Shown here: one piece after another, positions 1 through 64,000 of the stretch
How the letters are laid out: every line of letters begins with the position of its first letter
How positions within the stretch are numbered: position 1 is the first letter of the stretch
From: Cytobacillus oceanisediminis
GTDB taxonomy: Bacteria > Bacillota > Bacilli > Bacillales > Cytobacillaceae
Direction of reading: 5' to 3'
DNA: 64,000 nucleotides
NCBI RefSeq assembly: GCF_022811925.1
Contig: NZ_CP065511.1
Span: forward strand, 2,969,501 to 3,033,500
Notes under the pieces: model-generated
Databases searched by the model: none
Seen by the model: the letters and a program-made list of their open reading frames with translations, nothing else
Told to the model about the DNA's origin: nothing
Translations under genes and position numbers: made by a program

Positions 1-260
1 CTGTTATAAGAAAGTTTTAAACCACCACTCCTCAAAGTGGGTGTCCGCAGAAACATTCCTGCATGTCCTCCTTGTCATATAGACAGAGGCTTGTCATTCC
101 TGTTCCGATGTTAAACTCCCTATTTCAGCTTAAAGGTTAAAACTTTAGTATGATTACGTACAATGCAGCTTGTTTTATTATAATAAAATAATTAAGTAAC
201 GATTTCAATAGAAATGTTTTCCTATTGATATAACATTATCAACTGGGAACGTATATTTTT
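1..260. other. AT-rich intergenic, no supported feature
   Basis: No open frame with a ribosome site is visible here. There is a short inverted repeat near 22-43 and an AT-rich stretch from about 150. The region lies downstream of the first minus-strand gene, so it may hold that gene's transcript end, but no clear terminator is seen. Confidence 0.4.
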
Positions 261-770
261 CTAGGAAGACTTCTTATCTTCGCCAAAACCTGGTGGTGCA
301 GCCTTCCTGGCAAGAACACCTCCATCATAAAACTTGCCGTACTGTCTTAAAATATTTTTCACCTCATCAACGGAAGGGATTGTCTCATTTGCAGAGTATG
401 TAAGATAGTAGTTTTTAGTGTTTTTCCGATGGATGATCCACGTGAAAAATTTCATCGCAAAAGCATGTGTATTGTGATTTCGGAAGTTCGGCATCTGCTT
501 TCCGTTCCATACGGTCATTGTCTGCCCATTCCCCTTCCATTTCTTTAGTTCCCCATTTAGTTCGGCATAGATTAGACCGGGTGCTTTTTTCATCTGATTC
601 ATTACCAATAATGTCAGCACCTGATTAATAAACAATTGAATGAGATTTAATCCTTCCCCTCTTGTCAGGGAGATAAATGCCTGTTCAGGCAGCACTTCCG
701 GCTTATCGCCCCAAACCAGCGTATTCGATCCGTCCATTTCCTTTATCGGTGTCCATTTTTTTTGCTCCAT
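261..770 (-). CDS. Hypothetical protein, possible ABM/DUF3291-like fold
   Basis: 169-residue soluble protein with no signal peptide or membrane segment. An AGGAGG site lies about 7 bases before the ATG. Residues about 83-135 contain a pattern of the kind seen in small dimeric alpha/beta-barrel monooxygenase-like proteins: T-x-T-V-W-N near residue 84, a run of small and aromatic residues with HAFAMKFF, then a Y-Y-L-T-Y strand. I recognise only this resemblance; a heme-degrading or DUF3291-type role is a guess. It is a single gene, with the next gene on the same strand separated by a terminator. Confidence 0.6.
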   Translation of the reverse strand: MEQKKWTPIKEMDGSNTLVWGDKPEVLPEQAFISLTRGEGLNLIQLFINQVLTLLVMNQMKKAPGLIYAELNGELKKWKGNGQTMTVWNGKQMPNFRNHNTHAFAMKFFTWIIHRKNTKNYYLTYSANETIPSVDEVKNILRQYGKFYDGGVLARKAAPPGFGEDKKSS

Positions 771-842
771 TACCTTCCCTCCTGTTTTGGTAAAAAATAC
801 CCAGATATATAAGTGTTCTCCAAAAGGAAGAATATTCCTTCA

Positions 843-877
843 GAAAAAAGAACGGAGGCTAAAGGAGGCCTCCAAAT
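843..877 (-). terminator. Rho-independent terminator of the LysM-SPOR gene
   Basis: On the minus strand GGAGGC pairs with GCCTCC around an 8-base loop and is followed by GTTCTTTTTT. It sits just after the stop at 882. Confidence 0.75.
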
Positions 878-881
878 GGAA

Positions 882-1763
882 TTATCGATACGTGAGATCG
901 GTTATTTCAAGAAACTGAACAGTGGCTTGATCCCTGTCAATCCGGACTTTGAGTTCTAAATGATCCAGCTGGTAGGTTAACTCTTCACACTTGGCTGATT
1001 CGTAACAAGTTACAGTTTTTGTCTTGTTAGCATCACCGTACATTTTTACTACTTCGTTCTTGTTAAAGGGAAGTGCGGGAAACATACGCGGGCTTAAATA
1101 TTCTGGATATACAGCAAGACTGCCTATTGTACCATCCTTCATATTTAAGGTTACCCTTAGCCCGGCTCCATCACCCTGATAGTAGAGGCTTTTAATATTC
1201 AGCTGGGTTTCAGTCTTTTTTGGTTTGCCCATTCTGGATATTATCTCTTCATAGGCATCTCCTGGCTTTAAGCCAAAAATATGAAGCTCTTTTTTGGAAA
1301 GAATGAAGGCATCTTTAATTCCTGCCTTTTTGACTGCCTCTAGTTGCTTCACAGCATTCTTTTTGTCTTTATAGGCACCTGCCTGCACACGGTAATATGT
1401 TTTGCCATCAATGACAGCCGTGCTAATTGCTGCAGAGATCTCTTTTTTCTTTAATAGTGCTGCCCGCTTTTCCGCATTCTCTTTTTTGCTGAAAGAACCG
1501 GCAATAATCTTATGATATCCACCTTCCTCCCCGGATAGAATGAGTCGCTGCCCCGGATAGATTGTCGTACCTGCTAAATGATTCAGCTCCGTAATCTGCG
1601 CCACACTCATATGATGCTTCTTAGCCAGGGAATATAGTGTATCCCCTTTTTTCACCACAGCTATTTCTTTATCTCCGCCGTGGTCCGCCAAAACTGCCCC
1701 TCCTGAAAAAATTACTGCCAGAGAAATGACTCCTGCTGCAATTGCCTGTTTAATTTTCTTCAT
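882..1763 (-). CDS. Secreted LysM and SPOR domain cell-wall protein
   Basis: 293 residues. The start at 1763 is chosen because GAGGTG lies 7 bases upstream and because the product then opens with MKKIKQ and a hydrophobic segment typical of a signal peptide ending near ALADH. Residues about 34-76 are a LysM repeat (KKGDTLYSLA ... PGQRLIL) that binds peptidoglycan glycan strands. Residues about 82-155 look like SPOR-type tandem motifs (HKIIAGSF and YYRVQAGAY), which bind denuded glycan. The C-terminal 130 residues are of unknown fold, with two cysteines near CYESAKCEE. It probably acts outside the membrane on the wall, in growth or sporulation. It is monocistronic, with a terminator after it and a long repeat array upstream. 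Confidence 0.85.
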   Translation of the reverse strand: MKKIKQAIAAGVISLAVIFSGGAVLADHGGDKEIAVVKKGDTLYSLAKKHHMSVAQITELNHLAGTTIYPGQRLILSGEEGGYHKIIAGSFSKKENAEKRAALLKKKEISAAISTAVIDGKTYYRVQAGAYKDKKNAVKQLEAVKKAGIKDAFILSKKELHIFGLKPGDAYEEIISRMGKPKKTETQLNIKSLYYQGDGAGLRVTLNMKDGTIGSLAVYPEYLSPRMFPALPFNKNEVVKMYGDANKTKTVTCYESAKCEELTYQLDHLELKVRIDRDQATVQFLEITDLTYR

Positions 1764-1876
1764 TATTTTCACCTCACTATATATGACGAAGGGAAATAAT
1801 GGATGTCGCAGTGGGACGAGCCTATTTTGGAAATTGGGCAGCATCAGTGGTTATAGATTAACTCCGTGGGTCAGAA

Positions 1877-2305
1877 TAACTACCATTTTCCCTGAGACAG
1901 CTCTTTTTTCGTCTTTATTCACTCCGATTAACTACCATTTTCTCTTTTGCTGCACTCTTTTCGTCTTTATTCATTCGGATTAACCACCTTTTTTTCTAAG
2001 GCAGCTCTCTTTTCGTCTTTATTCATCCAGATTAACTACCATTTTTCCTAAGGTAGCTCTCTTTTCGTCTTTATTCACTCCGATTAACTACCATTTTTCT
2101 TAAGGTAGCTCTCTTTTCGTCTTTATTCACTCCGATTAACTACCATTTTTCTTAAGGCAGCTCTCTTTTCGTCTTTATTCTCTCCGATTAACTACCATTT
2201 TCTCTTTTGCTGCACTCTTTTCGTCGTTATTCATTCGGATTAACTACCATTTTTCTTAAGGCAGCTCTCTTTTCGTCTTTATTCACTCCGATTAACTACC
2301 ATTTC
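1877..2305. repeat. 52-bp tandem repeat array (about 8 units)
   Basis: The anchor TCGTCTTTATTC or a one-base variant begins at 1909, 1961, 2013, 2065, 2117, 2169, 2221 and 2273, an exact 52-bp spacing each time. The unit runs TCGTCTTTATTC, ACTCCGATTAACTACCATTT, then either TTCTTAAGGCAGCTCTCTTT or TCTCTTTTGCTGCACTCTTT. Both unit types are interspersed, so the array has diverged and been rearranged. It lies between the promoter side of the LysM-SPOR gene and the terminator of the oxidoreductase gene. No ORF through it has a ribosome site. Confidence 0.95.
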
Positions 2306-2370
2306 ATTGAATCATATTCAATTTGGTCGTTAATCGCCATCTCCTCTCAAAATCACCCCTTAAAACACAG

Positions 2371-2396
2371 AAAAGAGATGGCCCAAAGCCATCTCT
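2371..2396 (-). terminator. Terminator of the molybdopterin oxidoreductase gene
   Basis: On the minus strand AGAGATGGC pairs with the complementary GCCATCTCT around a short loop, followed by TTTTC. It lies immediately after the stop codon. Confidence 0.85.
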
Positions 2397-2403
2397 CTCC
2401 CCT

Positions 2404-4764
2404 TTATGCTGGTGCATCAATTTCATCTTCAGCAATGTGTTTTTCGTTATATTCCACGTCTTTGCGTGCATTGTAGCGGTCAGCTTTTTCAAGGGTAACC
2501 GTGATGTTGTAGTCAGGGATACCAGCGAATTTTTCGTAGCGGCCTCTTGGCAATAGGAAGTTTCCTTCCGGGAAGTGGACTTCGACGTTGCCGCGGGCGA
2601 TGTCGACGAATTTGGCTCTTCCCTGGAATACACCGAAGCCATTGTAAAGGACGATCCCTTCACCCTCTGCAATGCTTAAATCCTTTCCATCTTCTGCGTT
2701 CATTAGTACATCATATCGTCCGGCACCATTCAGCGGGTCCACCTCTTTATAGACCATGGAATTAAACTGCTTCCCGCGGCGTGACGTTACAATGAATTGC
2801 CCTTCTTTCTTTCCAAGGTAGGGAATGTCCACAGTAATAAGTGTGCCTTTTCCGTCCGGAGTCGGGCAGATGCCGTCCTCACATAACCATGCGCCTCCCC
2901 ACTGGAAGACATCACCTGCTTTTTTCAGGTGCTGGATGCCATCATAACTAGGGTTAGCCTCTGCAATTTCGTCACGTATTTCCTGTGCATTTTTAAATTC
3001 AACGAGATGAGCAGTTTCAGGCTTTACACGTTTGGCAAGATCAATGTAGATTTTCCACTCCTCCCGTGCCTCTTCAATTTTATTCTTATTCCCTTCAATT
3101 TCCGGGCTGAAGTACACCATCCGTTCTGTTGAGGTGGAAGTACCGCCGCCCTCCTGCTCATATCTGGTTTTAGCCGGGAGCACGATAACCGCTTCATTCG
3201 CATCAACCAGTGTAGACGTATTTAAAATAATATCCTGGTGAACGCGAATATCCAGTTCAGAAAGTGCTTTTTCGATAAAATCAGGATCTGGCATTGTCTC
3301 AAGGAAGTTACCGCCTGAAAGATAGTAAAGCTTGATTTTCCGTTCATGGTCTTCTGGGAGCAGGATATTCTCCAGTGTTACCCCGACAATATCACCCTGC
3401 CATTTCTCAAGCTCGAAGCCCCAAAGATTTTGAATGCGGGTAAAATTGTCACCGTAAAAGTCACCGCCAGGCAATACGAATGGATCTGCACCCATTTCAC
3501 CACTTCCCTGCACAGATGAATGGCCGCGGAATGGCATAAGCCCATTATGCTTTCGGCCCAGATGACCGCGAAGCAGCGCAAGATTCGCAACCTGTGAAAT
3601 GTTATCAGTCGCAAAAGAATGCATGGTAAGGCCAAGAGCCCAGGCATAGACGGCATTTTTGCTGTTCGCAAGCAGTTCCGCAAGCTCAATGATACGCTCT
3701 TTGCTTACACCAGAAGATTTAATAATCTCTTCCCAAGACTGCTCTTTCACTTTCTTTTTCAAATCTTCGTATCCATTTACATGTTCGTTCACAAATTTAT
3801 GATTGATGGCAGAACCGCGCTCCGCTTTCTCCATTTCAAACCAGTGTTTCATGATCCCATGCATAAAGGCAATGTCTCCGCCGATATTTACCTGATAAAA
3901 ATCATCTGCGATTTTTGTGCCGAACAAAGCAGATTCAGGATTTGACGGAATCCAGTATTTGTCCATCGCCGGCTCTTTATATGGATTGACGACGATAATT
4001 TTTGTGCCGTTCTTCTTCGCTTCAAGCATGTATTTGGATGATACAGGCGAGCTGTTTGATGCCACGCTGCCCCAGAATAACAGGACATCCGTTCCGATCC
4101 AGTCAAGGTAGTTGGCTGTGGAAGCCCCTACTCCAATGGAACGCTTTAAAGCGGTTTTAGAAGGCGAATGGCAAATGCGGCTCGCATTATCAATGTGATT
4201 CGTTCCCAGGAAGCGGGCAACTTTGCCGGCCACATAATAAGATTCATTCGTAATTCCGCGGCTAGTCAGGTAAAAAGCATATTGTTTTGGATCGAGCACC
4301 TTCATTTTTTCAGCAATCATATTCATGGCATCATCCCAGGTGATCCGGGAGAATTTGCGCTCTCCCTTTCTGCGGATCATCGGATAAGGAATGCGGCCCA
4401 ATTTACGAAGCTCGGTGCTGTCATATTTGCGTAGCTCATCGATATCGGCATGCAGAATTTCCGGTTTGATCGCGCCGGCAGTATTCAAACGAAGGACATT
4501 TAACCTTGTTGTACATACGTGCGGCCCCTTTAGTGTCTGGTCATAAAGACCGGAAACGCCAAGGGCACATCCGTCACACACGCCTTTCGTTAAAATATTT
4601 GTGGCATACCCAATATTATCTTTGTTTTCCCATAGGATTTTTGCTGTATCCCTCATATGCTTCGGCTTTATTTTGCCAAGCCCAAATGGAATTGGGCTCA
4701 CCCAATGCTTCGGATCCGGCATTGCCTTTTTATTCTGAGGTCCTGGATGTTTTGTTTTTCCCAC
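2404..4764 (-). CDS. FdhA-like molybdopterin oxidoreductase (YdeP/YoaE type)
   Basis: 786 residues. The GTG at 4764 is preferred over the one three codons earlier because AAGGGAG sits 8 bases before it. Early Cys63-x-x-Cys66 and Cys84 can hold an iron-sulphur cluster. Residues about 110-480 form the molybdopterin-binding body, including a DVLLFWGSVASNSSP strand and an HLGRKHNGLMPFRGHSSVQG loop. The C-terminal 120 residues are the molydopterin-dinucleotide domain. No in-frame TGA, so no selenocysteine. The family (TIGR01701-like, 'formate dehydrogenase alpha-like') is soluble and its substrate is not settled; formate oxidation is inferred partly from the neighbouring OFA transporter. A leader RNA precedes it that is homologous to the one before that transporter. 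Confidence 0.85.
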   Translation of the reverse strand: MGKTKHPGPQNKKAMPDPKHWVSPIPFGLGKIKPKHMRDTAKILWENKDNIGYATNILTKGVCDGCALGVSGLYDQTLKGPHVCTTRLNVLRLNTAGAIKPEILHADIDELRKYDSTELRKLGRIPYPMIRRKGERKFSRITWDDAMNMIAEKMKVLDPKQYAFYLTSRGITNESYYVAGKVARFLGTNHIDNASRICHSPSKTALKRSIGVGASTANYLDWIGTDVLLFWGSVASNSSPVSSKYMLEAKKNGTKIIVVNPYKEPAMDKYWIPSNPESALFGTKIADDFYQVNIGGDIAFMHGIMKHWFEMEKAERGSAINHKFVNEHVNGYEDLKKKVKEQSWEEIIKSSGVSKERIIELAELLANSKNAVYAWALGLTMHSFATDNISQVANLALLRGHLGRKHNGLMPFRGHSSVQGSGEMGADPFVLPGGDFYGDNFTRIQNLWGFELEKWQGDIVGVTLENILLPEDHERKIKLYYLSGGNFLETMPDPDFIEKALSELDIRVHQDIILNTSTLVDANEAVIVLPAKTRYEQEGGGTSTSTERMVYFSPEIEGNKNKIEEAREEWKIYIDLAKRVKPETAHLVEFKNAQEIRDEIAEANPSYDGIQHLKKAGDVFQWGGAWLCEDGICPTPDGKGTLITVDIPYLGKKEGQFIVTSRRGKQFNSMVYKEVDPLNGAGRYDVLMNAEDGKDLSIAEGEGIVLYNGFGVFQGRAKFVDIARGNVEVHFPEGNFLLPRGRYEKFAGIPDYNITVTLEKADRYNARKDVEYNEKHIAEDEIDAPA

Positions 4765-4881
4765 CTGAAACACTCCCTTGATTTTTTCTATTTAATAGAG
4801 ATCCTGAATCTCTTAATTTCCAATATTCAAATAGCCTTAATTATTGTATAAGGGTAAATGGATTAAATTTGCCCTTTTTCA

Positions 4882-4960
4882 TAAAAAACCACCGCAAAAA
4901 GCCTCTATATGTTAGATGCTGATTTCTGCGGCGGTTAGTCTTTAGCAGGTTCGCTGCCAA
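4882..4960 (-). promoter_or_regulatory. Candidate leader RNA (copy B) before the oxidoreductase gene
   Basis: Reading the minus strand, a hairpin GGCAG-CGAAC-CTGCT (4958-4944) is followed by ACTAACCG (4939-4932). That block is also the start of a 9-bp stem ACCGCCGCA/TGCGGTGGT (4935-4927 with 4896-4888) ending in TTTTTT, a Rho-independent terminator placed about 115 bases before the GTG. The same CGAAC-loop hairpin plus ACTAACCG plus terminator order occurs before the OFA transporter at 6452-6602. Overlap of the conserved block with the terminator stem is the usual arrangement of an expression platform. I cannot match it to a riboswitch class I know. Confidence 0.65.
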
Positions 4961-4973
4961 GTGCCATACCATA

Positions 4974-5093
4974 AGAAAAGCGGAAGCGCCCTTGCTCAGA
5001 CCCGACAGGCATAAGACGAATCACGCAGGAAATCCTGATTTCTGAAGTGATTTGGCTTATGACCCGAGGGGCTAGGCGCTGGAGCTAGACACT
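4974..5093 (+). repeat. Palindromic dispersed repeat, copy 1
   Basis: It begins AGAAAAGCGGAAGCGCC and ends GGCGCTGGAGCTAGACA, so the ends can pair. An inner stem CATAAG/CTTATG is present. The same element occurs at 6715-6779 and 18541-18668 in the same orientation, always intergenic. No coding capacity is visible. This copy lies between the transporter and the leader RNA of the oxidoreductase gene. Confidence 0.85.
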
Positions 5094-5122
5094 ATCTATC
5101 TTGAATGCTGTTTATATTAAAT

Positions 5123-6385
5123 TTAACTTGCCATACGCTCATTTGCTTCATTTTGCTTGCGCAATCTTTTTATATCAAAACGGATCAGGATAGACACAAT
5201 AAGTGCCACCACAAAAAGTCCTGCAAAGCTTGTAAGACTTGAAGCATAGCTTCCTGTTGAATCCTTCATCCACGCTGCAAACATTGGGCCTGCAAGTCCT
5301 GCGGCAGCCCATGCTGTAAGAATGTAGCCGTGAATGGCGCCAAGCTGCTTTGTTCCGAAAACGTCACCGATAAATGCCGGGATGGATGAGAATCCGCCAC
5401 CATACATGGTGTACACAATTGCCAGCATAATCTGGAAAAGAATGGCTTCTTTTGTTATCGGCAGCAGCAGGAATAGGGCGATCTGTGATACGAAGAAAAT
5501 CGTATACGTGTTCGGGCGGCCAATATAGTCAGAAATGGATGCCCATGCAAGACGGCCAAGTCCATTAAAGATGCCGAGTACGCCGACAAGCGTGGCTGCT
5601 TCTGCCGTTGTCAGGCCTATGCTTTCCTGTGCCAGCGGCTTTGCAGCTGACAAAATCGCAATTCCGCATGTTACATTAATGAACAGCATAATCCATAAAT
5701 AATAGAATCGGGATGTCTTTACTGCTTCATTCGCCGTTAACTGTGCCAAATCCTGTTTGATTTTGATTTTTCCGGCTGCAGCTTTTTCTTTCATGCCTTC
5801 AGGTGCCCAATCTACAGGCGGTCTTTCTAAATATAAAGATGATAATGTCATGATGATTAAGTAAGCTGCACCTAAAATAAAGAACGTGTTTGCAGTACCA
5901 ACAGATTTAATCAGTCCATCCATAACCGGGCTCGCTACCGCTGCAGCGAAGCCAAATCCCATTATGGCTAGGCCGGTTGCGAATCCGCGGCGGTCCGGGA
6001 ACCATTTTACCAGTGTGGATACCGGTGCAATATAACCGACTCCCAAACCAATTCCCCCAAGTACACCGTAGGTTATGTACAAAAATGGCAAGGAACCCAT
6101 ATTTACTGCCAAACCGGCTCCAAGCATGCCGGCTCCAAAGAATCCTGCTGCCAGAAGACCAGCTTTTTTTGGTCCATGCTTTTCAACAAAGTGGCCAAGG
6201 AATGCCGCTGACAACCCTAAAAATAGAATCGCCAAACTGAAGGTCAACTGTACCTCCTTTGATGTCCAGCCAAACTGCTCAATCAACGGATTGGTAAAGT
6301 TGCTCCAGGCGTAAACCGAACCGATTGAGATATGAATCCCTACGGCCGAGGCGGCAATCAGCCACCGATTTTTTGTCTTTTTCAC
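5123..6385 (-). CDS. OFA-family MFS antiporter (oxalate/formate type)
   Basis: 420 residues and about 12 membrane segments. The GTG at 6385 is chosen because GAGGGGG lies 7 bases upstream; the open frame continues another 64 codons but only through the leader RNA. The N-terminal RWLIAASAVGIHISIGSVYA and YAWSNF motif is characteristic of the OFA group (YhjX/OxlT relatives), and ends with a basic cytoplasmic tail. Such proteins exchange small mono- or dicarboxylates across the membrane. The molybdopterin oxidoreductase downstream, with a homologous leader, suggests both handle one substrate such as formate or oxalate, but the substrate cannot be read from sequence. Confidence 0.85.
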   Translation of the reverse strand: MKKTKNRWLIAASAVGIHISIGSVYAWSNFTNPLIEQFGWTSKEVQLTFSLAILFLGLSAAFLGHFVEKHGPKKAGLLAAGFFGAGMLGAGLAVNMGSLPFLYITYGVLGGIGLGVGYIAPVSTLVKWFPDRRGFATGLAIMGFGFAAAVASPVMDGLIKSVGTANTFFILGAAYLIIMTLSSLYLERPPVDWAPEGMKEKAAAGKIKIKQDLAQLTANEAVKTSRFYYLWIMLFINVTCGIAILSAAKPLAQESIGLTTAEAATLVGVLGIFNGLGRLAWASISDYIGRPNTYTIFFVSQIALFLLLPITKEAILFQIMLAIVYTMYGGGFSSIPAFIGDVFGTKQLGAIHGYILTAWAAAGLAGPMFAAWMKDSTGSYASSLTSFAGLFVVALIVSILIRFDIKRLRKQNEANERMAS

Positions 6386-6419
6386 TCTTTTTCCCCCTCG
6401 TAATGCTCGTATCCTGATT

Positions 6420-6433
6420 ATTAAAGCGGTTAC
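6420..6433. promoter_or_regulatory. cre-like site (one mismatch) before the OFA gene
   Basis: TTAAAGCGGTTACA fits the CcpA consensus TGWAANCGNTNWCA except at the second base. It lies between the leader terminator and the GTG start, where CcpA binding could block transcription. Confidence 0.4.
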
Positions 6434-6451
6434 AGGATTGTTTCTTGAAAC

Positions 6452-6602
6452 AAAAAAACCGCCAATCTCTCCGGCATCCCCAAATTTGGGTATGCTGAAG
6501 CAGGATTGACGGTTAGTATCAAGCAGGATTCGCTGCTTAAAGGACCAACTGTTAATCATTATAGAATCTGATGACATTTTAACCGACGACAGGTTCGCTA
6601 TC
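6452..6602 (-). promoter_or_regulatory. Candidate leader RNA (copy A) before the OFA transporter
   Basis: On the minus strand there are two CGAAC-type hairpins in tandem: GATAG-CGAAC-CTGTC (6602-6588) and AAGCAG-CGAATC-CTGCTT (6538-6521). The second is followed by ATACTAACCG, which opens a 10-bp stem ACCGTCAATC/GATTGGCGGT (6513-6504 with 6467-6458) with an inner GCATACCCAAATTTGGGGATGC hairpin split by one bulge, and then TTTTTTT. It is thus an intrinsic terminator about 70 bases before the start codon. The downstream half matches copy B at 4882-4960; the terminator loops differ completely, so what is conserved is the hairpin and ACTAACCG. Confidence 0.65.
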
Positions 6603-6714
6603 TCAAATCAAAATGTGACAGATTTTTGAACTATTAAAAATCATATCACTTTGAAATAACATGTTCAAGCCCTTTTTAGCAATTTTTCACTATGGCAGTG
6701 TTGGTTTATTCATA

Positions 6715-6779
6715 AGAAAAGCGGAAGCGCCTTGACCACCCCCGACACCTCGAGGGGGTAGGCTGCTTGCGCTAGACAG
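6715..6779 (+). repeat. Palindromic dispersed repeat, copy 2 (short form)
   Basis: AGAAAAGCGGAAGCGCC ... ACCCCCGAC ... CGAGGGGGT ... GGCTGCTTGCGCTAGACAGT. It lacks the inner stem of copies 1 and 3, but its 3' half and flank (GGCTGCTTGCGCTAGACAGTT, then a TTCAAAAT stretch) match copy 3 closely. It looks like an internal-deletion derivative. Confidence 0.85.
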
Positions 6780-6814
6780 TTATCTAACTTCAAAATTTAT
6801 ACATTTTTATCTTT

Positions 6815-6847
6815 CACAAAAGAAGACCGGAAATGATCACCGGAGTC
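6815..6847 (-). terminator. Terminator of the glycerophosphodiesterase gene
   Basis: Minus strand GACTCCGG pairs with CCGGTC around ATGATC-type loop bases and is followed by TTCTTTTG. It lies a few bases after the stop. Confidence 0.7.
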
Positions 6848-6855
6848 CTTTCAAT

Positions 6856-7707
6856 TTATCTCCCTTTTTTCACTTCATGCAGCAAATCAGGATGGTTTGT
6901 GAACATGCCGGTTACTCCCCAGTTTATCAGCTGCTTCATCCTTTCCTTGTCATTGACAGTATACGGATGCAGTTCAAGGCCGCTGTTCACAACCTTTTGA
7001 ACATATCCCTCATTTAAATACGTATGATTAGGACCGATGCCCATTGCGTACTGCTTGATTTCCTTAATCTCTGCATCAGTAATTTCTGCGTTCGCTTTAT
7101 ATGAGATTAATTGTACGAGTTTAATAGAGGGGTCCAATTCATTCATCACTTTAAGACTTTGAGGACTGAATGATTGGACTAGCAGTTTATTTTTATTAAT
7201 ATTATACTTATCAACCAGACGAAGCAGTTCTTTTTCCATGCCAGGGTAAACATCCGGTGATTTTGTTTCAATGTAGTAGCTGTTGTTTTTTCCAAATTTC
7301 TTGAAAACCTCTTCAAGTGTCGGCATCTTTAAGTCCTCGTATTCCACTTTTGATGCATACGGGTACTTTTCGTTAAACCAGCTGCCTGCATCAAGCTGCT
7401 TAATTTCTTCTAATGTGTAATCCTTTACGGGCCCTGTTCCATTAGTCGTCCGGTCAAGCGTCACGTCATGCATCGCAATGAGATGTCCATCCTTTGTCAT
7501 CTGCAAATCAATTTCAATATAATCCCCATGCATTTTCTCGCCCATGTCATATGAAGCGATTGTATGCTCAGGTGCATAAGCAGAAGCCCCGCGATGTGAC
7601 ACATTTACAATGTCCTTATGCATATCCTTTGCCAGCGCTGCACCTCCTCCAAACGCATTTAGCCCAATAACTGCCGCTCCAATAAGAGAAATCATTTTCT
7701 TCTTCAA
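6856..7707 (-). CDS. glpQ: Secreted glycerophosphodiester phosphodiesterase
   Basis: 283 residues. Residues 1-26 are a signal peptide (MKKKMISL, hydrophobic core, ALAKD), so it acts outside the membrane. The GDPD barrel starts at residue 36 with VSHRGASAYAPEHT (catalytic His-Arg and the Pro-Glu-His-Thr metal site), then EIDLQMTKDG and MHDVTLDRTTNG (metal-binding Glu/Asp and second catalytic His), and later YIETKSP and HPYTVN. Length and motif order are those of bacterial GlpQ/UgpQ, which cleave glycerophosphodiesters to glycerol-3-phosphate and an alcohol, including lipid and teichoic acid fragments. It is a single-gene unit with its own terminator. Confidence 0.92.
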   Translation of the reverse strand: MKKKMISLIGAAVIGLNAFGGGAALAKDMHKDIVNVSHRGASAYAPEHTIASYDMGEKMHGDYIEIDLQMTKDGHLIAMHDVTLDRTTNGTGPVKDYTLEEIKQLDAGSWFNEKYPYASKVEYEDLKMPTLEEVFKKFGKNNSYYIETKSPDVYPGMEKELLRLVDKYNINKNKLLVQSFSPQSLKVMNELDPSIKLVQLISYKANAEITDAEIKEIKQYAMGIGPNHTYLNEGYVQKVVNSGLELHPYTVNDKERMKQLINWGVTGMFTNHPDLLHEVKKGR

Positions 7708-7890
7708 TGTCTTCGTCCCCTATCTATAATGGTTTACACCTTAAGAATAGTGACGAAATATTAACTCTGTTATAAATCTATGTAAAATCTGGAAGAATAA
7801 TAGTTTACAGGAATATTAATACAAGCATTTCGAAATAGGCCTCATTTACCATAATGACTCCCTTGTAGAAACTTGTAATCTTTTTATAAG

Positions 7891-7930
7891 TTTTGTCGAA
7901 TCTGTTTATTTGCAGTTTAATTTGTCGATA
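7891..7930 (+). promoter_or_regulatory. Two Spo0A-box-like sites upstream of the Spo0E-like gene
   Basis: TTTTGTCGAA (7891-7900) contains the exact Spo0A core TGTCGAA, and TTTGTCGATA (7921-7930) differs at the last core base. They are 30 bp apart and end about 40 bp before the Spo0E-like start codon. Confidence 0.5.
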
Positions 7931-7971
7931 ATAGAATATAGTATTTCATCCCCTGATTAGGAGCCGAATCA

Positions 7972-8145
7972 ATGACCACAACTTCGACTACTATAAAAAA
8001 ACTTCATCATGACATCGATGTCCTGCGCAAAAAGATGATTTCTGTTGGAAAAAGCAAGGGATTGTCACACCCTGAAACGCTCATGTACTCAGAGGAGCTC
8101 GATAAGCTCATTTATAGAGTGCAGCGCAGCAAATTCATCATTTAG
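7972..8145 (+). CDS. Spo0E-like aspartyl-phosphate phosphatase
   Basis: 57-residue protein starting ATG ten bases after TTAGGAG. Two helices are predicted, the first with ten-odd residues of KKLHHDIDVLRKKMI and the second carrying YSEELDKLI. The S-x-E-L-D-x-L-I motif is the hallmark of Spo0E/YisI/YnzD proteins, which dephosphorylate Spo0A~P and so delay sporulation. Length is typical for the short family members. It stands alone, has its own terminator, and is preceded by Spo0A-box-like sites, which suggests feedback by Spo0A. Confidence 0.85.
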   Translation: MTTTSTTIKKLHHDIDVLRKKMISVGKSKGLSHPETLMYSEELDKLIYRVQRSKFII

Positions 8146-8191
8146 AAAATCCCCGGTTATTACCTCAAAAGTAATAAATATTCCATAAAAC

Positions 8192-8224
8192 GCACACTCT
8201 TATAAAAAGGAGTGTGTTTGTTTT
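8192..8224 (+). terminator. Terminator of the Spo0E-like gene
   Basis: CACACTC-TTATAAAAAG-GAGTGTG followed by TTTGTTTTATT on the plus strand, 47 bases after the stop. Confidence 0.8.
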
Positions 8225-8370
8225 ATTATTGAGCGATTAAGTATGGAGGCGTTAAGGTTCCTCAGGAATAAAAGGGAGAAAATCAGCGGCATACTTAAGC
8301 ATTATTATTGAGAAAAACAAAAAACATAGCCATAATGAGAGGATAACAACTACAAGGAAATGGAGATCTT

Positions 8371-8883
8371 ATGAAGAAAAAATTCATGATTTTATTAGCA
8401 ATCGTCCTTCTTGTTCTGACAGCCTGCGGTAAAGATCAGGCACAGGAAGCGATCACCTTAAAGGACCAAACCAGCAATGAAGTTACCTTCCCGCAGGACA
8501 AGCCAAGCGTTTTCTTCTTTATCACTACATACACCTGAGGACTCTGTCAGCAGCAACTGGTCGAGTTGCATCAGAATATGGATCAATTAGAAGGCATGGA
8601 CGTCAACATGTACATCGTCAGCCACGATCAGCCCGAGCAGCAGCTTGAGCTGTATAATGCGCTTGAAGAAAAAATGGGGCACAGCCTCCCATTTGTGTCA
8701 GACCCTGAAATGAAGCTCATTGAACGGGCTGATATGAAAAATGGCGACTCCGCCTACAGAGGCTACGCTTTAATGGATACAAAAGGCAATATTGTGTTCA
8801 ACAAGGTCAATGACCATTGGGGAGAAGAAATCGATAAAACCGCAGAAGACATAAAGAAAGAATATGAGGAGCTTTCCAAATAA
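8371..8883 (+). CDS. Thioredoxin-like lipoprotein, probable selenoprotein (in-frame TGA)
   Basis: 170 residues if the TGA at 8536-8538 is read as an amino acid. The start ATG has GGAG 8 bases upstream. Residues 1-19 form a lipoprotein signal ending in LTAC (lipid on Cys19). The body has a thioredoxin/peroxiredoxin-like order: FFFITTYT, then codon 56 = TGA, then G-L-C59-Q-Q-Q, so the motif reads U-G-L-C in place of C-x-x-C. The same frame continues for 114 codons of good coding sequence (VNMYIVSHDQ, DPEMKLIE, GNIVFNKVNDHWG), so the gene is not degraded beyond the TGA. A GGTC-loop hairpin follows at the right distance. The alternative is a recent nonsense mutation hitting a cysteine codon. Predicted role: extracytoplasmic thiol redox chemistry. 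Confidence 0.75.
8553..8569 (+). promoter_or_regulatory. SECIS-like hairpin after the in-frame TGA
   Basis: GCAACT-GGTCG-AGTTGC forms a perfect 6-bp stem with a loop starting GGTC. The loop begins 20 bases after the TGA. In the E. coli fdhF selenocysteine element the apical loop is also GGUC and lies 18 bases after UGA (established knowledge). The hairpin is inside the coding frame, as in bacteria. Confidence 0.65.
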
Positions 8884-8886
8884 AGA

Positions 8887-8914
8887 CGAAAAAAAACACG
8901 CTTGAGAGCGTGTT
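8887..8914 (-). terminator. Terminator of the holin-like toxin gene
   Basis: On the minus strand AACACGCT-CTCA-AGCGTGTT is followed by TTTTTTC. It overlaps the last base of the small toxin gene's stop codon and also lies after the selenoprotein gene on the other strand. Confidence 0.85.
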
Positions 8915-9006
8915 CATGAATCCCTGTCTTTATCTGTGAACTGGAGCATGGCGATTACAAACATACCGAAACTGATCATCAAAGACAACACTTCAAAGGT
9001 ACCCAT
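8914..9006 (-). CDS. Putative holin-like toxin, 30 residues
   Basis: ATG at 9006 with GGAGGCGATGTATAA directly before it. The peptide is MGTFEVLSLMISFGMFVIAM followed by LQFTDKDRDS: a short N-terminus, one membrane helix and a charged tail. This matches the 'putative holin-like toxin' family of Bacillus type I toxin-antitoxin systems (TxpA/BsrG-like), in which an antisense RNA blocks the toxin mRNA. A perfect terminator follows the stop. A second, bidirectional terminator at 9101-9148 could end an antisense transcript, but no antisense promoter was identified. Confidence 0.75.
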   Translation of the reverse strand: MGTFEVLSLMISFGMFVIAMLQFTDKDRDS

Positions 9007-9100
9007 TTATACATCGCCTCCTTATCTTCAGCCTTCCCGGAACCAAACTTGTCCTATACTCCGGATAAGTGCCCATTTGAAAATCCGTCCAAAAGGCCTA

Positions 9101-9148
9101 AAAAGAGTCAGCCACATTGCAATATTGCATGTGACTGGCTCTTTTTTT
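9101..9148. terminator. Bidirectional terminator-like hairpin
   Basis: GAGTCAG-CCACAT ... ATGTG-ACTGGCTC with T-runs on both sides (TTTTTTT on plus, TTTTT on minus). It could end a plus-strand RNA antisense to the toxin leader, or an RNA from the left flank of the repeat array. Confidence 0.6.
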
Positions 9149-9189
9149 GTAGGAAACCTCTATTTTCTTGAGCATTACTTGAAAATTGC

Positions 9190-9350
9190 CCCATTTTTAT
9201 GCGCAATTAATTCAGATTTATCTGCGCAAAGCTTGAATTTATATGCTATCCAAATTTATGTGCTGATAAGCGATTTTTACTTGCGCATAGCCAAATTTAT
9301 GTGCGGATAAGCGATTTTTACTTGCGGATAGAAAAATTTATATGCGCTTA
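9190..9350. repeat. Short tandem array, 20/21-bp period
   Basis: TTTAT or TTTAC anchors begin at 9196, 9217, 9238, 9255, 9276, 9296, 9317 and 9337, that is spacings 21, 21, 17, 21, 20, 21, 20. The better units read TTTATGTGCGGATAAGCGA or TTTACTTGCGGATAG. The array lies between the toxin region and the 3' end of the sensor kinase. The same core appears at 21660-21760. Confidence 0.85.
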
Positions 9351-9393
9351 GCTCTTATACCGACCTTTCTTTTCAGAATGTCAGCGGGGATAA

Positions 9394-9423
9394 TAAAAAA
9401 ACAGTGCATTTTCATGCACTGTC
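9394..9423 (-). terminator. Terminator of the sensor kinase gene
   Basis: Minus strand GACAGTGCATGAAAATGCACTGTTTTTTTA: a stem of eight pairs with a T-run, 18 bases after the stop. Confidence 0.85.
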
Positions 9424-9440
9424 AGCTCCCGCTCAACCAT

Positions 9441-10700
9441 TTAAAGCAAAACGGTGTTTCCGTTTTGATCACTTTCTGCATGTATCGAATCCCCCTCATA
9501 TGGGAGTTCTATCTCAATCTTCGTGCCTTCCCCAACTTTACTTTCGACTATTAAGCGGCCATTATGGTTTTCGATAATTTTATAGCAAATCATCAGTCCC
9601 AGACCGGTTCCTTTTTCCTTTGTCGTATAGAAAGGTTCTCCCAGACTTGAAATCCGGTCTTCTGATATGCCTACACCCTGATCGATGAATTGAACGGAAA
9701 TGGTATTGTCCGTCTTTTTCAAGACTTTAATGTTTAACTGGCCTCCGCCTGGCATTGCTTCAATGGCATTCTTAATAATGTTAAGGAAAACTTGTTTCAG
9801 TTGATTCTTTTCACAATGAATCATTGGGGCATGAATATTATTTTCTACTGTTATTTCGACATTGTTTAAAATGGATTGGGTGCTGCTCAAAAGAATCACT
9901 TGGTTGATTAATTTAGTAAGGTCCTGTTTTTCGAAAATGTCTGCAGTCGGTTTTGCAAGCACTAAAAATTCGCCAACGATTCCATTTATGCGGTCCAGTT
10001 CTGAAAGTACAATGTCAAAGTATTCATCTTTCTGGCTATTTGACTTGAAGAGCTGGACAAACCCTTTGATAGAAGTAAGAGGGTTACGGATTTCATGTGC
10101 GATTCCGGCTGCCATCTGGCCGAGAAGTGCCAGTTTTTCTGATTTTTGCAGGAGCATTTCCTGTTCCTCTTTTTTATCAGAAATATCTGCTCCAATCGAG
10201 AGAACAGCCTCTTCCCCTTCAAATTCAACATAAAGTGATGAAACTTCAAAATACCTCCTGGTTCCATCAAAGCGTTTTACCTGATATTCTATATTGTTTA
10301 AAAGCTGCTTTTCTGCCTTAATGTATTGATATCTTTCCTGCAAACGGCCCATATAGTCCATTTCGATAAAGTCAAGAAGCGACCTGCCAATTAATGCACC
10401 TTGATCTGATGCCGATAACACGCTGACAGCAGCAGAGTTTGCATATAAAATTTCAAAGTCCTTATGTATGAGAACGGAAACCGGCAGTGATTCCAGAAGC
10501 AATTTGTAGCTCTTCTCGCTGGCCCGCGCTTTTTCTGCGTAGTACCTGCTTTTGTCAAACTGCCAGCCGACAAACCAGGCAATACATGTAAATAGAAAAA
10601 AATCAAAAGTAAAAAACGTTTCATGCGAGAAAATGGATTGATAAGAGGTAAATAAAACCGAAATAAGCACAAGTGAAATTTGACCTGTCCGTTTACTCAT
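9441..10700 (-). CDS. PAS-domain sensor histidine kinase (sporulation-kinase type)
   Basis: 419 residues. Two membrane segments near the N-terminus (about 8-24 and 30-48) leave almost no external loop. A PAS domain spans about 65-175, with VEFEGEEAVLSIGADIS at its end. The HisKA box GIAHEIRNPLTSIKGF places the phosphorylated His at 202. The ATPase domain has NIIKNAIEAMPGGG (N box), DQGVGI (G1) and GTGLGL (G2). The H box and architecture are of the KinA-KinE group that feeds the Spo0F/Spo0A phosphorelay, and no response regulator is adjacent, as expected for that group. The signal is unknown. Confidence 0.85.
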   Translation of the reverse strand: MSKRTGQISLVLISVLFTSYQSIFSHETFFTFDFFLFTCIAWFVGWQFDKSRYYAEKARASEKSYKLLLESLPVSVLIHKDFEILYANSAAVSVLSASDQGALIGRSLLDFIEMDYMGRLQERYQYIKAEKQLLNNIEYQVKRFDGTRRYFEVSSLYVEFEGEEAVLSIGADISDKKEEQEMLLQKSEKLALLGQMAAGIAHEIRNPLTSIKGFVQLFKSNSQKDEYFDIVLSELDRINGIVGEFLVLAKPTADIFEKQDLTKLINQVILLSSTQSILNNVEITVENNIHAPMIHCEKNQLKQVFLNIIKNAIEAMPGGGQLNIKVLKKTDNTISVQFIDQGVGISEDRISSLGEPFYTTKEKGTGLGLMICYKIIENHNGRLIVESKVGEGTKIEIELPYEGDSIHAESDQNGNTVLL

Positions 10701-10811
10701 ATAGTCCTCTTTTTTGTGTATTTTCTATTATTTTAGCATCAAATGTGAGGTTAACGGTATCATTTTCAAAAAAATTTATTAAGTGAACAAGTCTCTTATC
10801 TATTAAATTAT

Positions 10812-10852
10812 AAAAAAACCCGCCCGGGGGAGCTGATAATCCCCGAGCAGGT
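10812..10852 (-). terminator. Terminator of the pdxA2 operon
   Basis: Minus strand CCTGCTCGGGGATTATCAGC then TCCCCCGGGCGGG and TTTTTTT; a GC-rich stem directly after the stop of the operon's last gene. Confidence 0.85.
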
Positions 10853-10861
10853 TAAATTAAC

Positions 10862-11869
10862 TTATTTCTTCTTAGGAGCAAGCTCTACTGCCTGACGCAT
10901 GGCTTCCATTAAGCTTTTCTCGTCAGCTATGCCTTTTCCGGCAATATCGAAGGCTGTACCGTGATCAACGCTTGTACGAATGATGGGAAGACCGACTGTG
11001 ATATTAACCCCCGCATCCAGCCCTAATACTTTAACTGGCCCATGCCCCTGATCATGATACATGGCTACGACAATATCAAAATCGCCGCGGACAGCTCTGA
11101 AAAATAATGTGTCAGCTGGCAGCGGCCCTATAGCATCAATGCCCTCTGCCTGTGCTTTCTCCACTCCAGGAATGACTTTTTCTTCCTCTTCGCCATACCC
11201 GAATAATCCATTTTCACCTGCATGAGGATTGATTCCGCAAACAGCAATTTTAGGTGATTCAATGCCCGCTTTTTTCAAAGTGTCATGGGCAAGCTTCAGC
11301 ACATGGTACACTCTTTCAGGATTGATCATTTTAACTGCATCAATAATTCCGACATGTGTTGTCACATGGATAACCCTTAAGTTTGGTGCGGATAGCATCA
11401 TGGAATAATCTTTCGTATTGGTCAAATCCGCTAATATCTCTGTATGACCTGGATACATATGGCCACCCTTTTGCAATGCTTCCTTGTTTAAAGGTGCAGT
11501 ACAGATCGCATCAATTCGGTTTTCTTTTGCCATTTCGATCGCTTTAGCCAAATATTGGAATGCTGCGTCTCCAGCTTCCGGAGATACCTGACCAATGGGA
11601 AGGTCTTCCGGCAAAAGGTCCAAATCAAGGCAATGTACTACCCCATGCTTATAAGGGATCTCGTTTAACTGCTCTGCCTTTACCGCTTCAATAACAAGCC
11701 CGCTGCCAACAAATGATTTGGCCCGCTCTAGAATTTTTTTATCACCAATGACAAGCGGGTTGCTTATTTCATACATTTCAGCATCTGCCAGGCTTTTTAA
11801 AATAATTTCCGGCCCTACGCCCGCTGCATCCCCCATTGTAATGCCTACTACTGGTTTAGTTTGACTCAT
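10862..11869 (-). CDS. pdxA2: PdxA2-type 4-phospho-D-threonate/erythronate dehydrogenase
   Basis: 335 residues. The ATG at 11869 has AAAGGTTGAG upstream; it overlaps the kinase gene end by 14 bases. PdxA-family motifs include GDAAGVGPEI near the start, TAPLNKEAL, the metal-site PGHTEILADL, CGINPHAGENGLFG and AMYHDQGHGPVK. True PdxA makes vitamin B6 precursor; here the neighbours (a DUF1537 kinase and a KdgT-like permease) mark the PdxA2 branch, which oxidises and decarboxylates 4-phosphorylated D-threonate or related acids to dihydroxyacetone phosphate. It is the last gene of a three-gene unit. Confidence 0.9.
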   Translation of the reverse strand: MSQTKPVVGITMGDAAGVGPEIILKSLADAEMYEISNPLVIGDKKILERAKSFVGSGLVIEAVKAEQLNEIPYKHGVVHCLDLDLLPEDLPIGQVSPEAGDAAFQYLAKAIEMAKENRIDAICTAPLNKEALQKGGHMYPGHTEILADLTNTKDYSMMLSAPNLRVIHVTTHVGIIDAVKMINPERVYHVLKLAHDTLKKAGIESPKIAVCGINPHAGENGLFGYGEEEEKVIPGVEKAQAEGIDAIGPLPADTLFFRAVRGDFDIVVAMYHDQGHGPVKVLGLDAGVNITVGLPIIRTSVDHGTAFDIAGKGIADEKSLMEAMRQAVELAPKKK

Positions 11870-13163
11870 TGCACTCAACCTTTCTTGTCATATAATGTAT
11901 TGCGTTAACCAGGGATTGCTCATTGCCGAATCCCCCTGCTTTTGTAACAGCCCAATAGCTTTTACCCTTGCTGCGCAGCCGGCCAAATGGGAGACCCGGT
12001 TCTATTTCTGTGTGAAGCTCCATTTCCTGAATTCCCAATTCTGAACAAGCAGCTTTTGCTATGTCTCCGCCTGTTAAAATCAAGCCGTCGAGTTCCGGGA
12101 ACTTATTTACAAGTCTGTTTGCAATTTGCCCCAGTCCCATGGCAATCCTTTCACCAATTTGCTTTCCTGATAATCCTATTGCTTCTCCCGCTATACGGGC
12201 TGCATCCCGGTTCTGATCGGAAGAATCCACATAAACAACAAAATGGCTATTATCCTGGTTTTGTCCAATTTTTTCAATGACTCCTTCAAGATCTATTGAT
12301 TGATTAACCAATTGGACAGGATTGATTTCTGCAAAATAAGATTGATCAAGTTCTCTAATACGGGTAAGCTGTTTTTTTGTAACCTGTGACAGACTCCCTG
12401 AAACTGTGAGTGTTTTCCTGATGTTATTAGCCTCATGAGCATTTTCATATTGAGATCTAAGCTTTAGTGCATCGGGTAAATATTCAACTAGAGCTCCAGA
12501 GCCAGTCCAAATAGTTTTCTTCTGAAGGCTTGTGAAAATCTCGGCAATTAACTGGAGATCCTCTTCCCTTTCACTGTCGCAAACAATCCAGGTTTTCCCC
12601 GCCGCAACAGCACTTTCAATGAATTCAAAAATATCTGCTTTGTCTCCGCGGATCAAATTCAGATCAAGCAGGGCAATATCCTTTCCTGCATCCTTATTTA
12701 ACATGTGAGGAAGAAAGCTTTCCTTTACAGGTGTCTTTGGATCCCTTCCAAACTCTGTTTCTGTAATCAGTTTACCATTTACATAATGATGTCCAGACAC
12801 CGTTGTACGATTCATTTTTGGAAACGCAGGGGCAATAACAACGATTTCCGGGCGATATACCTTTTCAAGCGCTGCCAGTTCAACTGATATATTTCCTCTT
12901 AAAGTTGAATCTACTTTTTTATAGACATGAGCATAGCCTTTATCCAAAAGAAGAGAAGCAGCTTTTTCCACTGCTTCATATGCTTCTTCTTGTGTTTTTG
13001 CACGGCTGTCAGTATCAACAATTAAGACATCAGGATCAGATTGAATGTTTTTCCCGGTAAAATCCATCATAACAGTGGCAGTCAGCCCTTTTTTCGCCAG
13101 CTGTACTCCTGAATCATTAGCACCCGTTAAATCATCCGCTATAATTCCAAATTTTTCAAACAC
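11856..13163 (-). CDS. Four-carbon acid sugar kinase (DUF1537, DtnK-like)
   Basis: 435 residues from a GTG at 13163 with AAGGATGTGG upstream; an ATG seven codons earlier overlaps the permease stop and has a poorer site. The N-terminal domain starts FGIIADDLTGANDSG and has KKVDSTLRGN, the acid-binding signature; the C-terminal nucleotide domain has LTGGDIAKAAC and the end motif TKAGGFG. These kinases phosphorylate D-threonate, D-erythronate, L-threonate or 3-oxo-tetronates at O4. With PdxA2 next to it, D-threonate or D-erythronate is the best guess. Confidence 0.88.
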   Translation of the reverse strand: MFEKFGIIADDLTGANDSGVQLAKKGLTATVMMDFTGKNIQSDPDVLIVDTDSRAKTQEEAYEAVEKAASLLLDKGYAHVYKKVDSTLRGNISVELAALEKVYRPEIVVIAPAFPKMNRTTVSGHHYVNGKLITETEFGRDPKTPVKESFLPHMLNKDAGKDIALLDLNLIRGDKADIFEFIESAVAAGKTWIVCDSEREEDLQLIAEIFTSLQKKTIWTGSGALVEYLPDALKLRSQYENAHEANNIRKTLTVSGSLSQVTKKQLTRIRELDQSYFAEINPVQLVNQSIDLEGVIEKIGQNQDNSHFVVYVDSSDQNRDAARIAGEAIGLSGKQIGERIAMGLGQIANRLVNKFPELDGLILTGGDIAKAACSELGIQEMELHTEIEPGLPFGRLRSKGKSYWAVTKAGGFGNEQSLVNAIHYMTRKVECNESN

Positions 13164-13176
13164 AAGAACCACATCC

Positions 13177-14169
13177 TTAGCCATTAACTTTCGTCAGGTT
13201 TCCTTCTTTAAACTCATAGCCTTTTCTCTCTAGACGCTTAACCAAAAACGCTATATACAGCGGAAGCAGGATTGCGGTTGTCACAGTAGATGCCGCAACT
13301 TGAACTGTAGCCAATTCAGCATACTGAGCAAAACCTGCACTTGCTGCTGCAATGGCAGCTGGTGTTGCTACCGCATTCCCGGCAGTCGAGCCTTCAGCAG
13401 CACCTACAATTGGGTTCCACTTAAGCGCTTTAAACACTAGATATCCAGCTGTACCAGTTACGAATACTGTTAATAGACCAAGAATAATACCTGATAGACC
13501 GCCTTCTACAATTGCACCGAAGTCAATTCCCATTCCAAGGGCGAAAGCGAAAAATGGAATGAGCATGGAGCTTCCATTATCAAGGAATGCACGCATTTCT
13601 TCATCCAGGTTACCCAATACCATACCTACCAGGATTGGAAGCAGTACGGCAATGAATGATTGCAATGAGAACATGCCATCTACGAAGCCCATTGCACCAA
13701 ATATGGATAGAGCAACCATTGTTAAAAACGGACCGTCATTTAGAGCCAGCAATGAATAAGCTGCACGGTCTTCCTTGCTTCCGTACTGGCCAACAAGTGC
13801 GACGAATAGGCCGCCATTACTGTTAGTCATAGCTGCAATAATCGCAATTGGAGCCAAGCCTAGCCATAGACCGTTTTCACCTGCAAACATGTAAGCGATT
13901 AAACCAAATGCCACACCAACTACCCACTTAGTAGTTAAAAGGGTTGCCCCTTTTCCAATTGAAACACCAAATGACTTTACGTTAATTTGAGCACCTGTAC
14001 ATAATAGGAATAAAGCGATTAAAGCTGATGCACCGTCTACAAACAATGCTTCAGTAAAATTTCCGATACGGAGTAAATCAGGTGCAAAAGTGTTAAGTAT
14101 TGCTGCAATTAGCAACGGAACTACCATCATCCCGCCTGGAATACGTTCAAGAGTTGCTTTGAACTTCAT
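13177..14169 (-). CDS. KdgT-family sugar-acid permease
   Basis: 330 residues, about ten membrane segments, no signal peptide. The RIPGGMMVVPLLIAAILNTF opening and the glycine/alanine-rich GAAEGSTAGNAVATPAAIAA motif match the 2-keto-3-deoxygluconate permease family (proton symport). In this operon it probably imports the four-carbon acid that the next gene phosphorylates. Its stop overlaps the maximal frame of the kinase gene, so the genes are coupled. Two cre-type sequences lie just upstream of the start. Confidence 0.87.
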   Translation of the reverse strand: MKFKATLERIPGGMMVVPLLIAAILNTFAPDLLRIGNFTEALFVDGASALIALFLLCTGAQINVKSFGVSIGKGATLLTTKWVVGVAFGLIAYMFAGENGLWLGLAPIAIIAAMTNSNGGLFVALVGQYGSKEDRAAYSLLALNDGPFLTMVALSIFGAMGFVDGMFSLQSFIAVLLPILVGMVLGNLDEEMRAFLDNGSSMLIPFFAFALGMGIDFGAIVEGGLSGIILGLLTVFVTGTAGYLVFKALKWNPIVGAAEGSTAGNAVATPAAIAAASAGFAQYAELATVQVAASTVTTAILLPLYIAFLVKRLERKGYEFKEGNLTKVNG

Positions 14170-14214
14170 AATTTTAACATCCCCTTTATATGTGTTTCAA
14201 TTTTAAACAATTAG

Positions 14215-14228
14215 TGAAAACGATTACA
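14215..14228. promoter_or_regulatory. cre site upstream of the permease operon
   Basis: TGAAAACGATTACA matches TGWAANCGNTNWCA fully. It lies 46 bp before the permease start codon, so CcpA repression by preferred sugars is expected. Confidence 0.65.
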
Positions 14229-14235
14229 GTTTCAT

Positions 14236-14249
14236 ATTAAACGCTTTCA
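14236..14249. promoter_or_regulatory. Second cre-like site upstream of the permease operon
   Basis: The minus strand reads TGAAAGCGTTTAAT, a match to the cre consensus apart from the final two bases. It is 21 bp from the first site. Near-identical stretches TTTTAAACAATTAGTGAAAA (14201-) and TTTTAAACACTCAGTAAAAC (14318-) flank the region and may be sites for the PrpR-like regulator. Confidence 0.45.
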
Positions 14250-14337
14250 ATGCAAAATTCAACACTTTTTGAAGAAAAATAGTTTGGTATTTTCTAGTTT
14301 TGTATTTTATGTTGCAATTTTAAACACTCAGTAAAAC

Positions 14338-14372
14338 AAAAAAGAAGCTGAATACTACTGTTTCAGCTTCCT
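14338..14372 (-). terminator. Terminator of the PrpR-like regulator gene
   Basis: Minus strand GAAGCTGAAACAGTAGTATT then CAGCTTCTTTTTTG. The stem overlaps the last codons of the gene. Confidence 0.8.
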
Positions 14373-16049
14373 CCACAATGTCGACCGATTAATGCCTAAC
14401 CGTTTTGACACCTTTGTTTGATTTTGGTTTTCCTCTTCCATAACTGCTTCGATAATTCGTTTTTCAATCTGATCCAACGTTCCATTTAACAGACTGTCTT
14501 CAATTTGAACAGGACGCTGCTTGCGATTCAGCTGTCTTAAAACAGACTCTTTACTGATGGTATAGCCTTTCTCAGCTGCTAAGACATCAAAAAGGAATGC
14601 TTTCAGCTCAGCGGTATTGCCAGGCCATTTATATTGCTCCAGCAGCTCCATCGCATCCTCCCTGATTTTTACAGCGGAGGTTCCATACTGCTGATGAAAA
14701 TGTGCAATAAAGTAAGCTGTTAAAGCTCTTATATCATCCTTGCGTTCTAATAAAGAGGGGATATAGATGCGAACTGTTTCTTCGTTATAAAGAAGGGAAT
14801 AGAACTCTTGCATTTCACTGGATAGGGATAGAATTACTTCTTTCCCTGATTCTGCCCAATTCTGACACTGCTTAAACAAATGGGGTTTCTCTTCTGCTGA
14901 TATGTCCTCAGCCCCGTAAACATATATTGCTCGGATGTCGTCATCAAAGGGATCCAAACCTCTTCTTGCTTCCTTTGCATGTATAGAAAGCAGCAAACCG
15001 GCCCCCCGATGCTTTAAGTAATGGATATAGCGTGCTAATAATCCTTTTCCAGTGCCGGCAGCACCAATTAAAAGCCATAAATTTCGGTTTGTTCCTGCAG
15101 ATATAGCAGCCAGACAATCTTTCATTGCGTCACTTTCATGGATGATCATCGGCAGCTGAGACACTGATTCCACGTTAAGATCTTCTGAAGAACTCTTCAT
15201 ATGATTAAGCTCTTTAATAATAAATTGAGTATAGATTTCATCGGCAATTTCAAGGCTTGAAACCTGAACTTTAAGCATATCTTCCTTAATACCTTCAATC
15301 ATTTCAACGGACTCTGCATTTCCCTTCCGGTGTACAAGACTCTGTAAATCTCTTACGAGTATGGGAGGAGAAGAAAAAGTATTCCATTGTTCAAATACAC
15401 ATTCAGCATTACTGTCAAAAATGATAATATTGTCAGTGTTCTCCTTAATAATTGCCCGAAGCAGGTCATTTTCCTGCTGTTTTCTGCGAAAAGAATGATA
15501 CACCGATTTCACTTTAAGGAATGCATCAAAGATAGCTTCACGGCCGGATTGTATCAGGATTCCCTCGAGCCCTGCTTTAGCAGCGGCTTCCACAGTTACA
15601 ACGTCACCCATGATCAATTCAAAACCCTTGGATTTCAGTTCCAGAACAAGTGCTTCTACTTCCTCTTCCTTTTGAATCGTAAAAACCTCTATACCAATAT
15701 CCAATATGTCAGTAATCGTTTTGGCGCCAAGCGTTATGTTGGAAAAGCCCACAATCGCTTTCTTACCTGGAAAATCATTGGCAAGGGTTAACACCCGAAG
15801 CATATCGTACCCGGATACCTGAATATCAATAACAGGGATATTTGTTTCCTGCTGGACCAGCTTTGCGGTTCCACCCCTGCTGATGATCATATCAATACCT
15901 TCAGATTCGGCATTTTTCGCATGCGGGAGTGCCTGTCCCAGATTTCCAGTTGCTATTTTAATGTCCAAATCTTTTTCCTCTTTCCTGCATTCCTCAATTA
16001 ATGGAAGCATAGCAGGATAAGGGGCAATAAATAATGTCTTTATTTTCAT
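14355..16049 (-). CDS. PrpR-like regulator with a degenerate AAA+ domain
   Basis: 564 residues; ATG at 16049 with AGGTGA six bases upstream. Residues about 1-185 are the PrpR_N sensor (SRGGTAKLVQQ, PVIDIQVSGYD, GFSNITLG), which binds small acids. A coiled stretch and a PAS-sized linker follow. The central domain keeps a Walker A-like GAAGTGKGLLARYIH but lacks the GAFTGA loop that contacts sigma-54 and has no normal Walker B. The C-terminus is a Fis-type helix-turn-helix (VSKRLGINRSTLWRKLKQ). It should therefore bind DNA but not activate sigma-54 polymerase in the usual way. It is upstream of the four-carbon acid operon and is its likely regulator. Confidence 0.8.
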   Translation of the reverse strand: MKIKTLFIAPYPAMLPLIEECRKEEKDLDIKIATGNLGQALPHAKNAESEGIDMIISRGGTAKLVQQETNIPVIDIQVSGYDMLRVLTLANDFPGKKAIVGFSNITLGAKTITDILDIGIEVFTIQKEEEVEALVLELKSKGFELIMGDVVTVEAAAKAGLEGILIQSGREAIFDAFLKVKSVYHSFRRKQQENDLLRAIIKENTDNIIIFDSNAECVFEQWNTFSSPPILVRDLQSLVHRKGNAESVEMIEGIKEDMLKVQVSSLEIADEIYTQFIIKELNHMKSSSEDLNVESVSQLPMIIHESDAMKDCLAAISAGTNRNLWLLIGAAGTGKGLLARYIHYLKHRGAGLLLSIHAKEARRGLDPFDDDIRAIYVYGAEDISAEEKPHLFKQCQNWAESGKEVILSLSSEMQEFYSLLYNEETVRIYIPSLLERKDDIRALTAYFIAHFHQQYGTSAVKIREDAMELLEQYKWPGNTAELKAFLFDVLAAEKGYTISKESVLRQLNRKQRPVQIEDSLLNGTLDQIEKRIIEAVMEEENQNQTKVSKRLGINRSTLWRKLKQ

Positions 16050-16166
16050 CACATTCACCTAAATGTATCTTACCATTCATTTTAAAGGCACACCAATAAT
16101 TAGGAAAATAGCTTTGAAATCTAGCTATACAATATACAAGCTGCAATTAGACAATGGATCGGCCAG

Positions 16167-17399
16167 TTACTTCTTTATCTGTCCATTCCCTTTAACAATA
16201 TATTTCGTCGAAGTCAGAGCCGGCAGTCCCATCGGACCACGGGCATGGAGCTTTTGTGTGCTGATCCCGATTTCAGCGCCGAACCCAAACTCGAATCCAT
16301 CCGTGAAGCGTGTGGATGCATTATGATAAACTGCCGCTGCATCGACTTCATTCAGGAATTTTTCCACATTATCAGGGTTTGAAGAAACAATGGCCTCAGA
16401 ATGGCTGGTGCCGTAGCGGTTAATATGAATGATTGCCTCATCCACGCTTTCCGCCACTTTCAATGCGACTTCCAAGCCTAAATATTCAGTGGCCCAATCT
16501 GCTTCCACAGCTGGGATGATCTTTTCCCCGCACACACCTTCATCGCCGTGAATGGTAACCCCTTTTTCCTTTAGTGCAAGCACAAGTTCATTCAGGCCAT
16601 CCCACTCTTTGTGCACAATGATCGTTTCACATGCATTGCAAACGGATGGGCGCTGTGTTTTCGCATTGATGGCAATGTTGATCGCCATTTCCTTATCAGC
16701 ACTTTCATCAATATAGACATGACAGTTGCCTGCACCTGTCTCAAGTACTGGGATTGTAGAATTTTCAACAACTGTCTTAATTAGCTTTGCCCCTCCCCGC
16801 GGAATCAGGACATCCAGGTATTCGTTCAGTTTGAACATCCCTGAAGCGGTTTCCCGGCTCGTATCCTCAATAAGCTGCACGGCATCAGGCGGCAAGTCGC
16901 TCTTTTCCAAGGCATGATGAATCACTTTCACAATTGCTTTATTGGAATGAATGGCAGTAGAACTTCCGCGGAGCATAACAGCATTCCCAGTCTTCAAACA
17001 TAAGCTGGATGCATCGACCGTGACATTCGGACGCGCTTCATAGATCATGCCCACAACGCCAAGCGGGACCCTTACTTGTGTAATGGTGAGTCCGTTCGGA
17101 CGCTCCCATGAGGATAAGACCTCACCAACCGGATCGTCCAGGTGAGTAAGCTGGAGTAATGCGTCCGCCATATCCTGAAGACGGGCTTCATTTAAACGCA
17201 GACGGTCTAACAAAGCATCACTCATTCCATTTTTCTTTCCTGCTTCCAGGTCTTTCTCATTTTCTGCTAAAATAAAATTCTTCTCCTGCATCAGCTGCCC
17301 TGAGATCAGTTCAAGCGCATGATTCTTTTGCTGTGTAGTTTTTTTCGCCAGCTCTGCAGCTGCCTTTTTCGCTTTTTTCCCTTTTAGAATCAATTCCAT
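16167..17399 (-). CDS. proA: Glutamate-5-semialdehyde dehydrogenase (gamma-glutamyl phosphate reductase)
   Basis: 410 residues; ATG at 17399 with AAGGGAGACAAG upstream, overlapping the proB stop as TAATG. Motifs of ProA are clear: the [18 protein letters not shown] loop, the catalytic cysteine in [13 protein letters not shown], and [20 protein letters not shown] near the end. It reduces gamma-glutamyl phosphate with NADPH to glutamate semialdehyde, the second step of proline synthesis. A weak hairpin follows the stop. Expression is controlled by the T-box before proB. Confidence 0.96.
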
Positions 17400-18520
17400 T
17401 ATCTTGTCTCCCTTCTTTTTTGGCTTACCCAATGATCCCGGTGAATGACAACCCGGCGGTCGCTTCCAGCAATCTGCATTGCTTCCGAACTGGATAACCC
17501 CCTAATAGCCCACAGCTCATCGGATGAGAAATTAACCTGCCCTTTGCCGATCAAATCTCCTTTGGGTCCAATCACTTCCACGACATCATGAACATGAAAA
17601 TGGCCGGTAATGGTGGTCACTCCTGCAGGCAGAAGGCTTTTCCCCTGAGTTAATATAGCTTGTGCAGCTCCGTGATCCACTTCGATTTTCCCATTAGGAA
17701 CAGAATGCAGTGCAAGCCATTGCTTGGAGGTTTTGACACTTGGCTGGGAGCTGGTTCCAATATAAGTCCCATCCCCTTTGCCTTCGAGGATTTCAATCAG
17801 CTTTTCCGTACCATTCCCAACCCCTATAAAAACTTGCAAACCCAGTGCCAAGGCTGTCCTGGCAGCAGCGAGCTTCGTCATCATTCCGCCGGTTCCCACT
17901 TTTGAACCTGACCCTGCTGCAGCATTCATCAAGTCATCGGTTATTTCTGTTATATAATTGAACTTTTTCGCAGCAGGATTCGTACGGGGATTTGAATCAT
18001 AAATCCCGTTCACATCCGTCAGTATTATCAGTCGCTGTGCCTGAATCAGGCCGCTTACAAGTGCGGACAGCATATCATTATCGCCAAAGGCCAGCTCTTC
18101 AATCGATACTGAGTCATTTTCATTAATGATCGGAAGAACATTCCGTTTCAATAGTTCGGACAATGTTGCATGTGCATTTTGGTATTGCTCCTTATGCAGG
18201 AAGTTTTGTCTTGTCAGCAGCAATTGCGCCGCTACGATGCCATGCTTTTTAAATTCTTCGGTATATCCCTGCATTAATAGCCCTTGACCGACAGCAGCGG
18301 CCGCCTGTTTTCCGGCGATCGTCACCGGGCGGGTAGGATAGCCAAGATCCGCAAACCCTGCGGCGACGGCTCCGGATGATATTAATATCACTTCATGGCC
18401 CTTCTCTTTCAGCCGAGAAAGGGCAGCTGCGTGTTCCTCCAGCTTTTCAATACACAGTCCGCCATTCATATTTGTCAGCGAGCTGCTTCCGATTTTTACA
18501 ACAATCCGTTCCCTTTTCAC
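17399..18520 (-). CDS. proB: Glutamate 5-kinase
   Basis: 373 residues from a GTG at 18520 (AGGTGG nine bases upstream). The kinase domain (about 1-255) has [27 protein letters not shown], and the [12 protein letters not shown] nucleotide motif. The last 100 residues are a PUA domain, as in full-length Bacillus ProB. It phosphorylates glutamate as the first step of proline synthesis and is normally inhibited by proline. The T-box terminator and a copy of the dispersed repeat lie between the promoter and this start. Confidence 0.96.
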
Positions 18521-18540
18521 TTTACGCCACCACCTATGAG

Positions 18541-18668
18541 AAAAGCGCAAGCGCCTTGCCCACCCCCGACAAGCACAAGACGGGCCTCCCGGAAAGGCGT
18601 CCTTTGCCTTTTTAGGAGGATCGGCTTGTGACCTCGAGGGGGTAGGCTGCTTGCGCTAGACAGTTCTC
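18541..18668 (+). repeat. Palindromic dispersed repeat, copy 3 (inside the proBA leader)
   Basis: AGAAAAGCGCAAGCGCC pairs with GGCTGCTTGCGCT; ACCCCC pairs with GGGGGT; the inner CACAAG pairs with CTTGTG where copy 1 has CATAAG/CTTATG. It lies between the T-box terminator and the proB ribosome site, so proB mRNA must carry it. Confidence 0.85.
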
Positions 18669-18696
18669 GAAGTTCAAAATATTTTCTTAAATTTGT

Positions 18697-18960
18697 AAAA
18701 AAAAGCCCTCCCGTCCCTGTAAAAAGGACGGAAGAGCTTAGTCTTTCGCGGTACCACCTTCATTGGCACTTCACACAGCAAGTGCCCGCTTTGAAAATCC
18801 TTTAACGCAGGAAATTCGGCCAGGTTTGCCTGGCAGCTCAAGGGCTAGGTTCAATAGCTTTGCAGGCTGCAGGATCTTTCAGCCGGTGAATCCCGCTCTC
18901 TTCTAACCTGAGTTCTACTTACTGGTTCCCTGTCATGGCTGTTGGTTTCTTCTTATAATT
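18697..18960 (-). promoter_or_regulatory. Proline T-box riboswitch of proBA
   Basis: The minus strand carries the invariant T-box AAGGTGGTACCGCG (18760-18747), followed by a terminator stem CCGTCC ... GGGACGG GAGGGC and TTTTTTTT (ending 18697). Upstream is Stem I, with ACCAGTAAGTAGA and, in the specifier bulge, GAA-CCT-AGC, where CCU (18849-18847) is a proline codon followed by A. Uncharged tRNA-Pro pairs with the UGGN bulge and favours antitermination, so proBA is read when proline is short. Confidence 0.93.
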
Positions 18961-18966
18961 AGAATT

Positions 18967-18995
18967 ATTATGCATCCTCCGGTATTTTATGTCAA
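18967..18995 (-). promoter_or_regulatory. Sigma-A promoter of the proBA T-box transcript
   Basis: TTGACA (18995-18990), 17-bp spacer, CATAAT (18972-18967) on the minus strand, a few bases before the first T-box helix. Confidence 0.75.
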
Positions 18996-19121
18996 TAATT
19001 AATTCGCTGATTTAAAGGATTAAATTCTCTACACAAGTTTTCCAACTGTGTGCAATACGGTATGATAATGCACGCACAATCGGGAATGCTAATAAAAAAT
19101 GACTAGAGGGAGGATTTACAT

Positions 19122-20795
19122 ATGGAGTCAAACGGAAAGCAGTTATCCATATTTTCTCTGGGCGGCATCAATGAAATTGGAAAAAACATGTATGTGATCC
19201 AATATGATGACGATATTGTCGTGATTGATGCTGGGGGTAAATTCCCTGATGAGACTTTATTGGGGATTGATTTGATCATTCCGGATATCACATACCTTGA
19301 GGAGAACAGGGATAAAATCCGCGGACTGATTGTAACTCATGGACATGAGGATCATATTGGCGGGGTTGCCTATCTTCTCAAAAAAATCAATATGCCGGTT
19401 TATGCTACGCGATTTACGCTAGGGCTGATTGAATTAAAATTAACGGAGCATCGCCTGCTTGGTGATTCAGAGCTAATAAGCATTGATTCTGACTCTCGCC
19501 TTGATTTCGGTGAAATAGGGGTGAGCTTTTTCAAGGTGAATCACAGCATACCAGACTGTCTGGGAATTGTTTTCAATACGCCAGAGGGTAATGTTGTCCA
19601 TACCGGCGATTTTAAATTTGACTTAACACCTGTAAATCAGGAGCATGCTGATATTCATAGGATGGCTGAAATCGGCCGCAGCGGAGTGCTGGCCCTTCTT
19701 TCAGAAAGCACAAACGCTGAGCGGACTGGCTTTTCTCCAACTGAACATATTGTCGGAGAAAACATTGAGGAAGCATTTATGAAAGCACCGCGCAAAATCA
19801 TCATCTCAACTTTCGCTTCCAATGTGAGCCGTGTTCAGCAGGTTGTGGCCGCCGCGATAAAAAATAACCGAAAGCTGGTCCTGCTTGGGCGAAGTATGGT
19901 AAATGTTGTGGATGTGGCCATTGAACGCGGATACCTGACAGTTCCCGAGGGGATGATTGCCAATCCAAGAGAAGCCGTGAATCTGGCTCCTGAAAAGGTG
20001 TGCATACTATGTACCGGCAGCCAGGGTGAACCGATGGCTGCCCTCTCACGCCTCTCTACAGGAAATTACCGTGATGCTGAGATTCATCCTGAGGATACCG
20101 TGATTTTAGCAGCATCCCCAATCCCGGGCAACGAACGCGATGTATCTAAAATCATTGACAATCTGTTTAAGCTGGGAGCCCGCGTGATATACGGTTCAGG
20201 AAGCTCAACAGGGATGCATGTGTCCGGCCACGGCTATCAGGAAGATTTAAAGCTTATGCTCACATTGATGAAGCCGAAATACTTTATTCCGATTCACGGT
20301 GAATACAGAATGCTTCACCACCATAAATTGCTTGCTGAATCCATCGGTGTTGAAAACGGGCATACTTTTATCATTAAAAATGGGGATGTCGTGGATATTG
20401 AGAACGGAGAAGCACGCCAGACAAGGCGGGTACCTGCCGGAGATACTTATGTTGATGGAGTGGGTGTTGGTGATATTGGCAGCATCGTGCTCCGCGACAG
20501 AAAGCAGCTGTCCGAGGATGGCATGATTGTGATCGTGCTGACCATGAGTAAGAGTGAGCGCAAAATGATATCAAGACCTGATACGATATCACGGGGTTTT
20601 GTCTACGCACGGGAATCCGAAGATCTGCTGAGAGAAATAAATCGGATTGTGGAGAAAACCGTCAATGATCTTCCAGAACAGGATAAAAGCCAGTGGAATG
20701 TCATCAAGCAGAGCATCAAGAAATCACTTGGGCAGTATTTATTTGAAAAAACAAAGCGCAAACCAATGATCCTGCCGATTATAATTGAAATTTAA
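19122..20795 (+). CDS. RNase J family ribonuclease (paralogue)
   Basis: 557 residues; AGGGAGG upstream of ATG. Metallo-beta-lactamase/beta-CASP fold with the zinc motif THGHEDHIGG, then HSIPDCLG, VHTGDFKFD, the beta-CASP block STFASNVSRVQQV and HVSGHGYQED, and a C-terminal domain ending KRKPMILPIIIEI. All metal ligands are kept, so 5'-3' exo- and endonuclease activity is likely. Length equals RnjA and RnjB of B. subtilis, but the neighbours are not those of rnjA or rnjB, so this is probably a third copy. It stands alone between the divergent T-box promoter and its terminator. Confidence 0.92.
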   Translation: MESNGKQLSIFSLGGINEIGKNMYVIQYDDDIVVIDAGGKFPDETLLGIDLIIPDITYLEENRDKIRGLIVTHGHEDHIGGVAYLLKKINMPVYATRFTLGLIELKLTEHRLLGDSELISIDSDSRLDFGEIGVSFFKVNHSIPDCLGIVFNTPEGNVVHTGDFKFDLTPVNQEHADIHRMAEIGRSGVLALLSESTNAERTGFSPTEHIVGENIEEAFMKAPRKIIISTFASNVSRVQQVVAAAIKNNRKLVLLGRSMVNVVDVAIERGYLTVPEGMIANPREAVNLAPEKVCILCTGSQGEPMAALSRLSTGNYRDAEIHPEDTVILAASPIPGNERDVSKIIDNLFKLGARVIYGSGSSTGMHVSGHGYQEDLKLMLTLMKPKYFIPIHGEYRMLHHHKLLAESIGVENGHTFIIKNGDVVDIENGEARQTRRVPAGDTYVDGVGVGDIGSIVLRDRKQLSEDGMIVIVLTMSKSERKMISRPDTISRGFVYARESEDLLREINRIVEKTVNDLPEQDKSQWNVIKQSIKKSLGQYLFEKTKRKPMILPIIIEI

Positions 20796-20803
20796 ACGAA
20801 AAG

Positions 20804-20829
20804 AGGCAAGCCGTAAACGGCTTGCCTTT
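20804..20829 (+). terminator. Terminator of the RNase J gene
   Basis: AGGCAAGCCGTAAACGGCTTGCCTTTA: eight-pair stem with a short T-run, 10 bases after the stop. Confidence 0.85.
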
Positions 20830-20845
20830 ATCGCAGTCTACTGGA

Positions 20846-20962
20846 CAGTATGACCCCCACCCTTTGATTCATAGGGTCCTTGGTGGATCACAAGCGGTCT
20901 AACTGACCGTATAGGCCCGATTGGTTCAACTAACAATCAGTGGGGAAACCACCCGCTGATTG
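20846..20962. ncRNA. Multi-hairpin element of unknown nature
   Basis: Three hairpins follow each other: ACCCT-TTGATTCAT-AGGGT (20859-20877) inside a CCACC/GGTGG outer stem, CGGTC-TAACT-GACCG (20895-20909), and CAATCAG-tggggaaaccacccg-CTGATTG (20934-20962). The region is richer in G+C than its flanks and has no open frame. It lies between convergent genes (RNase J and yabR) with the RNase J terminator to its left. It may be a small RNA, a long terminator for yabR, or the end of a dispersed repeat; the strand is unknown. Confidence 0.45.
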
Positions 20963-20988
20963 AAGTTTCACTTTATCTAAAGGGCTGC

Positions 20989-21441
20989 TTATCCGCGGCG
21001 TCCGCCTCGGCCGCCCCGCTTTCCTTCAGTATTGCGCTTTAATGACGAAATATTTTCTTCACTCGATTTTAAGAATTTTGCCATTTTGTCTTCAAAGCTT
21101 TCCTTTGGCTTAAAGTTTCCTTTAGAACGGAAATCTCTGGAACCGCCGCGGCGATCATCTCTTCCCTGGCGCGGCGGGCGCTGAGAATAAGAAGATTGGC
21201 CTTCCGGTCTGTCCACTGCTTTTTTGATGGAAAGGGCAATTTTGCCTTCCTTCTCGCTAAGCACTTTAACAGTTACCTCATCGCCAACTTTTAAATGCTC
21301 ATTCACATCTTTAACATAGCTGTCAGCTACCTCACTAATGTGAACAAGACCTGTCGTACCGCCTGGCAGTTCGACAAAAGCTCCGAAATTTGTAATACCT
21401 GTTACTTTTCCTTGTACCTTACTTCCAATTTCGATTGACAA
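20989..21441 (-). CDS. yabR: S1-domain RNA-binding protein YabR
   Basis: 150 residues. Residues 1-72 are an S1 domain beginning MSIEIGSKVQGKVTGITNFG and including GTTGLVHISEVADSYVKD. The rest is a disordered Arg/Gly/Ser-rich region ending KRGGRGGRRG, with the SFEDKMAKFLK segment also found in B. subtilis YabR. The sequence is close to YabR throughout, with a longer RGG-like linker. It binds RNA or ribosomes; in B. subtilis yabR follows divIC, which is absent here, so this may be an additional copy. Confidence 0.9.
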   Translation of the reverse strand: MSIEIGSKVQGKVTGITNFGAFVELPGGTTGLVHISEVADSYVKDVNEHLKVGDEVTVKVLSEKEGKIALSIKKAVDRPEGQSSYSQRPPRQGRDDRRGGSRDFRSKGNFKPKESFEDKMAKFLKSSEENISSLKRNTEGKRGGRGGRRG

Positions 21442-21659
21442 AAAAACTTCCCCCTCGGTAGTGTTAACAACGTCTTATTATAACTTTTTTTTAAGATAAT
21501 TTCAACGCCCGCGATATCCCTCCGATATTCTACCCGTTAAAATTAGGGATAAATCATATTTTTTGTTCAAATTTATTAAAATTTATATGTTTAATTGTAT
21601 GTTCGGCCATTAAATTAACTAATTTTGTATGCGGATGGCACTCTTTTATATTGAAAAAA

Positions 21660-21760
21660 ATTTTATGTGCGGATACCGTGTTTTTATGTGAAGATAAAAA
21701 TTTTTATGTGTGCATAACGCTTTTTTATGTGCGGATACTAGATTTTATTTGCGGAAGGTT
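21660..21760. repeat. Short tandem array, 20/21-bp period
   Basis: TATGTG (or TATTTG) anchors begin at 21664, 21685, 21705, 21726 and 21746, spacings 21, 20, 21, 20. The unit is close to TTTTATGTGCGGATAC. Two weaker units may precede it from 21628. The core equals that at 9190-9350. The array occupies the 410-base gap upstream of yabR. Confidence 0.85.
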
Positions 21761-21820
21761 AATTTTAGCCGAATATTAAATTTCCAGTTTGAATCATTGA
21801 TCATATTAAAATTTTCAAAC

Positions 21821-21846
21821 TAAAAAAGCTCCTGAAACAGGAGCTT
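21821..21846 (-). terminator. Terminator of the BASS transporter gene
   Basis: Minus strand AAGCTCCTGTTTCAGGAGCTTTTTTA, a 7-8 bp stem with a T-run just after the stop. Confidence 0.85.
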
Positions 21847-21851
21847 AAACC

Positions 21852-22814
21852 TTACACTGTATGACCTTCCTGAAGAACCTTCCTGCTGAAATGGCGCTTC
21901 ATTATAATCCCATACAGGGACGCCAATACCTGCTGAAAGAGCATGCCGATGACGACAGGAACGGCAACTGGAGCGGGAAAATAAGTGACTGCCAGGACAG
22001 AGCCAACACTGATATTCCTCATCCCGCCATTAAACGTAACAGCCACTGTCGTGCCCTGATCGTATTTCAGTAAACTTGCGATGATGAAAGAGATAAGATA
22101 GCCCATAAACGCCACACAAAATACAGTGATCCCGATGAGGACCAATTTAAGATTTACTTCCTTCAGATACGGGGCAACAACAGCTCCATTCAGCATAACC
22201 ACAATGGCCATTCCAAGCTTTGAAAAAGGAGAGAGGCGGCTGCTTAAGGCTGCAGCGCTTTTTCCTGCAAATTGATTGAAGAGCATGCCAAGAAAAGAAG
22301 GCAGAACAATCATGCCGAATAATCCAGCCATCATCGGCACAGCATCGATCTGTACAGATTTCTGGAAAAATATCGACAATGTCAGCGGAACAATAAATGG
22401 TGACAGAAAGGTATCTGCCAGAATGATGGACAATGTCAGCGGAATATTGCCGCGATAAATGGAAACCCAGATGAAGCTGGATATGCCGGTCGGAATGGCC
22501 ATAGCCAATACCAGCCCGGTAATGGTTAAAGAATCATCACCGAACGCAAGTGTACCGGTGCTCCATGCAAAAAGAGGCATTAAAATATGAAGCAAAAACA
22601 ATATGAGAAAAAGCGGCTTTGGATGATGAATGATTTCTTTTAAACTGCTAAAACTCGAGTTCAGGCTGCCTGAAAACGTCATAAACGCAAAAACCCAAGG
22701 AATGATAAAGGCAAAATCCTTGATATAACCTGCGAGCATAACACCTAGAACCACGCTTATTGGAGTAATCAATGGCATCATTTTCTCCAGCTGTTTATTT
22801 ATTTGACTTAGCAC
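21852..22814 (-). CDS. Bile acid:sodium symporter (BASS) family transporter
   Basis: 320 residues and nine to ten membrane segments; GTG at 22814 with AAAGGAGAG upstream. The GLVLAMAIPTGISSF and TVAVTFNGGMRNISVG segments correspond to the conserved regions of BASS/YocS proteins that bind sodium and organic anions. Bacterial members take up pantoate, keto acids or other anions with sodium; the substrate here is unknown. Single gene with its own terminator. Confidence 0.87.
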   Translation of the reverse strand: MLSQINKQLEKMMPLITPISVVLGVMLAGYIKDFAFIIPWVFAFMTFSGSLNSSFSSLKEIIHHPKPLFLILFLLHILMPLFAWSTGTLAFGDDSLTITGLVLAMAIPTGISSFIWVSIYRGNIPLTLSIILADTFLSPFIVPLTLSIFFQKSVQIDAVPMMAGLFGMIVLPSFLGMLFNQFAGKSAAALSSRLSPFSKLGMAIVVMLNGAVVAPYLKEVNLKLVLIGITVFCVAFMGYLISFIIASLLKYDQGTTVAVTFNGGMRNISVGSVLAVTYFPAPVAVPVVIGMLFQQVLASLYGIIMKRHFSRKVLQEGHTV

Positions 22815-22896
22815 ACTGAGTACTCTCCTTTTCCGAATAATTGTTTACCTAACTAATTATTTTATCATAATCTGGCTGGTTATATATCAAAATAGT

Positions 22897-22922
22897 GAAA
22901 AAGAGCCAAAAATCGGCTCTTT
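22897..22922 (-). terminator. Terminator of the ABC1 kinase gene
   Basis: Minus strand AAAAGAGCCGATTTTTGGCTCTTTTTC; a six-pair stem with a T-run directly after the stop. Confidence 0.8.
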
Positions 22923-22925
22923 TCA

Positions 22926-24551
22926 TTATCTCCGTTTTTCCGGCATATATTTCAGCCATTTTCCCAGTCTCCAGCTGTTCACTCCATACCCTGCAAGCGC
23001 AATGGCTGCTATGCCTGCGGATAACTGCATGATCAGCGTTTCTTCTAAATAAATGCCAAAGCCTGACCCAGTTAAACCTAGCATGAATAGCTGAAAAAGC
23101 TGCTTTTTCCGATTTTCATAGATCGTAAACTGAAACTCCCTTCTTTGCCCGGCCTCTTTCATTTTTTCCAATTTACGCGGTGTTTCCAGGAATTCCGCTG
23201 CTGAATGAAAAATGTTAAAGAGCGGCTGGGATTGAATAATGCTCCAAATAAATGACCATTTATTCCCCTGTGAGCTTAACCACTCTGTAAAAACTGGTTT
23301 GCCAAGGTCAAGAAGATCATCTTCCGGTGCAAGATGATGAACAATCCCTTCTATTGTCATAAATGACCTGCCCAGAAAAACAAAGCGGGTTGGCACCTGG
23401 ATCGGAAGAGCAGCAATCAGATCATTTAGTTCAAGCTTAAGAGCCACTAAATCCATATCCTTTATCTGATTTAGGTCAAATGCCATCCATTCTGACAGCA
23501 GCTTTTCCATTGTTTCCGCATTAGCTTCCGGCAGAAAAAATCCTAGCTGTGACAGACACTCGACTACTTTACTGTAGTTTTTAGCGAGAATGGATTCAAT
23601 TAAATTCTGAAAAGAGACTGCATCTTTTTTTGAAATTTCACCAGCCATGCCGAAATCAAGAAGAATGATCCGTCCCTCCCTTGTGAACAGCACATTTCCT
23701 GGATGAGGATCGGCATGAAACATCCCAGGTTCCAGCCATTGCAGCAGGAAGATCTTCATCAAACGGCGGGCCAGATCCTGACGGGATATCTCAAGCTTTT
23801 CAACCGCTGCCGAATCATTGATCCTTTTTCCCTCCACCCATTCCATGACAAGCACTTTTGAGGTGCAAAACTCCTGATGCACGTCGGGAATTTTAACCAC
23901 CTCACTATCTTTAAAGCGCTCCTTAAAATAAAGCAAGGTTTCCTTCTCCTTTTTAAAGTCAAGCTCCCGCCCAATAACCTGCTTAAGCTCCTGAAATAGG
24001 ACTTTTAAATTAATGAATCCCTTAGGAATAGGGACAAACCGATCCGCAAACCAGACTAGAATACTTAGGGTCCGGAAGTCGGTATGTACGATTGATTGAA
24101 TATCTGGACGCTGCACTTTAATAGCAACAATTGAGCCGTCCTGCAGAGCGCCTTTATATACCTCTCCAATCGAAGCTGATGCTATGGCTTCTTTATCAAT
24201 CGCTACCACCTTTTTAGAGAGCTCGCTGCCCCACTCTTCGTTTAAAATCCTCTGAATCTCACTCCATTCCGATGGCGGAACTTTATCGGTCAGGTCTTGA
24301 AGCTCCTGAATGAATGCATTTGGAAGCAAATCAGAACGAATACTGATGAACTGACCAATCTTAATCAGCAGCCCTTCCAGTTCAAAAAGTGTTGTCCGGA
24401 ATCTTTTCCCGATGCCAGACCATAAATGTTCCCATTCTGCTCCTGATTTGCGGGTCCATTTATACCAGTAAATTTGAAATATAATGAGAAGTGCCAAAGA
24501 AAACACTTTGTACATGCGGAACAATTTACTTCTCGCTTTCATTTCCATCAT
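22926..24551 (-). CDS. ABC1/UbiB/AarF-family atypical kinase
   Basis: 541 residues. One N-terminal membrane helix (about 13-28), then a kinase-like domain with the family's KxGQ signature (IKIGQFISIRSDLLP), the alanine-rich loop ASASIGEVYKG, the lysine in VAIKVQRP, catalytic HADPHPGNVLF and metal DFGMAGEIS. Two C-terminal membrane helices follow (about 475-520). UbiB-type proteins support isoprenoid quinone synthesis or lipid handling and are poor protein kinases. The gene is monocistronic. Confidence 0.9.
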   Translation of the reverse strand: MMEMKARSKLFRMYKVFSLALLIIFQIYWYKWTRKSGAEWEHLWSGIGKRFRTTLFELEGLLIKIGQFISIRSDLLPNAFIQELQDLTDKVPPSEWSEIQRILNEEWGSELSKKVVAIDKEAIASASIGEVYKGALQDGSIVAIKVQRPDIQSIVHTDFRTLSILVWFADRFVPIPKGFINLKVLFQELKQVIGRELDFKKEKETLLYFKERFKDSEVVKIPDVHQEFCTSKVLVMEWVEGKRINDSAAVEKLEISRQDLARRLMKIFLLQWLEPGMFHADPHPGNVLFTREGRIILLDFGMAGEISKKDAVSFQNLIESILAKNYSKVVECLSQLGFFLPEANAETMEKLLSEWMAFDLNQIKDMDLVALKLELNDLIAALPIQVPTRFVFLGRSFMTIEGIVHHLAPEDDLLDLGKPVFTEWLSSQGNKWSFIWSIIQSQPLFNIFHSAAEFLETPRKLEKMKEAGQRREFQFTIYENRKKQLFQLFMLGLTGSGFGIYLEETLIMQLSAGIAAIALAGYGVNSWRLGKWLKYMPEKRR

Positions 24552-24645
24552 CTTCTTCCCAAGTAAGATGTACTGTATTATTCTGTAATACAGGCTGAAT
24601 ACCCTTTTCTTTTATACGGTGTCATGTTTAAAAAGTTTCATAACA

Positions 24646-24682
24646 TGAAAAACAGCCTGTCCTTACACAAAGGACAAGCTGT
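24646..24682 (-). terminator. Terminator overlapping the esterase stop
   Basis: Minus strand GACAGCTTGTCCTTTGTGTA then AGGACAGGCTGTTTTTC. The stop codon lies in the loop. Confidence 0.8.
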
Positions 24683-25427
24683 CTGCTTGATTCTGCTGGA
24701 TATACTGATGAGTTAAGTTAACAATCTTTTCTTTATCATGGTCCATGGATGCCACATGATAAGAGTTATAGAGAGATATAGCTTTCTTTTTCGCGGAGCC
24801 AATCTTCTCCAAAATAAAATCTGTACACTCTGCAGGTACAACATGATCTTCTATCGACTTAAAGCCTAATACAGGTGTTTTGATGGACGGCAATAAAACT
24901 GGTGTTCTTTCCATGATCTTCTGCAATTCGAAGATGGAGGGGACCGGAACTCTCCCGTACGTAATTTCCTCTACATCCTCTTTTTTAATATCAGGTGCAC
25001 CTTCATCAATGTATCTGGGATTTGTTTTCCCCTTTAAATATTCATAACATGGAACCCGGAGAGCGGCATTTATTAACACAATACCTGCAATTTCCGGATA
25101 TTTATTAGCCAGCCATAATGTCAATGCGCCACCCATCGATTGCCCTGCAGCATAAACATATGAGCATTTTTCTTTTAAAAATTGATAACCCTTTTCTGCT
25201 TCAGCAAACCAATCCTCATGAGAGGTTTTTTCCATATCTTTAAAATGTGTGCCGTGGCCTTTAAGCCTTGGAGCAAAGACGGTGTAGCCAAGCTTTGCAA
25301 ATGACTCTCCCAAAAACCGCACACTCTGGGGAGTCCCAAGAAATCCATGTGTGATCAAAATCCCGATTTCACTGCCTTCATAATAAAAGGATTCTGCACC
25401 ATTTAAAACTGGATAACGTTCTCTCAT
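24663..25427 (-). CDS. Alpha/beta hydrolase, carboxylesterase or monoacylglycerol lipase type
   Basis: 254 residues; ATG at 25427 with GAGGGAGGAAC upstream. The oxyanion motif THGFLGTPQS, nucleophile elbow GQSMGG, acid in SIEDHVVP and the final catalytic histidine in SYHVASMD form a full triad. Size and spacing are those of Est30-like carboxylesterases and thermostable monoacylglycerol lipases of Bacillus. No signal peptide, so cytoplasmic. Single gene. Confidence 0.87.
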   Translation of the reverse strand: MRERYPVLNGAESFYYEGSEIGILITHGFLGTPQSVRFLGESFAKLGYTVFAPRLKGHGTHFKDMEKTSHEDWFAEAEKGYQFLKEKCSYVYAAGQSMGGALTLWLANKYPEIAGIVLINAALRVPCYEYLKGKTNPRYIDEGAPDIKKEDVEEITYGRVPVPSIFELQKIMERTPVLLPSIKTPVLGFKSIEDHVVPAECTDFILEKIGSAKKKAISLYNSYHVASMDHDKEKIVNLTHQYIQQNQADSLSFV

Positions 25428-25590
25428 CACACTGTTCCTCCCTCAGAATTGATTAACCACATTATATAACCCACTATTCCGACCTGTCAACTTGTATTTA
25501 AAGGAATACAACCCCCCTAAAAAATAGGAGTGTGCCATTTAAGAATAGGTGCGGTCTGATTCTCAGTTTCTAATTTCAGAACTACCACGA

Positions 25591-25911
25591 TCATGCCTCC
25601 CTATGTCTCATGAAATAAATTATTGGGCTCACGGCTCCCAGAATGACAATCACAAGGAACATCCAAAATCCGCTTCCTCCTCCCAACCCTAACTCATCGG
25701 CAAGAATGGCTTCAAAAAATAAAACCTGGCCAGATATTATGATTGAAAGAATGGCAAATGCCATAACCGTAAATCCGTTCAAGAAACCCTGCAAGGCTTT
25801 AGGAAGCCAAACAAGAACAAATAGAATTACAGCAATTAAAAGGAAACTGGAAATCACCGGCCTCAATAATGTAAAGGTTCCATCTGTTACAAAAGATTCG
25901 TAAGTGTACAT
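25591..25911 (-). CDS. Small integral membrane protein, unknown function
   Basis: 106 residues with three predicted membrane segments (about 15-37, 45-66 and 82-100) and a short basic tail ending RHREA. No family recognised. Isolated between the esterase and the 3' end of the aromatic catabolic operon. The ribosome site (AGGGGAATT) is acceptable. Confidence 0.65.
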   Translation of the reverse strand: MYTYESFVTDGTFTLLRPVISSFLLIAVILFVLVWLPKALQGFLNGFTVMAFAILSIIISGQVLFFEAILADELGLGGGSGFWMFLVIVILGAVSPIIYFMRHREA

Positions 25912-25974
25912 AATTCCCCTAATTATTTCTAAATTAGTATTATTTTACAATTAAACAGGTGTTGATGCCACCCT

Positions 25975-26005
25975 AAAAAACGGCTGCACTATTATGTGCA
26001 GCCGT
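25975..26005 (-). terminator. Terminator of the aromatic catabolic operon
   Basis: Minus strand ACGGCTGCACATAATAGTGC then AGCCGTTTTTT; nine-pair stem and T-run after the last gene of the cluster. Confidence 0.9.
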
Positions 26006-26016
26006 TCGGCCATTCT

Positions 26017-26337
26017 TTAATATCTCTCAAGTAATTCAATAATCACTTTAAATGTTGAGGTTGTATCCATATAGGCGTATTTGCCTTTCCCATTAAAAAA
26101 ATTGCCAGTTTGTATGACAGGATATCCCATTCCTTCCAGCAATCTGATTTTTTCATCCAGGTTATCGACAACGAACGAAATATGATGGACACCTTCACCG
26201 TATTTCTCCAGATGTTCCTGCCAAGTACTTGGTGAATCACCTGGTTCGATTAATTCGATTTGTATGAAAGGTGTATTGATGAACATATATCTTGATTTAC
26301 CTTCTGTTGGCTGACCTCTGAAAATAACCTGTGTCAT
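26017..26337 (-). CDS. N-terminally short VOC (glyoxalase-fold) protein
   Basis: 106 residues. The frame is closed by the stop of the preceding dehydrogenase gene, so it cannot be longer. The C-terminal module is normal: GVHHISFVVDNLDEKI with the metal-site His, and the strand VIIELLERY with the Glu. The N-terminal module keeps strands (RYMFI, FIQIELIEPG) but lacks the first strand and helix with the usual H-x-x-x-x-V-x-D segment, about 35 residues. It may dimerise by swapping or be a remnant. Last gene of the catabolic cluster. Confidence 0.75.
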   Translation of the reverse strand: MTQVIFRGQPTEGKSRYMFINTPFIQIELIEPGDSPSTWQEHLEKYGEGVHHISFVVDNLDEKIRLLEGMGYPVIQTGNFFNGKGKYAYMDTTSTFKVIIELLERY

Positions 26338-26349
26338 TTCACTTGGGCC

Positions 26350-27135
26350 TCAGGATAAACCCCGTACAGCAAGTCCTCCATCACTGGAAATCACTTCGCC
26401 TGTTATGGCACGGGATTGATCAGAAGCAAGCAATAGATACGCTCCAACATGGTCCTCACTGGTCATGGCTATGCGAAGTGGATTCCGGGATTTAATGCTT
26501 TTCGCTTTCGCTTCCGGATCGACTGCTTTCACAAACCGCTTAAGCGGATGAATGACATTGAGTGCCGTCAATGTGCCGCCAGGGGCAACCGCGTTCACCC
26601 TGATATCCGGGGCTAATTCAAAGGCAAGCTGGCGCATTAAGCCGATTTGCGCGTGCTTGCTTGCTGTATACCAGACTCCGCCCCCGTCCGGGTAAAAGCC
26701 GGCTCCGGAAACCGTGAAAATCATATTTCCATTTGTTTTTTTCAATTCTTCGACAGAAGCTTTTGCACCATTAAAATAACCTTTGACATTAATAGTAAAT
26801 AACAGGTCATAGGCATCTGACATGGCCTCTGGTGTTACTTCGCTAAATTTGGCAAACCCGTCGAATACGCCGGCATTGGCAACGAACATATCCAGCTTTC
26901 CCGTCGCTTCCACAGCAGCTTCAATGGCGTGAATGTGATCCTCGTATTGAGTGACGTCCCCTTCCATGCATAGAACACGATCACCGAATTCCTTTTTCAA
27001 TTGCTCGAGGCCAGCTGCTGACTTATCCAGCACCGTTACAAAGGCTCCTTCCTGTATAAAAGCCTCTGTAACAGCCTTGCCAATGCCAGAGGCGCCCCCG
27101 GTCAAATAGACTGATTTTCCGCTAAGCTGTGCCAT
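26350..27135 (-). CDS. cis-Dihydrodiol dehydrogenase (BphB/TodD-like SDR)
   Basis: 261 residues; AAGGAGG upstream. Rossmann motif TGGASGIG, then DVTQYEDH, VANAGVFD, and the catalytic block with Ser in FTVSGAGFYPDGGG and Tyr-x-x-x-Lys in WYTASKHAQ. FYPDGGG and INVKGYFNGAKA are typical of the dihydrobiphenyl-diol dehydrogenase group rather than general SDRs. It would oxidise the cis-diol from the Rieske dioxygenase, whose two subunits lie directly upstream, to a catechol with NAD+. Confidence 0.88.
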   Translation of the reverse strand: MAQLSGKSVYLTGGASGIGKAVTEAFIQEGAFVTVLDKSAAGLEQLKKEFGDRVLCMEGDVTQYEDHIHAIEAAVEATGKLDMFVANAGVFDGFAKFSEVTPEAMSDAYDLLFTINVKGYFNGAKASVEELKKTNGNMIFTVSGAGFYPDGGGVWYTASKHAQIGLMRQLAFELAPDIRVNAVAPGGTLTALNVIHPLKRFVKAVDPEAKAKSIKSRNPLRIAMTSEDHVGAYLLLASDQSRAITGEVISSDGGLAVRGLS

Positions 27136-27150
27136 AGTGAACGTTCCTCC

Positions 27151-27660
27151 TTATACAAAAATAGCAAGATTTCTGGTATTGAGTGTTGTCTGATCGACAA
27201 TGAAAACCCTCTTGGACAATTTCCAGACGCCCTCTTCATATACAAATTCATCACGGCGCTCACCAGAGATCAGATCATGATGGATGTCTGTACTGCGGCT
27301 GCGATAGATTAGAAGATAACTATTTACAGATGCTTTTTCATTCGGCACATAATCTATCAGTTTCACATTGCTTACATAGCGGCGGGTGCGTGAAGGCGGA
27401 ATTTCTGCCCAGGCATAATCCGTTTTTAACCGTTCGACTCTCAGGCTCAGCAACTCTATATCATCATTAAATGAAAACATATCTGCCGCATAATCCGGCC
27501 TTTCAGTGCCTTCTTTATTGACACGTACAGGCATTTGATAAATCAGGGATGAATGCATAAGGCTGAACCAGCCATCAAAATCAATATGATCAAGCAGCTC
27601 AGCTTCTCTGTAGAGCCATTGTTCAAATTCATAGGTTGCGAGCATTTTCTCTAAACTCAT
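27151..27660 (-). CDS. Ring-hydroxylating dioxygenase, small (beta) subunit
   Basis: 169 residues; ATG at 27660 with GGGGGA 7 bases upstream is preferred to one five codons earlier. SnoaL-like fold: ATYEFEQWLYREAELLDHID, then Arg/Thr-rich TRRYVSNVKL, and the end VFIVDQTTLNTRNLAIFV, which is the usual C-terminal strand of BphA2/HcaF-type subunits. It forms an alpha3beta3 hexamer with the alpha subunit encoded 38 bases upstream. Confidence 0.9.
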   Translation of the reverse strand: MSLEKMLATYEFEQWLYREAELLDHIDFDGWFSLMHSSLIYQMPVRVNKEGTERPDYAADMFSFNDDIELLSLRVERLKTDYAWAEIPPSRTRRYVSNVKLIDYVPNEKASVNSYLLIYRSRSTDIHHDLISGERRDEFVYEEGVWKLSKRVFIVDQTTLNTRNLAIFV

Positions 27661-27698
27661 TCTGTATTCCCCCATTTCCAGGCATCGTTCCAGTTTAC

Positions 27699-29006
27699 TT
27701 AAGCGTTCATGAGATCAAGCCAATAGCGATAGAAGTTCCTTTGATTTGCTTCAGAAAACTTATCATCGTAGACAACACCAGGACCGATGAAATCACTGAC
27801 CGGTTCACGGTGCATCCCCATCGTATAATTGTAAACAAGTTCTTTCATAAAAGGCATTGGACCTGATGCGGCAGCGGTTATGTCAGTAAATACTTCTGTA
27901 TCATCCTGCTCGAAAATGCCTGAAGGGCTAAACGTTAAAATGAAAGAATCCCTTGAACGTTTCTTCCAGTCCTCTTCCGCATTTTTCTCTACCAGGAACC
28001 AGGCGATCACTTCCATTTTATCAGGCCCAATTGGCCTCCACATCCGAACGGTTGTATTCGAAATCAGCTGCCCTTTCACTTTTGTATGCGAAATGAGGAA
28101 GCTAAGGTTTGGAAAGATGTTTCCGATCATATTTTTCAGATTGGCCAGCACATCATATTGTTCATCTGTTAAATTAGATTTATATTCAGATTTCAGCTCT
28201 TCAGGGAATGCGAAGTCAGGATTAGGAGTACCCAGATTTAAACCATGCCCGTTCATTGTGTGGATCTGGTATCCCTTTTTAGAATATGTTGCACTGGGCA
28301 CCATGCCCAATTTTGCAATGGATCCATGAGTGACCATTGTGTGGTAGGAATCGCCGACAAAGTTATCTGCTCCTACCTTCCAGTTTGAATGGATGATGAA
28401 TCTTTGCGGAGGGCCGACGACTTCCATTTCAGCACGTCCGGCTAAAATGTCCAAATACCATTTGAAATCGCCGAGGAAATCTGAAAGAGACTCAGCTTCT
28501 TCATTCCAGGTTCCAAAAATAAGGCCTTTATACGATTCAATCCTTATTTTGTGGAGTCCCAGCTTGGACTTATCCAGGTCAGTGCCATAAATATCCTTCT
28601 GCAGAGGCACTCCAATCAGATCACCATTGTTTTTAAAATTAAATCCATGATAAGGACAAACAAATGAAGATTTATTTCCTTTATCAGCACGGCATAATTT
28701 CATCCCGCGGTGTGTGCACATATTGTAAAAGCCGCGGATTTCATTCTCTGAATCTCTTGTAATAATAATCGAGTATCCTGCTAAATCTCTTAACATATAA
28801 TCATTTTTATTTGGGATTTCTGATTCATGGCCAATAAAAAGCCAGGTTTTCATAAACACCTTTTTATGCTCAATATCGTAAATCTTAGGATCTGCGAGGA
28901 TAAAGGCAGGAATGGATCCAGCCTCAGGCTGGACTGTTTCGTTTAAGTAGCCGATTGTTTCTTTTTGGGTCATTTCTTCTAAGTTCTTAGTTGTCGTTTT
29001 AATCAT
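27699..29006 (-). CDS. Ring-hydroxylating dioxygenase, large (Rieske) subunit
   Basis: 435 residues; ATG at 29006 (AAGGGGG nine bases upstream). Rieske centre: Cys97-x-His99 and Cys117-x-x-His120 in CTHRGMKLC...CPYHGF. Mononuclear iron: DNFVGDSYHTMVTH with His222 and His227 and the bridging Asp219, and the C-terminal Asp in FEQDDTEVF. It inserts both atoms of O2 into an aromatic ring. Electrons must come from a ferredoxin and reductase, neither of which is in the window. The substrate class cannot be read; resemblance is to the biphenyl/phenylpropionate group by its partners. Confidence 0.92.
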   Translation of the reverse strand: MIKTTTKNLEEMTQKETIGYLNETVQPEAGSIPAFILADPKIYDIEHKKVFMKTWLFIGHESEIPNKNDYMLRDLAGYSIIITRDSENEIRGFYNMCTHRGMKLCRADKGNKSSFVCPYHGFNFKNNGDLIGVPLQKDIYGTDLDKSKLGLHKIRIESYKGLIFGTWNEEAESLSDFLGDFKWYLDILAGRAEMEVVGPPQRFIIHSNWKVGADNFVGDSYHTMVTHGSIAKLGMVPSATYSKKGYQIHTMNGHGLNLGTPNPDFAFPEELKSEYKSNLTDEQYDVLANLKNMIGNIFPNLSFLISHTKVKGQLISNTTVRMWRPIGPDKMEVIAWFLVEKNAEEDWKKRSRDSFILTFSPSGIFEQDDTEVFTDITAAASGPMPFMKELVYNYTMGMHREPVSDFIGPGVVYDDKFSEANQRNFYRYWLDLMNA

Positions 29007-29051
29007 ATGTAAATTCCCCCTTCGTCTTAAAATAAGCTTCTCCAAGGAGCG

Positions 29052-29078
29052 AGGAAAAGAATAAACTATTCTCTTCCT
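29052..29078. other. Intercistronic hairpin before the dioxygenase genes
   Basis: AGGAAAAGAATA-AAC-TATTCTCTTCCT, a 12-pair stem with one G-T pair, lies in the 94-base gap between the aspartate-dehydrogenase-like gene and the dioxygenase alpha gene. No T-run follows, so it is more likely an mRNA processing or stability element than a terminator. Confidence 0.6.
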
Positions 29079-29100
29079 GCTATAGCACCAAACTCACATC

Positions 29101-29883
29101 TCATCCAACCCGGATCAATTCATCCCTATTCTTCAATGAAGCCAGGATGCTTAGAGCTGCGAGGTAGCTTGTCTTTGGATTATTAGGCATCGGGTCATTT
29201 TCGACTTGAAGCGATAGCTTTCCGAAAGAACCTGCTGCCTCAATCGTATGGCTATTTATCCTTACTGCTGGATCGGATATGATTTTAACTCCGGTATTCT
29301 CGGCACCTAATCCCGCGAGAGACAAGATAATGGAAACATTGATATTCTTAGGGAATAATCTAATGGCTTCGGCGGCAGAACCCTCAAAAAGCACATTTTC
29401 CCTATCAAGAGGGGCACCAGGAAGTGCCTGAGGAGGCTTCCTGGTGATAATGGAGACAGAATCCAGCTCACCAATCGATTTGGCTGCTTTTAAAACATCC
29501 AATCCGCCGATTGCCCCTGATGGCAAGTGAATTTTCGTATTATTTAAGATGCAAATTTCTTCAAGGCACTTATAAAATTCCTGGTCTGCCAATGCTCCAA
29601 CACTGCTGACAACCAGATCTTTCCCAGAAAGCAAAATGGAAGCAGCATACTCTTCTACAGCCTCAACAGTGGCCGCTTCAATGACCAGGTCCGCATCGGA
29701 TTTTAAAAGGGATTCCACGTCTGCAAAGATTTCCGCTTTAAATTCACGTGATAGTTCCTTTGCCTGTTCCTGGCAGCGGGTATGAAGGCCAATAATTTTC
29801 GCATTTGGTATTAAGCAGTCTTTATTAATGCTTTGAAGCAGGAACCTGCCTATATTCCCGCCTCCTATTAAGGCTAATTTCAT
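29101..29883 (-). CDS. L-aspartate dehydrogenase-like (NadX/DUF108) protein
   Basis: 260 residues; GGGGGATACC upstream of ATG. N-terminal Rossmann domain with GGGNIGRFLL, then VIEAATVEAVEEYA and LPSGAIGGLDVLKAA, the catalytic segment of aspartate dehydrogenases; the C-terminal part has NVSIILSLAGLG and MPNNPKTSYLAALS. The family oxidatively deaminates aspartate with NAD(P)+. Inside this catabolic cluster it may act on an amino acid-like side chain instead, or supply a step not evident from sequence. Confidence 0.83.
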   Translation of the reverse strand: MKLALIGGGNIGRFLLQSINKDCLIPNAKIIGLHTRCQEQAKELSREFKAEIFADVESLLKSDADLVIEAATVEAVEEYAASILLSGKDLVVSSVGALADQEFYKCLEEICILNNTKIHLPSGAIGGLDVLKAAKSIGELDSVSIITRKPPQALPGAPLDRENVLFEGSAAEAIRLFPKNINVSIILSLAGLGAENTGVKIISDPAVRINSHTIEAAGSFGKLSLQVENDPMPNNPKTSYLAALSILASLKNRDELIRVG

Positions 29884-29895
29884 ATCGGTATCCCC

Positions 29896-31344
29896 CTAAT
29901 TGGCAAAACCATAGGAATCTGCAAAAAACTCCAGGCCGCAATGCCGCGTTTCACGTGAAAGTCCGCTTTCCTTTAGGCCCGGGAAGTCCAGATGGAGATC
30001 CTGAAAAACGGTATGATTATTATGGAAAACGGCGCCGGCCTCTAACCGGTCTGCAAATTTAATCGCTTTGGATTCATCTTCTGTCCAAACAGAAGCCCTT
30101 AAACCAAATTCACTGTCATTTGCAAGGCTGATTGCTTCTTCTTCCTCTTTAAATGGAAGGATCGGAATGACAGGCCCAAACTGTTCAGCACGAACAATTT
30201 CACTTTTCTGATCTGCGCCGGTGATGATTGCAGGCAGTATGTAATAGCCTTTGTCCCAGGACTCTGGATCGAGCTGAATCCCTCCAGTGATGACTGTGGC
30301 ACCGGATTTTCTGGCACGTTCGAGCAGGCCATTCACATATTCGTATTGAGCCTTATTGTTCAAAGGCCCCATCTCCGCATCAGGCTGAATGCCGTTTCCA
30401 ACCTTAATATGCTGAAATTCTTTTCTAAGCTTTTCTACTAGCTCCCCGTATCGTGATTCATGAACATATATCCTTTTAATGGCTGAGCACACCTGGCCAG
30501 CTGCCCGAAGAACACCGAAACGCAGGCGTTTAATAGCGCTTTCATCCAGATTTGCATCTTCGAGAATAATAGCCGCATCATTCCCGCCAAGCTCCATGTA
30601 GACATTTTTCACTGTGCCTGAAGCAGCCCGCATGATTTCTTTCCCAGTCTCGGTACTGCCGACAAACGCAATCGTTCGGATTCGAGCATCCGAGCAAAGC
30701 TTATTGCCAATAACTCCACCTGAACCAGTTACTACATTAATGACTCCTTCAGGGAAATAAGAAGCTACTGTCTTGAGGAATGACATGATCGTTAGCGGAC
30801 AGCTCGTCGCCGGCTTTACAACGACTGTGTTTCCGGCAAGAACAGCTGGGATCACCCGCTTAAACGTAAGGATCATTGGTGAATTCCATGGAGAGATCAC
30901 CGCAGTTACCCCACGGGGACGCTTGCGGATTTGGACCTTCTGGGAACCGGGAATGGATTGAGGCTTCCACCATTCCAGCAGCTCTTCGGCAGCTTCCTTC
31001 ATAATATCGACACAGCGCAGAAGGTCTTTTTTCGCTTCCACCAACACTTTTCCATTTTCTCGGATCAGCAAAGTTACGTTCTCTTCGACACTTGCTTTAA
31101 TCTCGTCGGCAGCCAGCTTCATCCGGTTTGCCCGGTCCTCAATCTCACTTCCCGACCAGGTTCCGAAAGCCTTTGCTGCAGCAGAAATGGCCAATTCAAC
31201 CTGTTCTTCTGTACACAATGCAACTTCGCCCACAACTTCCTGATGATCAGCAGGATTAAGAACATGGGCTGTATTTTCTGCCTGGATCCACTCTCCAGCT
31301 ATTAAATATTTTCCTGAAACAAATGGATAAGTCGAAATCACCAC
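29896..31344 (-). CDS. NAD(P)-dependent aldehyde dehydrogenase
   Basis: 482 residues; GTG with AAGGGAG six bases upstream. Motifs: VISPWNSPMILTF, KPATSCPLT, the NAD loop FVGSTETGKEI, general-base Glu in MELGGNDA, nucleophile Cys in AAGQVCSAIKR, and EQFGPVIPILPF. Belongs to the benzaldehyde/vanillin or salicylaldehyde-like group in general layout, but the exact aldehyde is unknown. Placed directly after the ThDP enzyme, it would oxidise the aldehyde left by decarboxylation. Confidence 0.9.
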   Translation of the reverse strand: MVISTYPFVSGKYLIAGEWIQAENTAHVLNPADHQEVVGEVALCTEEQVELAISAAAKAFGTWSGSEIEDRANRMKLAADEIKASVEENVTLLIRENGKVLVEAKKDLLRCVDIMKEAAEELLEWWKPQSIPGSQKVQIRKRPRGVTAVISPWNSPMILTFKRVIPAVLAGNTVVVKPATSCPLTIMSFLKTVASYFPEGVINVVTGSGGVIGNKLCSDARIRTIAFVGSTETGKEIMRAASGTVKNVYMELGGNDAAIILEDANLDESAIKRLRFGVLRAAGQVCSAIKRIYVHESRYGELVEKLRKEFQHIKVGNGIQPDAEMGPLNNKAQYEYVNGLLERARKSGATVITGGIQLDPESWDKGYYILPAIITGADQKSEIVRAEQFGPVIPILPFKEEEEAISLANDSEFGLRASVWTEDESKAIKFADRLEAGAVFHNNHTVFQDLHLDFPGLKESGLSRETRHCGLEFFADSYGFAN

Positions 31345-31355
31345 AAATCACTCCC

Positions 31356-33086
31356 TTACAACTTTTTCGGTTTGAAAGCTTCCGCCGCACCAGGAGGCCC
31401 TCCGAATGGTTTCGCCATTGGCCCGACTGCTTCCATATCCACTACGATCATGGATGGTTTTCTCCTGTCTATTGCCTTCTCCAGCTCGGACGCGAATTCT
31501 TCCGGAGAACCGATTTGCGCAGAAGCAAATCCCATGGACTGAGCCAGCAAAACGAAATCAGGGCTAACTAAATCGACCGCTACCTGACGTCCATAGGCCG
31601 CATCCTGAATATTTCGGAGAACACCATATCCTGCATCATCAAACAGGATGACGATGATCGGAAGGCTTTCCTGTACTGCAGTTGCCATTTCACCCACATT
31701 GACCATGAAGCCGCCATCTCCAGCTAATAAAACAACTTGTCTATCCTTACATCCCATTTGTGCTCCGATTGCAGTCGGCAAGCCTTGGCCAATCCCTCCG
31801 CCTGAAGCATGAATGGATGTACGCGGCTGATATATTTCAAATAATCGGCTGCCCCAGACATTTGCCTGTACCGTAACGTCACGCACCATTACAGTATCCC
31901 GCGGGAGCAATTTACGCATAGCATCAGCTATTTTTTCATATGGTCCAAGCGTTGCTCTCAACTGAAGACGCAGTTCTTTCCTTACTGATAGCACTTCTTC
32001 CAAATATTCTTCGGAAGGCGCAAATGTTTGCTTAGCCAATTCTTCATTTACCTTTCTTAATATAAGCTTAGCATCACCTGCCAGCCCAATGGCGGCGGCA
32101 TAATTACGGTTCATTGCCTGCATATCAGCATCAATGCTGATATGATTTTCAGGAACTTCTATTTTCCAGTTGGAGGTTTCATTCCCTCTAAATCTGACTC
32201 CAATGCTGATCAGAAGATCCGATTTCTTCACTAAATCTTTTGTTAATTCAAATGATGCAAAGTGGCCAATACATTGAGGATGATCCTCCGGAATGCTGCC
32301 CTTGCCTGATTGGCTCGTAATAACGGCTGCCCCGATTCTTTCCGCAAGCTCCTGCACTTCTTTGGAAGCCCCAGAGCTAATGACGCCCCCTCCTGCCCAA
32401 ATGACCGGGCGGCGGGCCTGGCTGACTTTGGTTATCGCCTCTTTTGGAAGATACGATATGGAGCTGTTTTCCTGTACTGAAACATTCACTTCTTCCAATG
32501 AATAATCCGGTATAATCGCAGATTGGAAATCGATTGGGATTTCTACTGAAACAGGGCCTGAAGGTGCAGCAGCAGCTTCCTTAATCGCTTGCCTGATAAC
32601 CGCTGCTGCCTGTTCAGGCCTTCTTAGCCGCATAGCTTTTTTGCAAGAACCCTCCATGATAGACAGCTGGTCTTTACATTCGTGAATATAGCCTCTGCCA
32701 GTTCCCAAATAGGGGGATGCAACCTCACCTGTTAAATGAAGGACCGGAACCCCCGCTGCCCATGACTCAATCAGTGAACCCGCTGCGTTTCCTGCGCCAG
32801 TTCCCGTACTCGTGATGACTACTCCCATTTTTCCTGTCGCACGGGCATAACCATCTGCCATATTTGCCGCACCGCTCTCCCCGCGCGAGCATACCAGATG
32901 AATACTTCCATCACGGAGGATGGCATCATAAATCGGCATATTATGAATGCTTACAATTCCAAATGCCACCTCAACACCAGCACGGACGAGTTCCTTCACT
33001 ACTGCATCTGCTGCAGTAAATTCCATTTGCTCATTTGCTATTACCGGTGCAATTTCCAATTGTTCCTGTTGGCTCATCCTAATCAT
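31356..33086 (-). CDS. ThDP-dependent decarboxylase/lyase (benzoylformate decarboxylase-like)
   Basis: 576 residues in three domains: PYR (RGESGAANMADGYARATG, where the Glu activates ThDP), central (PVIWAGGGVISSGA) and PP (GDGGFMVNVGEMATA, the Mg-ThDP motif). No FAD-binding signature of true acetohydroxyacid synthase is obvious. The family includes benzoylformate and indolepyruvate decarboxylases and glyoxylate carboligase. With an amino-acid dehydrogenase and an aldehyde dehydrogenase next to it, decarboxylation of a 2-oxo acid is the simplest reading. The ATG three codons in is an alternative start. Confidence 0.85.
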   Translation of the reverse strand: MIRMSQQEQLEIAPVIANEQMEFTAADAVVKELVRAGVEVAFGIVSIHNMPIYDAILRDGSIHLVCSRGESGAANMADGYARATGKMGVVITSTGTGAGNAAGSLIESWAAGVPVLHLTGEVASPYLGTGRGYIHECKDQLSIMEGSCKKAMRLRRPEQAAAVIRQAIKEAAAAPSGPVSVEIPIDFQSAIIPDYSLEEVNVSVQENSSISYLPKEAITKVSQARRPVIWAGGGVISSGASKEVQELAERIGAAVITSQSGKGSIPEDHPQCIGHFASFELTKDLVKKSDLLISIGVRFRGNETSNWKIEVPENHISIDADMQAMNRNYAAAIGLAGDAKLILRKVNEELAKQTFAPSEEYLEEVLSVRKELRLQLRATLGPYEKIADAMRKLLPRDTVMVRDVTVQANVWGSRLFEIYQPRTSIHASGGGIGQGLPTAIGAQMGCKDRQVVLLAGDGGFMVNVGEMATAVQESLPIIVILFDDAGYGVLRNIQDAAYGRQVAVDLVSPDFVLLAQSMGFASAQIGSPEEFASELEKAIDRRKPSMIVVDMEAVGPMAKPFGGPPGAAEAFKPKKL

Positions 33087-33104
33087 TCCTGCCTTTGCTT
33101 GATA

Positions 33105-33896
33105 TTAAAGCGCTTTCCCCAGCGCTCCAGCTGTTTCAATGGTTGATCCTGAAACATAACTTGCCTGCTTTGAAGCTAAAAAGAGAATGACACTGGCTAC
33201 TTCTTCTGCTTCTCCAACCCTGCCCAGCGGAATCTTCCGCTTTGCTGCAAGATCTTTGTAATATTCCTCGGCATCCATATCAGGTGCATTTTTCAATCGT
33301 CTGCGTTCCCACTGGTCTGTACGGATTAATCCAAGACTTACGGAGTTGACCAGGATATTGTCTGATGCAAGCTCTTGGGAAAGCGTTTTACTTAAGTTTA
33401 GAAGACCTGCCCTTGTAGCAGCTGTAGCAACCATATGTCTTTCAGGTTCCTTTGCCAGCGTGGCATTAATATTAATGATTCTTCCGCCTCCGCTCTTCAC
33501 CAAATATGGATGAACAGCACGTACCGCATGGATAATGGCAAAATATTTTAACTGAATCTGCTCCTGCCATTGCTCATCTGTAATATCGAAGAAATGGCCC
33601 ATAACACTTTGTCCGGCTGCATTAATTAAGATATCAATTCCTTCAAGCCGGGATGCTGCTGAATCGATAAAACGATTAACATCCTCTTTATTAGTTACAT
33701 CACAAGTGGCGGCAAAGATCGATTCCCGGGATCCGAAATGCAATAAATGGTCAAATGCTTTATCCTTCCTCTCTGCATTCCTGCCGCATACCGCCACATT
33801 TGCACCTTCCTGAAGGAACATTTCTGCTGTTTTGAGGCCTACTCCTGAAGTCCCGCCCATTATGACTGCTGTTTTTCCTTTTAAACCAAAGTCCAT
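33105..33896 (-). CDS. SDR-family protein without the classical Tyr-x-x-x-Lys
   Basis: 263 residues; ATG at 33896 with GAAAGGGG upstream. Rossmann motif GGTSGVGLKTAE and the NNAG-like INAAGQSV are present. At the catalytic position the sequence is T-A-A-T-R (HMVATAATRAGLLN) instead of Y-x-x-x-K, and the usual Ser is within NINAT. It is therefore either a divergent reductase using other residues or a non-catalytic binding protein. Within the cluster it sits between the extradiol dioxygenase and the ThDP enzyme. Confidence 0.83.
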   Translation of the reverse strand: MDFGLKGKTAVIMGGTSGVGLKTAEMFLQEGANVAVCGRNAERKDKAFDHLLHFGSRESIFAATCDVTNKEDVNRFIDSAASRLEGIDILINAAGQSVMGHFFDITDEQWQEQIQLKYFAIIHAVRAVHPYLVKSGGGRIININATLAKEPERHMVATAATRAGLLNLSKTLSQELASDNILVNSVSLGLIRTDQWERRRLKNAPDMDAEEYYKDLAAKRKIPLGRVGEAEEVASVILFLASKQASYVSGSTIETAGALGKAL

Positions 33897-33919
33897 CACG
33901 ATACCCCTTTCAAATATCT

Positions 33920-34834
33920 TTAGGTTAATGCATTCACGTTAACCCAGCCTGGGTCAGGCTTTCCGCCCATCGCTGCACGTGCTTCAGGTTTTGGAGGTCC
34001 GGCTATTCCCCATTGATCCATCAGGTGTGGAACTCTTTTCCATACTCGAGCCACCCATTCTTCCTCATCTTCAATGGTTTCGAGATAACAAGTGTATTCC
34101 ATGACAAATTTGGCAGGATCCTGGAAGTAACAGAAGATGTTATTTCCCGGTCCATGGCGTCCAGGCCCCCAAAGCTCCTGATAACCTGCTTTCCTGACGT
34201 TTGAAATCCCCCGCATGACTTCGTCCACTGTGTCTACCTCATAGGCAATATGATTGACAGATGCATGCTGGTCCTGGTTGAAGGCAAGTGAGTGATGCTT
34301 CCTGTTGCAGCGGAGGAAAGACATCTGGTGTTCGCTCCAATCAGTAACCTTAAATCCTAAAACATTAGTATAAAAATCTGTAATCATATCCAGGTCCGCC
34401 GTATTCATGACAACATGATTCAGCTTCACCGGATCTACATTCTTCTTATTCCAGATTGTCGTGTGCATTTCCACCCATGCTGAAAGTTCAATGCATCGGT
34501 TTTCAGGATCAGCAAAGCGAAGCCCGTAGCCTTTACCTTCTTCATCTAAATAGCCCGGCGGTGAAATAACCGGTATACCTTTGGAAGCCAGAATTTCCGC
34601 AGCCCTGTCAACGGCGTTCTTATCAACCATTCCAAATGCAATATGGTGAAGCCCCGCTTTTTCTCCCCGCTTCAAATGTAAAATATGATTCTCTGAACCA
34701 GCACCCCTGAAATAGACAGAATCCCCATCTTCGGATACCTTATCAAGACCCCAAATCTTCTCGTAAAACTCAGCCTGCTCCTCAAGAACTGGAGTAATAA
34801 GACTAATGTGCCTCAAGTGAGTAATGCCTAACAT
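33920..34834 (-). CDS. Type I extradiol (catechol 2,3-) dioxygenase
   Basis: 304 residues; ATG at 34834 with GGAGGTG six bases upstream. Two VOC domains: the N-terminal one is structural, the C-terminal one carries the iron ligands His in KLNHVVMNTADL, His in SVNHIAYEV and Glu in FVMEYTCYLE. This is the BphC/catechol 2,3-dioxygenase type that cleaves a catechol next to its hydroxyls. It follows the diol dehydrogenase in the pathway and precedes the C-C hydrolase. Confidence 0.9.
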   Translation of the reverse strand: MLGITHLRHISLITPVLEEQAEFYEKIWGLDKVSEDGDSVYFRGAGSENHILHLKRGEKAGLHHIAFGMVDKNAVDRAAEILASKGIPVISPPGYLDEEGKGYGLRFADPENRCIELSAWVEMHTTIWNKKNVDPVKLNHVVMNTADLDMITDFYTNVLGFKVTDWSEHQMSFLRCNRKHHSLAFNQDQHASVNHIAYEVDTVDEVMRGISNVRKAGYQELWGPGRHGPGNNIFCYFQDPAKFVMEYTCYLETIEDEEEWVARVWKRVPHLMDQWGIAGPPKPEARAAMGGKPDPGWVNVNALT

Positions 34835-34921
34835 CCCATGCACCTCCAAAATAATAGATTTACAATCGTCCAATCAAAGGCTCGCGCCATGTGGAACAGG
34901 AAACATTTTTTGTTAAAGGAA

Positions 34922-34964
34922 CCGGGATGACCCGGCAAATTTATGTGTTAGCGGTCCATCCCGG
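34922..34964 (-). other. Hairpin between cupin and extradiol dioxygenase genes
   Basis: CCGGGATG (34922-34929) pairs with CATCCCGG (34957-34964), with a long loop holding a second CCGG pairing. On the minus strand it is followed by TTCCTTT. It may partly terminate transcription after the cupin gene. A cre-like TGAAAACGATTATT lies nearby at 34992. Confidence 0.5.
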
Positions 34965-35000
34965 TTATATTTATTAGATTGCTAGTTTGCTTGAAAACGA

Positions 35001-35537
35001 TTATTTTCCGTTGATAATGGCTTCTCTTTCTTTCGCACGCTGAATGCGCAGCTCCTCAAGAGCACTTCCTTTCGGATATGTAGGAAGATTTGGTTTTACG
35101 GCACCAAGCATAACCAGCATTAACGCTTCTTCATCGCCATCATTATGAATGCCGCGGTACACTCCTGGTGGAGAACTGATGCAATCGCGCTCATTCAGAC
35201 GAATTTCATGAACTTCTTCCTTGCCTACTTCCTGGATAAGAGCCTTTACACTCCCTTTAAGAATAAAGAATACTTCTTCCACATCATCGTGAAGATGAAG
35301 AGGTCCAACACATCCAGCTGGAAGGACCATCGTGCTGAGTGTGAAATGCTCCGCTGCAATCACATTTGAATCATTATTCGCTGTAGCTCCGCGGCCAATA
35401 TATCTCATTTGCGCCCTTTTGTACTTTGGATCAATTTCTTCCTGAAACTTAAGAACGTTCCAGTCCAAGGATCGATCTTCAAGCCTTGCTACATATTTTT
35501 TTTCAAAAGCCTGCACGTCAAATTTTTCAGCTGACAT
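35001..35537 (-). CDS. Cupin-2 domain protein
   Basis: 178 residues; AGGAGTG upstream. A single cupin barrel: motif 1 GPLHLHDDVEEVFFILKG has the H-x-H-x(4-5)-E-x6-G pattern, and motif 2 has SSPPGVYRGIHN. The ligands suggest a bound metal. Small cupins in aromatic clusters are often dioxygenases or isomerases, or sense ring-cleavage products, but nothing here decides. Operator sequences lie just upstream of its start. Confidence 0.83.
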   Translation of the reverse strand: MSAEKFDVQAFEKKYVARLEDRSLDWNVLKFQEEIDPKYKRAQMRYIGRGATANNDSNVIAAEHFTLSTMVLPAGCVGPLHLHDDVEEVFFILKGSVKALIQEVGKEEVHEIRLNERDCISSPPGVYRGIHNDGDEEALMLVMLGAVKPNLPTYPKGSALEELRIQRAKEREAIINGK

Positions 35538-35564
35538 TTATTATCACTCCTAATTCTCCAGTAT

Positions 35565-35599
35565 GTTTTATATACAAAACAATGTTTTACTTACAGGTT
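35565..35599. promoter_or_regulatory. Operator pair before the cupin gene
   Basis: GTTTTATATACAAAAC (35565-35580) is a full copy of the cluster operator; GTTTTACTTACA (from 35584) is a second half 19 bp on. It lies 28 bp before the cupin ATG. Confidence 0.7.
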
Positions 35600-35666
35600 A
35601 ATAATAAATCCCAATATTTAATATGTCAATTAAAAATATTGAGAAAAATTAAATTATTGAAACTTT

Positions 35667-35682
35667 GTTTTAAATATAAAAC
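35667..35682. promoter_or_regulatory. Single operator copy downstream of the MFS gene
   Basis: GTTTTAAATATAAAAC, a perfect inverted repeat apart from its centre, 130 bp before the cupin start and next to the MFS stop codon. Confidence 0.6.
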
Positions 35683-35684
35683 TA

Positions 35685-36962
35685 TTATACAATTACTTTT
35701 CTATTTGGAGGAATCTGTTCTATCCGAAGCTCCGCTGCCTCTTTTTTGATTGTGAATATATAAGCTATGAAGCCCAGGCTCGCTGCAATAATAAGCATAA
35801 CAATAGATGGGCCAAAATCCCCGCCTGCAAGGTCTCTCATCCATCCCATGATATAGCTTGAAAAACCGCCTAAAATATTTGTGAATCCCATAAGACCAGC
35901 AGCACGCCCTGCTGTTTCCGGGGTCGAAAATTTTACGATAAATAAATTGCTTAAATGGAAGACCCCGCCTTGAGTTCCCATTGCGAGTCCCATACAAATA
36001 CCAGCCAGAACCGGATGTGGTGCAAAAATAGCTGCTGTTAAGAAGACTGCCGTTAAACTGAACAGAATCGTAGCCAGCAAGCTTGGACGTCTTGTTTTGT
36101 CTGCCAAAAATCCGCAGGATAATACAAAGCCTAGAGCAAACAGCCAGGATAATGAGGTAATCCCCGTCATTGCTTCTCTTGAGAAACTTTTCGCCTCAAC
36201 GAGATAAGTAGGCAGCCAAATGCTGATTCCGAAAAACAAAAACGATGACATTAACATGCCAAACCAAACGATCCAATAGCGGTAGTCCTGTGCAAAGCTT
36301 TTCTTTGGTTTTTCAGTGCCATCAGACTTTCGGATATACGCAAGCTCTTCCTTATCAATTGCATAATGTTCTTCAGGAGTATCCCGAGTAAGGAACCAGA
36401 ACATTGGAATAACAATAAATAGATTAAAAGCAGCCAAGAAGAAAAACGCAGTTTCCCAATGGAAGGTCGCAAGCACTAAAGTCAATATAACGGCACCACA
36501 GGCAGGTCCGAAATAATTGCCCGCGAGCCAGGTAGACTGTGCCCGGCCAAGTTCCCGCTGGTTAAACCAATTTGAAATGAATTTTCCGCAAACCGGAATC
36601 ATCATCCCTTCACCGAATCCAAGAATTACCCTGCTGATTAAAAACATCTCATAGGAAGTTGCCAAACCGCCTGCAATCATGGTCGCAGTCCAAATTAACA
36701 GCCCGAATACAGCCGTTTTCCGCGGACCTGCTTTATCAATAACAAAGCCCCAGAAAATGTTTGAAACGGCGTAAGAGATTGTAAAGATAAATGTTATTAA
36801 GCCAATTTTGGCATTTTTGTCTGCCCCTGTTAGCCCCAGATCACTAAGGAAGCCAGGATCCGTTTGAATAACCGAGATTCCCAGTTTATCAATTTGTCCA
36901 AAAAACCAGAAAAAGAATATAGGCACAGCAATATAGAGCCATCTTTTGTTCCCTTTCAGCAT
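35685..36962 (-). CDS. MFS transporter, anion:cation symporter (ACS) type
   Basis: 425 residues and 12 membrane segments; ATG at 36962 with GAAAGGGG upstream. Motifs include FSTPETAGRAAGLMGFTN late in the protein and DKAGPRKTAVFG in the 2-3 loop, typical of the ACS family that imports aromatic and sugar acids (phthalate, 4-hydroxyphenylacetate, glucarate). First structural gene of the catabolic cluster; the promoter region holds three operator copies and a cre site, so it is likely the regulated entry point for substrate. Confidence 0.87.
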   Translation of the reverse strand: MLKGNKRWLYIAVPIFFFWFFGQIDKLGISVIQTDPGFLSDLGLTGADKNAKIGLITFIFTISYAVSNIFWGFVIDKAGPRKTAVFGLLIWTATMIAGGLATSYEMFLISRVILGFGEGMMIPVCGKFISNWFNQRELGRAQSTWLAGNYFGPACGAVILTLVLATFHWETAFFFLAAFNLFIVIPMFWFLTRDTPEEHYAIDKEELAYIRKSDGTEKPKKSFAQDYRYWIVWFGMLMSSFLFFGISIWLPTYLVEAKSFSREAMTGITSLSWLFALGFVLSCGFLADKTRRPSLLATILFSLTAVFLTAAIFAPHPVLAGICMGLAMGTQGGVFHLSNLFIVKFSTPETAGRAAGLMGFTNILGGFSSYIMGWMRDLAGGDFGPSIVMLIIAASLGFIAYIFTIKKEAAELRIEQIPPNRKVIV

Positions 36963-36996
36963 TTGTGATCCCCTTTCAAGAAACATATTCATTTTT

Positions 36997-37010
36997 TGTA
37001 ACCGCTTTCA
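36997..37010. promoter_or_regulatory. cre site before the MFS gene
   Basis: Minus strand TGAAAGCGGTTACA fits TGWAANCGNTNWCA at every position. It lies 35 bp before the MFS start codon, suggesting CcpA repression of substrate uptake. Confidence 0.65.
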
Positions 37011-37093
37011 ATTACATTCGATTCTCAAATATTATACTTCATAAGAAAATTTTTTTTTGGTGGTATTTTTTGCCCTCCTTTCAGCAATTCTAT

Positions 37094-37120
37094 GTTTTAC
37101 ATATAAAACAATGTTTACCA
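37094..37120. promoter_or_regulatory. Operator pair in the MFS promoter
   Basis: GTTTTACATATAAAAC (37094-37109) with a second half GTTTACC starting 19 bp on at 37113. Confidence 0.7.
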
Positions 37121-37174
37121 CTTATTAATAGTGTAAAGTTTTTCGAAAATTGAGTCAATATTAAATTTCAATTT

Positions 37175-37209
37175 GTTTTATTTACTAAAAGACGTTTTAT
37201 ATACAAAAC
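37175..37209. promoter_or_regulatory. Tandem operators upstream of the MFS promoter
   Basis: GTTTTATTTACTAAAA (37175-37190) and GTTTTATATACAAAAC (37194-37209) are again offset by 19 bp. They lie between the MFS promoter and the IclR terminator. Confidence 0.7.
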
Positions 37210-37238
37210 AAAAAAGCTTGCAGCAGCTGCAAGCTTTT
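37209..37238 (-). terminator. Terminator of the IclR regulator gene
   Basis: Minus strand AAAAGCTTGCAGCTGCTGCA then AGCTTTTTTG; nine-pair stem and T-run after the stop. Confidence 0.85.
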
Positions 37239-37255
37239 AACAATTCTTTCTATTC

Positions 37256-38038
37256 TTATAGATGATATCCCATATAGCCTGATAACTTTTTTGAAATCTC
37301 AAGCACTTTAGGCAGCGCTACTTGTTCAATAAACTCATCATGGAATGTTGTCTCTGTTGCTACAACATTAATAGCAGCCATAATGCTGCCAGTTTTATCA
37401 AATATGGGTGCGGCTACTGATTGAATACCATGGTGAAGTTCTCCTTTTGTAATGGAGTATCCATTTCCCCTGATTATTTCAATTTCATTTTGAAAATCAG
37501 CCAAGGATGTTTTTGTCCGATCCGTATACGGCTTCAATTCAGATCCATAAAAAAGCTGTTTCAGCTTTTCCTGCGGCTGATAGGCAAGCAGCAATTTTCC
37601 ATTTGCTGTTGCATGAGCTGGAAGCCTCAGTCCGATATTGACATTAATAGCAGATACACCTCTGACAGGAGCACTGCCAACATACACCACTTCATTCCCA
37701 TCCAGAATAGATAAATGGCAGGAAGCACCTGTTTCATCTCTTAATGTTTCCAAATAAGGCTGGGCAATTTCCGGAAGCTTTAACGTACTTAAGTAGGAAA
37801 AGCCCAATTCTAATACCTGGGGCGTTAAACTATATCTTTTTGAGTTTTCGTCCTGGTCAAGATAACCAAGCGATTGGAGAGTATACAATAATCGATACGG
37901 GACTGTTCGGCTAACATTCAATTCTTTTGCAATTTCAACCAGTGACAGAGTTGGACGCTCTTCATTAAAGAGCTTTAAGATTTCCAGCCCCCGTACCAGA
38001 GCATTGGCATTATACCGCTCTTTCTCCTCTTTTGCCAT
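37256..38038 (-). CDS. IclR-family transcriptional regulator of the catabolic cluster
   Basis: 260 residues; ATG at 38038 with AGGGGGTGA upstream. N-terminal winged helix (residues about 10-70) with SLVEIAKELNVSRTVPYRLL as recognition region. The C-terminal IclR effector domain has LSILDGNEVVYVGS, LRLPAHATANGKLLLAY and a GIQSVAAPIFDKTG strand. Such proteins control aromatic catabolism (PcaR, PobR, MhpR). Its position between the hydrolase and transport genes, and the shared operator before each transcription unit, point to local control. Confidence 0.88.
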   Translation of the reverse strand: MAKEEKERYNANALVRGLEILKLFNEERPTLSLVEIAKELNVSRTVPYRLLYTLQSLGYLDQDENSKRYSLTPQVLELGFSYLSTLKLPEIAQPYLETLRDETGASCHLSILDGNEVVYVGSAPVRGVSAINVNIGLRLPAHATANGKLLLAYQPQEKLKQLFYGSELKPYTDRTKTSLADFQNEIEIIRGNGYSITKGELHHGIQSVAAPIFDKTGSIMAAINVVATETTFHDEFIEQVALPKVLEISKKLSGYMGYHL

Positions 38039-38114
38039 GCAAGTCACCCCCTGTTTACATTTTTACTAACATATTAACAAAACCAGGATAGAAATAGGAA
38101 ATATTTCTCTATGG

Positions 38115-38933
38115 TTACCTTTCTGCTAATTCTTCTTTTTTGTATGCTCCCTGCAGGAAATTCAAAATAAGGGCATTAAAATAGTCCGGATTCTCCTGAT
38201 AGCATAAATGCCCTGTTTTCGGAATGGTTTTCAGAATTGAATTAGGGATATTCTGATGGAAAATTTCTGATTCGCTTACAGGAGTCACCTTATCCAATGC
38301 CCCGCAAATAACAAGGACAGGAACTGGAATGGAAGGCAAAATATCCATTTGATTTAAATTTGAAAGTGAAAAGGCCACAGAGCGATAGCCCATCGGCCTC
38401 ACCTGGGACATGATACGTTCTGCTTCCTTCTTTACTTCTGGATCGGGGATTGGGGCAAGAAGTTCTTTTACCCTTATTTGAGCCAACTCCTTTGGATCCA
38501 ATGTGTCAATATTATGTAAGCGGTTCTTAAGCTTTCTTTCGTTTTCTTCCTGACTTTGCCCCGCGGCACCGCGAGTGGCATCGGCAATGATCAGCCTGGT
38601 CACCATATCAGGATAACGGCTGCAGAAATCAAGAGCAATGGCTGAACCCATTGAATGGCCTAAAAGATTAACAGATTTATAATGCAAACCATCAATAAAG
38701 CCCTTTAAAACATCAGCAAATTCGCTGAACTGTGTAAATTCAACTTTAGGATCAGAGCTCTTGCCATAACCTGGCGCATCCCAGGCAATAACAGTAAATT
38801 CCTTACTCAGCCCTTCCAGCTGCTTTTTCCAGGATTGTGAATTGTTTCCCAGCCCATGAAGAATAACAAGCGGCTCACCATTTCCTTCGACTTCATAATG
38901 AATAGTTAAATCATTCACATCAACAAATGGCAT
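38115..38933 (-). CDS. Alpha/beta hydrolase, meta-cleavage product (BphD-like) hydrolase
   Basis: 272 residues; GTGGAGG upstream of ATG. Oxyanion loop LHGLGNNSQSW, nucleophile in LLGHSMGSA, acid in CGALDKVTPV, base in KTGHLCYQ. Size and motif spacing fit the C-C bond hydrolases that split ring-cleavage products, and the gene neighbours an extradiol dioxygenase cluster. A 3-oxoadipate enol-lactonase is the main alternative. It is transcribed separately from the same strand and has its own operator pair upstream. Confidence 0.83.
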   Translation of the reverse strand: MPFVDVNDLTIHYEVEGNGEPLVILHGLGNNSQSWKKQLEGLSKEFTVIAWDAPGYGKSSDPKVEFTQFSEFADVLKGFIDGLHYKSVNLLGHSMGSAIALDFCSRYPDMVTRLIIADATRGAAGQSQEENERKLKNRLHNIDTLDPKELAQIRVKELLAPIPDPEVKKEAERIMSQVRPMGYRSVAFSLSNLNQMDILPSIPVPVLVICGALDKVTPVSESEIFHQNIPNSILKTIPKTGHLCYQENPDYFNALILNFLQGAYKKEELAER

Positions 38934-38955
38934 CTTCTAACCTCCACATATGTTT

Positions 38956-38990
38956 GTTTTGTAAGTAAAACATCGTTTTGGTTAACCTAA
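38956..38990. promoter_or_regulatory. Operator pair before the hydrolase gene
   Basis: GTTTTGTAAGTAAAAC (38956-38971) and GTTTTGGTT from 38975, again 19 bp apart, just upstream of the hydrolase ribosome site. Confidence 0.65.
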
Positions 38991-39127
38991 TCATAAATCA
39001 TATTCTGGAATAGTCAACTGAATAATCAAAATATAATTTATATCCGTTAAATCATAACCCTGAGGATTTAGTTAACACCTTATCAGAATCAGCCTATAAA
39101 CAATTGTAAACTGTACTGCATATCAGG

Positions 39128-39173
39128 TTGACAAACTTTTATGTAAACCATAGAATAAAACCAGTTAACCTAT
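39128..39173 (+). promoter_or_regulatory. bioY promoter with overlapping BirA-like operator
   Basis: TTGACA (39128-39133), 17-bp spacer, TAGAAT (39151-39156). TGTAAACC and GTTAACCT lie either side of the -10 in an arrangement like the Bacillus BirA operator (GTTAACC-N-GGTTAAC); the right half is imperfect. In B. subtilis the yhfUTS operon is repressed by BirA with biotinyl-AMP. Confidence 0.6.
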
Positions 39174-39195
39174 TAATCTGAATTGGAGAGGTATT

Positions 39196-39759
39196 ATGAA
39201 AGTTAAAGAGATGACATACGTGGCATTATTTGCGGCTGTGATGGGAGCACTCGGTCTTGTTCCTCCTATCATGCTATCATTTACACCCGTTCCGATTACC
39301 TTGCAGACACTTGGAGTCCTTTTGGCCGGCGGTATTCTGGGCGCAAGGCTTGGCGGAATCAGCATGGCAGTCTTTTTACTCATGGTTGCTGCCGGTGCAC
39401 CATTATTATCGGGAGGCCGCGGCGGCATTGGTGTTTTCTTCGGGCCAAGTGCAGGGTATTTGATTGCCTATCCGCTTACAGCATTTTTTATAGGCTATTT
39501 ACTCTCACGCTTCAAGACGTTAAAATTAAAGAATATCTTACTCATAAACCTGACTGCTGGAATATTCCTAATCTACCTATTCGGCATTCCTGTACAGGCA
39601 TTTATGATGAACATTCCTTTGACTGATGCGATCAAATTAAGCCTTGTTTATATCCCTGGAGATGTGTTAAAAGCGACTCTCGCCTCATTCCTGGTATACA
39701 GGCTGCTTAAGCATCCGATAATCAATAAGCAATTTTCTAAATCTCTGGAGACACTTTAA
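39196..39759 (+). CDS. bioY: Biotin transporter substrate-binding component BioY
   Basis: 187 residues; GGAGAGG upstream. Six membrane segments of the ECF S-component fold, with FTPVPITLQTLGVLLAGGIL and GRGGIGVFFGPSAGYL as the characteristic BioY stretches. It binds biotin and works with the general ECF energising module or alone. First gene of a three-gene unit equivalent to yhfU-yhfT-yhfS of B. subtilis; a hairpin follows its stop. Confidence 0.93.
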   Translation: MKVKEMTYVALFAAVMGALGLVPPIMLSFTPVPITLQTLGVLLAGGILGARLGGISMAVFLLMVAAGAPLLSGGRGGIGVFFGPSAGYLIAYPLTAFFIGYLLSRFKTLKLKNILLINLTAGIFLIYLFGIPVQAFMMNIPLTDAIKLSLVYIPGDVLKATLASFLVYRLLKHPIINKQFSKSLETL

Positions 39760-39771
39760 GGTGTCTCCTTT
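39747..39771 (+). terminator. Partial terminator between bioY and the acyl-CoA ligase gene
   Basis: GGAGACACTTTAAGGTGTCTCC followed by TTTTCC. The stop codon of bioY is in the loop. It may lower transcription of the two downstream genes. Confidence 0.6.
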
Positions 39772-39794
39772 TCCATAAGGAGAGGAACAACCCG

Positions 39795-41246
39795 TTGACC
39801 AATATAACATCCAATATAAAAAAACTCGCCGAAGAATCTCCGAAGAAAGCAGCAATCATTACGAAAAACCAAACTTTAAACTATAAAGAGTGGAGCACTC
39901 TGCTATGCAAAACGGCTAATTGGTTTGACTCCGTTTCTTTGTCCAATAAAATTGTCGGATTCCTTCTGCCAAATGGGATTCCCTTTCTGCAATTATTCAC
40001 AGGTGCCTCCATGGCTGGATGGACAGCTGTTCCTTATGACTTAAAATGGAAAGCCGATGAACTTAAAAAGAGGATCGAGATATCCCCCCCTTCTGTTGTG
40101 ATTACAGTTAAAGAATACTATGACCAAATTGCCCGCTTGCACCCTTTCGTCCTCATATGGGAGGATGCTTTTGAGAATATCGTCGGACAAAGCCCTACAT
40201 ATTACATCGATTCAGAAAGTAACCTTCCATTTTATATGGGATTTACTTCCGGTACGACCGGAAGCCCTAAAGCGTTTATCCGCTCCCATAAATCCTGGGC
40301 GGCTAGCTTCAATATTAACTATCATGATTTTAAAATGAATGAGAAGGAAAACGTCCTGATTCCAGGTGCACTTATCCACTCTCATTTTTTGTATGGTGCT
40401 GTCAGTACGCTATGTACGGGCGGAACAGTTCACCTGCTCGATAAATTCAGTGCAGCCCAGGCCCTCTTATGTATTGAGGAGCGGCCAATCACCGCAATTT
40501 ATACGGTTCCGACGATGGTGTCAGCTATTTTAAAAGAAAAAAGAATCATAGAGAAGCCAATCAAAATTATTTCTTCAGGTGCAAAATGGGACGAAACTTC
40601 AAAACTAGAAATCAGCAAAGTATTTCCAAGCCTTTCCATGATCGAATTTTATGGAGCCAGTGAATTAAGTTATGTAACGTTTCTTGCAGATGAGCAGAAA
40701 TCAGGATCAGTCGGCAAGCCATGCCATGGTGTTGAAATCGAAATCAGAGGAACAAGCGGAGAACATCTGGCTCCCTATGAAATTGGTAAAATATACGTCA
40801 GGAGCGACCTCATTTTCGATGGTTACCTATTAAATGACACAATACATTCCATAAAGGATAAAAATGGATGGGCAACCGTCGATGATATGGGCTATGTTGA
40901 TGATGAAGGATATTTATACATCAGCGGGCGGGAAAAGAACATGATTTTATATGGCGCCATTAATATCTTCCCTGAAGAAATTGAAAAAGTGATTATCCTG
41001 CATCCTGCTGTCGAGGAGGCTGCTGTGATTGGGATGGAGGATCCATATTGGGGCCAAATAGCAGTAGCGATTATTAAAGGCAAAACGGATGCCCTTGAGT
41101 TAAAACGCCTTTGCAAAAATCATCTAGCCTCCTACAAAGTACCGCGCAAATGGATCTTCATTGAAGAAATGCCCTACACAGCCGGCGGAAAAATTGCCCG
41201 TGCCCAGCTGAAGGAATCCATCGAAAGAAAGGTGATTAGCCATTAA
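39795..41246 (+). CDS. yhfT: Acyl-CoA ligase (YhfT-like)
   Basis: 483 residues from a TTG at 39795 with AAGGAGAGG upstream. ANL-superfamily motifs: P-loop MGFTSGTTGSPKAF, IEFYGASELSYV, DDMGYVDDEGYLYISGR and the C-terminal GGKIARAQL lysine region. It activates a carboxylic acid as CoA thioester. In B. subtilis YhfT and YhfS act with the biotin regulon, perhaps in acyl precursor supply for biotin. Coupled to the thiolase gene by a 5-base overlap. Confidence 0.87.
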   Translation: MTNITSNIKKLAEESPKKAAIITKNQTLNYKEWSTLLCKTANWFDSVSLSNKIVGFLLPNGIPFLQLFTGASMAGWTAVPYDLKWKADELKKRIEISPPSVVITVKEYYDQIARLHPFVLIWEDAFENIVGQSPTYYIDSESNLPFYMGFTSGTTGSPKAFIRSHKSWAASFNINYHDFKMNEKENVLIPGALIHSHFLYGAVSTLCTGGTVHLLDKFSAAQALLCIEERPITAIYTVPTMVSAILKEKRIIEKPIKIISSGAKWDETSKLEISKVFPSLSMIEFYGASELSYVTFLADEQKSGSVGKPCHGVEIEIRGTSGEHLAPYEIGKIYVRSDLIFDGYLLNDTIHSIKDKNGWATVDDMGYVDDEGYLYISGREKNMILYGAINIFPEEIEKVIILHPAVEEAAVIGMEDPYWGQIAVAIIKGKTDALELKRLCKNHLASYKVPRKWIFIEEMPYTAGGKIARAQLKESIERKVISH

Positions 41247-42333
41247 GAAAGCAGTGATTGTACAGGCAAAAAGAACACCTATTGGAAAAGTAAATGGCAT
41301 GCTTAAGGACTATGAGCCTCATGAACTTGCTGCCCCGCTTCTGAATTATCTGGCTGAAGGTTTAGAAGAAAAAATTGATGACGTCATTTTGGGAAATGTC
41401 GTGGGACCTGGCGGGAATGTAGCCCGCTTGTCAGCATTGGAAGCAGGACTCCCTCTGTCTGTTCCGGGCTTAACCCTGGACAGGCAATGCAGTGCCGGTC
41501 TTGAAGCCATTCGATTGGCATGCTATTACATCCAGGGAGGTGCCGGGACTTGTTATATAGCGGGTGGTACGGAAAGTGCCAGCACCTCACCCTTTTCCAA
41601 AAGGGCCCGCTTCTCCCCGGACAAAATCGGAGACCCCGATATGGGTGCAGCAGCGGAAAATGTAGCCGAGAAATACAACATATCACGGGAAAGTCAGGAT
41701 ACATATGCACAATTGAGCTATGAACGGAGCTGGAAAGCTTTTGAAAAGGGACTGCTGGCAGATGAAATGATCCCAATTGGAAGCCATCTGCATGATGAAG
41801 AGTTTTTTAGAAAAAGAAAAATGGATACCCTTCTAAAACGTGCAAAGCCTATATTTAAAAGGGATGGCACTGTAACAGCAGCTAATAGCTGCGGCATCCA
41901 TGACGGGGCATCTGCTGTGCTGGTGATGGAGGAAGAAACAGCAATTAAAAATGGATACAGGCCAATTCTGCGTTTTGCCGATAGTGCAGCAGCTGGTGTA
42001 CACCCCAACTATCCGGGATCTGCGCCTGTCCCAGCAATACAAGCAATCCTGGAAAGAAATTATTTAACGATTGACGATATTGATTTAATAGAAATTAATG
42101 AAGCATTCGCTTCAAAAATTGCAGCATGCGCCAATGAGCTTTCAATTCCATATGAAAAACTGAATGTTAATGGAGGTGCTCTAACAATTGGCCACCCTTA
42201 CGGAGCTTCAGGTGCTGTGATGGTTACAAAATTATTTTATGATGTCCAGAGAAGACCTCCTTCCAAATATGTATTAGCTGCCATTGGAAGCGGAGGAGGC
42301 GTAGGAGTAGCCGTTTTGTTTGAAGGGGTATAA
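41242..42333 (+). CDS. yhfS: Acetyl-CoA C-acetyltransferase (YhfS-like thiolase), probable ATT start
   Basis: 363 residues from ATT at 41242, which overlaps the ligase stop (ATTAA). From there the product begins with I/M-KKAVIVQAKRTPIGK, the normal thiolase N-terminus, and AAAGGTGA lies six bases before. The next start, GTG at 41254, is 18 or more bases from that site and would cut four conserved residues. Catalytic Cys in DRQCSAGLE, His in NGGALTIGHPYGASG and the final C-x-G-like AAIGSGGGVGVA (Cys replaced by Gly-Ser). The missing second cysteine motif is normal for some YhfS-type proteins, but not established here. Confidence 0.85.
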   Translation: MKKAVIVQAKRTPIGKVNGMLKDYEPHELAAPLLNYLAEGLEEKIDDVILGNVVGPGGNVARLSALEAGLPLSVPGLTLDRQCSAGLEAIRLACYYIQGGAGTCYIAGGTESASTSPFSKRARFSPDKIGDPDMGAAAENVAEKYNISRESQDTYAQLSYERSWKAFEKGLLADEMIPIGSHLHDEEFFRKRKMDTLLKRAKPIFKRDGTVTAANSCGIHDGASAVLVMEEETAIKNGYRPILRFADSAAAGVHPNYPGSAPVPAIQAILERNYLTIDDIDLIEINEAFASKIAACANELSIPYEKLNVNGGALTIGHPYGASGAVMVTKLFYDVQRRPPSKYVLAAIGSGGGVGVAVLFEGV

Positions 42334-42349
42334 TAAAACTGTAAGTTAG

Positions 42350-42377
42350 CCTGGAGTAGTGTTATTCCAGGTTTTTT
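42350..42377 (+). terminator. Terminator of the bioY-yhfT-yhfS unit
   Basis: CCTGGAGTAGTGTTATTCCAGGTTTTTT: six pairs and a T-run 17 bases after the stop. Confidence 0.85.
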
Positions 42378-42498
42378 CGTACAATCACCGTAAATTCGAC
42401 ACATTAGCACAAAGATACCACCTGCTAGTACATAGCTATTCGACACATATCAACTGATATCATCATAATAACCGTCTATTTTCTCTATTAATGCAAAA

Positions 42499-43086
42499 TC
42501 ATACAGTTTCCTCAGCTGCCTGGATTATTACATAAGCGCCAAGAGATGCACCAATGAATTCCAGCCATCCCCCTGCTGCCAGAAGCAGTCTTTTTTGTAT
42601 GCTCTTTTCATCTTCTATAAGAATTCCTATAGCGTCGAGGATAGCCGATACGGAAATTAATGAGTAGCCCAGTGTCTCGAGATTGCTGAGCATATTGTTT
42701 TCCCCGTTTTCAACTCCCGCAGCTTCCAATGCTGCACCCATGGATTGAATGGTACTGCCCAGAGAATTAAAGCCTGACACAGAAACTGATGGATTTTGAA
42801 TTTCGATATTGTTTGCAGCAGTGTTGATGGAATTGCCGCCTGCCTGCGTAAAGCTTCCGATAATTCCATATAAATTAGCTGCTTCTTCATTTCCTTCAGC
42901 TATGCTTATCCTTCCAAACCCCTGCAGGCTATTGCCAACCGCCTGGACTCCGTTTCCGTCCCGTATTAATTTTTTGCTGAAATTGTTTTCATCTGGCTTC
43001 ATGGTTTCACCAATCGCAGAAATAAAAGTGCCCGCTACCAACAAATAAGCTCCGATAGTTAATAGATCATCTCCTTCTAGATACAT
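42499..43086 (-). CDS. Glycine/asparagine/glutamine repeat protein, paralogue B
   Basis: 195 residues; GAGAGGGG upstream. Five or so degenerate repeats of about 25-30 residues with the pattern G-N-x-h-Q-x-h-G-N-x-L (for example GNGVQAVGNSLQGFG, GSTIQSMGAALEAAG). It resembles the preceding gene's product in repeat pattern and in its N-terminal IGAYLLVAGTFISAIGET. The repeats would make amphipathic or membrane-active helices. No known family recognised with certainty; function unknown. The two genes are 12 bases apart. Confidence 0.75.
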   Translation of the reverse strand: MYLEGDDLLTIGAYLLVAGTFISAIGETMKPDENNFSKKLIRDGNGVQAVGNSLQGFGRISIAEGNEEAANLYGIIGSFTQAGGNSINTAANNIEIQNPSVSVSGFNSLGSTIQSMGAALEAAGVENGENNMLSNLETLGYSLISVSAILDAIGILIEDEKSIQKRLLLAAGGWLEFIGASLGAYVIIQAAEETV

Positions 43087-43098
43087 GTTTTCCCCTCT

Positions 43099-43746
43099 CT
43101 AAAGAAGTTCGTTATTTAGCCACACAGAAGATTTTGAGTCAGGTTCATTGTTTTTTTCTTCACTGCTCTCAGAAGAAATCTCCTGATTCTTCTCCTGAAG
43201 CTCGCCAATTAGGGATAAGACAGAACCGACTGCCTGAATCCAGCTTCCAATGGCAATAATATTATTTGCGCTTTCTCCCGATTCTCCCCTCTCTTTTTCT
43301 CTAAGATTTGTCGTACCGCCGATTGCCTGAAGGGAATTGCCAATCGATTGAAGCAGATTGCCATTAATATTAAAAAGCTGACCGGCTGCAGTGGGATCTT
43401 CAAATTCATCTCCAAGAGCTGTCGCTCCGCCTAGAGCCTGAATCCAGTTTCCTGCGATCACTAATTTCTCTTCATTTTCATCCTCTAAGTCTAAAGTTAA
43501 CCCGGCAATGACAGTACTGTTTCCGATTGCCTGTATCTCATTGCCGACCTTTTCAAGTGATGGTCCGCTCTGCCCATCCGCCTGAAGAGCGTTACCTGTT
43601 CCTTGTAGGCTGTTTCCCACGATATCAAGGCCATCAAAGAGTTTTTCCATTTTTTCTGACTTTACGGGTATGGTTGAGACAGCTGAAATGATCGTTCCTA
43701 TCGCAGCTAAAGTGGCTCCGACGATCTCTTTTAGTTGATTGTCCAT
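43099..43746 (-). CDS. Glycine/asparagine/glutamine repeat protein, paralogue A
   Basis: 215 residues; AAGGAG upstream of ATG. N-terminus MDNQLKEIVGATLAAIGTII is hydrophobic; then five repeats (IVGNSLQGTGNALQADG, KVGNEIQAIGNS, IAGNWIQALGGA, INGNLLQSIGNSLQAIGG, IAIGSWIQAVGS). The tail is acidic and serine-rich. It forms a two-gene unit with paralogue B, probably by duplication. I do not recognise a function; spore or envelope association is only a guess from the composition. Confidence 0.75.
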   Translation of the reverse strand: MDNQLKEIVGATLAAIGTIISAVSTIPVKSEKMEKLFDGLDIVGNSLQGTGNALQADGQSGPSLEKVGNEIQAIGNSTVIAGLTLDLEDENEEKLVIAGNWIQALGGATALGDEFEDPTAAGQLFNINGNLLQSIGNSLQAIGGTTNLREKERGESGESANNIIAIGSWIQAVGSVLSLIGELQEKNQEISSESSEEKNNEPDSKSSVWLNNELL

Positions 43747-43796
43747 AACATACTCCTTAGCTGACGTATGTTAAATTATATTCAATTATTATATAA

Positions 43797-43965
43797 GGGG
43801 TACGGTGTTGTGGAAATGACGAGAAGCAGTTCCGGGGTCCCGGTATGAAAACTGGGATTTGATGTCCAAGAAAACAGCGAACCAAAGTGCTTCGGGCCGG
43901 CTCCGCCGTGTTTTATGCTTTAGCTCCTTCATGTGTTCTCTTCTTGCTTTGATACGAGCAAAAAT
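43797..43965. other. GC-richer intergenic segment with short palindromes
   Basis: Between the repeat-protein gene and the acetyltransferase gene. It contains CCGGGGTCCCGG and GGGCCGGCTCCGCCG. It is richer in G+C than both flanks. A 60-codon minus-strand frame spans it but has no good ribosome site. It may be a dispersed repeat or a degenerate gene end. Confidence 0.4.
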
Positions 43966-43967
43966 AT

Positions 43968-44525
43968 TCACCTTAGAGTTTTATCATTAATCCTTCCCAT
44001 TACGATGGTGCTGTAATATTTGCCATCAGACAGCTGCTTATCCATTTTTAATATTCCTTCAATTTCAAAGCCATTTTGCTCATACAGCTTAATCGCTTTC
44101 TCGTTTGTTTCAAGAACATTTAAAGTAATCTTCTTAATATGATTAGAGTCCGCCCATTGAATAGACTGAGCTAAAAGGTTTTTTCCAATAGTAAAGCCCC
44201 AGAATTCCTTGAGCACACATACTCCAAATTCCACTTTATGACCGCTTCTTTTCAGTTCTCTGCCTTCACATCTGGAGAAGCCAGCAATTTTCCCATTCAC
44301 TTCAGCAACCAAAAATATATTCCGGCCGCTAATGGAATCTTTATTAACTAACTCCTTAAAACCTGTTTCATCTATGTATGCTTCGCCTGCTTCCCGGTCC
44401 ATGTTCTCCGTTTCGCCATCAATCTGCACCCTTACTTCAGATAGTTCCTTTGCATCTTCCTCGACAGCAGATCTTATCATATAGTTCAATTTTTTAACTA
44501 TGTATTCTTTTGATTTTATTATCAT
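43968..44525 (-). CDS. GNAT-family N-acetyltransferase
   Basis: 185 residues; GAGAGGGAATTTT before ATG. The GNAT core is visible: FLVAEVNGKIAGFSRCE, then FGVCVLKEFWGFTIGKNLLAQSI (acetyl-CoA binding V-x-x-x-x-x-x-G-x-x-L form) and LNVLETNEKAIKLYEQNGFEIEG. The last motif is the family's usual end. Similar to ribosomal-protein alanine acetyltransferase or spermidine-type acetyltransferases, but the substrate is unknown. Confidence 0.85.
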   Translation of the reverse strand: MIIKSKEYIVKKLNYMIRSAVEEDAKELSEVRVQIDGETENMDREAGEAYIDETGFKELVNKDSISGRNIFLVAEVNGKIAGFSRCEGRELKRSGHKVEFGVCVLKEFWGFTIGKNLLAQSIQWADSNHIKKITLNVLETNEKAIKLYEQNGFEIEGILKMDKQLSDGKYYSTIVMGRINDKTLR

Positions 44526-44599
44526 AAAATTCCCTCTCTTTTTCTAAATAGATATTTCTATCATGAACTATGACCAAGCCAAAATTAAACAAGTTCATT

Positions 44600-44638
44600 A
44601 AAAAAGAGCCGATTCCTCCTCCATAAAGGAATGGCTCA
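44600..44638 (-). terminator. Terminator of the 140-residue hypothetical gene
   Basis: Minus strand TTGAGCCATTCC ... GGAATCGGCTCTTTTTT; a stem of about ten pairs with a T-run. Confidence 0.8.
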
Positions 44639-44647
44639 AACAGACAT

Positions 44648-45070
44648 TTATTTGTTGATGACAAGCAATGATTTTTCAAGTACTTCAATCTTATCGATAT
44701 CAAAGTCATGAAGGTTAATACAGTCCTTGTATTCAGGTTCTTCCGATTCGTCGCCAACCCAGCAAGTATACAGTTCACAATAATCCCCTGATGCAAGGTG
44801 CTGATCTAAAAAAGCACATAATGATTTGAAAATTTGCTGCCCTTCTTCGTGACCTTTTGGATAATCCTGCTTGTAGTATTTATTAAACCAAATACTGCCG
44901 TGTTGACTCGAAGTTACTTCGCAGATATATTTTGCTGATAGATGTTTATGTACCTCTGCTCTCATTTCATCATCAGAGAAGAAATCACCTACGATGATTT
45001 CATTATCACTCTCAGGATCACTTGCTGGCAATAAAAAATTACAGCCAAGATAATTAACGATGCTCATCAT
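44648..45070 (-). CDS. Hypothetical acidic protein
   Basis: 140 residues, no signal or membrane segment. A mixed alpha/beta pattern with aromatic SIWFNKYYKQDYP and YCELYTCWVGDESEEPE. The acidic tail resembles small cytoplasmic proteins of unknown function in Bacillus. An ATG one codon in is equally possible. Not recognised. Confidence 0.7.
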   Translation of the reverse strand: MMSIVNYLGCNFLLPASDPESDNEIIVGDFFSDDEMRAEVHKHLSAKYICEVTSSQHGSIWFNKYYKQDYPKGHEEGQQIFKSLCAFLDQHLASGDYCELYTCWVGDESEEPEYKDCINLHDFDIDKIEVLEKSLLVINK

Positions 45071-45113
45071 CTAACTCCTATTCTAGGGAGTGGTTTCTAT
45101 TTCTCTGCCCGAA

Positions 45114-45539
45114 TCAATGCTCGCCCTCTGTATAGATTTGAAAATTCACTCCGAATTTGTCAATTACGCTGCCATACGCAGGGCTGAAAAATGTTTCCTG
45201 AAGAGGCATGGTCACTTGCCCGCCCTGCTGAAGTGCTTCAAAAAATTTTTTCGATTTTTGAGAATCTGATGTAGAGAGGCAGATGGTCACCTGATTGCCT
45301 ATTCGATGATTCTGGCCTGGGAATGTATCGCTAAACATGAGTTCATTCTCCCCAACCTTTACAGTTGCATGCATAATGCGGTTCTTTGCTTCTTCAGGAA
45401 GTGGATATTCAGGGTTTTCCGGCCCTTCCTCAAATGTTTGCTTATACAGAACTTCCGCTTCTAACGCTTCTCTGTAAAATTCAATTGCTTCATTCGCATT
45501 TCCGTCCATCACTAAATAAGGAATCACTTTAACTGTCAT
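45114..45539 (-). CDS. PhnB-like VOC protein under a LexA-type box
   Basis: 141 residues; ATG at 45539 (AGGGGAGCTGAG upstream). One VOC/PhnB-type domain: VIPYLVMDGNANEAIEFYRE, NRIMHATVKVGENELMFSD, KKFFEALQQGG, and the end PAYGSVIDKFGVNFQIYTE. PhnB-like VOC proteins have no agreed activity. The promoter (TTGCGA-17-TAAAAT) is overlapped by CGAACGTATGTTC, a near-perfect SOS box, so it may be DNA-damage inducible. Confidence 0.85.
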   Translation of the reverse strand: MTVKVIPYLVMDGNANEAIEFYREALEAEVLYKQTFEEGPENPEYPLPEEAKNRIMHATVKVGENELMFSDTFPGQNHRIGNQVTICLSTSDSQKSKKFFEALQQGGQVTMPLQETFFSPAYGSVIDKFGVNFQIYTEGEH

Positions 45540-45592
45540 TTTACTCAGCTCCCCTAATTTTTTCATTTTTTTTAACATTTATTACAAAATTG

Positions 45593-45621
45593 ATTTTACT
45601 ACAAAGAACATACGTTCGCAA
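45593..45621 (-). promoter_or_regulatory. Promoter with LexA (SOS) box
   Basis: Minus strand TTGCGA (45621-45616), 17-bp spacer, TAAAAT (45598-45593). CGAACGTATGTTC (45618-45606) fits the B. subtilis LexA consensus CGAAC-RNRY-GTTC, with one base lacking at the outer right end. Confidence 0.65.
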
Positions 45622-45732
45622 CTGTTATTTGAAAAAATAAATATAATCGGTCTATTTTTATCACTAAGCCTATATTTTATAGAAAAGGTGCAATAACTTG
45701 TACCACATTCCATAGGAAAAGGTGAGATGAGA

Positions 45733-45957
45733 ATGTTTACAGTGTATTATCTTGATGGGAGAAATGTTTTATTAAATCAGCTTTGCAAAAGTGTTCCAAA
45801 TGAAGGCGAAGAGGTCAAAATTAAAGGACGCAAAGGCAAAGTGACCAGCGTAACGGCAGTTGAGGAAAGTAAAATTCATGTACAGGTAGAGCTTGAAAAT
45901 GTAAATAAAGCGAAGCTTGCAGCAGAAGCTGATAAAAAGAAAAAGAAAAAGCGATGA
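45733..45957 (+). CDS. Small basic protein, unknown function
   Basis: 74 residues from the ATG at 45733 (AAAGGTGAG seven bases upstream; an ATG two codons earlier is too close). N-terminal beta-strand pattern (FTVYYLDGR, GEEVKIKGRKGKVTSV, KIHVQVEL) resembles a small SH3/KOW-like barrel and the tail is a run of lysines. It could bind nucleic acid, but no family is recognised. The same LexA box faces the opposite gene. Confidence 0.7.
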   Translation: MFTVYYLDGRNVLLNQLCKSVPNEGEEVKIKGRKGKVTSVTAVEESKIHVQVELENVNKAKLAAEADKKKKKKR

Positions 45958-45958
45958 G

Positions 45959-45990
45959 AAAAACCCGCCAATTCTGCGGGTTTTTCTTTT
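45959..45990. terminator. Bidirectional terminator
   Basis: AAACCCGCCAATTCTGCGGGTTTTT with A- and T-runs on both sides, between convergent genes. Confidence 0.85.
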
Positions 45991-46994
45991 TAGTGCAAAG
46001 TTCCTCTGGTTTCCTGCATTTTTTTCCGAACTAGGGGATAAAAGTTATTCTTAGCGTTTGCAGTAGAATTCCCCCCAAAAAATTCAGTGCCGGGACAGGT
46101 TTTCACTGCATGTCCATGACTGCTATCCAACACCCGTTCACCGGAGTTAATATCCCACCAATGGTGATAGGTGATGCTGTCAATGGATGGCGCCAGGCCA
46201 TATTTCAGCATCAGAAGAGCTGTGACTGTCACAATCGTTTCTTTTTGTTCAGCAGTCATATGATTATCGTCAAAATTCCCGAGATTTTCAATTGCTATCG
46301 CATCCGCTTCAATCTTGTGCATAGCTTCTTTATTCTGCAGTCCAAATGATCCTTCCGGTGCTATATCGAACGGCCTCCCCACAGCCACCTTTCCATCCGG
46401 GAAAGTGGTCAATTGCTGACTGATCATGCTCCACTTCATGCCGCTTACATGATACTCCTCCATTCCCTTCATTAAAGCAAAATGGTTTGAGCCATTGAAC
46501 TGTTTGTAAGATGGCTGATAGGTGTGATGCTGCTGAACTTTTGCCACCTTTCTCGTAAATTTCTGATTGAAAATCCAATCCCGGAATTCCTCTCTCGTCA
46601 TGAGGACGAACTTTCCATCCATGGCTAATTTCTTAGGAACAATTTTTAATTTTTGCCCTGCATTCAAACCGTCGGCAGAAAGCCCGTTAGCTGCTTTAAT
46701 AATCGGCACGGCTGAATCAAATTTTTCCGCCAGCTTCCAGAGTGTATCTCCGGGTGCCACTTTGTACATGATTGGAACACGGAGCTTTTGCCCTATTAAA
46801 AGTCTGTCTGACTGCAAGCCGTTATATTGCTTTAAGTCCCCTGCTGTTGATCCATATTCTTTTGCAATGAATGTCAGGGTATCCCCCTGCTTTACCTCAT
46901 AAATATTTCGGGGATTGTTTTCCGCATGTACAGGGGTCCAATTGAATTGCCAAATTAATGCAAGACTGAAGACTAGAAAAATGCATTTTTTCAT
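45990..46994 (-). CDS. Secreted N-acetylmuramoyl-L-alanine amidase with two LysM repeats
   Basis: 334 residues; ATG at 46994 with GGAGAGG upstream. Residues 1-24 are a signal peptide (MKKCIFLVFSLAL ... VHAEN). LysM repeats at about 31-77 (YEVKQGDTLTFIA) and 78-122 (YKVAPGDTLWKLA). The rest is an Amidase_2/PGRP-type domain: QQHHTYQPSYKQF, IAIENLGNFD, TYHHWWD, and KTCPGTEF. It cuts the amide between MurNAc and L-alanine of peptidoglycan. Confidence 0.88.
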   Translation of the reverse strand: MKKCIFLVFSLALIWQFNWTPVHAENNPRNIYEVKQGDTLTFIAKEYGSTAGDLKQYNGLQSDRLLIGQKLRVPIMYKVAPGDTLWKLAEKFDSAVPIIKAANGLSADGLNAGQKLKIVPKKLAMDGKFVLMTREEFRDWIFNQKFTRKVAKVQQHHTYQPSYKQFNGSNHFALMKGMEEYHVSGMKWSMISQQLTTFPDGKVAVGRPFDIAPEGSFGLQNKEAMHKIEADAIAIENLGNFDDNHMTAEQKETIVTVTALLMLKYGLAPSIDSITYHHWWDINSGERVLDSSHGHAVKTCPGTEFFGGNSTANAKNNFYPLVRKKMQETRGTLH

Positions 46995-47137
46995 TATCAA
47001 TGTCCTCTCCATTTAGTTTTTATTATTTTTATATAACTAAAGGAAATTATCCTCACTTTTTGGCATGACTAAGAAAACTGCAGGGTATTTTCTATAGCAG
47101 GGAAAACTAATAAAAAGAATGTAAGGTGTGTATCAGC

Positions 47138-47869
47138 ATGAAAAATCAATACTTCTCAGAGGTTTGTGTACCGATTCAGATTCCTTATGGATTTAGTCCA
47201 GCAGAAAAAGAACAATCGGATTTTACTTTCGACCGTGAAGACCGATTTATTGATTACCGGATTGAAAAAGTTGGACAGGATTATGATGTCAGCCTGGATG
47301 ACAATGGGCAGTGGTATTTTTTCACATCATTTGTTTGTGATTCACTTGATGAGCTTAAGCTTTCCAGACAAATTTTCAGGCCGCCCTATTTGAAAAATAA
47401 GGAATTGCCGCTAGTGGATTTCATGGAGAGTGTAAATATCAGGCCGCTATATGAAGGACATGATAAAGCATACGGGCACGCTTTTGCTTTATCAGAAAAC
47501 CTGTCTTCTGTTCCCGCATTTCGGCAGGCAAGACTGGCCAATTTTGATGGCTCTGATGATCCCACGATTATTAAAAAAATCCATTACATTCAAAATGAAT
47601 ACAACGGAAAGAGCACACGGTTTATTTCAGGCTTTGAAACCCGTTCTTTTGCGACCATCACGGAAAATGAATACTACGCAAGGGAAATTCACCTGCCGAA
47701 TAATGCTAGAACTTATTTGAAACTGTTTGTTTACTTTTCAAGATATGGCACTCTTCCTTCACAGCAGATGATGCCGCGCTTCCTGGCGAATTTGTGGGCG
47801 TCTGCACAGAGTTTGAATAGTACAGCCAATCCCGCCCTGTACAAACAGCAAACCATAGATATCCCATAA
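47138..47869 (+). CDS. Hypothetical protein, unknown
   Basis: 243 residues; AAGGTG lies nine bases before the ATG at 47138. Soluble, rich in aromatic and charged residues. Distinctive stretches are FTFDREDRFIDYRIEKVG, ISGFETRSFATITENEYYA and FVYFSRYGTLPSQQMMPRF. No signal, no membrane helix, no domain recognised. The opposite strand has only the next terminator. Confidence 0.65.
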   Translation: MKNQYFSEVCVPIQIPYGFSPAEKEQSDFTFDREDRFIDYRIEKVGQDYDVSLDDNGQWYFFTSFVCDSLDELKLSRQIFRPPYLKNKELPLVDFMESVNIRPLYEGHDKAYGHAFALSENLSSVPAFRQARLANFDGSDDPTIIKKIHYIQNEYNGKSTRFISGFETRSFATITENEYYAREIHLPNNARTYLKLFVYFSRYGTLPSQQMMPRFLANLWASAQSLNSTANPALYKQQTIDIP

Positions 47870-47960
47870 TTTCCGGGGATTTTCATTTTTCGCCAATAAA
47901 AGTCACGATACGACCGCTGAGTGCAAGAAAAGTCTAATCCTGCGCTTTCCCGAGAAATAC

Positions 47961-47986
47961 GAAAAGCGGGGATAATTTCCCCGCTC
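47961..47986 (-). terminator. Terminator of the luciferase-like oxidoreductase gene
   Basis: Minus strand GAGCGGGGAAATTATCCCCG then CTTTTCG. The stem touches the stop codon. Confidence 0.8.
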
Positions 47987-48986
47987 ATTTGCCGTCTGTA
48001 ATTTCTTTAAATATTTCATAGGAACGTCTTTGTTTTTCTTCATCATAGATATATGATACCGCCATGATTTCGTCGACATTGTACATATCCTGGAACTGTT
48101 CCAGCTGCCCTTTGACTGTTTCTTTGCTGCCCATAAAGGTCACGCTTGACATCCCCTCTGCCGCTTCCTTCTCCATTGGGTTCCAGATCGAATCCAAGTC
48201 CTCGACTGGGGGGCTCAATTTCATGGAAGTTCCTCTGACAACATTCAAGAAGAACTGCTTCATCGTGGTAGATAAGAATTCGGCTTCTTCATCCGTTTCC
48301 GCTGCAATGACATTTAAGCAAACCATCATATATGGCTTATCGAGATACTTCGAAGGCTTAAAGTTGGCACGGTAGATCCGGATGGCATCCTCCATCCATC
48401 TTGGCGCAAAGTGTGAGGCAAATACATATGGAAGCCCAAGCTCTGCAGCCAAATAGGCAGAATCTGTCGAAGAACCAAGAATATAAATCGGAATGTTAGT
48501 TTCCACTCCCGGGTGTGCTTTTACATAGCTTTGCTCCTCTAATGGACCAAAGTATGTCAGCAACTGCTTAACATCGTCTGGGAATGTGTAAACAGAATCA
48601 TTTTTCGAGCGGCGAAGCGCATTAGCCGTCATCATATCCGTACCAGGTGCCCTACCGAGACCAAGATCGACGCGATCCGGATAAATGGTCGCCATCGTTC
48701 CGAATTGCTCGGCAACAACTAATGGTGCATGGTTCGGCAGCATAATTCCGCCGGAGCCAATGCGAATGGTTTTTGTATGTTCCAATGCATGTTTTATTAA
48801 AATAGCAGTGGCAGAACTGACCAGTGTTGGAGTATTATGATGCTCCGCTATCCAATAGCGTTTGTAGCCCATCTCCTCTGTTGCCTGAGCCAGATCAACA
48901 AGATCCTCGATCGCCTGCCTGCTTTCCTTCCCCTCTCGTATCGGGGCAAGATTCAAAACAGAAACAGGTATTTGTATATTTGTCAT
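47985..48986 (-). CDS. LLM-class flavin-dependent oxidoreductase
   Basis: 333 residues; GAAGGAGATAATAAA upstream. Bacterial luciferase-like barrel with [15 protein letters not shown] at the start, [36 protein letters not shown] and [13 protein letters not shown], all typical of the YceB/MsnO8-like LLM subgroup that uses FMN. Activity may be monooxygenation of an unknown compound. Single gene. Confidence 0.9.
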
Positions 48987-49099
48987 TTTATTATCTCCTT
49001 CTTGAAGAATTGATTTTATTTTAACAACCGAAATAAATTTAGGAAAATATAATGCTTAGTGTGAGCAAAATTATAGCGGAGAATTTATTAAGATTTAAA

Positions 49100-49190
49100 A
49101 TTAAAGAGGTTATGAGCGGAAATTCTTAGTTATGAGCGATTTTCTTCGTTTTATGAGCGAAAACCTTATTTTATGAGCGAAATCGTTTTG
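49100..49190. repeat. Short tandem array, 20/21-bp period
   Basis: TATGAG anchors begin at 49111, 49131, 49152 and 49172, spacings 20, 21, 20. The unit is near TTATGAGCGAAA followed by about eight variable bases. Related core TATGnGCG also occurs in the arrays at 9190 and 21660. Confidence 0.85.
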
Positions 49191-49226
49191 ATGTCCAACA
49201 TCAGCTTTTACCCAAACCTAAGTATG

Positions 49227-49253
49227 AAAAAACCAGCCCCCTTAGGGACTGGT
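49227..49253 (-). terminator. Terminator of the EamA transporter gene
   Basis: Minus strand AACCAGTCCCTAAGGGGGCT then GGTTTTTTC, directly after the stop. Confidence 0.85.
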
Positions 49254-49255
49254 TC

Positions 49256-50209
49256 TCAGCTCACTCTTAACGGCTCTTCGTTTTCAGCACAATCACTATT
49301 CTTTGCAGGTTTCTTTTTACTCAAAGCCAGCAGCATAATCATGCCAAAGATGCAGGCTGTACCCGCCCATTGGAACATGCCGAATGGTTCATTCAGCCAG
49401 ATAACAGTAGTAAATACTGCCGCGAGGGGCTCCAGGCTGCTTAAAAGACTGGTTTCCGTTGGAGAAAGGGTTTGGAGACTTTCAATATAGAACCAGAATG
49501 CAAGCATTGTTCCAAAAATAATAACAAAAATCAAATACAGGTATGCTTCAGCCGTTAAGCTGCCGAAATCCATTTGCCAAGGGGGATGGATGAAACTCAA
49601 TGCAGATCCGCCAATGACCATCGCCCATCCAACCACCACAAGGGAATCATATTCCTTCAGCAGCGGGACAGCATATAAAGTATAAAATGCGAGTGCCACA
49701 CCAGATAGAACTCCCCATACAATTGCAGGTGCCGGTACGGACAGCTGAGAAACAGAACCGTTGGTCAAAAGAAAGAAGCATCCTGCCAGGGCAAGGGAAA
49801 CTGTTACAAAATCCTGTCTTGAAAATACCGATTGTTTCCGTAAAACCAGGTAAATAATAATCATAGCCGGTGCCAGATATTGAAGCAATGTGGCAACAGC
49901 CGCATTGCCATGATGAATGGAAGCCATATAGGTATACTGCACGGCTAGCATGCCTGCCAGGCCAAAAATCAAGAGCATGATGGCTGCCCTTTTATTCTTC
50001 CAGACTCCAAATACCTGAGAGCGGTCTTTCAGCAGAAATTGAACGGCTAACAGAAGAACACCTGCTGTCAGAAGCCGGACAGTGACAAGCCAATCAACAG
50101 AGATTCCAAATTCCTGAAAAAGCTTTTGGGCAACTGTTCCGCCTATACCCCAAAATGAAGCTCCAAAAATAACAAGCAATAAACCCGTGCTCCTTGAACG
50201 TCCATTCAT
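49256..50209 (-). CDS. EamA/DMT-family exporter
   Basis: 317 residues; ATG at 50209 with AAGGTGGAATTTAAC upstream. Ten membrane segments in two EamA halves. N-terminal [20 protein letters not shown] and C-terminal [17 protein letters not shown] are conserved family segments. These proteins export amino acids or metabolites. The divergent AraC-type regulator next door probably controls it. Confidence 0.88.
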
Positions 50210-50315
50210 GTTAAATTCCACCTTAAATATAATAATAGTGTTATAATAATTCAAATCCTGTGATAAAAATAGCAAAATAGAATAAAAAAATATAACTATA
50301 TTGAGGTGGCTTTTT

Positions 50316-51194
50316 TTGCAGATTAAAGATTTTAAAGTGGATGAAAGCCTGAAAGAGCTGACGAGCCACAGGACGGTGGTGATGCCTGTGGCCTGCTACG
50401 AAACGAAAATTGCAGATAATATCCATGGCATAATCCCTTTGCACTGGCATGAGGAAATTCAATTTATCCTGTCAGTAAAAGGCGAAGCTATTGTCCAAAT
50501 CAATGAGGAAAAATTGGCAGTTAAAGAAGGTGAGGGCATTTTCATCAATAGCGGCTGTCTCCATTCGGCCGAGGATTTAAACGGAGATTGCGTTTATATT
50601 TGTTTAAATGTTTCCCCTCATTTCCTGCTTCCCCAGGAATTATACAGCAGCTATATTTATCCATATATATCAGCAACAAATCTTCCATACATAATCCTGA
50701 ACCGCAGGGAGGATTGGGGAAAAAGCATATTAGAAAGCATCATGGAAATCAAGAAATTAATTAATGACAATCCTCCATTTTACGAGATTAACATAACCAG
50801 TCTGCTGACATTCATTTGGCAGCAGTTAATCAGGAACGGATTCCAATTGGAATACAGCCAGACTGAAGTTGAAAAGCATATGCGGATGAAGGAAATGCTG
50901 AATTGGATTCATCAGCATTCCGCTGAAAAAGTTACTCTTGCTGATATTGCCAAAGCCGGCAGGCTGAGTAATTCTGAATGCTGCAGATATTTTAAAAAAA
51001 TCTTAAAGACGACACCAATTAACTACTTGATTCATTATCGCATACAAAAAAGTCTCCCCCTGCTACAAGAAAGAGACTCGAATGTCACAGAAGTTGCCTT
51101 TAAAGTAGGATTCAACAGCAGCAGTTACTTTATTGAAAAATTCCGCAAGTCTATGAATATGACACCTTTAGCGTATAAAAAGAATCGAAATTAA
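50316..51194 (+). CDS. AraC-family regulator with cupin sensor
   Basis: 292 residues from a TTG at 50316 with GAGGTGG eight bases before it. The N-terminal cupin-like domain has [16 protein letters not shown] and [16 protein letters not shown]. The C-terminal two helix-turn-helix motifs are [23 protein letters not shown] and [21 protein letters not shown], ending in the usual MTPLAYKK. It is divergent from the EamA gene with 106 bases between, so likely its regulator. Confidence 0.88.
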
Positions 51195-51204
51195 TTGCAG
51201 CACA

Positions 51205-51813
51205 TTAGGAAATTGCCATTGATTGTCCGAACTGTTCCTGGCCATGGGATGAAATGTATGTGTTTATATCTATAGTCCGGCTGTCTATATTCAGAAAATA
51301 CTCTTTCAGGTTTCCCTGAAAAACAACATGGAAATCTTCCATTTCCATAAACTCATGCGGTATAACAAGTGAGGGCGGTTTAGTAAAATGGACAATTTCA
51401 CTCCTCTGTAAGACAGTTGCTACAAATTGAGAGCAGAAAAAAGCATTATTTCTTGAGAGTTGTTTATTAAACATGATCGCAAATAGCCCCAGCAGATTAT
51501 AGCCGTAAACGTCTTTTTCTGATTCTATCTTGTTTATGAATGCTCTAAGCTTGTTCTGCTGTGCATCTGTAACAGAACAGCTAATGACTGTGCACCTTGA
51601 GTTACTAAAAAATTCTCCTCGGATATTTTCTTTAACAAAACCGCCTATGAATGGATTTTTCGCCGTTTTTCTGCCAAAACTGTAAACTTCTTTTAATTCA
51701 GGATCAAGTGAGATAGAAGCATGATTATACGGCTTTTTTGTGTAAAGCTTAATAAGCCGGGTAAATAACGTTCCAGTATCCGTAAGGAGTATATAGATTT
51801 TTTGATTAGACAT
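51205..51813 (-). CDS. YiiX/NlpC-P60-like permuted papain-fold protein
   Basis: 202 residues; ATG at 51813 with AAGGAGATATGTT upstream. A His in PYNHASISLD precedes a Cys in NAFFCSQFVA, the order expected of circularly permuted YiiX/LRAT-type papain-fold amidases. It could act on lipids or amide-linked wall material; the family function is not fixed. No signal peptide. Convergent with the AraC gene. Confidence 0.75.
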   Translation of the reverse strand: MSNQKIYILLTDTGTLFTRLIKLYTKKPYNHASISLDPELKEVYSFGRKTAKNPFIGGFVKENIRGEFFSNSRCTVISCSVTDAQQNKLRAFINKIESEKDVYGYNLLGLFAIMFNKQLSRNNAFFCSQFVATVLQRSEIVHFTKPPSLVIPHEFMEMEDFHVVFQGNLKEYFLNIDSRTIDINTYISSHGQEQFGQSMAIS

Positions 51814-52017
51814 AACATATCTCCTTATCAAAATATGATTATATTTTTATAATAAAGATACACGGTCTCTAGATTAAGAAGCCTGCGCTGTATATGCTTA
51901 TAGGACTTGAGACTTAAGGTTATTAATTTTCAAAGATAAAAATATATTTAGATGTAGGAAAATGAAGTGAATGCCTAGAACTTTATGCAGTGAGCATGAA
52001 AATGGAGGGTGAGTTTC

Positions 52018-52491
52018 TTGGAACAGACTATTTTTAACCATATGGAAACAGTGCGGGGCATAACTGAAAAATCGATCATACGTATTCCAGAAGAAATTTC
52101 TGATATCATTCCCGAAGGGTTCAACAATAGTATCCGCTGGAATTTCGGTCACATTGCATTTGTACAGGAAAAGCTGGTCTTTGGAATATCAGGTGAAGAA
52201 ATGAACGTCCCGATGAACTATGAACGGTTATTTGGCGCCGGAACAAAGCCTGCCGATTGGACCGATACACCGCCTTCATTCAAGGAAATTGCATCTGTCT
52301 TATCCGAACAAAAACCCAGAATAAAGACATTTCTTCATGGTCGTCTTCACCAAAAACTGCCCAGCCCATATACAAATCGCGGTGGAATAACTTTTCACAC
52401 AACTGGAGAGGCATTTCTATTTGGCTTTTATCATGAAGCGATGCATATGGAAACAATCAAACGCATCTATCGATCCATTTCTCCTATATAA
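52018..52491 (+). CDS. DinB-like four-helix metal-binding protein
   Basis: 157 residues from a TTG at 52018, eight bases after GGAGGG. DinB/YfiT pattern: HMETVRGITEKSI, RWNFGHIAFVQEKLVFG and FGFYHEAMHMETIKRI, giving three histidines for a metal (His45-type, and two in HEAMHMETI). The family includes bacillithiol transferases and mycothiol-dependent enzymes; here substrate unknown. Confidence 0.83.
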   Translation: MEQTIFNHMETVRGITEKSIIRIPEEISDIIPEGFNNSIRWNFGHIAFVQEKLVFGISGEEMNVPMNYERLFGAGTKPADWTDTPPSFKEIASVLSEQKPRIKTFLHGRLHQKLPSPYTNRGGITFHTTGEAFLFGFYHEAMHMETIKRIYRSISPI

Positions 52492-52529
52492 GGCAAGCAG
52501 AAAACTAAATTAAAATGCATTGGGATTCA

Positions 52530-52566
52530 GCCAGCATAACAACATGCAAGCTGGATCCTTCTTTAT
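52530..52566 (+). terminator. Weak terminator after the DinB-like gene
   Basis: CCAGC ... GCTGG followed by ATCCTTCTTT; five pairs only. Confidence 0.35.
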
Positions 52567-52697
52567 TATAATATTATATTTCTCCGATTTGCTGCAGCCA
52601 GGATTTTACATCTAACAGCCATAAATTCTGCCTGGACGTGCACATCTGAGTATATGACATACTATATGAAAACGAAGCTGGACTAAATAAATATGAA

Positions 52698-52731
52698 AAA
52701 GCTGTTGAGAAAGCAAATTCTCAACAGCTTT
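52698..52731 (-). terminator. Terminator of the Arg/Asp-rich mini-protein gene
   Basis: Minus strand AAAGCTGTTGAGAATTTGCT then TTCTCAACAGCTTTTTC. Twelve or more pairs and a T-run, 22 bases after the stop. Confidence 0.9.
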
Positions 52732-52752
52732 GACCAAACCCTTAAATTCAGT

Positions 52753-52941
52753 TTACCATGGACACCTATTTCTCCGTCTTCTATCATCATCACTTCTTCT
52801 GCGATCTCTTCTATCATCCTCGACAACAATAACCCTATTCGCACGGATAAACACATTATCCACATCAATATCTCTTCTTCTTCTGTCATCACGATCAAAT
52901 GCACCTGCTACATCATCAAATCTTCTTCTTCCACATGACAT
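52753..52941 (-). CDS. Arg/Asp-rich mini-protein
   Basis: 62 residues starting MSCGRRRFDDVAGAFDRDDR, then a short hydrophobic stretch (VFIRANRVIVVEDD) and a tail of alternating Arg and Asp clusters ending NRCPW. About half the residues are Arg or Asp. An ideal AAGGAGGTGATTTAG lies before the ATG and a strong terminator follows, so the gene is real despite its composition. Cysteines near both ends may crosslink. Composition recalls small spore-coat or nucleoid-type peptides, but no family is recognised. Confidence 0.75.
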   Translation of the reverse strand: MSCGRRRFDDVAGAFDRDDRRRRDIDVDNVFIRANRVIVVEDDRRDRRRSDDDRRRRNRCPW

Positions 52942-53332
52942 CTAAATCACCTCCTTGTCCCATTTACTTTAAAATATGCATTATATGAAAGAATGCTTGG
53001 ATAAGCACCCTGATGAAGAAATCTTTTTTTAAATTGGGGAAAGATTCATTTTTTCGAATATCCTCTTCTGGCTCAATTTTTTTAAAAAAAATTCCCAAAT
53101 TATTCTTACCGTAGAATCGATTAAGTAGAACAAAGCATATGAAGATTTTTCACGAATCTGCAAAGAAAATGGCTCCAGCGAATAGCTGGAACCACCTTAA
53201 TAATATTACGCAAATTTTCTTTTTAATGAATCTTATTGCCTATTGGCAGCATTCCTAAAATACCAGTAATACTAATCACTTCTCTTAGCGGTCAAAAACG
53301 GATTCCTTGCAATCCTCTCTTTATTTACTATT
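52942..53332. other. Intergenic, one terminator-like hairpin
   Basis: Upstream of the mini-protein gene and downstream of the LtaS-like gene. Minus strand GGTTCCAGC-TATTC-GCTGGAGCC (53170-53194) followed by ATTTTCTTT may end the plsY operon transcript. Otherwise AT-rich with no frame I can support. Confidence 0.5.
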
Positions 53333-55162
53333 TTATTCCATAAACCTCATCAAATCCCCATGCACAATATCATCAGACAACCCAAGCTCTTTTCTCGAGA
53401 TATCCATTAATGGTTCACAGCTATTGATGTCTGTTTCTTCTTCCGATTCGCTTTTGAAGCATTTACCCGCTTTGTAAAAATAGTCTCTAGCCATAAAGCT
53501 TCCATCCCGGAAAATAACTGGATGATTGGGATCCCTTGTAAAAAGGTTTTGCCCGAAGCTGAAGTTATCCTCAGAACTAATTCCGAGCAGATGAAGGATC
53601 GTTGCCCTAATATCGACTTCCCCGCCAATGTTCGAAAACGTTTTGCCTTCCACTCCCGGCACATGAATAATCAGCGGCACACTCTGCAGCTGCATGCGGT
53701 TAACAATGGTATCTTCCTGCCCCAGCAGCTCCAGAACGCCATGTTCGTATTTGTCCGAGATGCCATAATGGTCGCCGTACAATACAAACATTGTATTTTC
53801 ATAGAGTCCGCTTGCTTTTAAGTCCTGGAAGAATGTTTTAATGGCTTCATCCTGATATCTAACGGTGGTCACATAGCGATTGACGACCATTTCACTCGTG
53901 CTGGCTTCAGGAATGAACTGATCTTCCTCCTCCAGCAAAAATGGGAAGTGGTTTGTCAGTGTGATAAACCTGGCATAGAAAGGCTTCTGCAGTTTTTCCA
54001 GATGCTGTATGGATTGCTGGAAGAATGAGATATCCTTTATGCCGTAGTTCACTGAGTTCTCTTCTGTGACCAAATAATCTGCTTTTGAAAAATAACGATT
54101 ATACCCCAGAGAATCATACATGGCCTCCCGATTCCAGAACGAAGCATCATTCCCATGGAAAACGGCTGAGTAATACTCCTCATCAGATAGAATATGCGGC
54201 AAGCTTCGATAAGCGTTCTCCGTTTTTCTGACAAATGCAGATCCGCTGGATAATGGATAAAGGCCTGTATCGATCATGAATTCCGAGTCGGACGTTTTCC
54301 CCTGTGCTGTCTGATCATAGACCCCGCTGAAATAAAAGCTGTCTTCAATCAATGAATTAAGGAATGGCGTTATTTCCTGGCCATTCACCTTCTGGTTGAT
54401 AACAAAATTCTGTGTGGACTCCATACTGATCAGAACGACATTCATTCCTTTTGCCGCACCAAAGTAATCTGATGGCTTATCTTCTTGAAATTGGACATAC
54501 TCCGCTGAGGCTTCTGCGTCAGATGGACTGGCAAAAGCGCGATTGAGCGGGTATGATGCGGCGATGCCAATATCATAGAGATGATACTGATACAAGCCAA
54601 TATGCTTAACAAGCTGCTGGCGATTGTATGATTCCGAAAATAAATGAGGCACTTTCACCATGCCGAGAATGATGGTCATGAATACAAATAACACACTGAC
54701 AGCCGTGTAAAATCTTTTGGATTTAGCTGTAATTTGCTCATGCACTGATTTCCGTTTTATATAGAAAAGCCAAAAAATAGCCAGATCAGCAAATAACAGA
54801 AGATCCCATGGGCTAATCAATTCAAGTGTACTCGGTCCAATCCCTCCGACATTTTTAAACTGAAAAAGGATCGGAACGGTTACAAAATCAGTATAAAAAC
54901 GATAATAAAGCAAATCCCCAAAAAGAATGCCTGTCAAAATCACCATCGTTGCAAAAATGGCTGCCGGTTTCACCTTTCGCTTAAAATATATATTAACCCC
55001 AAGAATGGCCATTATGGCCCCAATCGGGCTTAAAAGCATAAATAAAATATCAGTCCAGTTCTCCGGATGCAGATTAAATCCGATAAAGGATACAATGACC
55101 GTTTTTATCCAGATAAAAATGACGGCAAACCAAATGGGTGAAAGCTTTTTAAATAACTTCAT
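53333..55162 (-). CDS. LtaS-family membrane sulfatase/phosphotransferase
   Basis: 609 residues from the ATG at 55162; two earlier in-frame ATG codons exist and the ribosome site is weak, so the start is uncertain. Five membrane helices in about the first 175 residues, then an external sulfatase-like domain: metal-site Glu248 in ISMESTQNF, nucleophile Thr290 in AQGKTSDSEF, FHGNDASFWNRE, TLTNHFPF and LYGDHYG. LtaS polymerises glycerol phosphate from phosphatidylglycerol. Here it overlaps the aminotransferase-fusion gene by 14 bases and follows plsY, so an envelope polymer or lipid product is likely; true lipoteichoic acid synthesis is not shown. Confidence 0.88.
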   Translation of the reverse strand: MKLFKKLSPIWFAVIFIWIKTVIVSFIGFNLHPENWTDILFMLLSPIGAIMAILGVNIYFKRKVKPAAIFATMVILTGILFGDLLYYRFYTDFVTVPILFQFKNVGGIGPSTLELISPWDLLLFADLAIFWLFYIKRKSVHEQITAKSKRFYTAVSVLFVFMTIILGMVKVPHLFSESYNRQQLVKHIGLYQYHLYDIGIAASYPLNRAFASPSDAEASAEYVQFQEDKPSDYFGAAKGMNVVLISMESTQNFVINQKVNGQEITPFLNSLIEDSFYFSGVYDQTAQGKTSDSEFMIDTGLYPLSSGSAFVRKTENAYRSLPHILSDEEYYSAVFHGNDASFWNREAMYDSLGYNRYFSKADYLVTEENSVNYGIKDISFFQQSIQHLEKLQKPFYARFITLTNHFPFLLEEEDQFIPEASTSEMVVNRYVTTVRYQDEAIKTFFQDLKASGLYENTMFVLYGDHYGISDKYEHGVLELLGQEDTIVNRMQLQSVPLIIHVPGVEGKTFSNIGGEVDIRATILHLLGISSEDNFSFGQNLFTRDPNHPVIFRDGSFMARDYFYKAGKCFKSESEEETDINSCEPLMDISRKELGLSDDIVHGDLMRFME

Positions 55163-56756
55163 AATCATACCGCTTTTCATATTGTTTTTCTAAAATACCT
55201 GCCATCATTTCGAGGGATGACATGACCTTCTGCTCATCCTGTGCCCCCATAAGAGCCACCTGAACCCAATTTCTATCAAGCAGGTACCTGCTTTCATAGC
55301 TTAAAAGAATTCCTATCTGTTTGCATGCGTCTCCAAATTCCCTGCTGGAAATGCTCTGCGGCAGACTGATAGTCAGGATGCCAGGCGAATAATCGTCGTC
55401 GCCAAGAACGGAAAATCCCCAGTCTTTCAGCTTTTTCCTTGCTATTCCAGCCAAAAGATTTATTTTCTCATAATCTATCAGCTTAATGCTCTCTTTTAAT
55501 GCGTTGACCAGATTGGAAGAATGGGTGTATGGAATGCTTTGGTTTTCTTCGTACATCTTTAAGTCCAAGTATCTTGGAACTGCGCTGTTCTCTTTAATCT
55601 TGTCACGATGGAACACGATTGCCAGACCCGGATAGGAACCAAATCCCTTTCCGCTGACGGTCGATGCAAAATAAATATTCTTAAGGTTCAGCGGAATAAT
55701 GCCGGCCGTGCTGCACGCATCCACGCAAAGCTCGGCACCATGCTCCTCGCATAGCTCCTGAATGCCGCTGATATCGAATACATACCCAGTTGAAGTTTCA
55801 CAATGCACGGTCCACACCCATTTTATGGAGGGGTTTTCTTTCAGCATGTATGCAATTTCTTCGTGGGTAATCGGTTCATTCCACTCTCTTTCAATCGTTT
55901 GAAAAGATAATTGAAACCTTCTGGCATGATCAATGAGACGAAAGCCAAATTCACCATTGGCCAGGATCAGCCCATCCCCCTCGATGTTTTTCAGCTGTGC
56001 TGCCACAAGATCATTGGAAAGTGTTCCCGTGCCAACAACAACTTCAGCATGAGAGGCATCTGTCATCCTGCATAATTGAGAACGCAAGTCCTTCAAACCG
56101 CTGATAAAATCATGATTGCGATGAGATACGGCTTCTTTTGAAAAAGCACTTTTCACTTTTGCATGAATGGGCACAGGACCCGGCAAAAATGAATGCCTGG
56201 CGGGTCCTGAATTTCTGGCCATTAAGCGTTCAAAGGATTTAGTTGAGCGTTCGAAGTTCTCTTTTGTTAAATACATGGGCTGAAACTGGGCTCCCTCCTC
56301 TCCTGTCAGAGGACCAAAAGGCAGAAACCCAATCCGCTTATACAATTTCTGCTGTCTGACCGTGCCCGATATCAGCGCCATCGTATAATTTTTTTCGAGG
56401 CAAAGCTCTACAAGCTTTTCACAAAGCTGATAAAAAACACGGGTGCTTCGATACTCTTTTTTGATTGACAGCAAGCGGATCTCACAAAATTCTCCTTTAA
56501 CAGGCAAGTATTCTTCGAGATTAGGAAGTTTATAATCAAGCGAAAATGGCCTTTTGGCGCGGATCGCGATCATTCCGGCAACTTCCTCGCCAGCCTTGGC
56601 AATGACATATGTATTTTCTTCATGAAATTTATCAATTAAATGCTGATCTTCATTTTGCTTATGCTGAGGAATTTCTTCCACAAATGTCTGGTAGTTCAGC
56701 TGATGAATTTGTTCAAATTCATTAGGTTCGGTTGCGATTTTGCAGATAATATTCAC
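55149..56756 (-). CDS. Fusion of GNAT/N-acyl synthase-like and class V aminotransferase
   Basis: 535 residues; GTG at 56756 with AGGAGGTAAACT upstream, three bases after the plsY stop. Residues about 1-165 are a GNAT-like domain of the N-acyl amino acid synthase type (CEIRLLSIKKEYRSTRVFYQLCE, then GTVRQQKLYKRIGF). Residues about 190-525 are a class V PLP enzyme: HCETSTGY substrate loop, Asp346 in CVDACST, and the PLP lysine 370 in STVSGKGFGSY. The order suggests that one polypeptide makes or uses an amino compound and acylates it. Function unknown. Confidence 0.85.
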   Translation of the reverse strand: MNIICKIATEPNEFEQIHQLNYQTFVEEIPQHKQNEDQHLIDKFHEENTYVIAKAGEEVAGMIAIRAKRPFSLDYKLPNLEEYLPVKGEFCEIRLLSIKKEYRSTRVFYQLCEKLVELCLEKNYTMALISGTVRQQKLYKRIGFLPFGPLTGEEGAQFQPMYLTKENFERSTKSFERLMARNSGPARHSFLPGPVPIHAKVKSAFSKEAVSHRNHDFISGLKDLRSQLCRMTDASHAEVVVGTGTLSNDLVAAQLKNIEGDGLILANGEFGFRLIDHARRFQLSFQTIEREWNEPITHEEIAYMLKENPSIKWVWTVHCETSTGYVFDISGIQELCEEHGAELCVDACSTAGIIPLNLKNIYFASTVSGKGFGSYPGLAIVFHRDKIKENSAVPRYLDLKMYEENQSIPYTHSSNLVNALKESIKLIDYEKINLLAGIARKKLKDWGFSVLGDDDYSPGILTISLPQSISSREFGDACKQIGILLSYESRYLLDRNWVQVALMGAQDEQKVMSSLEMMAGILEKQYEKRYDYEVI

Positions 56757-56759
56757 AGT

Positions 56760-57338
56760 TTACCTCCTATGTTTAGGCATGATGAAATGGGTATGGGAAA
56801 TTAGAACAATCAAAAGCAGCAGCAGAAGGCCTGCAGAAATGATGAATGAATCACCAATCACCCAGGCTGTTATGGGAATGGAAGCCATAGCGATAAAACC
56901 CGATCGTGTATACTTCCGGAGAACTGCATAGGCAATTCCCATCGTGATAGCCATTATCGCTATTGTCATGGGCTCCAAAAACAAAGCAGAAGCCAAGTAG
57001 ACAACCACTCCTTTTCCCCCATGAAAACCCAGCTGAATAGGAAACAAATGGCCAATAAGCACGAAAACTGCGCTAAGGATTAATAAACCATCACCTTCAA
57101 ACATGAGTCCAGTTACATATAAAGCGGCCCATGCCTTTCCAGCATCAATTGCTATTGTAAGCAAGAACCCCTTCTTGCCGATTGCTCTGCCTGCATTGGT
57201 AGCCCCTACATTCCCGCTCCCCTTTTTTCTTATATCCTCTTTTGCTATGTATTTAACCACATAATAAGCCCCGGTTACACTCCCCAATACGTAAGAAAAG
57301 ATCATAACCATCAGGGCAGTCCACACATCATCGATCAT
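56760..57338 (-). CDS. plsY: Glycerol-3-phosphate acyltransferase PlsY (paralogue)
   Basis: 192 residues; ATG at 57338 (AAGGCGGGAT about 9 bases before). Five to six membrane segments. Motif 1 GSGNVGATNAGRAIGKKG, motif 2 LGFHGGKGVVVYLASAL after GHLFPIQ, and motif 3 SGFIAMASIPI identify PlsY, which transfers acyl groups from acyl phosphate to glycerol-3-phosphate. The gene heads a unit with a GNAT-aminotransferase fusion and an LtaS-like protein, not the usual housekeeping context, so it may serve a special lipid. Confidence 0.9.
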   Translation of the reverse strand: MIDDVWTALMVMIFSYVLGSVTGAYYVVKYIAKEDIRKKGSGNVGATNAGRAIGKKGFLLTIAIDAGKAWAALYVTGLMFEGDGLLILSAVFVLIGHLFPIQLGFHGGKGVVVYLASALFLEPMTIAIMAITMGIAYAVLRKYTRSGFIAMASIPITAWVIGDSFIISAGLLLLLLIVLISHTHFIMPKHRR

Positions 57339-57543
57339 ACGCACATATCCCGCCTTATACTAATTAAACGATCAAAAAGGGTAAAAAGTTTCATATATTT
57401 ACAAAATTACAATCAATTAACTTATACAGATAGTATAACACCCCTAATTTTACCATTAAACAAATTGAATGCCAGAGCCTGATTTCATAATTCTCCTATT
57501 TTAATGCCAACATTAAACTTTCTGTAAAAATAATTATTTTGTG

Positions 57544-57588
57544 TTGACATTGTTTAGTAATCGCATATAATTTGCATTAAGGCAAAAC
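57544..57588 (+). promoter_or_regulatory. mnt promoter with MntR-type box
   Basis: TTGACA (57544-57549), 16-bp spacer, TATAAT (57566-57571). TTTGCATTAAGGCAAAAC (57571-57588) follows, an inverted repeat TTTGC-N6-GCAAA close to the B. subtilis MntR box TTTGCCTTAAGGAAAC. Manganese-bound MntR would block transcription. Upstream, 57345-57540 is AT-rich with nothing else seen. Confidence 0.75.
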
Positions 57589-57688
57589 TTTTTAATAAAT
57601 CCATAAATCTTGTCCATGTGACGTATAATTGCGCATAAACAATTAATTTGAATCAATTTAAATATGGGAAATAAAGGGGGATAAAATA

Positions 57689-58435
57689 ATGAAGGATCCA
57701 GCAATTAGCATAGAGGATTTGCATGTTTCCTATTTCGGAAATGAAGCGGTGACAGGAGTCAGCCTTTCTGTTACTACAGGCAATTTGGTAGGAATTATCG
57801 GGCCGAATGGCGCAGGAAAATCGACTTTTTTAAAAGCCATGCTAAATCTCATACCAAAAGATAAAGGTGCGGTAAAAGTGCTGGGAAAACCTATTGCTGA
57901 AGTGCGCAAGAGTATCGCCTATGTGCCGCAGCGGAATGACATTGACTGGGATTTCCCAATCACTGTGCTTGATGCGGTTCTTATTGGGACCTACCCCCAT
58001 TTAAAACTGTTCCGCCGTCCAAAGAAAAAGGATAAAGAGTGGGCCATGGAATGTCTTCAGCGAGTTGGCATGCAGGAGTTCAGCAGAAGGCAGATTGGGG
58101 AACTATCAGGCGGCCAGCAGCAGAGAGTTTTTCTGGCGAGAGCACTTGCTCAAAAAGCGGATTTGTTCTTTCTGGATGAGCCATTTGTTGGAGTTGATGT
58201 ATCCAGTGAGGAAACCATTGTGAACATTTTGAAGGAGCTGTGCAGACAAGGAAAAACAGTGATTGTTGTACACCATGATTTAAGTAAAGCAAATGATTAT
58301 TTCAATCAGTTAATTCTCCTTAATAAGGAATTGATCAGTTTTGGGACCGTTGAAGAAGTGTTTAAACCTGAAGTAATTGCAAAAGCATACAAGGGGCAAT
58401 TTGCTTTTATGAATGAGATTGGGGTGTCGCTATAA
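57689..58435 (+). CDS. mntB: Manganese ABC transporter, ATP-binding protein
   Basis: 248 residues; AAGGGGG upstream. Walker A GPNGAGKST, Q-loop YVPQRNDIDWDFP, signature LSGGQQQR, Walker B LFFLDEP, H-loop VVHHDLS. The QRNDIDWDFPITV segment is typical of the metal (Mn/Zn) branch. First gene of a three-gene unit with permease and binding protein; the stop overlaps the next start (TAATG). Confidence 0.92.
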   Translation: MKDPAISIEDLHVSYFGNEAVTGVSLSVTTGNLVGIIGPNGAGKSTFLKAMLNLIPKDKGAVKVLGKPIAEVRKSIAYVPQRNDIDWDFPITVLDAVLIGTYPHLKLFRRPKKKDKEWAMECLQRVGMQEFSRRQIGELSGGQQQRVFLARALAQKADLFFLDEPFVGVDVSSEETIVNILKELCRQGKTVIVVHHDLSKANDYFNQLILLNKELISFGTVEEVFKPEVIAKAYKGQFAFMNEIGVSL

Positions 58436-59292
58436 TGGCTTTTATTGAAGCGGTCATGCAATATGGCTTTCTGCAAAAAGCGTTATTAACCTCGGTTATG
58501 GTAGGAATTATCTGCGGAGTCATTGGGTGCTTTATCATCCTGAGAGGAATGGCTCTCATGGGAGATGCCATATCACATGCTGTACTTCCGGGCGTCGCTA
58601 TTTCATATATGCTGGGAGTTAACTTCTTCTTTGGCGCAGTCATAAGCGGAGTGATCACAGCTATCGCCATTGGTTTTGTATCCCAAAACAGCCGGATTAA
58701 GCATGATACCTCGATTGGAATTATGTTTACAGCGGCATTTGCTTCAGGAATCATTATTATTACCATGCTAAAAAGCAGTACAGATCTATACCATATTTTA
58801 TTTGGTAATGTACTGGCAGTAAGATTATCCGACATGTGGATCACTTTGGGCATCAGCCTTATTGTATTGGCGGCTGTTTACCTCTTTTACAAAGAATTAT
58901 TGGTCACATCGTTTGATGAAACGATGGGAGCAGCTTACGGACTGCCAGTTCGTTTCATTCATTATTTCCTAATGACTCTCTTGACCATGGTAACCGTTGC
59001 ATCCCTCCAGACAGTTGGGATTGTCCTGGTTGTTGCCATGCTGATCACCCCTGCAGCGGCAGCTTATCTCTTAACCGAGCGGCTGTGGATGATGATTTTC
59101 CTTGCCTCTGGCATTGGTGTGATTTCATCCATCGTGGGACTTTACTTTAGCTTCACCTACAACTTAGCTTCTGGAGCAACGATTGTCATATCATCTACTG
59201 CTATTTTCATTCTCGTTTTCTTATTCTCACCTAAGCATGGGCTAATTTGGAAAACGCTGAAAGTAAAGAAAAAGAGAGCTTCATTAGTTTAA
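58435..59292 (+). CDS. mntC: Manganese ABC transporter, permease
   Basis: 285 residues, eight to nine membrane segments of the ABC-3 family: GCFIILRGMALMGDAISHAVLPGVA (start) and FDETMGAAYGLPVRFIHYF with the EAA-like loop, then VGIVLVVAMLITPAAAAYLL. Moves Mn2+ across the membrane with the ATPase before it. Only one permease gene is present, so it probably homodimerises. Confidence 0.92.
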   Translation: MAFIEAVMQYGFLQKALLTSVMVGIICGVIGCFIILRGMALMGDAISHAVLPGVAISYMLGVNFFFGAVISGVITAIAIGFVSQNSRIKHDTSIGIMFTAAFASGIIIITMLKSSTDLYHILFGNVLAVRLSDMWITLGISLIVLAAVYLFYKELLVTSFDETMGAAYGLPVRFIHYFLMTLLTMVTVASLQTVGIVLVVAMLITPAAAAYLLTERLWMMIFLASGIGVISSIVGLYFSFTYNLASGATIVISSTAIFILVFLFSPKHGLIWKTLKVKKKRASLV

Positions 59293-59328
59293 TTTTAATA
59301 AAATCAAATTTTTCAGGAGGTAAAACTT

Positions 59329-60270
59329 ATGATTAAAAAAGGCATTCTTTTATTAGCTGCATCCCTTCTTTCTGTGTTATTCCTGTCAGCCTGCAGCAGC
59401 GGAAAAAGCAGCACATCAGCAAATGAAGATGGAAAAATCCAAGTTGTCACTACCTATTCGATTGTGTATGACATTGTTAAAAATGTAGGCGGGGATTTAG
59501 TTGAGATTCATAGTTTAGCACCCATTGGCTCCAATCCCCACGAATATGACCCGCTTCCTGAGGATGTGCAAAAAACAACCGATGCAGATGCTGTATTTTA
59601 CAACGGCCTGAATCTGGAAGCCGGCAACTCATGGTTCAATAAGCTGATGGAAACTGCCGGAAAAGACGGTGAAGATGCGCCAGTCTTCCTGATGAGCAAA
59701 GGCGTTGATGCCATGCACTTAACCACAAAAGGCAAAGAAAGTGAAGAAGATCCCCATGCATGGCTGGACATCCGAAATGGGATCAAATACGCGGAAAATG
59801 CCAGAGATGGACTTATTAAAGCAGATCCAGACAACAAAGAGATTTACGAGAAAAACGCAGAAGAATATATTGCAAAGCTTCAGGAGCTGCATGATGAAGC
59901 GGTCGAACAATTTAATGAAATTCCAGAAAATGAACGGGTTCTTGTTACAAGTGAAGGTGCTTTTAAATATTTCAGCGAAGCCTACGGATTCCAGGCAGAA
60001 TACATTTGGGAAATCAACCAGGAAAACCAGGGAACACCAGAACAAATAACAAGAATTGTGGATATTATCAATGAAAAAGGAATTACAGGTCTATTCCTGG
60101 AAACAAGCATTGACGCAAGAAGCATGGAATCCGTATCCGATGAAACCAATGTTCCGATCATGGGAAAAGTGTTTACAGACTCTCTGGCAAAGCCGGGTGA
60201 AGATGGCGATACGTACATCTCTATGATGGAATGGAATATTAAAACCATTAAAGAAGGCTTGACCCGGTAG
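59329..60270 (+). CDS. mntA: Manganese-binding lipoprotein
   Basis: 313 residues; AGGAGG upstream. Lipoprotein signal ending LSAC (lipid on Cys22). Cluster A-I binding protein with metal ligands in SNPHEYDP (His), DPHAWLD (His), VTSEGAFKYF (Glu) and ETSIDARS (Asp). His, His, Glu, Asp is the Mn2+ set; zinc proteins have a third His instead of Glu. Delivers manganese to the MntB-MntC pump. Confidence 0.92.
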   Translation: MIKKGILLLAASLLSVLFLSACSSGKSSTSANEDGKIQVVTTYSIVYDIVKNVGGDLVEIHSLAPIGSNPHEYDPLPEDVQKTTDADAVFYNGLNLEAGNSWFNKLMETAGKDGEDAPVFLMSKGVDAMHLTTKGKESEEDPHAWLDIRNGIKYAENARDGLIKADPDNKEIYEKNAEEYIAKLQELHDEAVEQFNEIPENERVLVTSEGAFKYFSEAYGFQAEYIWEINQENQGTPEQITRIVDIINEKGITGLFLETSIDARSMESVSDETNVPIMGKVFTDSLAKPGEDGDTYISMMEWNIKTIKEGLTR

Positions 60271-60358
60271 ATGAATTTTTGAAACAGAATGGGTGGATAG
60301 CCAGGGTGGGGGGATTTGATTCTTCATTGTTACCTTTCTCTTAGTCTTGTAAGCAATG

Positions 60359-60634
60359 AAAGGCACGATTTTCACTCATTTATGCCCTTGAGCTCATTCT
60401 TTTGCTTGTGAAGGGCACGATTCTCATGCTTTTATGCCCTTCAGCTCTGTCTTTTGTCTTTGAAGGGCACGATTCTCACCTATTCATGCCCTTCAGTTCT
60501 GACTTTTTCCTTTAAAGGGCACGATTCTCACTTATTCATGCCCTTCAGTTCTGACTTTTTCCTTTGAAGGGCACGATTCTTATGCTTATGTACCCTTCTG
60601 CTTATTTTTTAGTTGTGAATGGCACAATTCCAGC
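60359..60634. repeat. 52-bp tandem repeat array
   Basis: AAGGGCAC or a one-base variant begins at 60359, 60411, 60463, 60515 and 60567, exact 52-bp spacing, and a diverged copy at about 60618. The unit has GAAGGGCACGATTCTCACTT, ATTCATGCCCTTCAGTTCTG and ACTTTTTCCTTT; GAAGGGCA and TGCCCTTC inside it can pair. It fills the gap between mntA and the MntR-like gene. Confidence 0.95.
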
Positions 60635-60649
60635 AAGCAGGTGAATCAT

Positions 60650-61024
60650 GTGATCCACATTAGTTCAAAGAGATATATTCTGGAGATTTATCTATTACAG
60701 GAAGCACATGGGCATGCGACCATTTCCGGCATTGCAAAGGTATTGAAGGTCACCGTCTCAGCTGCATCTAAAATGGCCGGAAAGCTTAAATCAGGCGGTT
60801 ACATTCACTTTCAGCCCTATGGAACAGTAAAACTGACAGAACAAGGTTTAGAAATTGGCAAAAACCTATTTCAGGATCATCAGGTTTTAATGGAGTTTTA
60901 TCAAATAATAGGGGTTGAAGAAAAACTGATCCGGAAGAAAGTTAGTGAAGTTGAAATGCATATCGGAACGGAAGTTGTTTTTAAAATTAAGAGCTTTATA
61001 GAAGATCATAAGAAAAACGCTTGA
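60650..61024 (+). CDS. MntR/DtxR-like regulator with degenerate metal site
   Basis: 124 residues from a GTG at 60650 (AGGTGA six bases before). It aligns without gaps to B. subtilis MntR to position 104, winged helix and dimer region included. Of the six Mn ligands, positions 77 (His) and 102 (Glu) are kept; Asp8 is Arg, Glu11 is Leu, Glu99 is Ser and His103 is Met. It may bind DNA without metal or sense another signal. Neighbouring the mnt operon suggests a related target, but the separate 52-bp array and own promoter mean it is not co-transcribed for certain. Confidence 0.83.
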   Translation: MIHISSKRYILEIYLLQEAHGHATISGIAKVLKVTVSAASKMAGKLKSGGYIHFQPYGTVKLTEQGLEIGKNLFQDHQVLMEFYQIIGVEEKLIRKKVSEVEMHIGTEVVFKIKSFIEDHKKNA

Positions 61025-61053
61025 GTTGTTTAATAAACATTCAAGCGTTTTTT
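61015..61053 (+). terminator. Terminator of the MntR-like gene
   Basis: AAACGCTTGA ... TCAAGCGTTTTTT; ten pairs and a T-run; the stop codon lies in the stem. Confidence 0.9.
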
Positions 61054-61061
61054 GCCAGAAT

Positions 61062-62510
61062 TTATTCCGGTTTCTTCATAAAAAGTGACAAGATTATATT
61101 AAGTATGGCTAAGGCCAAACTAATTTTAAATACCAGTGCCGAGCCCGCTGCCGCCGCCTGTGCCGGTTCTCCTGCGGCAGCTGCCAGGTAACTATTTTGC
61201 TTTGCGGCCATAAGGGATACCATAATGGCAATCCCAATAGCTCCGGACACTTGCTGCACTGTTTGCGTCAATGCAATCCCGTCTGGATAGTATTGTCTCG
61301 GAAGGGAATTCAGAGTGTTTGTCTGCACAGATGCCAGCACTGCCCCAATCCCCAGCATCATGATCATATGGGTTAACACAATCATCCATAAAGCTGTGTC
61401 TGTTCCAAACTGGGAATAAGCTCCATATCCAACCGCAACCAAAATGGTTCCGGGTGTGATGACTGCTTTCGGTCCAAATCTGTCAAATAATCGCCCGATT
61501 GCCGGAGCCAGAATGCAGTTTAGCAGGCTCCCCGGCAATAGAACCAGTCCGGTTGTGAATGCTGCGATGATCAAAGCCATTTGCATGTACATCGGTAAAA
61601 TGACAAGCATGGACAGCATATTAAAGAACGTGATAAAACTCATAAATACACCCAGAACAAACAGCGGATATTTGAATGCTTTCAAATTGAGCATCGGCAC
61701 ATCCAATTTTGTCTGACGCACAGCAAAAATAATGAGTGCCAGAATCCCTGCTATGATCGATATGATGACAGAAGTACTTGTCCATCCGCCATGCTCGCCG
61801 CCAGCACTCACTCCATAGACGATTCCCCCGAACCCGATCGTTGAGAGGAAAACCGATAATACATCAATGGAAACTTTCAGTATCTCATTTACATTCGGCA
61901 AATACGAAAACCCAAATAGTAAAGAAAACAGGAGGAAAGGAATCGTAAACCAGAAGATCCAATGCCATGAGAGTGTATCTAAAATGAGACCTGCCAATGT
62001 TGGACCCAGCGCCGGTCCTGCCAGCATGACCAATCCCATGATTCCCATTGCCCCGCCGCGTTTATCAGGAGGAAAAATAGTGAAAATGACATTTTGCGTC
62101 AGGGGTAAATTAATCGCTAATCCTGCTGCCTGAATAATGCGTCCTGCTAGTAAAACTGGAAATACGGAGGCTGTCGCAGCCATGACAGTTCCGATAATGG
62201 ATAACAGCACTGAAGCCATAAACATTTGCCTGGTTGTAAATTTTTGCATCATAATGCCTGTAACCGGCACCAAAATCCCCAGAGTCAAGAAATATCCTGT
62301 TGCCAGCCACTGAATGACAGTTGCATCAACGCTAAATATGAAGCTTAATTCGCCTAAAGCAATATTTAATGCCGTTTCACTGAAAAGTCCGACAAACCCT
62401 GCGACCAAAAGTGCCGCCATGATCGGGCCTGTTTTAACTTGCTTCTGTACTGCCGGAACCGCTTTAATCTGCCTATTTGCAATGGTCCCTGCTTTGTATT
62501 GATTATTCAC
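61062..62510 (-). CDS. DHA2-family multidrug MFS exporter
   Basis: 482 residues and 14 membrane segments; GTG at 62510 with AAGGAG upstream, 23 codons inside the longest frame. Family features: WLATGYFLTLGILVPVTGI, GRIIQAAGLAINLPLTQNV (motif C-like region GGAMGIMGLVMLAGPALGP). EmrB/QacA/LmrB type drug:proton antiporter. The divergent side holds the remnant of a MarR gene with two operator palindromes. Confidence 0.88.
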   Translation of the reverse strand: MNNQYKAGTIANRQIKAVPAVQKQVKTGPIMAALLVAGFVGLFSETALNIALGELSFIFSVDATVIQWLATGYFLTLGILVPVTGIMMQKFTTRQMFMASVLLSIIGTVMAATASVFPVLLAGRIIQAAGLAINLPLTQNVIFTIFPPDKRGGAMGIMGLVMLAGPALGPTLAGLILDTLSWHWIFWFTIPFLLFSLLFGFSYLPNVNEILKVSIDVLSVFLSTIGFGGIVYGVSAGGEHGGWTSTSVIISIIAGILALIIFAVRQTKLDVPMLNLKAFKYPLFVLGVFMSFITFFNMLSMLVILPMYMQMALIIAAFTTGLVLLPGSLLNCILAPAIGRLFDRFGPKAVITPGTILVAVGYGAYSQFGTDTALWMIVLTHMIMMLGIGAVLASVQTNTLNSLPRQYYPDGIALTQTVQQVSGAIGIAIMVSLMAAKQNSYLAAAAGEPAQAAAAGSALVFKISLALAILNIILSLFMKKPE

Positions 62511-62658
62511 TCGTAATACTCCTTCATTAGGAAAAGAATATCCCTTCAATTTTTGCTGTAAAGATATTAATGATTTCATTTATCAGCGTTTCCAAATTCC
62601 GCAGCACACCTCCATTTGCTAAACGGCTTGTTAACTATATCAAACTATTTTTCTTAAC

Positions 62659-62710
62659 GTCAACTAAGTTGACAAAATTTTATTTTTCTGATATTATCAA
62701 CTTAGTTGAC
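62659..62710. promoter_or_regulatory. Two MarR-type operator palindromes with a promoter
   Basis: GTCAACTAAGTTGAC (62659-62673) and ATCAACTTAGTTGAC (62696-62710) are palindromes with centres 37 bp apart. Between and over them TTGACA (62669-62674), 17-bp spacer and TATTAT (62692-62697) form a plus-strand promoter. A repressor bound here would also sit upstream of the exporter. Confidence 0.8.
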
Positions 62711-62719
62711 AGTATCCTT

Positions 62720-62836
62720 ATGTATGATATTGGATATCTGATTATAAATTTTTTAAAAGAATTGTCGCTTTCATTGGATAAGAGTGCAGAAGAGATAGAG
62801 GAACTAGTGAAGATAATGATAAAAGCAAGCAGATAA
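62720..62836 (+). pseudogene. MarR-family regulator remnant with internal deletion
   Basis: 38 codons: MYDIGYLIINFLKELSLSLD has the character of a MarR first helix, and KSAEEIEELVKIMIKASR that of a MarR C-terminal helix. The winged-helix middle (about 100 residues) is missing without a frame change. There is no good ribosome site. The operators and the exporter it should repress are intact, so exporter control may have been lost or passed to another regulator. Confidence 0.6.
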
Positions 62837-62840
62837 CAGA

Positions 62841-62890
62841 AAAAAGAATGTCCCTTCTGAATGTGATATTCATCGGGACATTCTTTTTCA
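62841..62890. terminator. Terminator between the MarR remnant and the sugar symporter
   Basis: AAGAATGTCCC ... GGGACATTCTT with inner GAATGTGATATTC; T-run on plus and A-run on the left, so it can work in both directions. Confidence 0.85.
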
Positions 62891-62920
62891 TTGTTCAATA
62901 GAAACCGCTAAAGGAAGCAA

Positions 62921-64000
62921 TTAGGCAGTTCTTTTCCAAATACTCTCCATGTTCTCAAGAGTTTTCCCTTTCGTTTCAGGTACAAACTTCCATACAAAAA
63001 TGGCTGAAAGAACACTCATCAGTCCATAGAAGCCGTAAGTTAAGCCGCCGCTGAATTCCATCATCATCGGATAAGTCGATGAAATGAAATAGTTTGCGGC
63101 CCATTGTGCTGCTACTGCTACCGCCACTGCCTGTCCGCGGATTTTGTTTGGGAAAATTTCCGAGATCAATACCCAGCATATCGGTCCCCATGACATCATG
63201 AAAGACGCTGTGTAAACGATAATAAAAATTAACGTGCCCATGCCGATTATATTGGAAAAAGCCATTCCTGCAACACCAAACATCCCGATCGCCATGCCAA
63301 TGGAACCCGTGATCAATAATGGCTTGCGTCCCCATTTATCTACAGTTAAAATGGCCACTACTGTAAAGATGACATTTATGACACCCATAACTATCGTCTG
63401 CAGCATCGAGGCATCCTTTGCTGCTCCCATGCTTTCAAAAATTCGCGGTGCATAGTACAAAGCCACATTAATCCCGACAAATTGCTGGAATACAGACAGC
63501 AGAATTCCTATAACAATCACTAATTTTCCGTATGCAAACAGTTTTTCTGCTGGAACATTTGCTGAGGCTGCTACCGATTTTTTGATTTCACCCAAGATCG
63601 TTTTTGCCTCTGCTGCACCATTAATTTTCGTAAGTACTGCTAAAGCTTTATCATCATGATTATTGATGGCCAGGTATCGGGGTGTCTCCGGAACCAGGAG
63701 CAGCAGAAGACCAAAGGCAAGGGCCGGAATAGCTTCTGAAGCAAACATGTACCTCCAGCCAACATCATTGATCCATTCCAAAGGACGCCCGCTGGCAATG
63801 CCCCAGTTTACAAAGTACACGACAAGCATTCCGAAAATGATCATAAACTGATTGAATGAAACCAGGCGTCCGCGGATATCGGCAGGTGCAATTTCGCCGA
63901 TATACATGGGAACAATTGCTGACGCCAGGCCAACCCCAATTCCACCTATAATGCGATAAAGATTAAAAGTCAATAATAACGAGATGGTCGGTTCCCCTTT
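62921..64000 (-). CDS. XylE/XylT-type sugar:proton symporter, partial
   Basis: At least 359 residues; the frame is open to the window edge, so about 100 N-terminal residues lie outside. Strong match in memory to E. coli XylE: YRIIGGIGVGLASAIVPMYI, QQFVGINVALYYAP, DKWGRKPLLITGS and the end FVPETKGKTLENME. Sugar-binding Gln-Gln and the PETKG signature are present. Probably carries D-xylose or a related monosaccharide with a proton. Confidence 0.9.
   Translation of the reverse strand, partial: KGEPTISLLLTFNLYRIIGGIGVGLASAIVPMYIGEIAPADIRGRLVSFNQFMIIFGMLVVYFVNWGIASGRPLEWINDVGWRYMFASEAIPALAFGLLLLLVPETPRYLAINNHDDKALAVLTKINGAAEAKTILGEIKKSVAASANVPAEKLFAYGKLVIVIGILLSVFQQFVGINVALYYAPRIFESMGAAKDASMLQTIVMGVINVIFTVVAILTVDKWGRKPLLITGSIGMAIGMFGVAGMAFSNIIGMGTLIFIIVYTASFMMSWGPICWVLISEIFPNKIRGQAVAVAVAAQWAANYFISSTYPMMMEFSGGLTYGFYGLMSVLSAIFVWKFVPETKGKTLENMESIWKRTA

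Follow-up and report, generated by a model that had tools for sequence, protein, structure and literature searches.

A probable selenocysteine-containing lipoprotein family with a peroxiredoxin fold among the Bacillales

Introduction

The closest described counterparts of the protein considered here are peroxiredoxin (Prx)-like selenoproteins carrying selenocysteine (Sec) in a UxxC motif. In its accessible part, a 2026 review includes among the known families a Prx-like thiol:disulfide oxidoreductase (PF00578, UxxC) as well as a Redoxin family protein (PF08534, UxxC), describes selenoproteins as rarely retained in aerobic bacteria, and has in its main text no word beginning with Bacill (PMC13188914). 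According to the available portions of other sources, the Bacillales were credited in 2006 with three selenoproteins from three families (PMC1794560), and no Bacillales selenoprotein of the present kind is named in PMC5029168. Our search, covering the main texts of largely open literature, yielded no name for the family and nothing on selenoproteins in Cytobacillus or on selenocysteine lipoproteins in the Bacillaceae. In the partial text of PMC2398784, the Prx-like 1 family comprises 225 Sec and 2,740 Cys forms and the UGSC family 255 Sec and 21 Cys forms, and thus Sec-dominated families have precedent.

Here we describe a gene of Cytobacillus oceanisediminis located within a stretch of 64,000 nucleotides of contig NZ_CP065511.1 (hereafter, the window). 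Judged by its sequence and that of its homologues, it encodes a selenoprotein with very high likelihood, and it appears as one of a large family, not as a one-strain oddity.

Results

Organization of the gene and features of its product

The reading frame begins with ATG, is interrupted by a single in-frame TGA at codon 56, and continues for 114 sense codons to a TAA stop (Table 1), exactly as the original prediction had described it. The surrounding protein sequence reads T-T-Y-T-U-G-L-C-Q-Q-Q-L-V-E-L. The prediction had also anticipated that gene finders would report only a fragment starting at 8566; such an open reading frame does exist (105 aa, TTG start), and fragments of this kind are indeed present in the databases. 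Near the N-terminus, L-T-A-C19 presumably constitutes a lipobox, as it agrees with the usual pattern of such sites. Of the 47 members in the alignment, at least 90% have Cys19, and this near invariance suggests an exported lipoprotein. Phe replaces this Cys in three members forming a paralogue group (L059-L061), which are perhaps exported or anchored differently. Directly 3' of the gene, an inverted repeat preceded by an A-run can be seen by eye (8896-8913), possibly a terminator serving the opposite strand. At its edge, the window also cuts through a 6S RNA (1-174, minus strand).

Table 1. Positions of the selenoprotein gene and its features in the window
Feature	Coordinates	Strand	Remarks
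Selenoprotein gene (probable)	8371..8883	+	170 aa and a stop codon; Sec read from UGA, codon 56; homologues with same TGA
Likely ribosome-binding site GGAG	8362..8365	+	predicted, read from sequence
Putative signal peptide with terminal lipobox L-T-A-C (Cys19)	8371..8427	+	by eye
UGA codon = Sec56, first position of U-G-L-C	8536..8538	+	homologue comparison
Cys59 codon, peroxidatic-Cys position of peroxiredoxins	8545..8547	+	invariant in 47/47; AhpC 5y63 alignment
SECIS hairpin: stem 8553-8558 / 8564-8569, loop 8559-8563, apical GU 8560-8561	8553..8569	+	
Arg130 codon, catalytic-Arg position of peroxiredoxins	8758..8760	+	invariant in 47/47; aligned with Prx Arg

The canonical peroxiredoxin motif is PxxxT/SxxC, together with a catalytic Arg. 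The window protein scores 51.9 bits against PF00578 (AhpC-TSA; gathering score, 26), which places it within that superfamily, and its alignment to the AhpC structure 5y63 sets Sec56 opposite the Thr/Ser of (T/S)xxC, with Cys59 and Arg130 at the peroxidatic-Cys and catalytic-Arg positions. Accordingly, the motif departs from the canonical one at two positions (Thr52 for Pro and Sec56 for Thr/Ser), while those of Cys and Arg are kept. A PDB sequence search with the single protein was weak. From these alignments, the fold is that of a peroxiredoxin. The thioredoxin-like lipoprotein of the original prediction is thereby made more specific in its fold, and as a lipoprotein it is a candidate, with a lipobox recognized by eye.

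Conservation of the in-frame TGA

Among 101 relatives, the gene matched 53 rows from 47 genomes; 48 of the 53 contain one TGA, always aligned to the column of codon 56. Of the five remaining rows, two are fragments that do not include the codon (from G010 and G034), and three are weak matches to distant sequences (G083, G085 and G087). In this column, the AhpC-like G083 row has Thr, and the G085 row (L072), a distant redoxin, has Cys (TGC). An order-wide search of 397 genomes, partly overlapping with the set of relatives, returned 82 matches of at least 70 bits. TGA is found in 81 of them, and the 82nd is a fragment covering positions 105-168. The matches of this search were read down to 60 bits, plus two lower ones (the TGA-bearing L193 and the N-terminal piece from G010). 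TGA was present in 126/126 loci read in register (118 distinct), 48 of these having been chosen for fetching because they bear TGA. Identity to the window protein drops to 25% within the 47-row alignment.

A search across the phylum (398 genomes) returned two clear members, one from this genome and one from G038, and a short match in G258 (L107) with the sequence T-U-S-A-C-L-Q-Q-L-V-E-L, a TGA and the same hairpin, which probably belongs to the family as a remote member from outside the order. Apart from these three members, and as far as the 27 of 30 fetched loci that are listed can tell, the phylum loci reaching the column of codon 56 encode redoxins whose residue at this place is Thr, Pro or Cys; three of the 27 fall short of the column. 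Among the sequences read, Cys in this column occurs only in distant redoxins (L072 of the relatives, L091, L100, L112 and L116 of the phylum search, and the database protein P0071). The original prediction had proposed that aligned homologues would reveal Cys or TGA at this position: it is TGA, with no TGC or TGT in any clear family member reaching the codon, either among the relatives or in the order-wide search. In other lineages of the phylum, three peroxiredoxins (L101, L108 and L110) bear TGA at the peroxidatic position instead (TxxU), a known type of Prx selenoprotein.

Copies that are frameshifted or fragmentary occur as well. In G010 the gene is frameshifted over two frames and its N-terminal piece was matched (L055), G034 has a 34-residue fragment only, and G591 provides a third case; selA is present in both G010 and G034, where the broken copies suggest ongoing loss or assembly error. 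No plasmid matched the gene. Neighboring genes match in 10 of 13 named loci, and in L084-L086 the selenoprotein gene is the only match among the window's first 20 kb. As the gene context is not uniform across the 13 loci, it gives no function. One syntenic locus, L078, stems from a record named Pseudomonas sp. ISL-84; given its synteny with the Cytobacillus window, the organism name looks wrong. Among the nearest named relatives, a C. oceanisediminis record shows 97% protein identity.

A covarying hairpin downstream of the UGA

Bacterial SECIS elements are stem-loops that closely follow the UGA and have a G in their apical loop (PMC1088965, available part). The hairpin following codon 56 pairs GCAACU with AGUUGC in a perfect 6-bp stem, with 14 nt between the UGA and its first pair; the exact spacing of the E. 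coli fdhF hairpin is not given in the accessible portions of PMC4513850 and PMC8659212. The stem is thus as perfect as originally predicted, while its loop is composed of the five bases GGUCG, one more than the GGTC initially proposed. Loop G8560 is kept in 118/118 sequences and U8561 in 114/118. Folded alone (27 nt), the hairpin reaches -8.0 kcal/mol (z -1.94; 7/200 shuffles as good), but the minimum-energy structure of a 71-nt stretch around it does not contain it (z +1.12). Since the longer fold prefers another structure, single-sequence folding by itself offers no support, and it is comparison that supplies it.

Pair 8556:8566 joins synonymous positions (CAA...TTG or CAG...CTG). It is A-U or G-C in 113/118 sequences, G-U in the other five, and never broken. 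When codons were permuted among sequences sharing the same residue, strict pairs averaged 60.2 and reached at most 79 in 2,000 draws. On a tree of 117 proteins the pair changed at least 15 times, and of 11 independent contrasts on supported branches, averaged over 200 pairings, 9.6 went in the same direction and none in the opposite one (median p 0.002); among the control columns listed, columns 14, 35 and 38 gave a median p of 1. In a set of 100 distinct sequences, pairing holds in 98.6% of cells, compared with 8-37% when the partner is slid. None of 500 shuffles reached the observed covariation score, number of paired cells or number of cells changed on both sides, and 2/500 equalled the count of pairs with changes in both partners; for pair types, the observed number was unremarkable (200/500). 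Other pairs behave variously. The outer pair 8553:8569 switches from G-C to U-A in 18/118 sequences and fails in 8/118, and pair 8559:8562 inside the loop covaries too, with 98% standard pairs; tree tests of both went in the right direction with too few changes for significance. Pair 8557:8565 hardly varies (17/2,000 permutations reach its observed value), and below the 6-bp stem the outer pairs are without consistent pairing. A distant relative, L193 (G581:C15:245639-246359; 49.6 bits), has TGA in the same column and carries as U-A a stem pair that is C-G elsewhere, a double compensatory change.

Synonymous changes repeated on the tree thus identify the hairpin, on comparative grounds, as a covarying SECIS. 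It is a clean comparative example of such an element, and the Q-L-V-x-L stretch of the protein may owe part of its shape to RNA structure. A covariance model of the element, run over its own genome, scored the gene's site at 65.4 bits and one other site at 21.5 bits (E 0.6). At the latter the frame ends four codons past the TGA, and we took it as a chance match.

Selenocysteine machinery and its co-occurrence with the gene

The original prediction hung on selA, selB, selC and selD being encoded in the genome, and all four are present, scattered over one chromosome. One match each exceeds the cut-off for selB (377 bits), selA (551 bits) and selD (422 bits), and the tRNA-Sec (60.3 bits; SeC(tca) by ARAGORN) is the sole one of 22 matches above its family cut-off. 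The selD gene (L019, G000:C1:2612275-2613201) is likewise a selenoprotein gene, with a TGA in the motif G-G-U-G-C followed by the hairpin-like CGCAGGTTCTGCG. This layout is unlike that of the present SECIS, and an element after the selD TGA must indeed differ in layout, since the covariance model found no second credible site. The genome yields 10 match rows resembling formate dehydrogenase, some probably parts of a single gene, and none contains a stop in frame, so no Sec-containing formate dehydrogenase was found there. The window itself encodes a formate dehydrogenase-like molybdopterin oxidoreductase without an in-frame TGA (2404-4773).

Among the 101 relatives, selA exceeds its curated cut-off in 73, a poor fit to the original view of selenoproteins as uncommon in the Bacillaceae. 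All 43 genomes carrying a TGA copy have selA, while none of the 28 selA-less genomes carries one (Fisher p 7e-9, relatedness ignored). Together with the conserved TGA and the covarying SECIS, the Sec machinery in the genome supports the selenoprotein reading. Since 30 of the 73 selA genomes are without a TGA copy, the gene is not the sole client of the Sec system.

Discussion

It is highly probable, from the comparisons above, that Sec is inserted into an exported redox protein of the peroxiredoxin fold. Presumably, SelB with Sec-tRNA binds the apical GU of the hairpin and decodes UGA56, after which the protein would cross the membrane and become lipid-anchored at Cys19 on its outer face. There, Sec56 and Cys59 could form a redox pair with a selenylsulfide as its cycling intermediate; Arg130 would lie close to the active site, and a membrane thiol relay would re-reduce the protein. 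The most likely role would be a reductive one at the cell surface, with peroxides or oxidised groups as substrates; for a peroxidase reaction specifically, as deduced from fold and motif, we see roughly even chances.

Nearly as plausible, yet somewhat short of even, is that the protein is instead a thiol (selenol)-disulfide oxidoreductase of thioredoxin-like type whose substrates are exported proteins, in which case Sec56 would attack disulfides and Cys59 would resolve them. Sec in place of the Prx Thr/Ser yields precisely a UxxC, and the Prx-like selenoproteins already described with this motif are assigned to the thiol:disulfide oxidoreductases (PMC13188914, Table 1, from the accessible part). 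However, 47/47 members keep both the Arg at the Prx catalytic position and the peroxidatic-position Cys, and a pure thioredoxin would need neither.

The remaining alternatives concern the UGA itself and the fragments in the databases. Searching 5.8 billion proteins with the single protein recovered 34 relatives, 28 of them with 94-109 residues, one with 135 and five with 168-173; those named are labelled redoxin domain-containing, peroxiredoxin, AhpC or hypothetical. The databases thus show the family mostly as C-terminal fragments. These open reading frames of about 94-109 aa would agree with a separate gene product starting near 8557-8566, which we regard as very improbable, since such a start would fall inside the hairpin and the fragment would be without the first strands of the fold and without the Sec and Cys of the motif. 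More improbable still is that readthrough of the UGA inserts a different amino acid, such as Trp, without Sec. A profile search of proteins found 72 (P0002-P0073), and of the 33 that reach column 56, 31 have W, one Y (P0064) and one C (P0071, the nearest Cys protein found, distant at 23% identity). The W entries are probably TGA misread as Trp, apparently through gene calls under another code, whereas the TGA copies are confined to selA genomes and the covarying hairpin occupies the place expected of a bacterial SECIS. Least credible of all is an ordinary stop codon, leaving a decaying pseudogene or merely a 55-residue peptide: despite the fragmentary database entries and the frameshifted copy in G010, homologues down to about 25% identity keep this TGA with the frame intact before and after it, and the protein sequence past the TGA is conserved.

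With Sec insertion into an exported peroxiredoxin-fold protein as the preferred reading, the family encountered in the Bacillales can be described, from sequence comparison, as Prx-fold, probably exported, Sec-only as far as seen, and unannotated as such. It adds to the selenoproteins a family for which we found no name and which the databases hold mostly as fragments. A family of this kind would escape a discovery pipeline requiring Cys homologues, such as that of 2005, in which candidates needed at least two of them to proceed (PMC1088965, partial text). A bolder and rather unlikely proposal is that the family is essentially obligate-Sec, consists of exported peroxiredoxin-fold lipoproteins, and serves across the Bacillales as a main client that helps these spore formers to retain their Sec machinery; it draws on the usual client being missing at least in this genome, where the formate dehydrogenase-like rows are free of in-frame stops. 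What maintains Sec in such bacteria becomes a testable question, for which a harmless bacillus can serve. The Bacillales concerned are aerobic. The presence of Sec in many of them runs contrary to the view, taken in the available part of PMC13188914, that aerobic bacteria rarely keep selenoproteins.

When compared with known systems, the window protein combines features of several. It resembles the AhpE, PrxQ and AhpC peroxiredoxins in its fold and in its peroxidatic-Cys and Arg positions, and it is distinguished from them by Sec for the catalytic Thr/Ser, by Thr52 for the motif Pro and by a lipoprotein-like signal. None of the NCBIfam models reaches its cut-off for this protein, and across the 47 members the commonest matches are to AhpC (46), SelL-related (43) and thiol peroxidase (41) models. 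The redoxin_TUGYCR (seleno)protein model NF053656 likewise describes a UxxC selenoprotein with a thioredoxin-like fold, but the window protein scores 19.7 bits against a cut-off of 100, and 17/47 members match at E 0.001. Similarly, the SelL-related redox protein model NF040769 is matched weakly over residues 36-126 (28.9 bits, below the cut-off of 120), with 43/47 members matching at E 0.001. The closest parallels are the Prx-like UxxC selenoproteins (PF00578; Prx-like 1 and 3 of the ocean survey), which have in common with the window protein the AhpC-TSA domain, the UxxC motif and a downstream SECIS, a membership judged by PF00578 and UxxC. In GOS, Cys forms are the majority of Prx-like 1, whereas the present family has no close Cys form that we could find. 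It is a new family, albeit one within a known kind, the UxxC peroxiredoxin-like selenoproteins.
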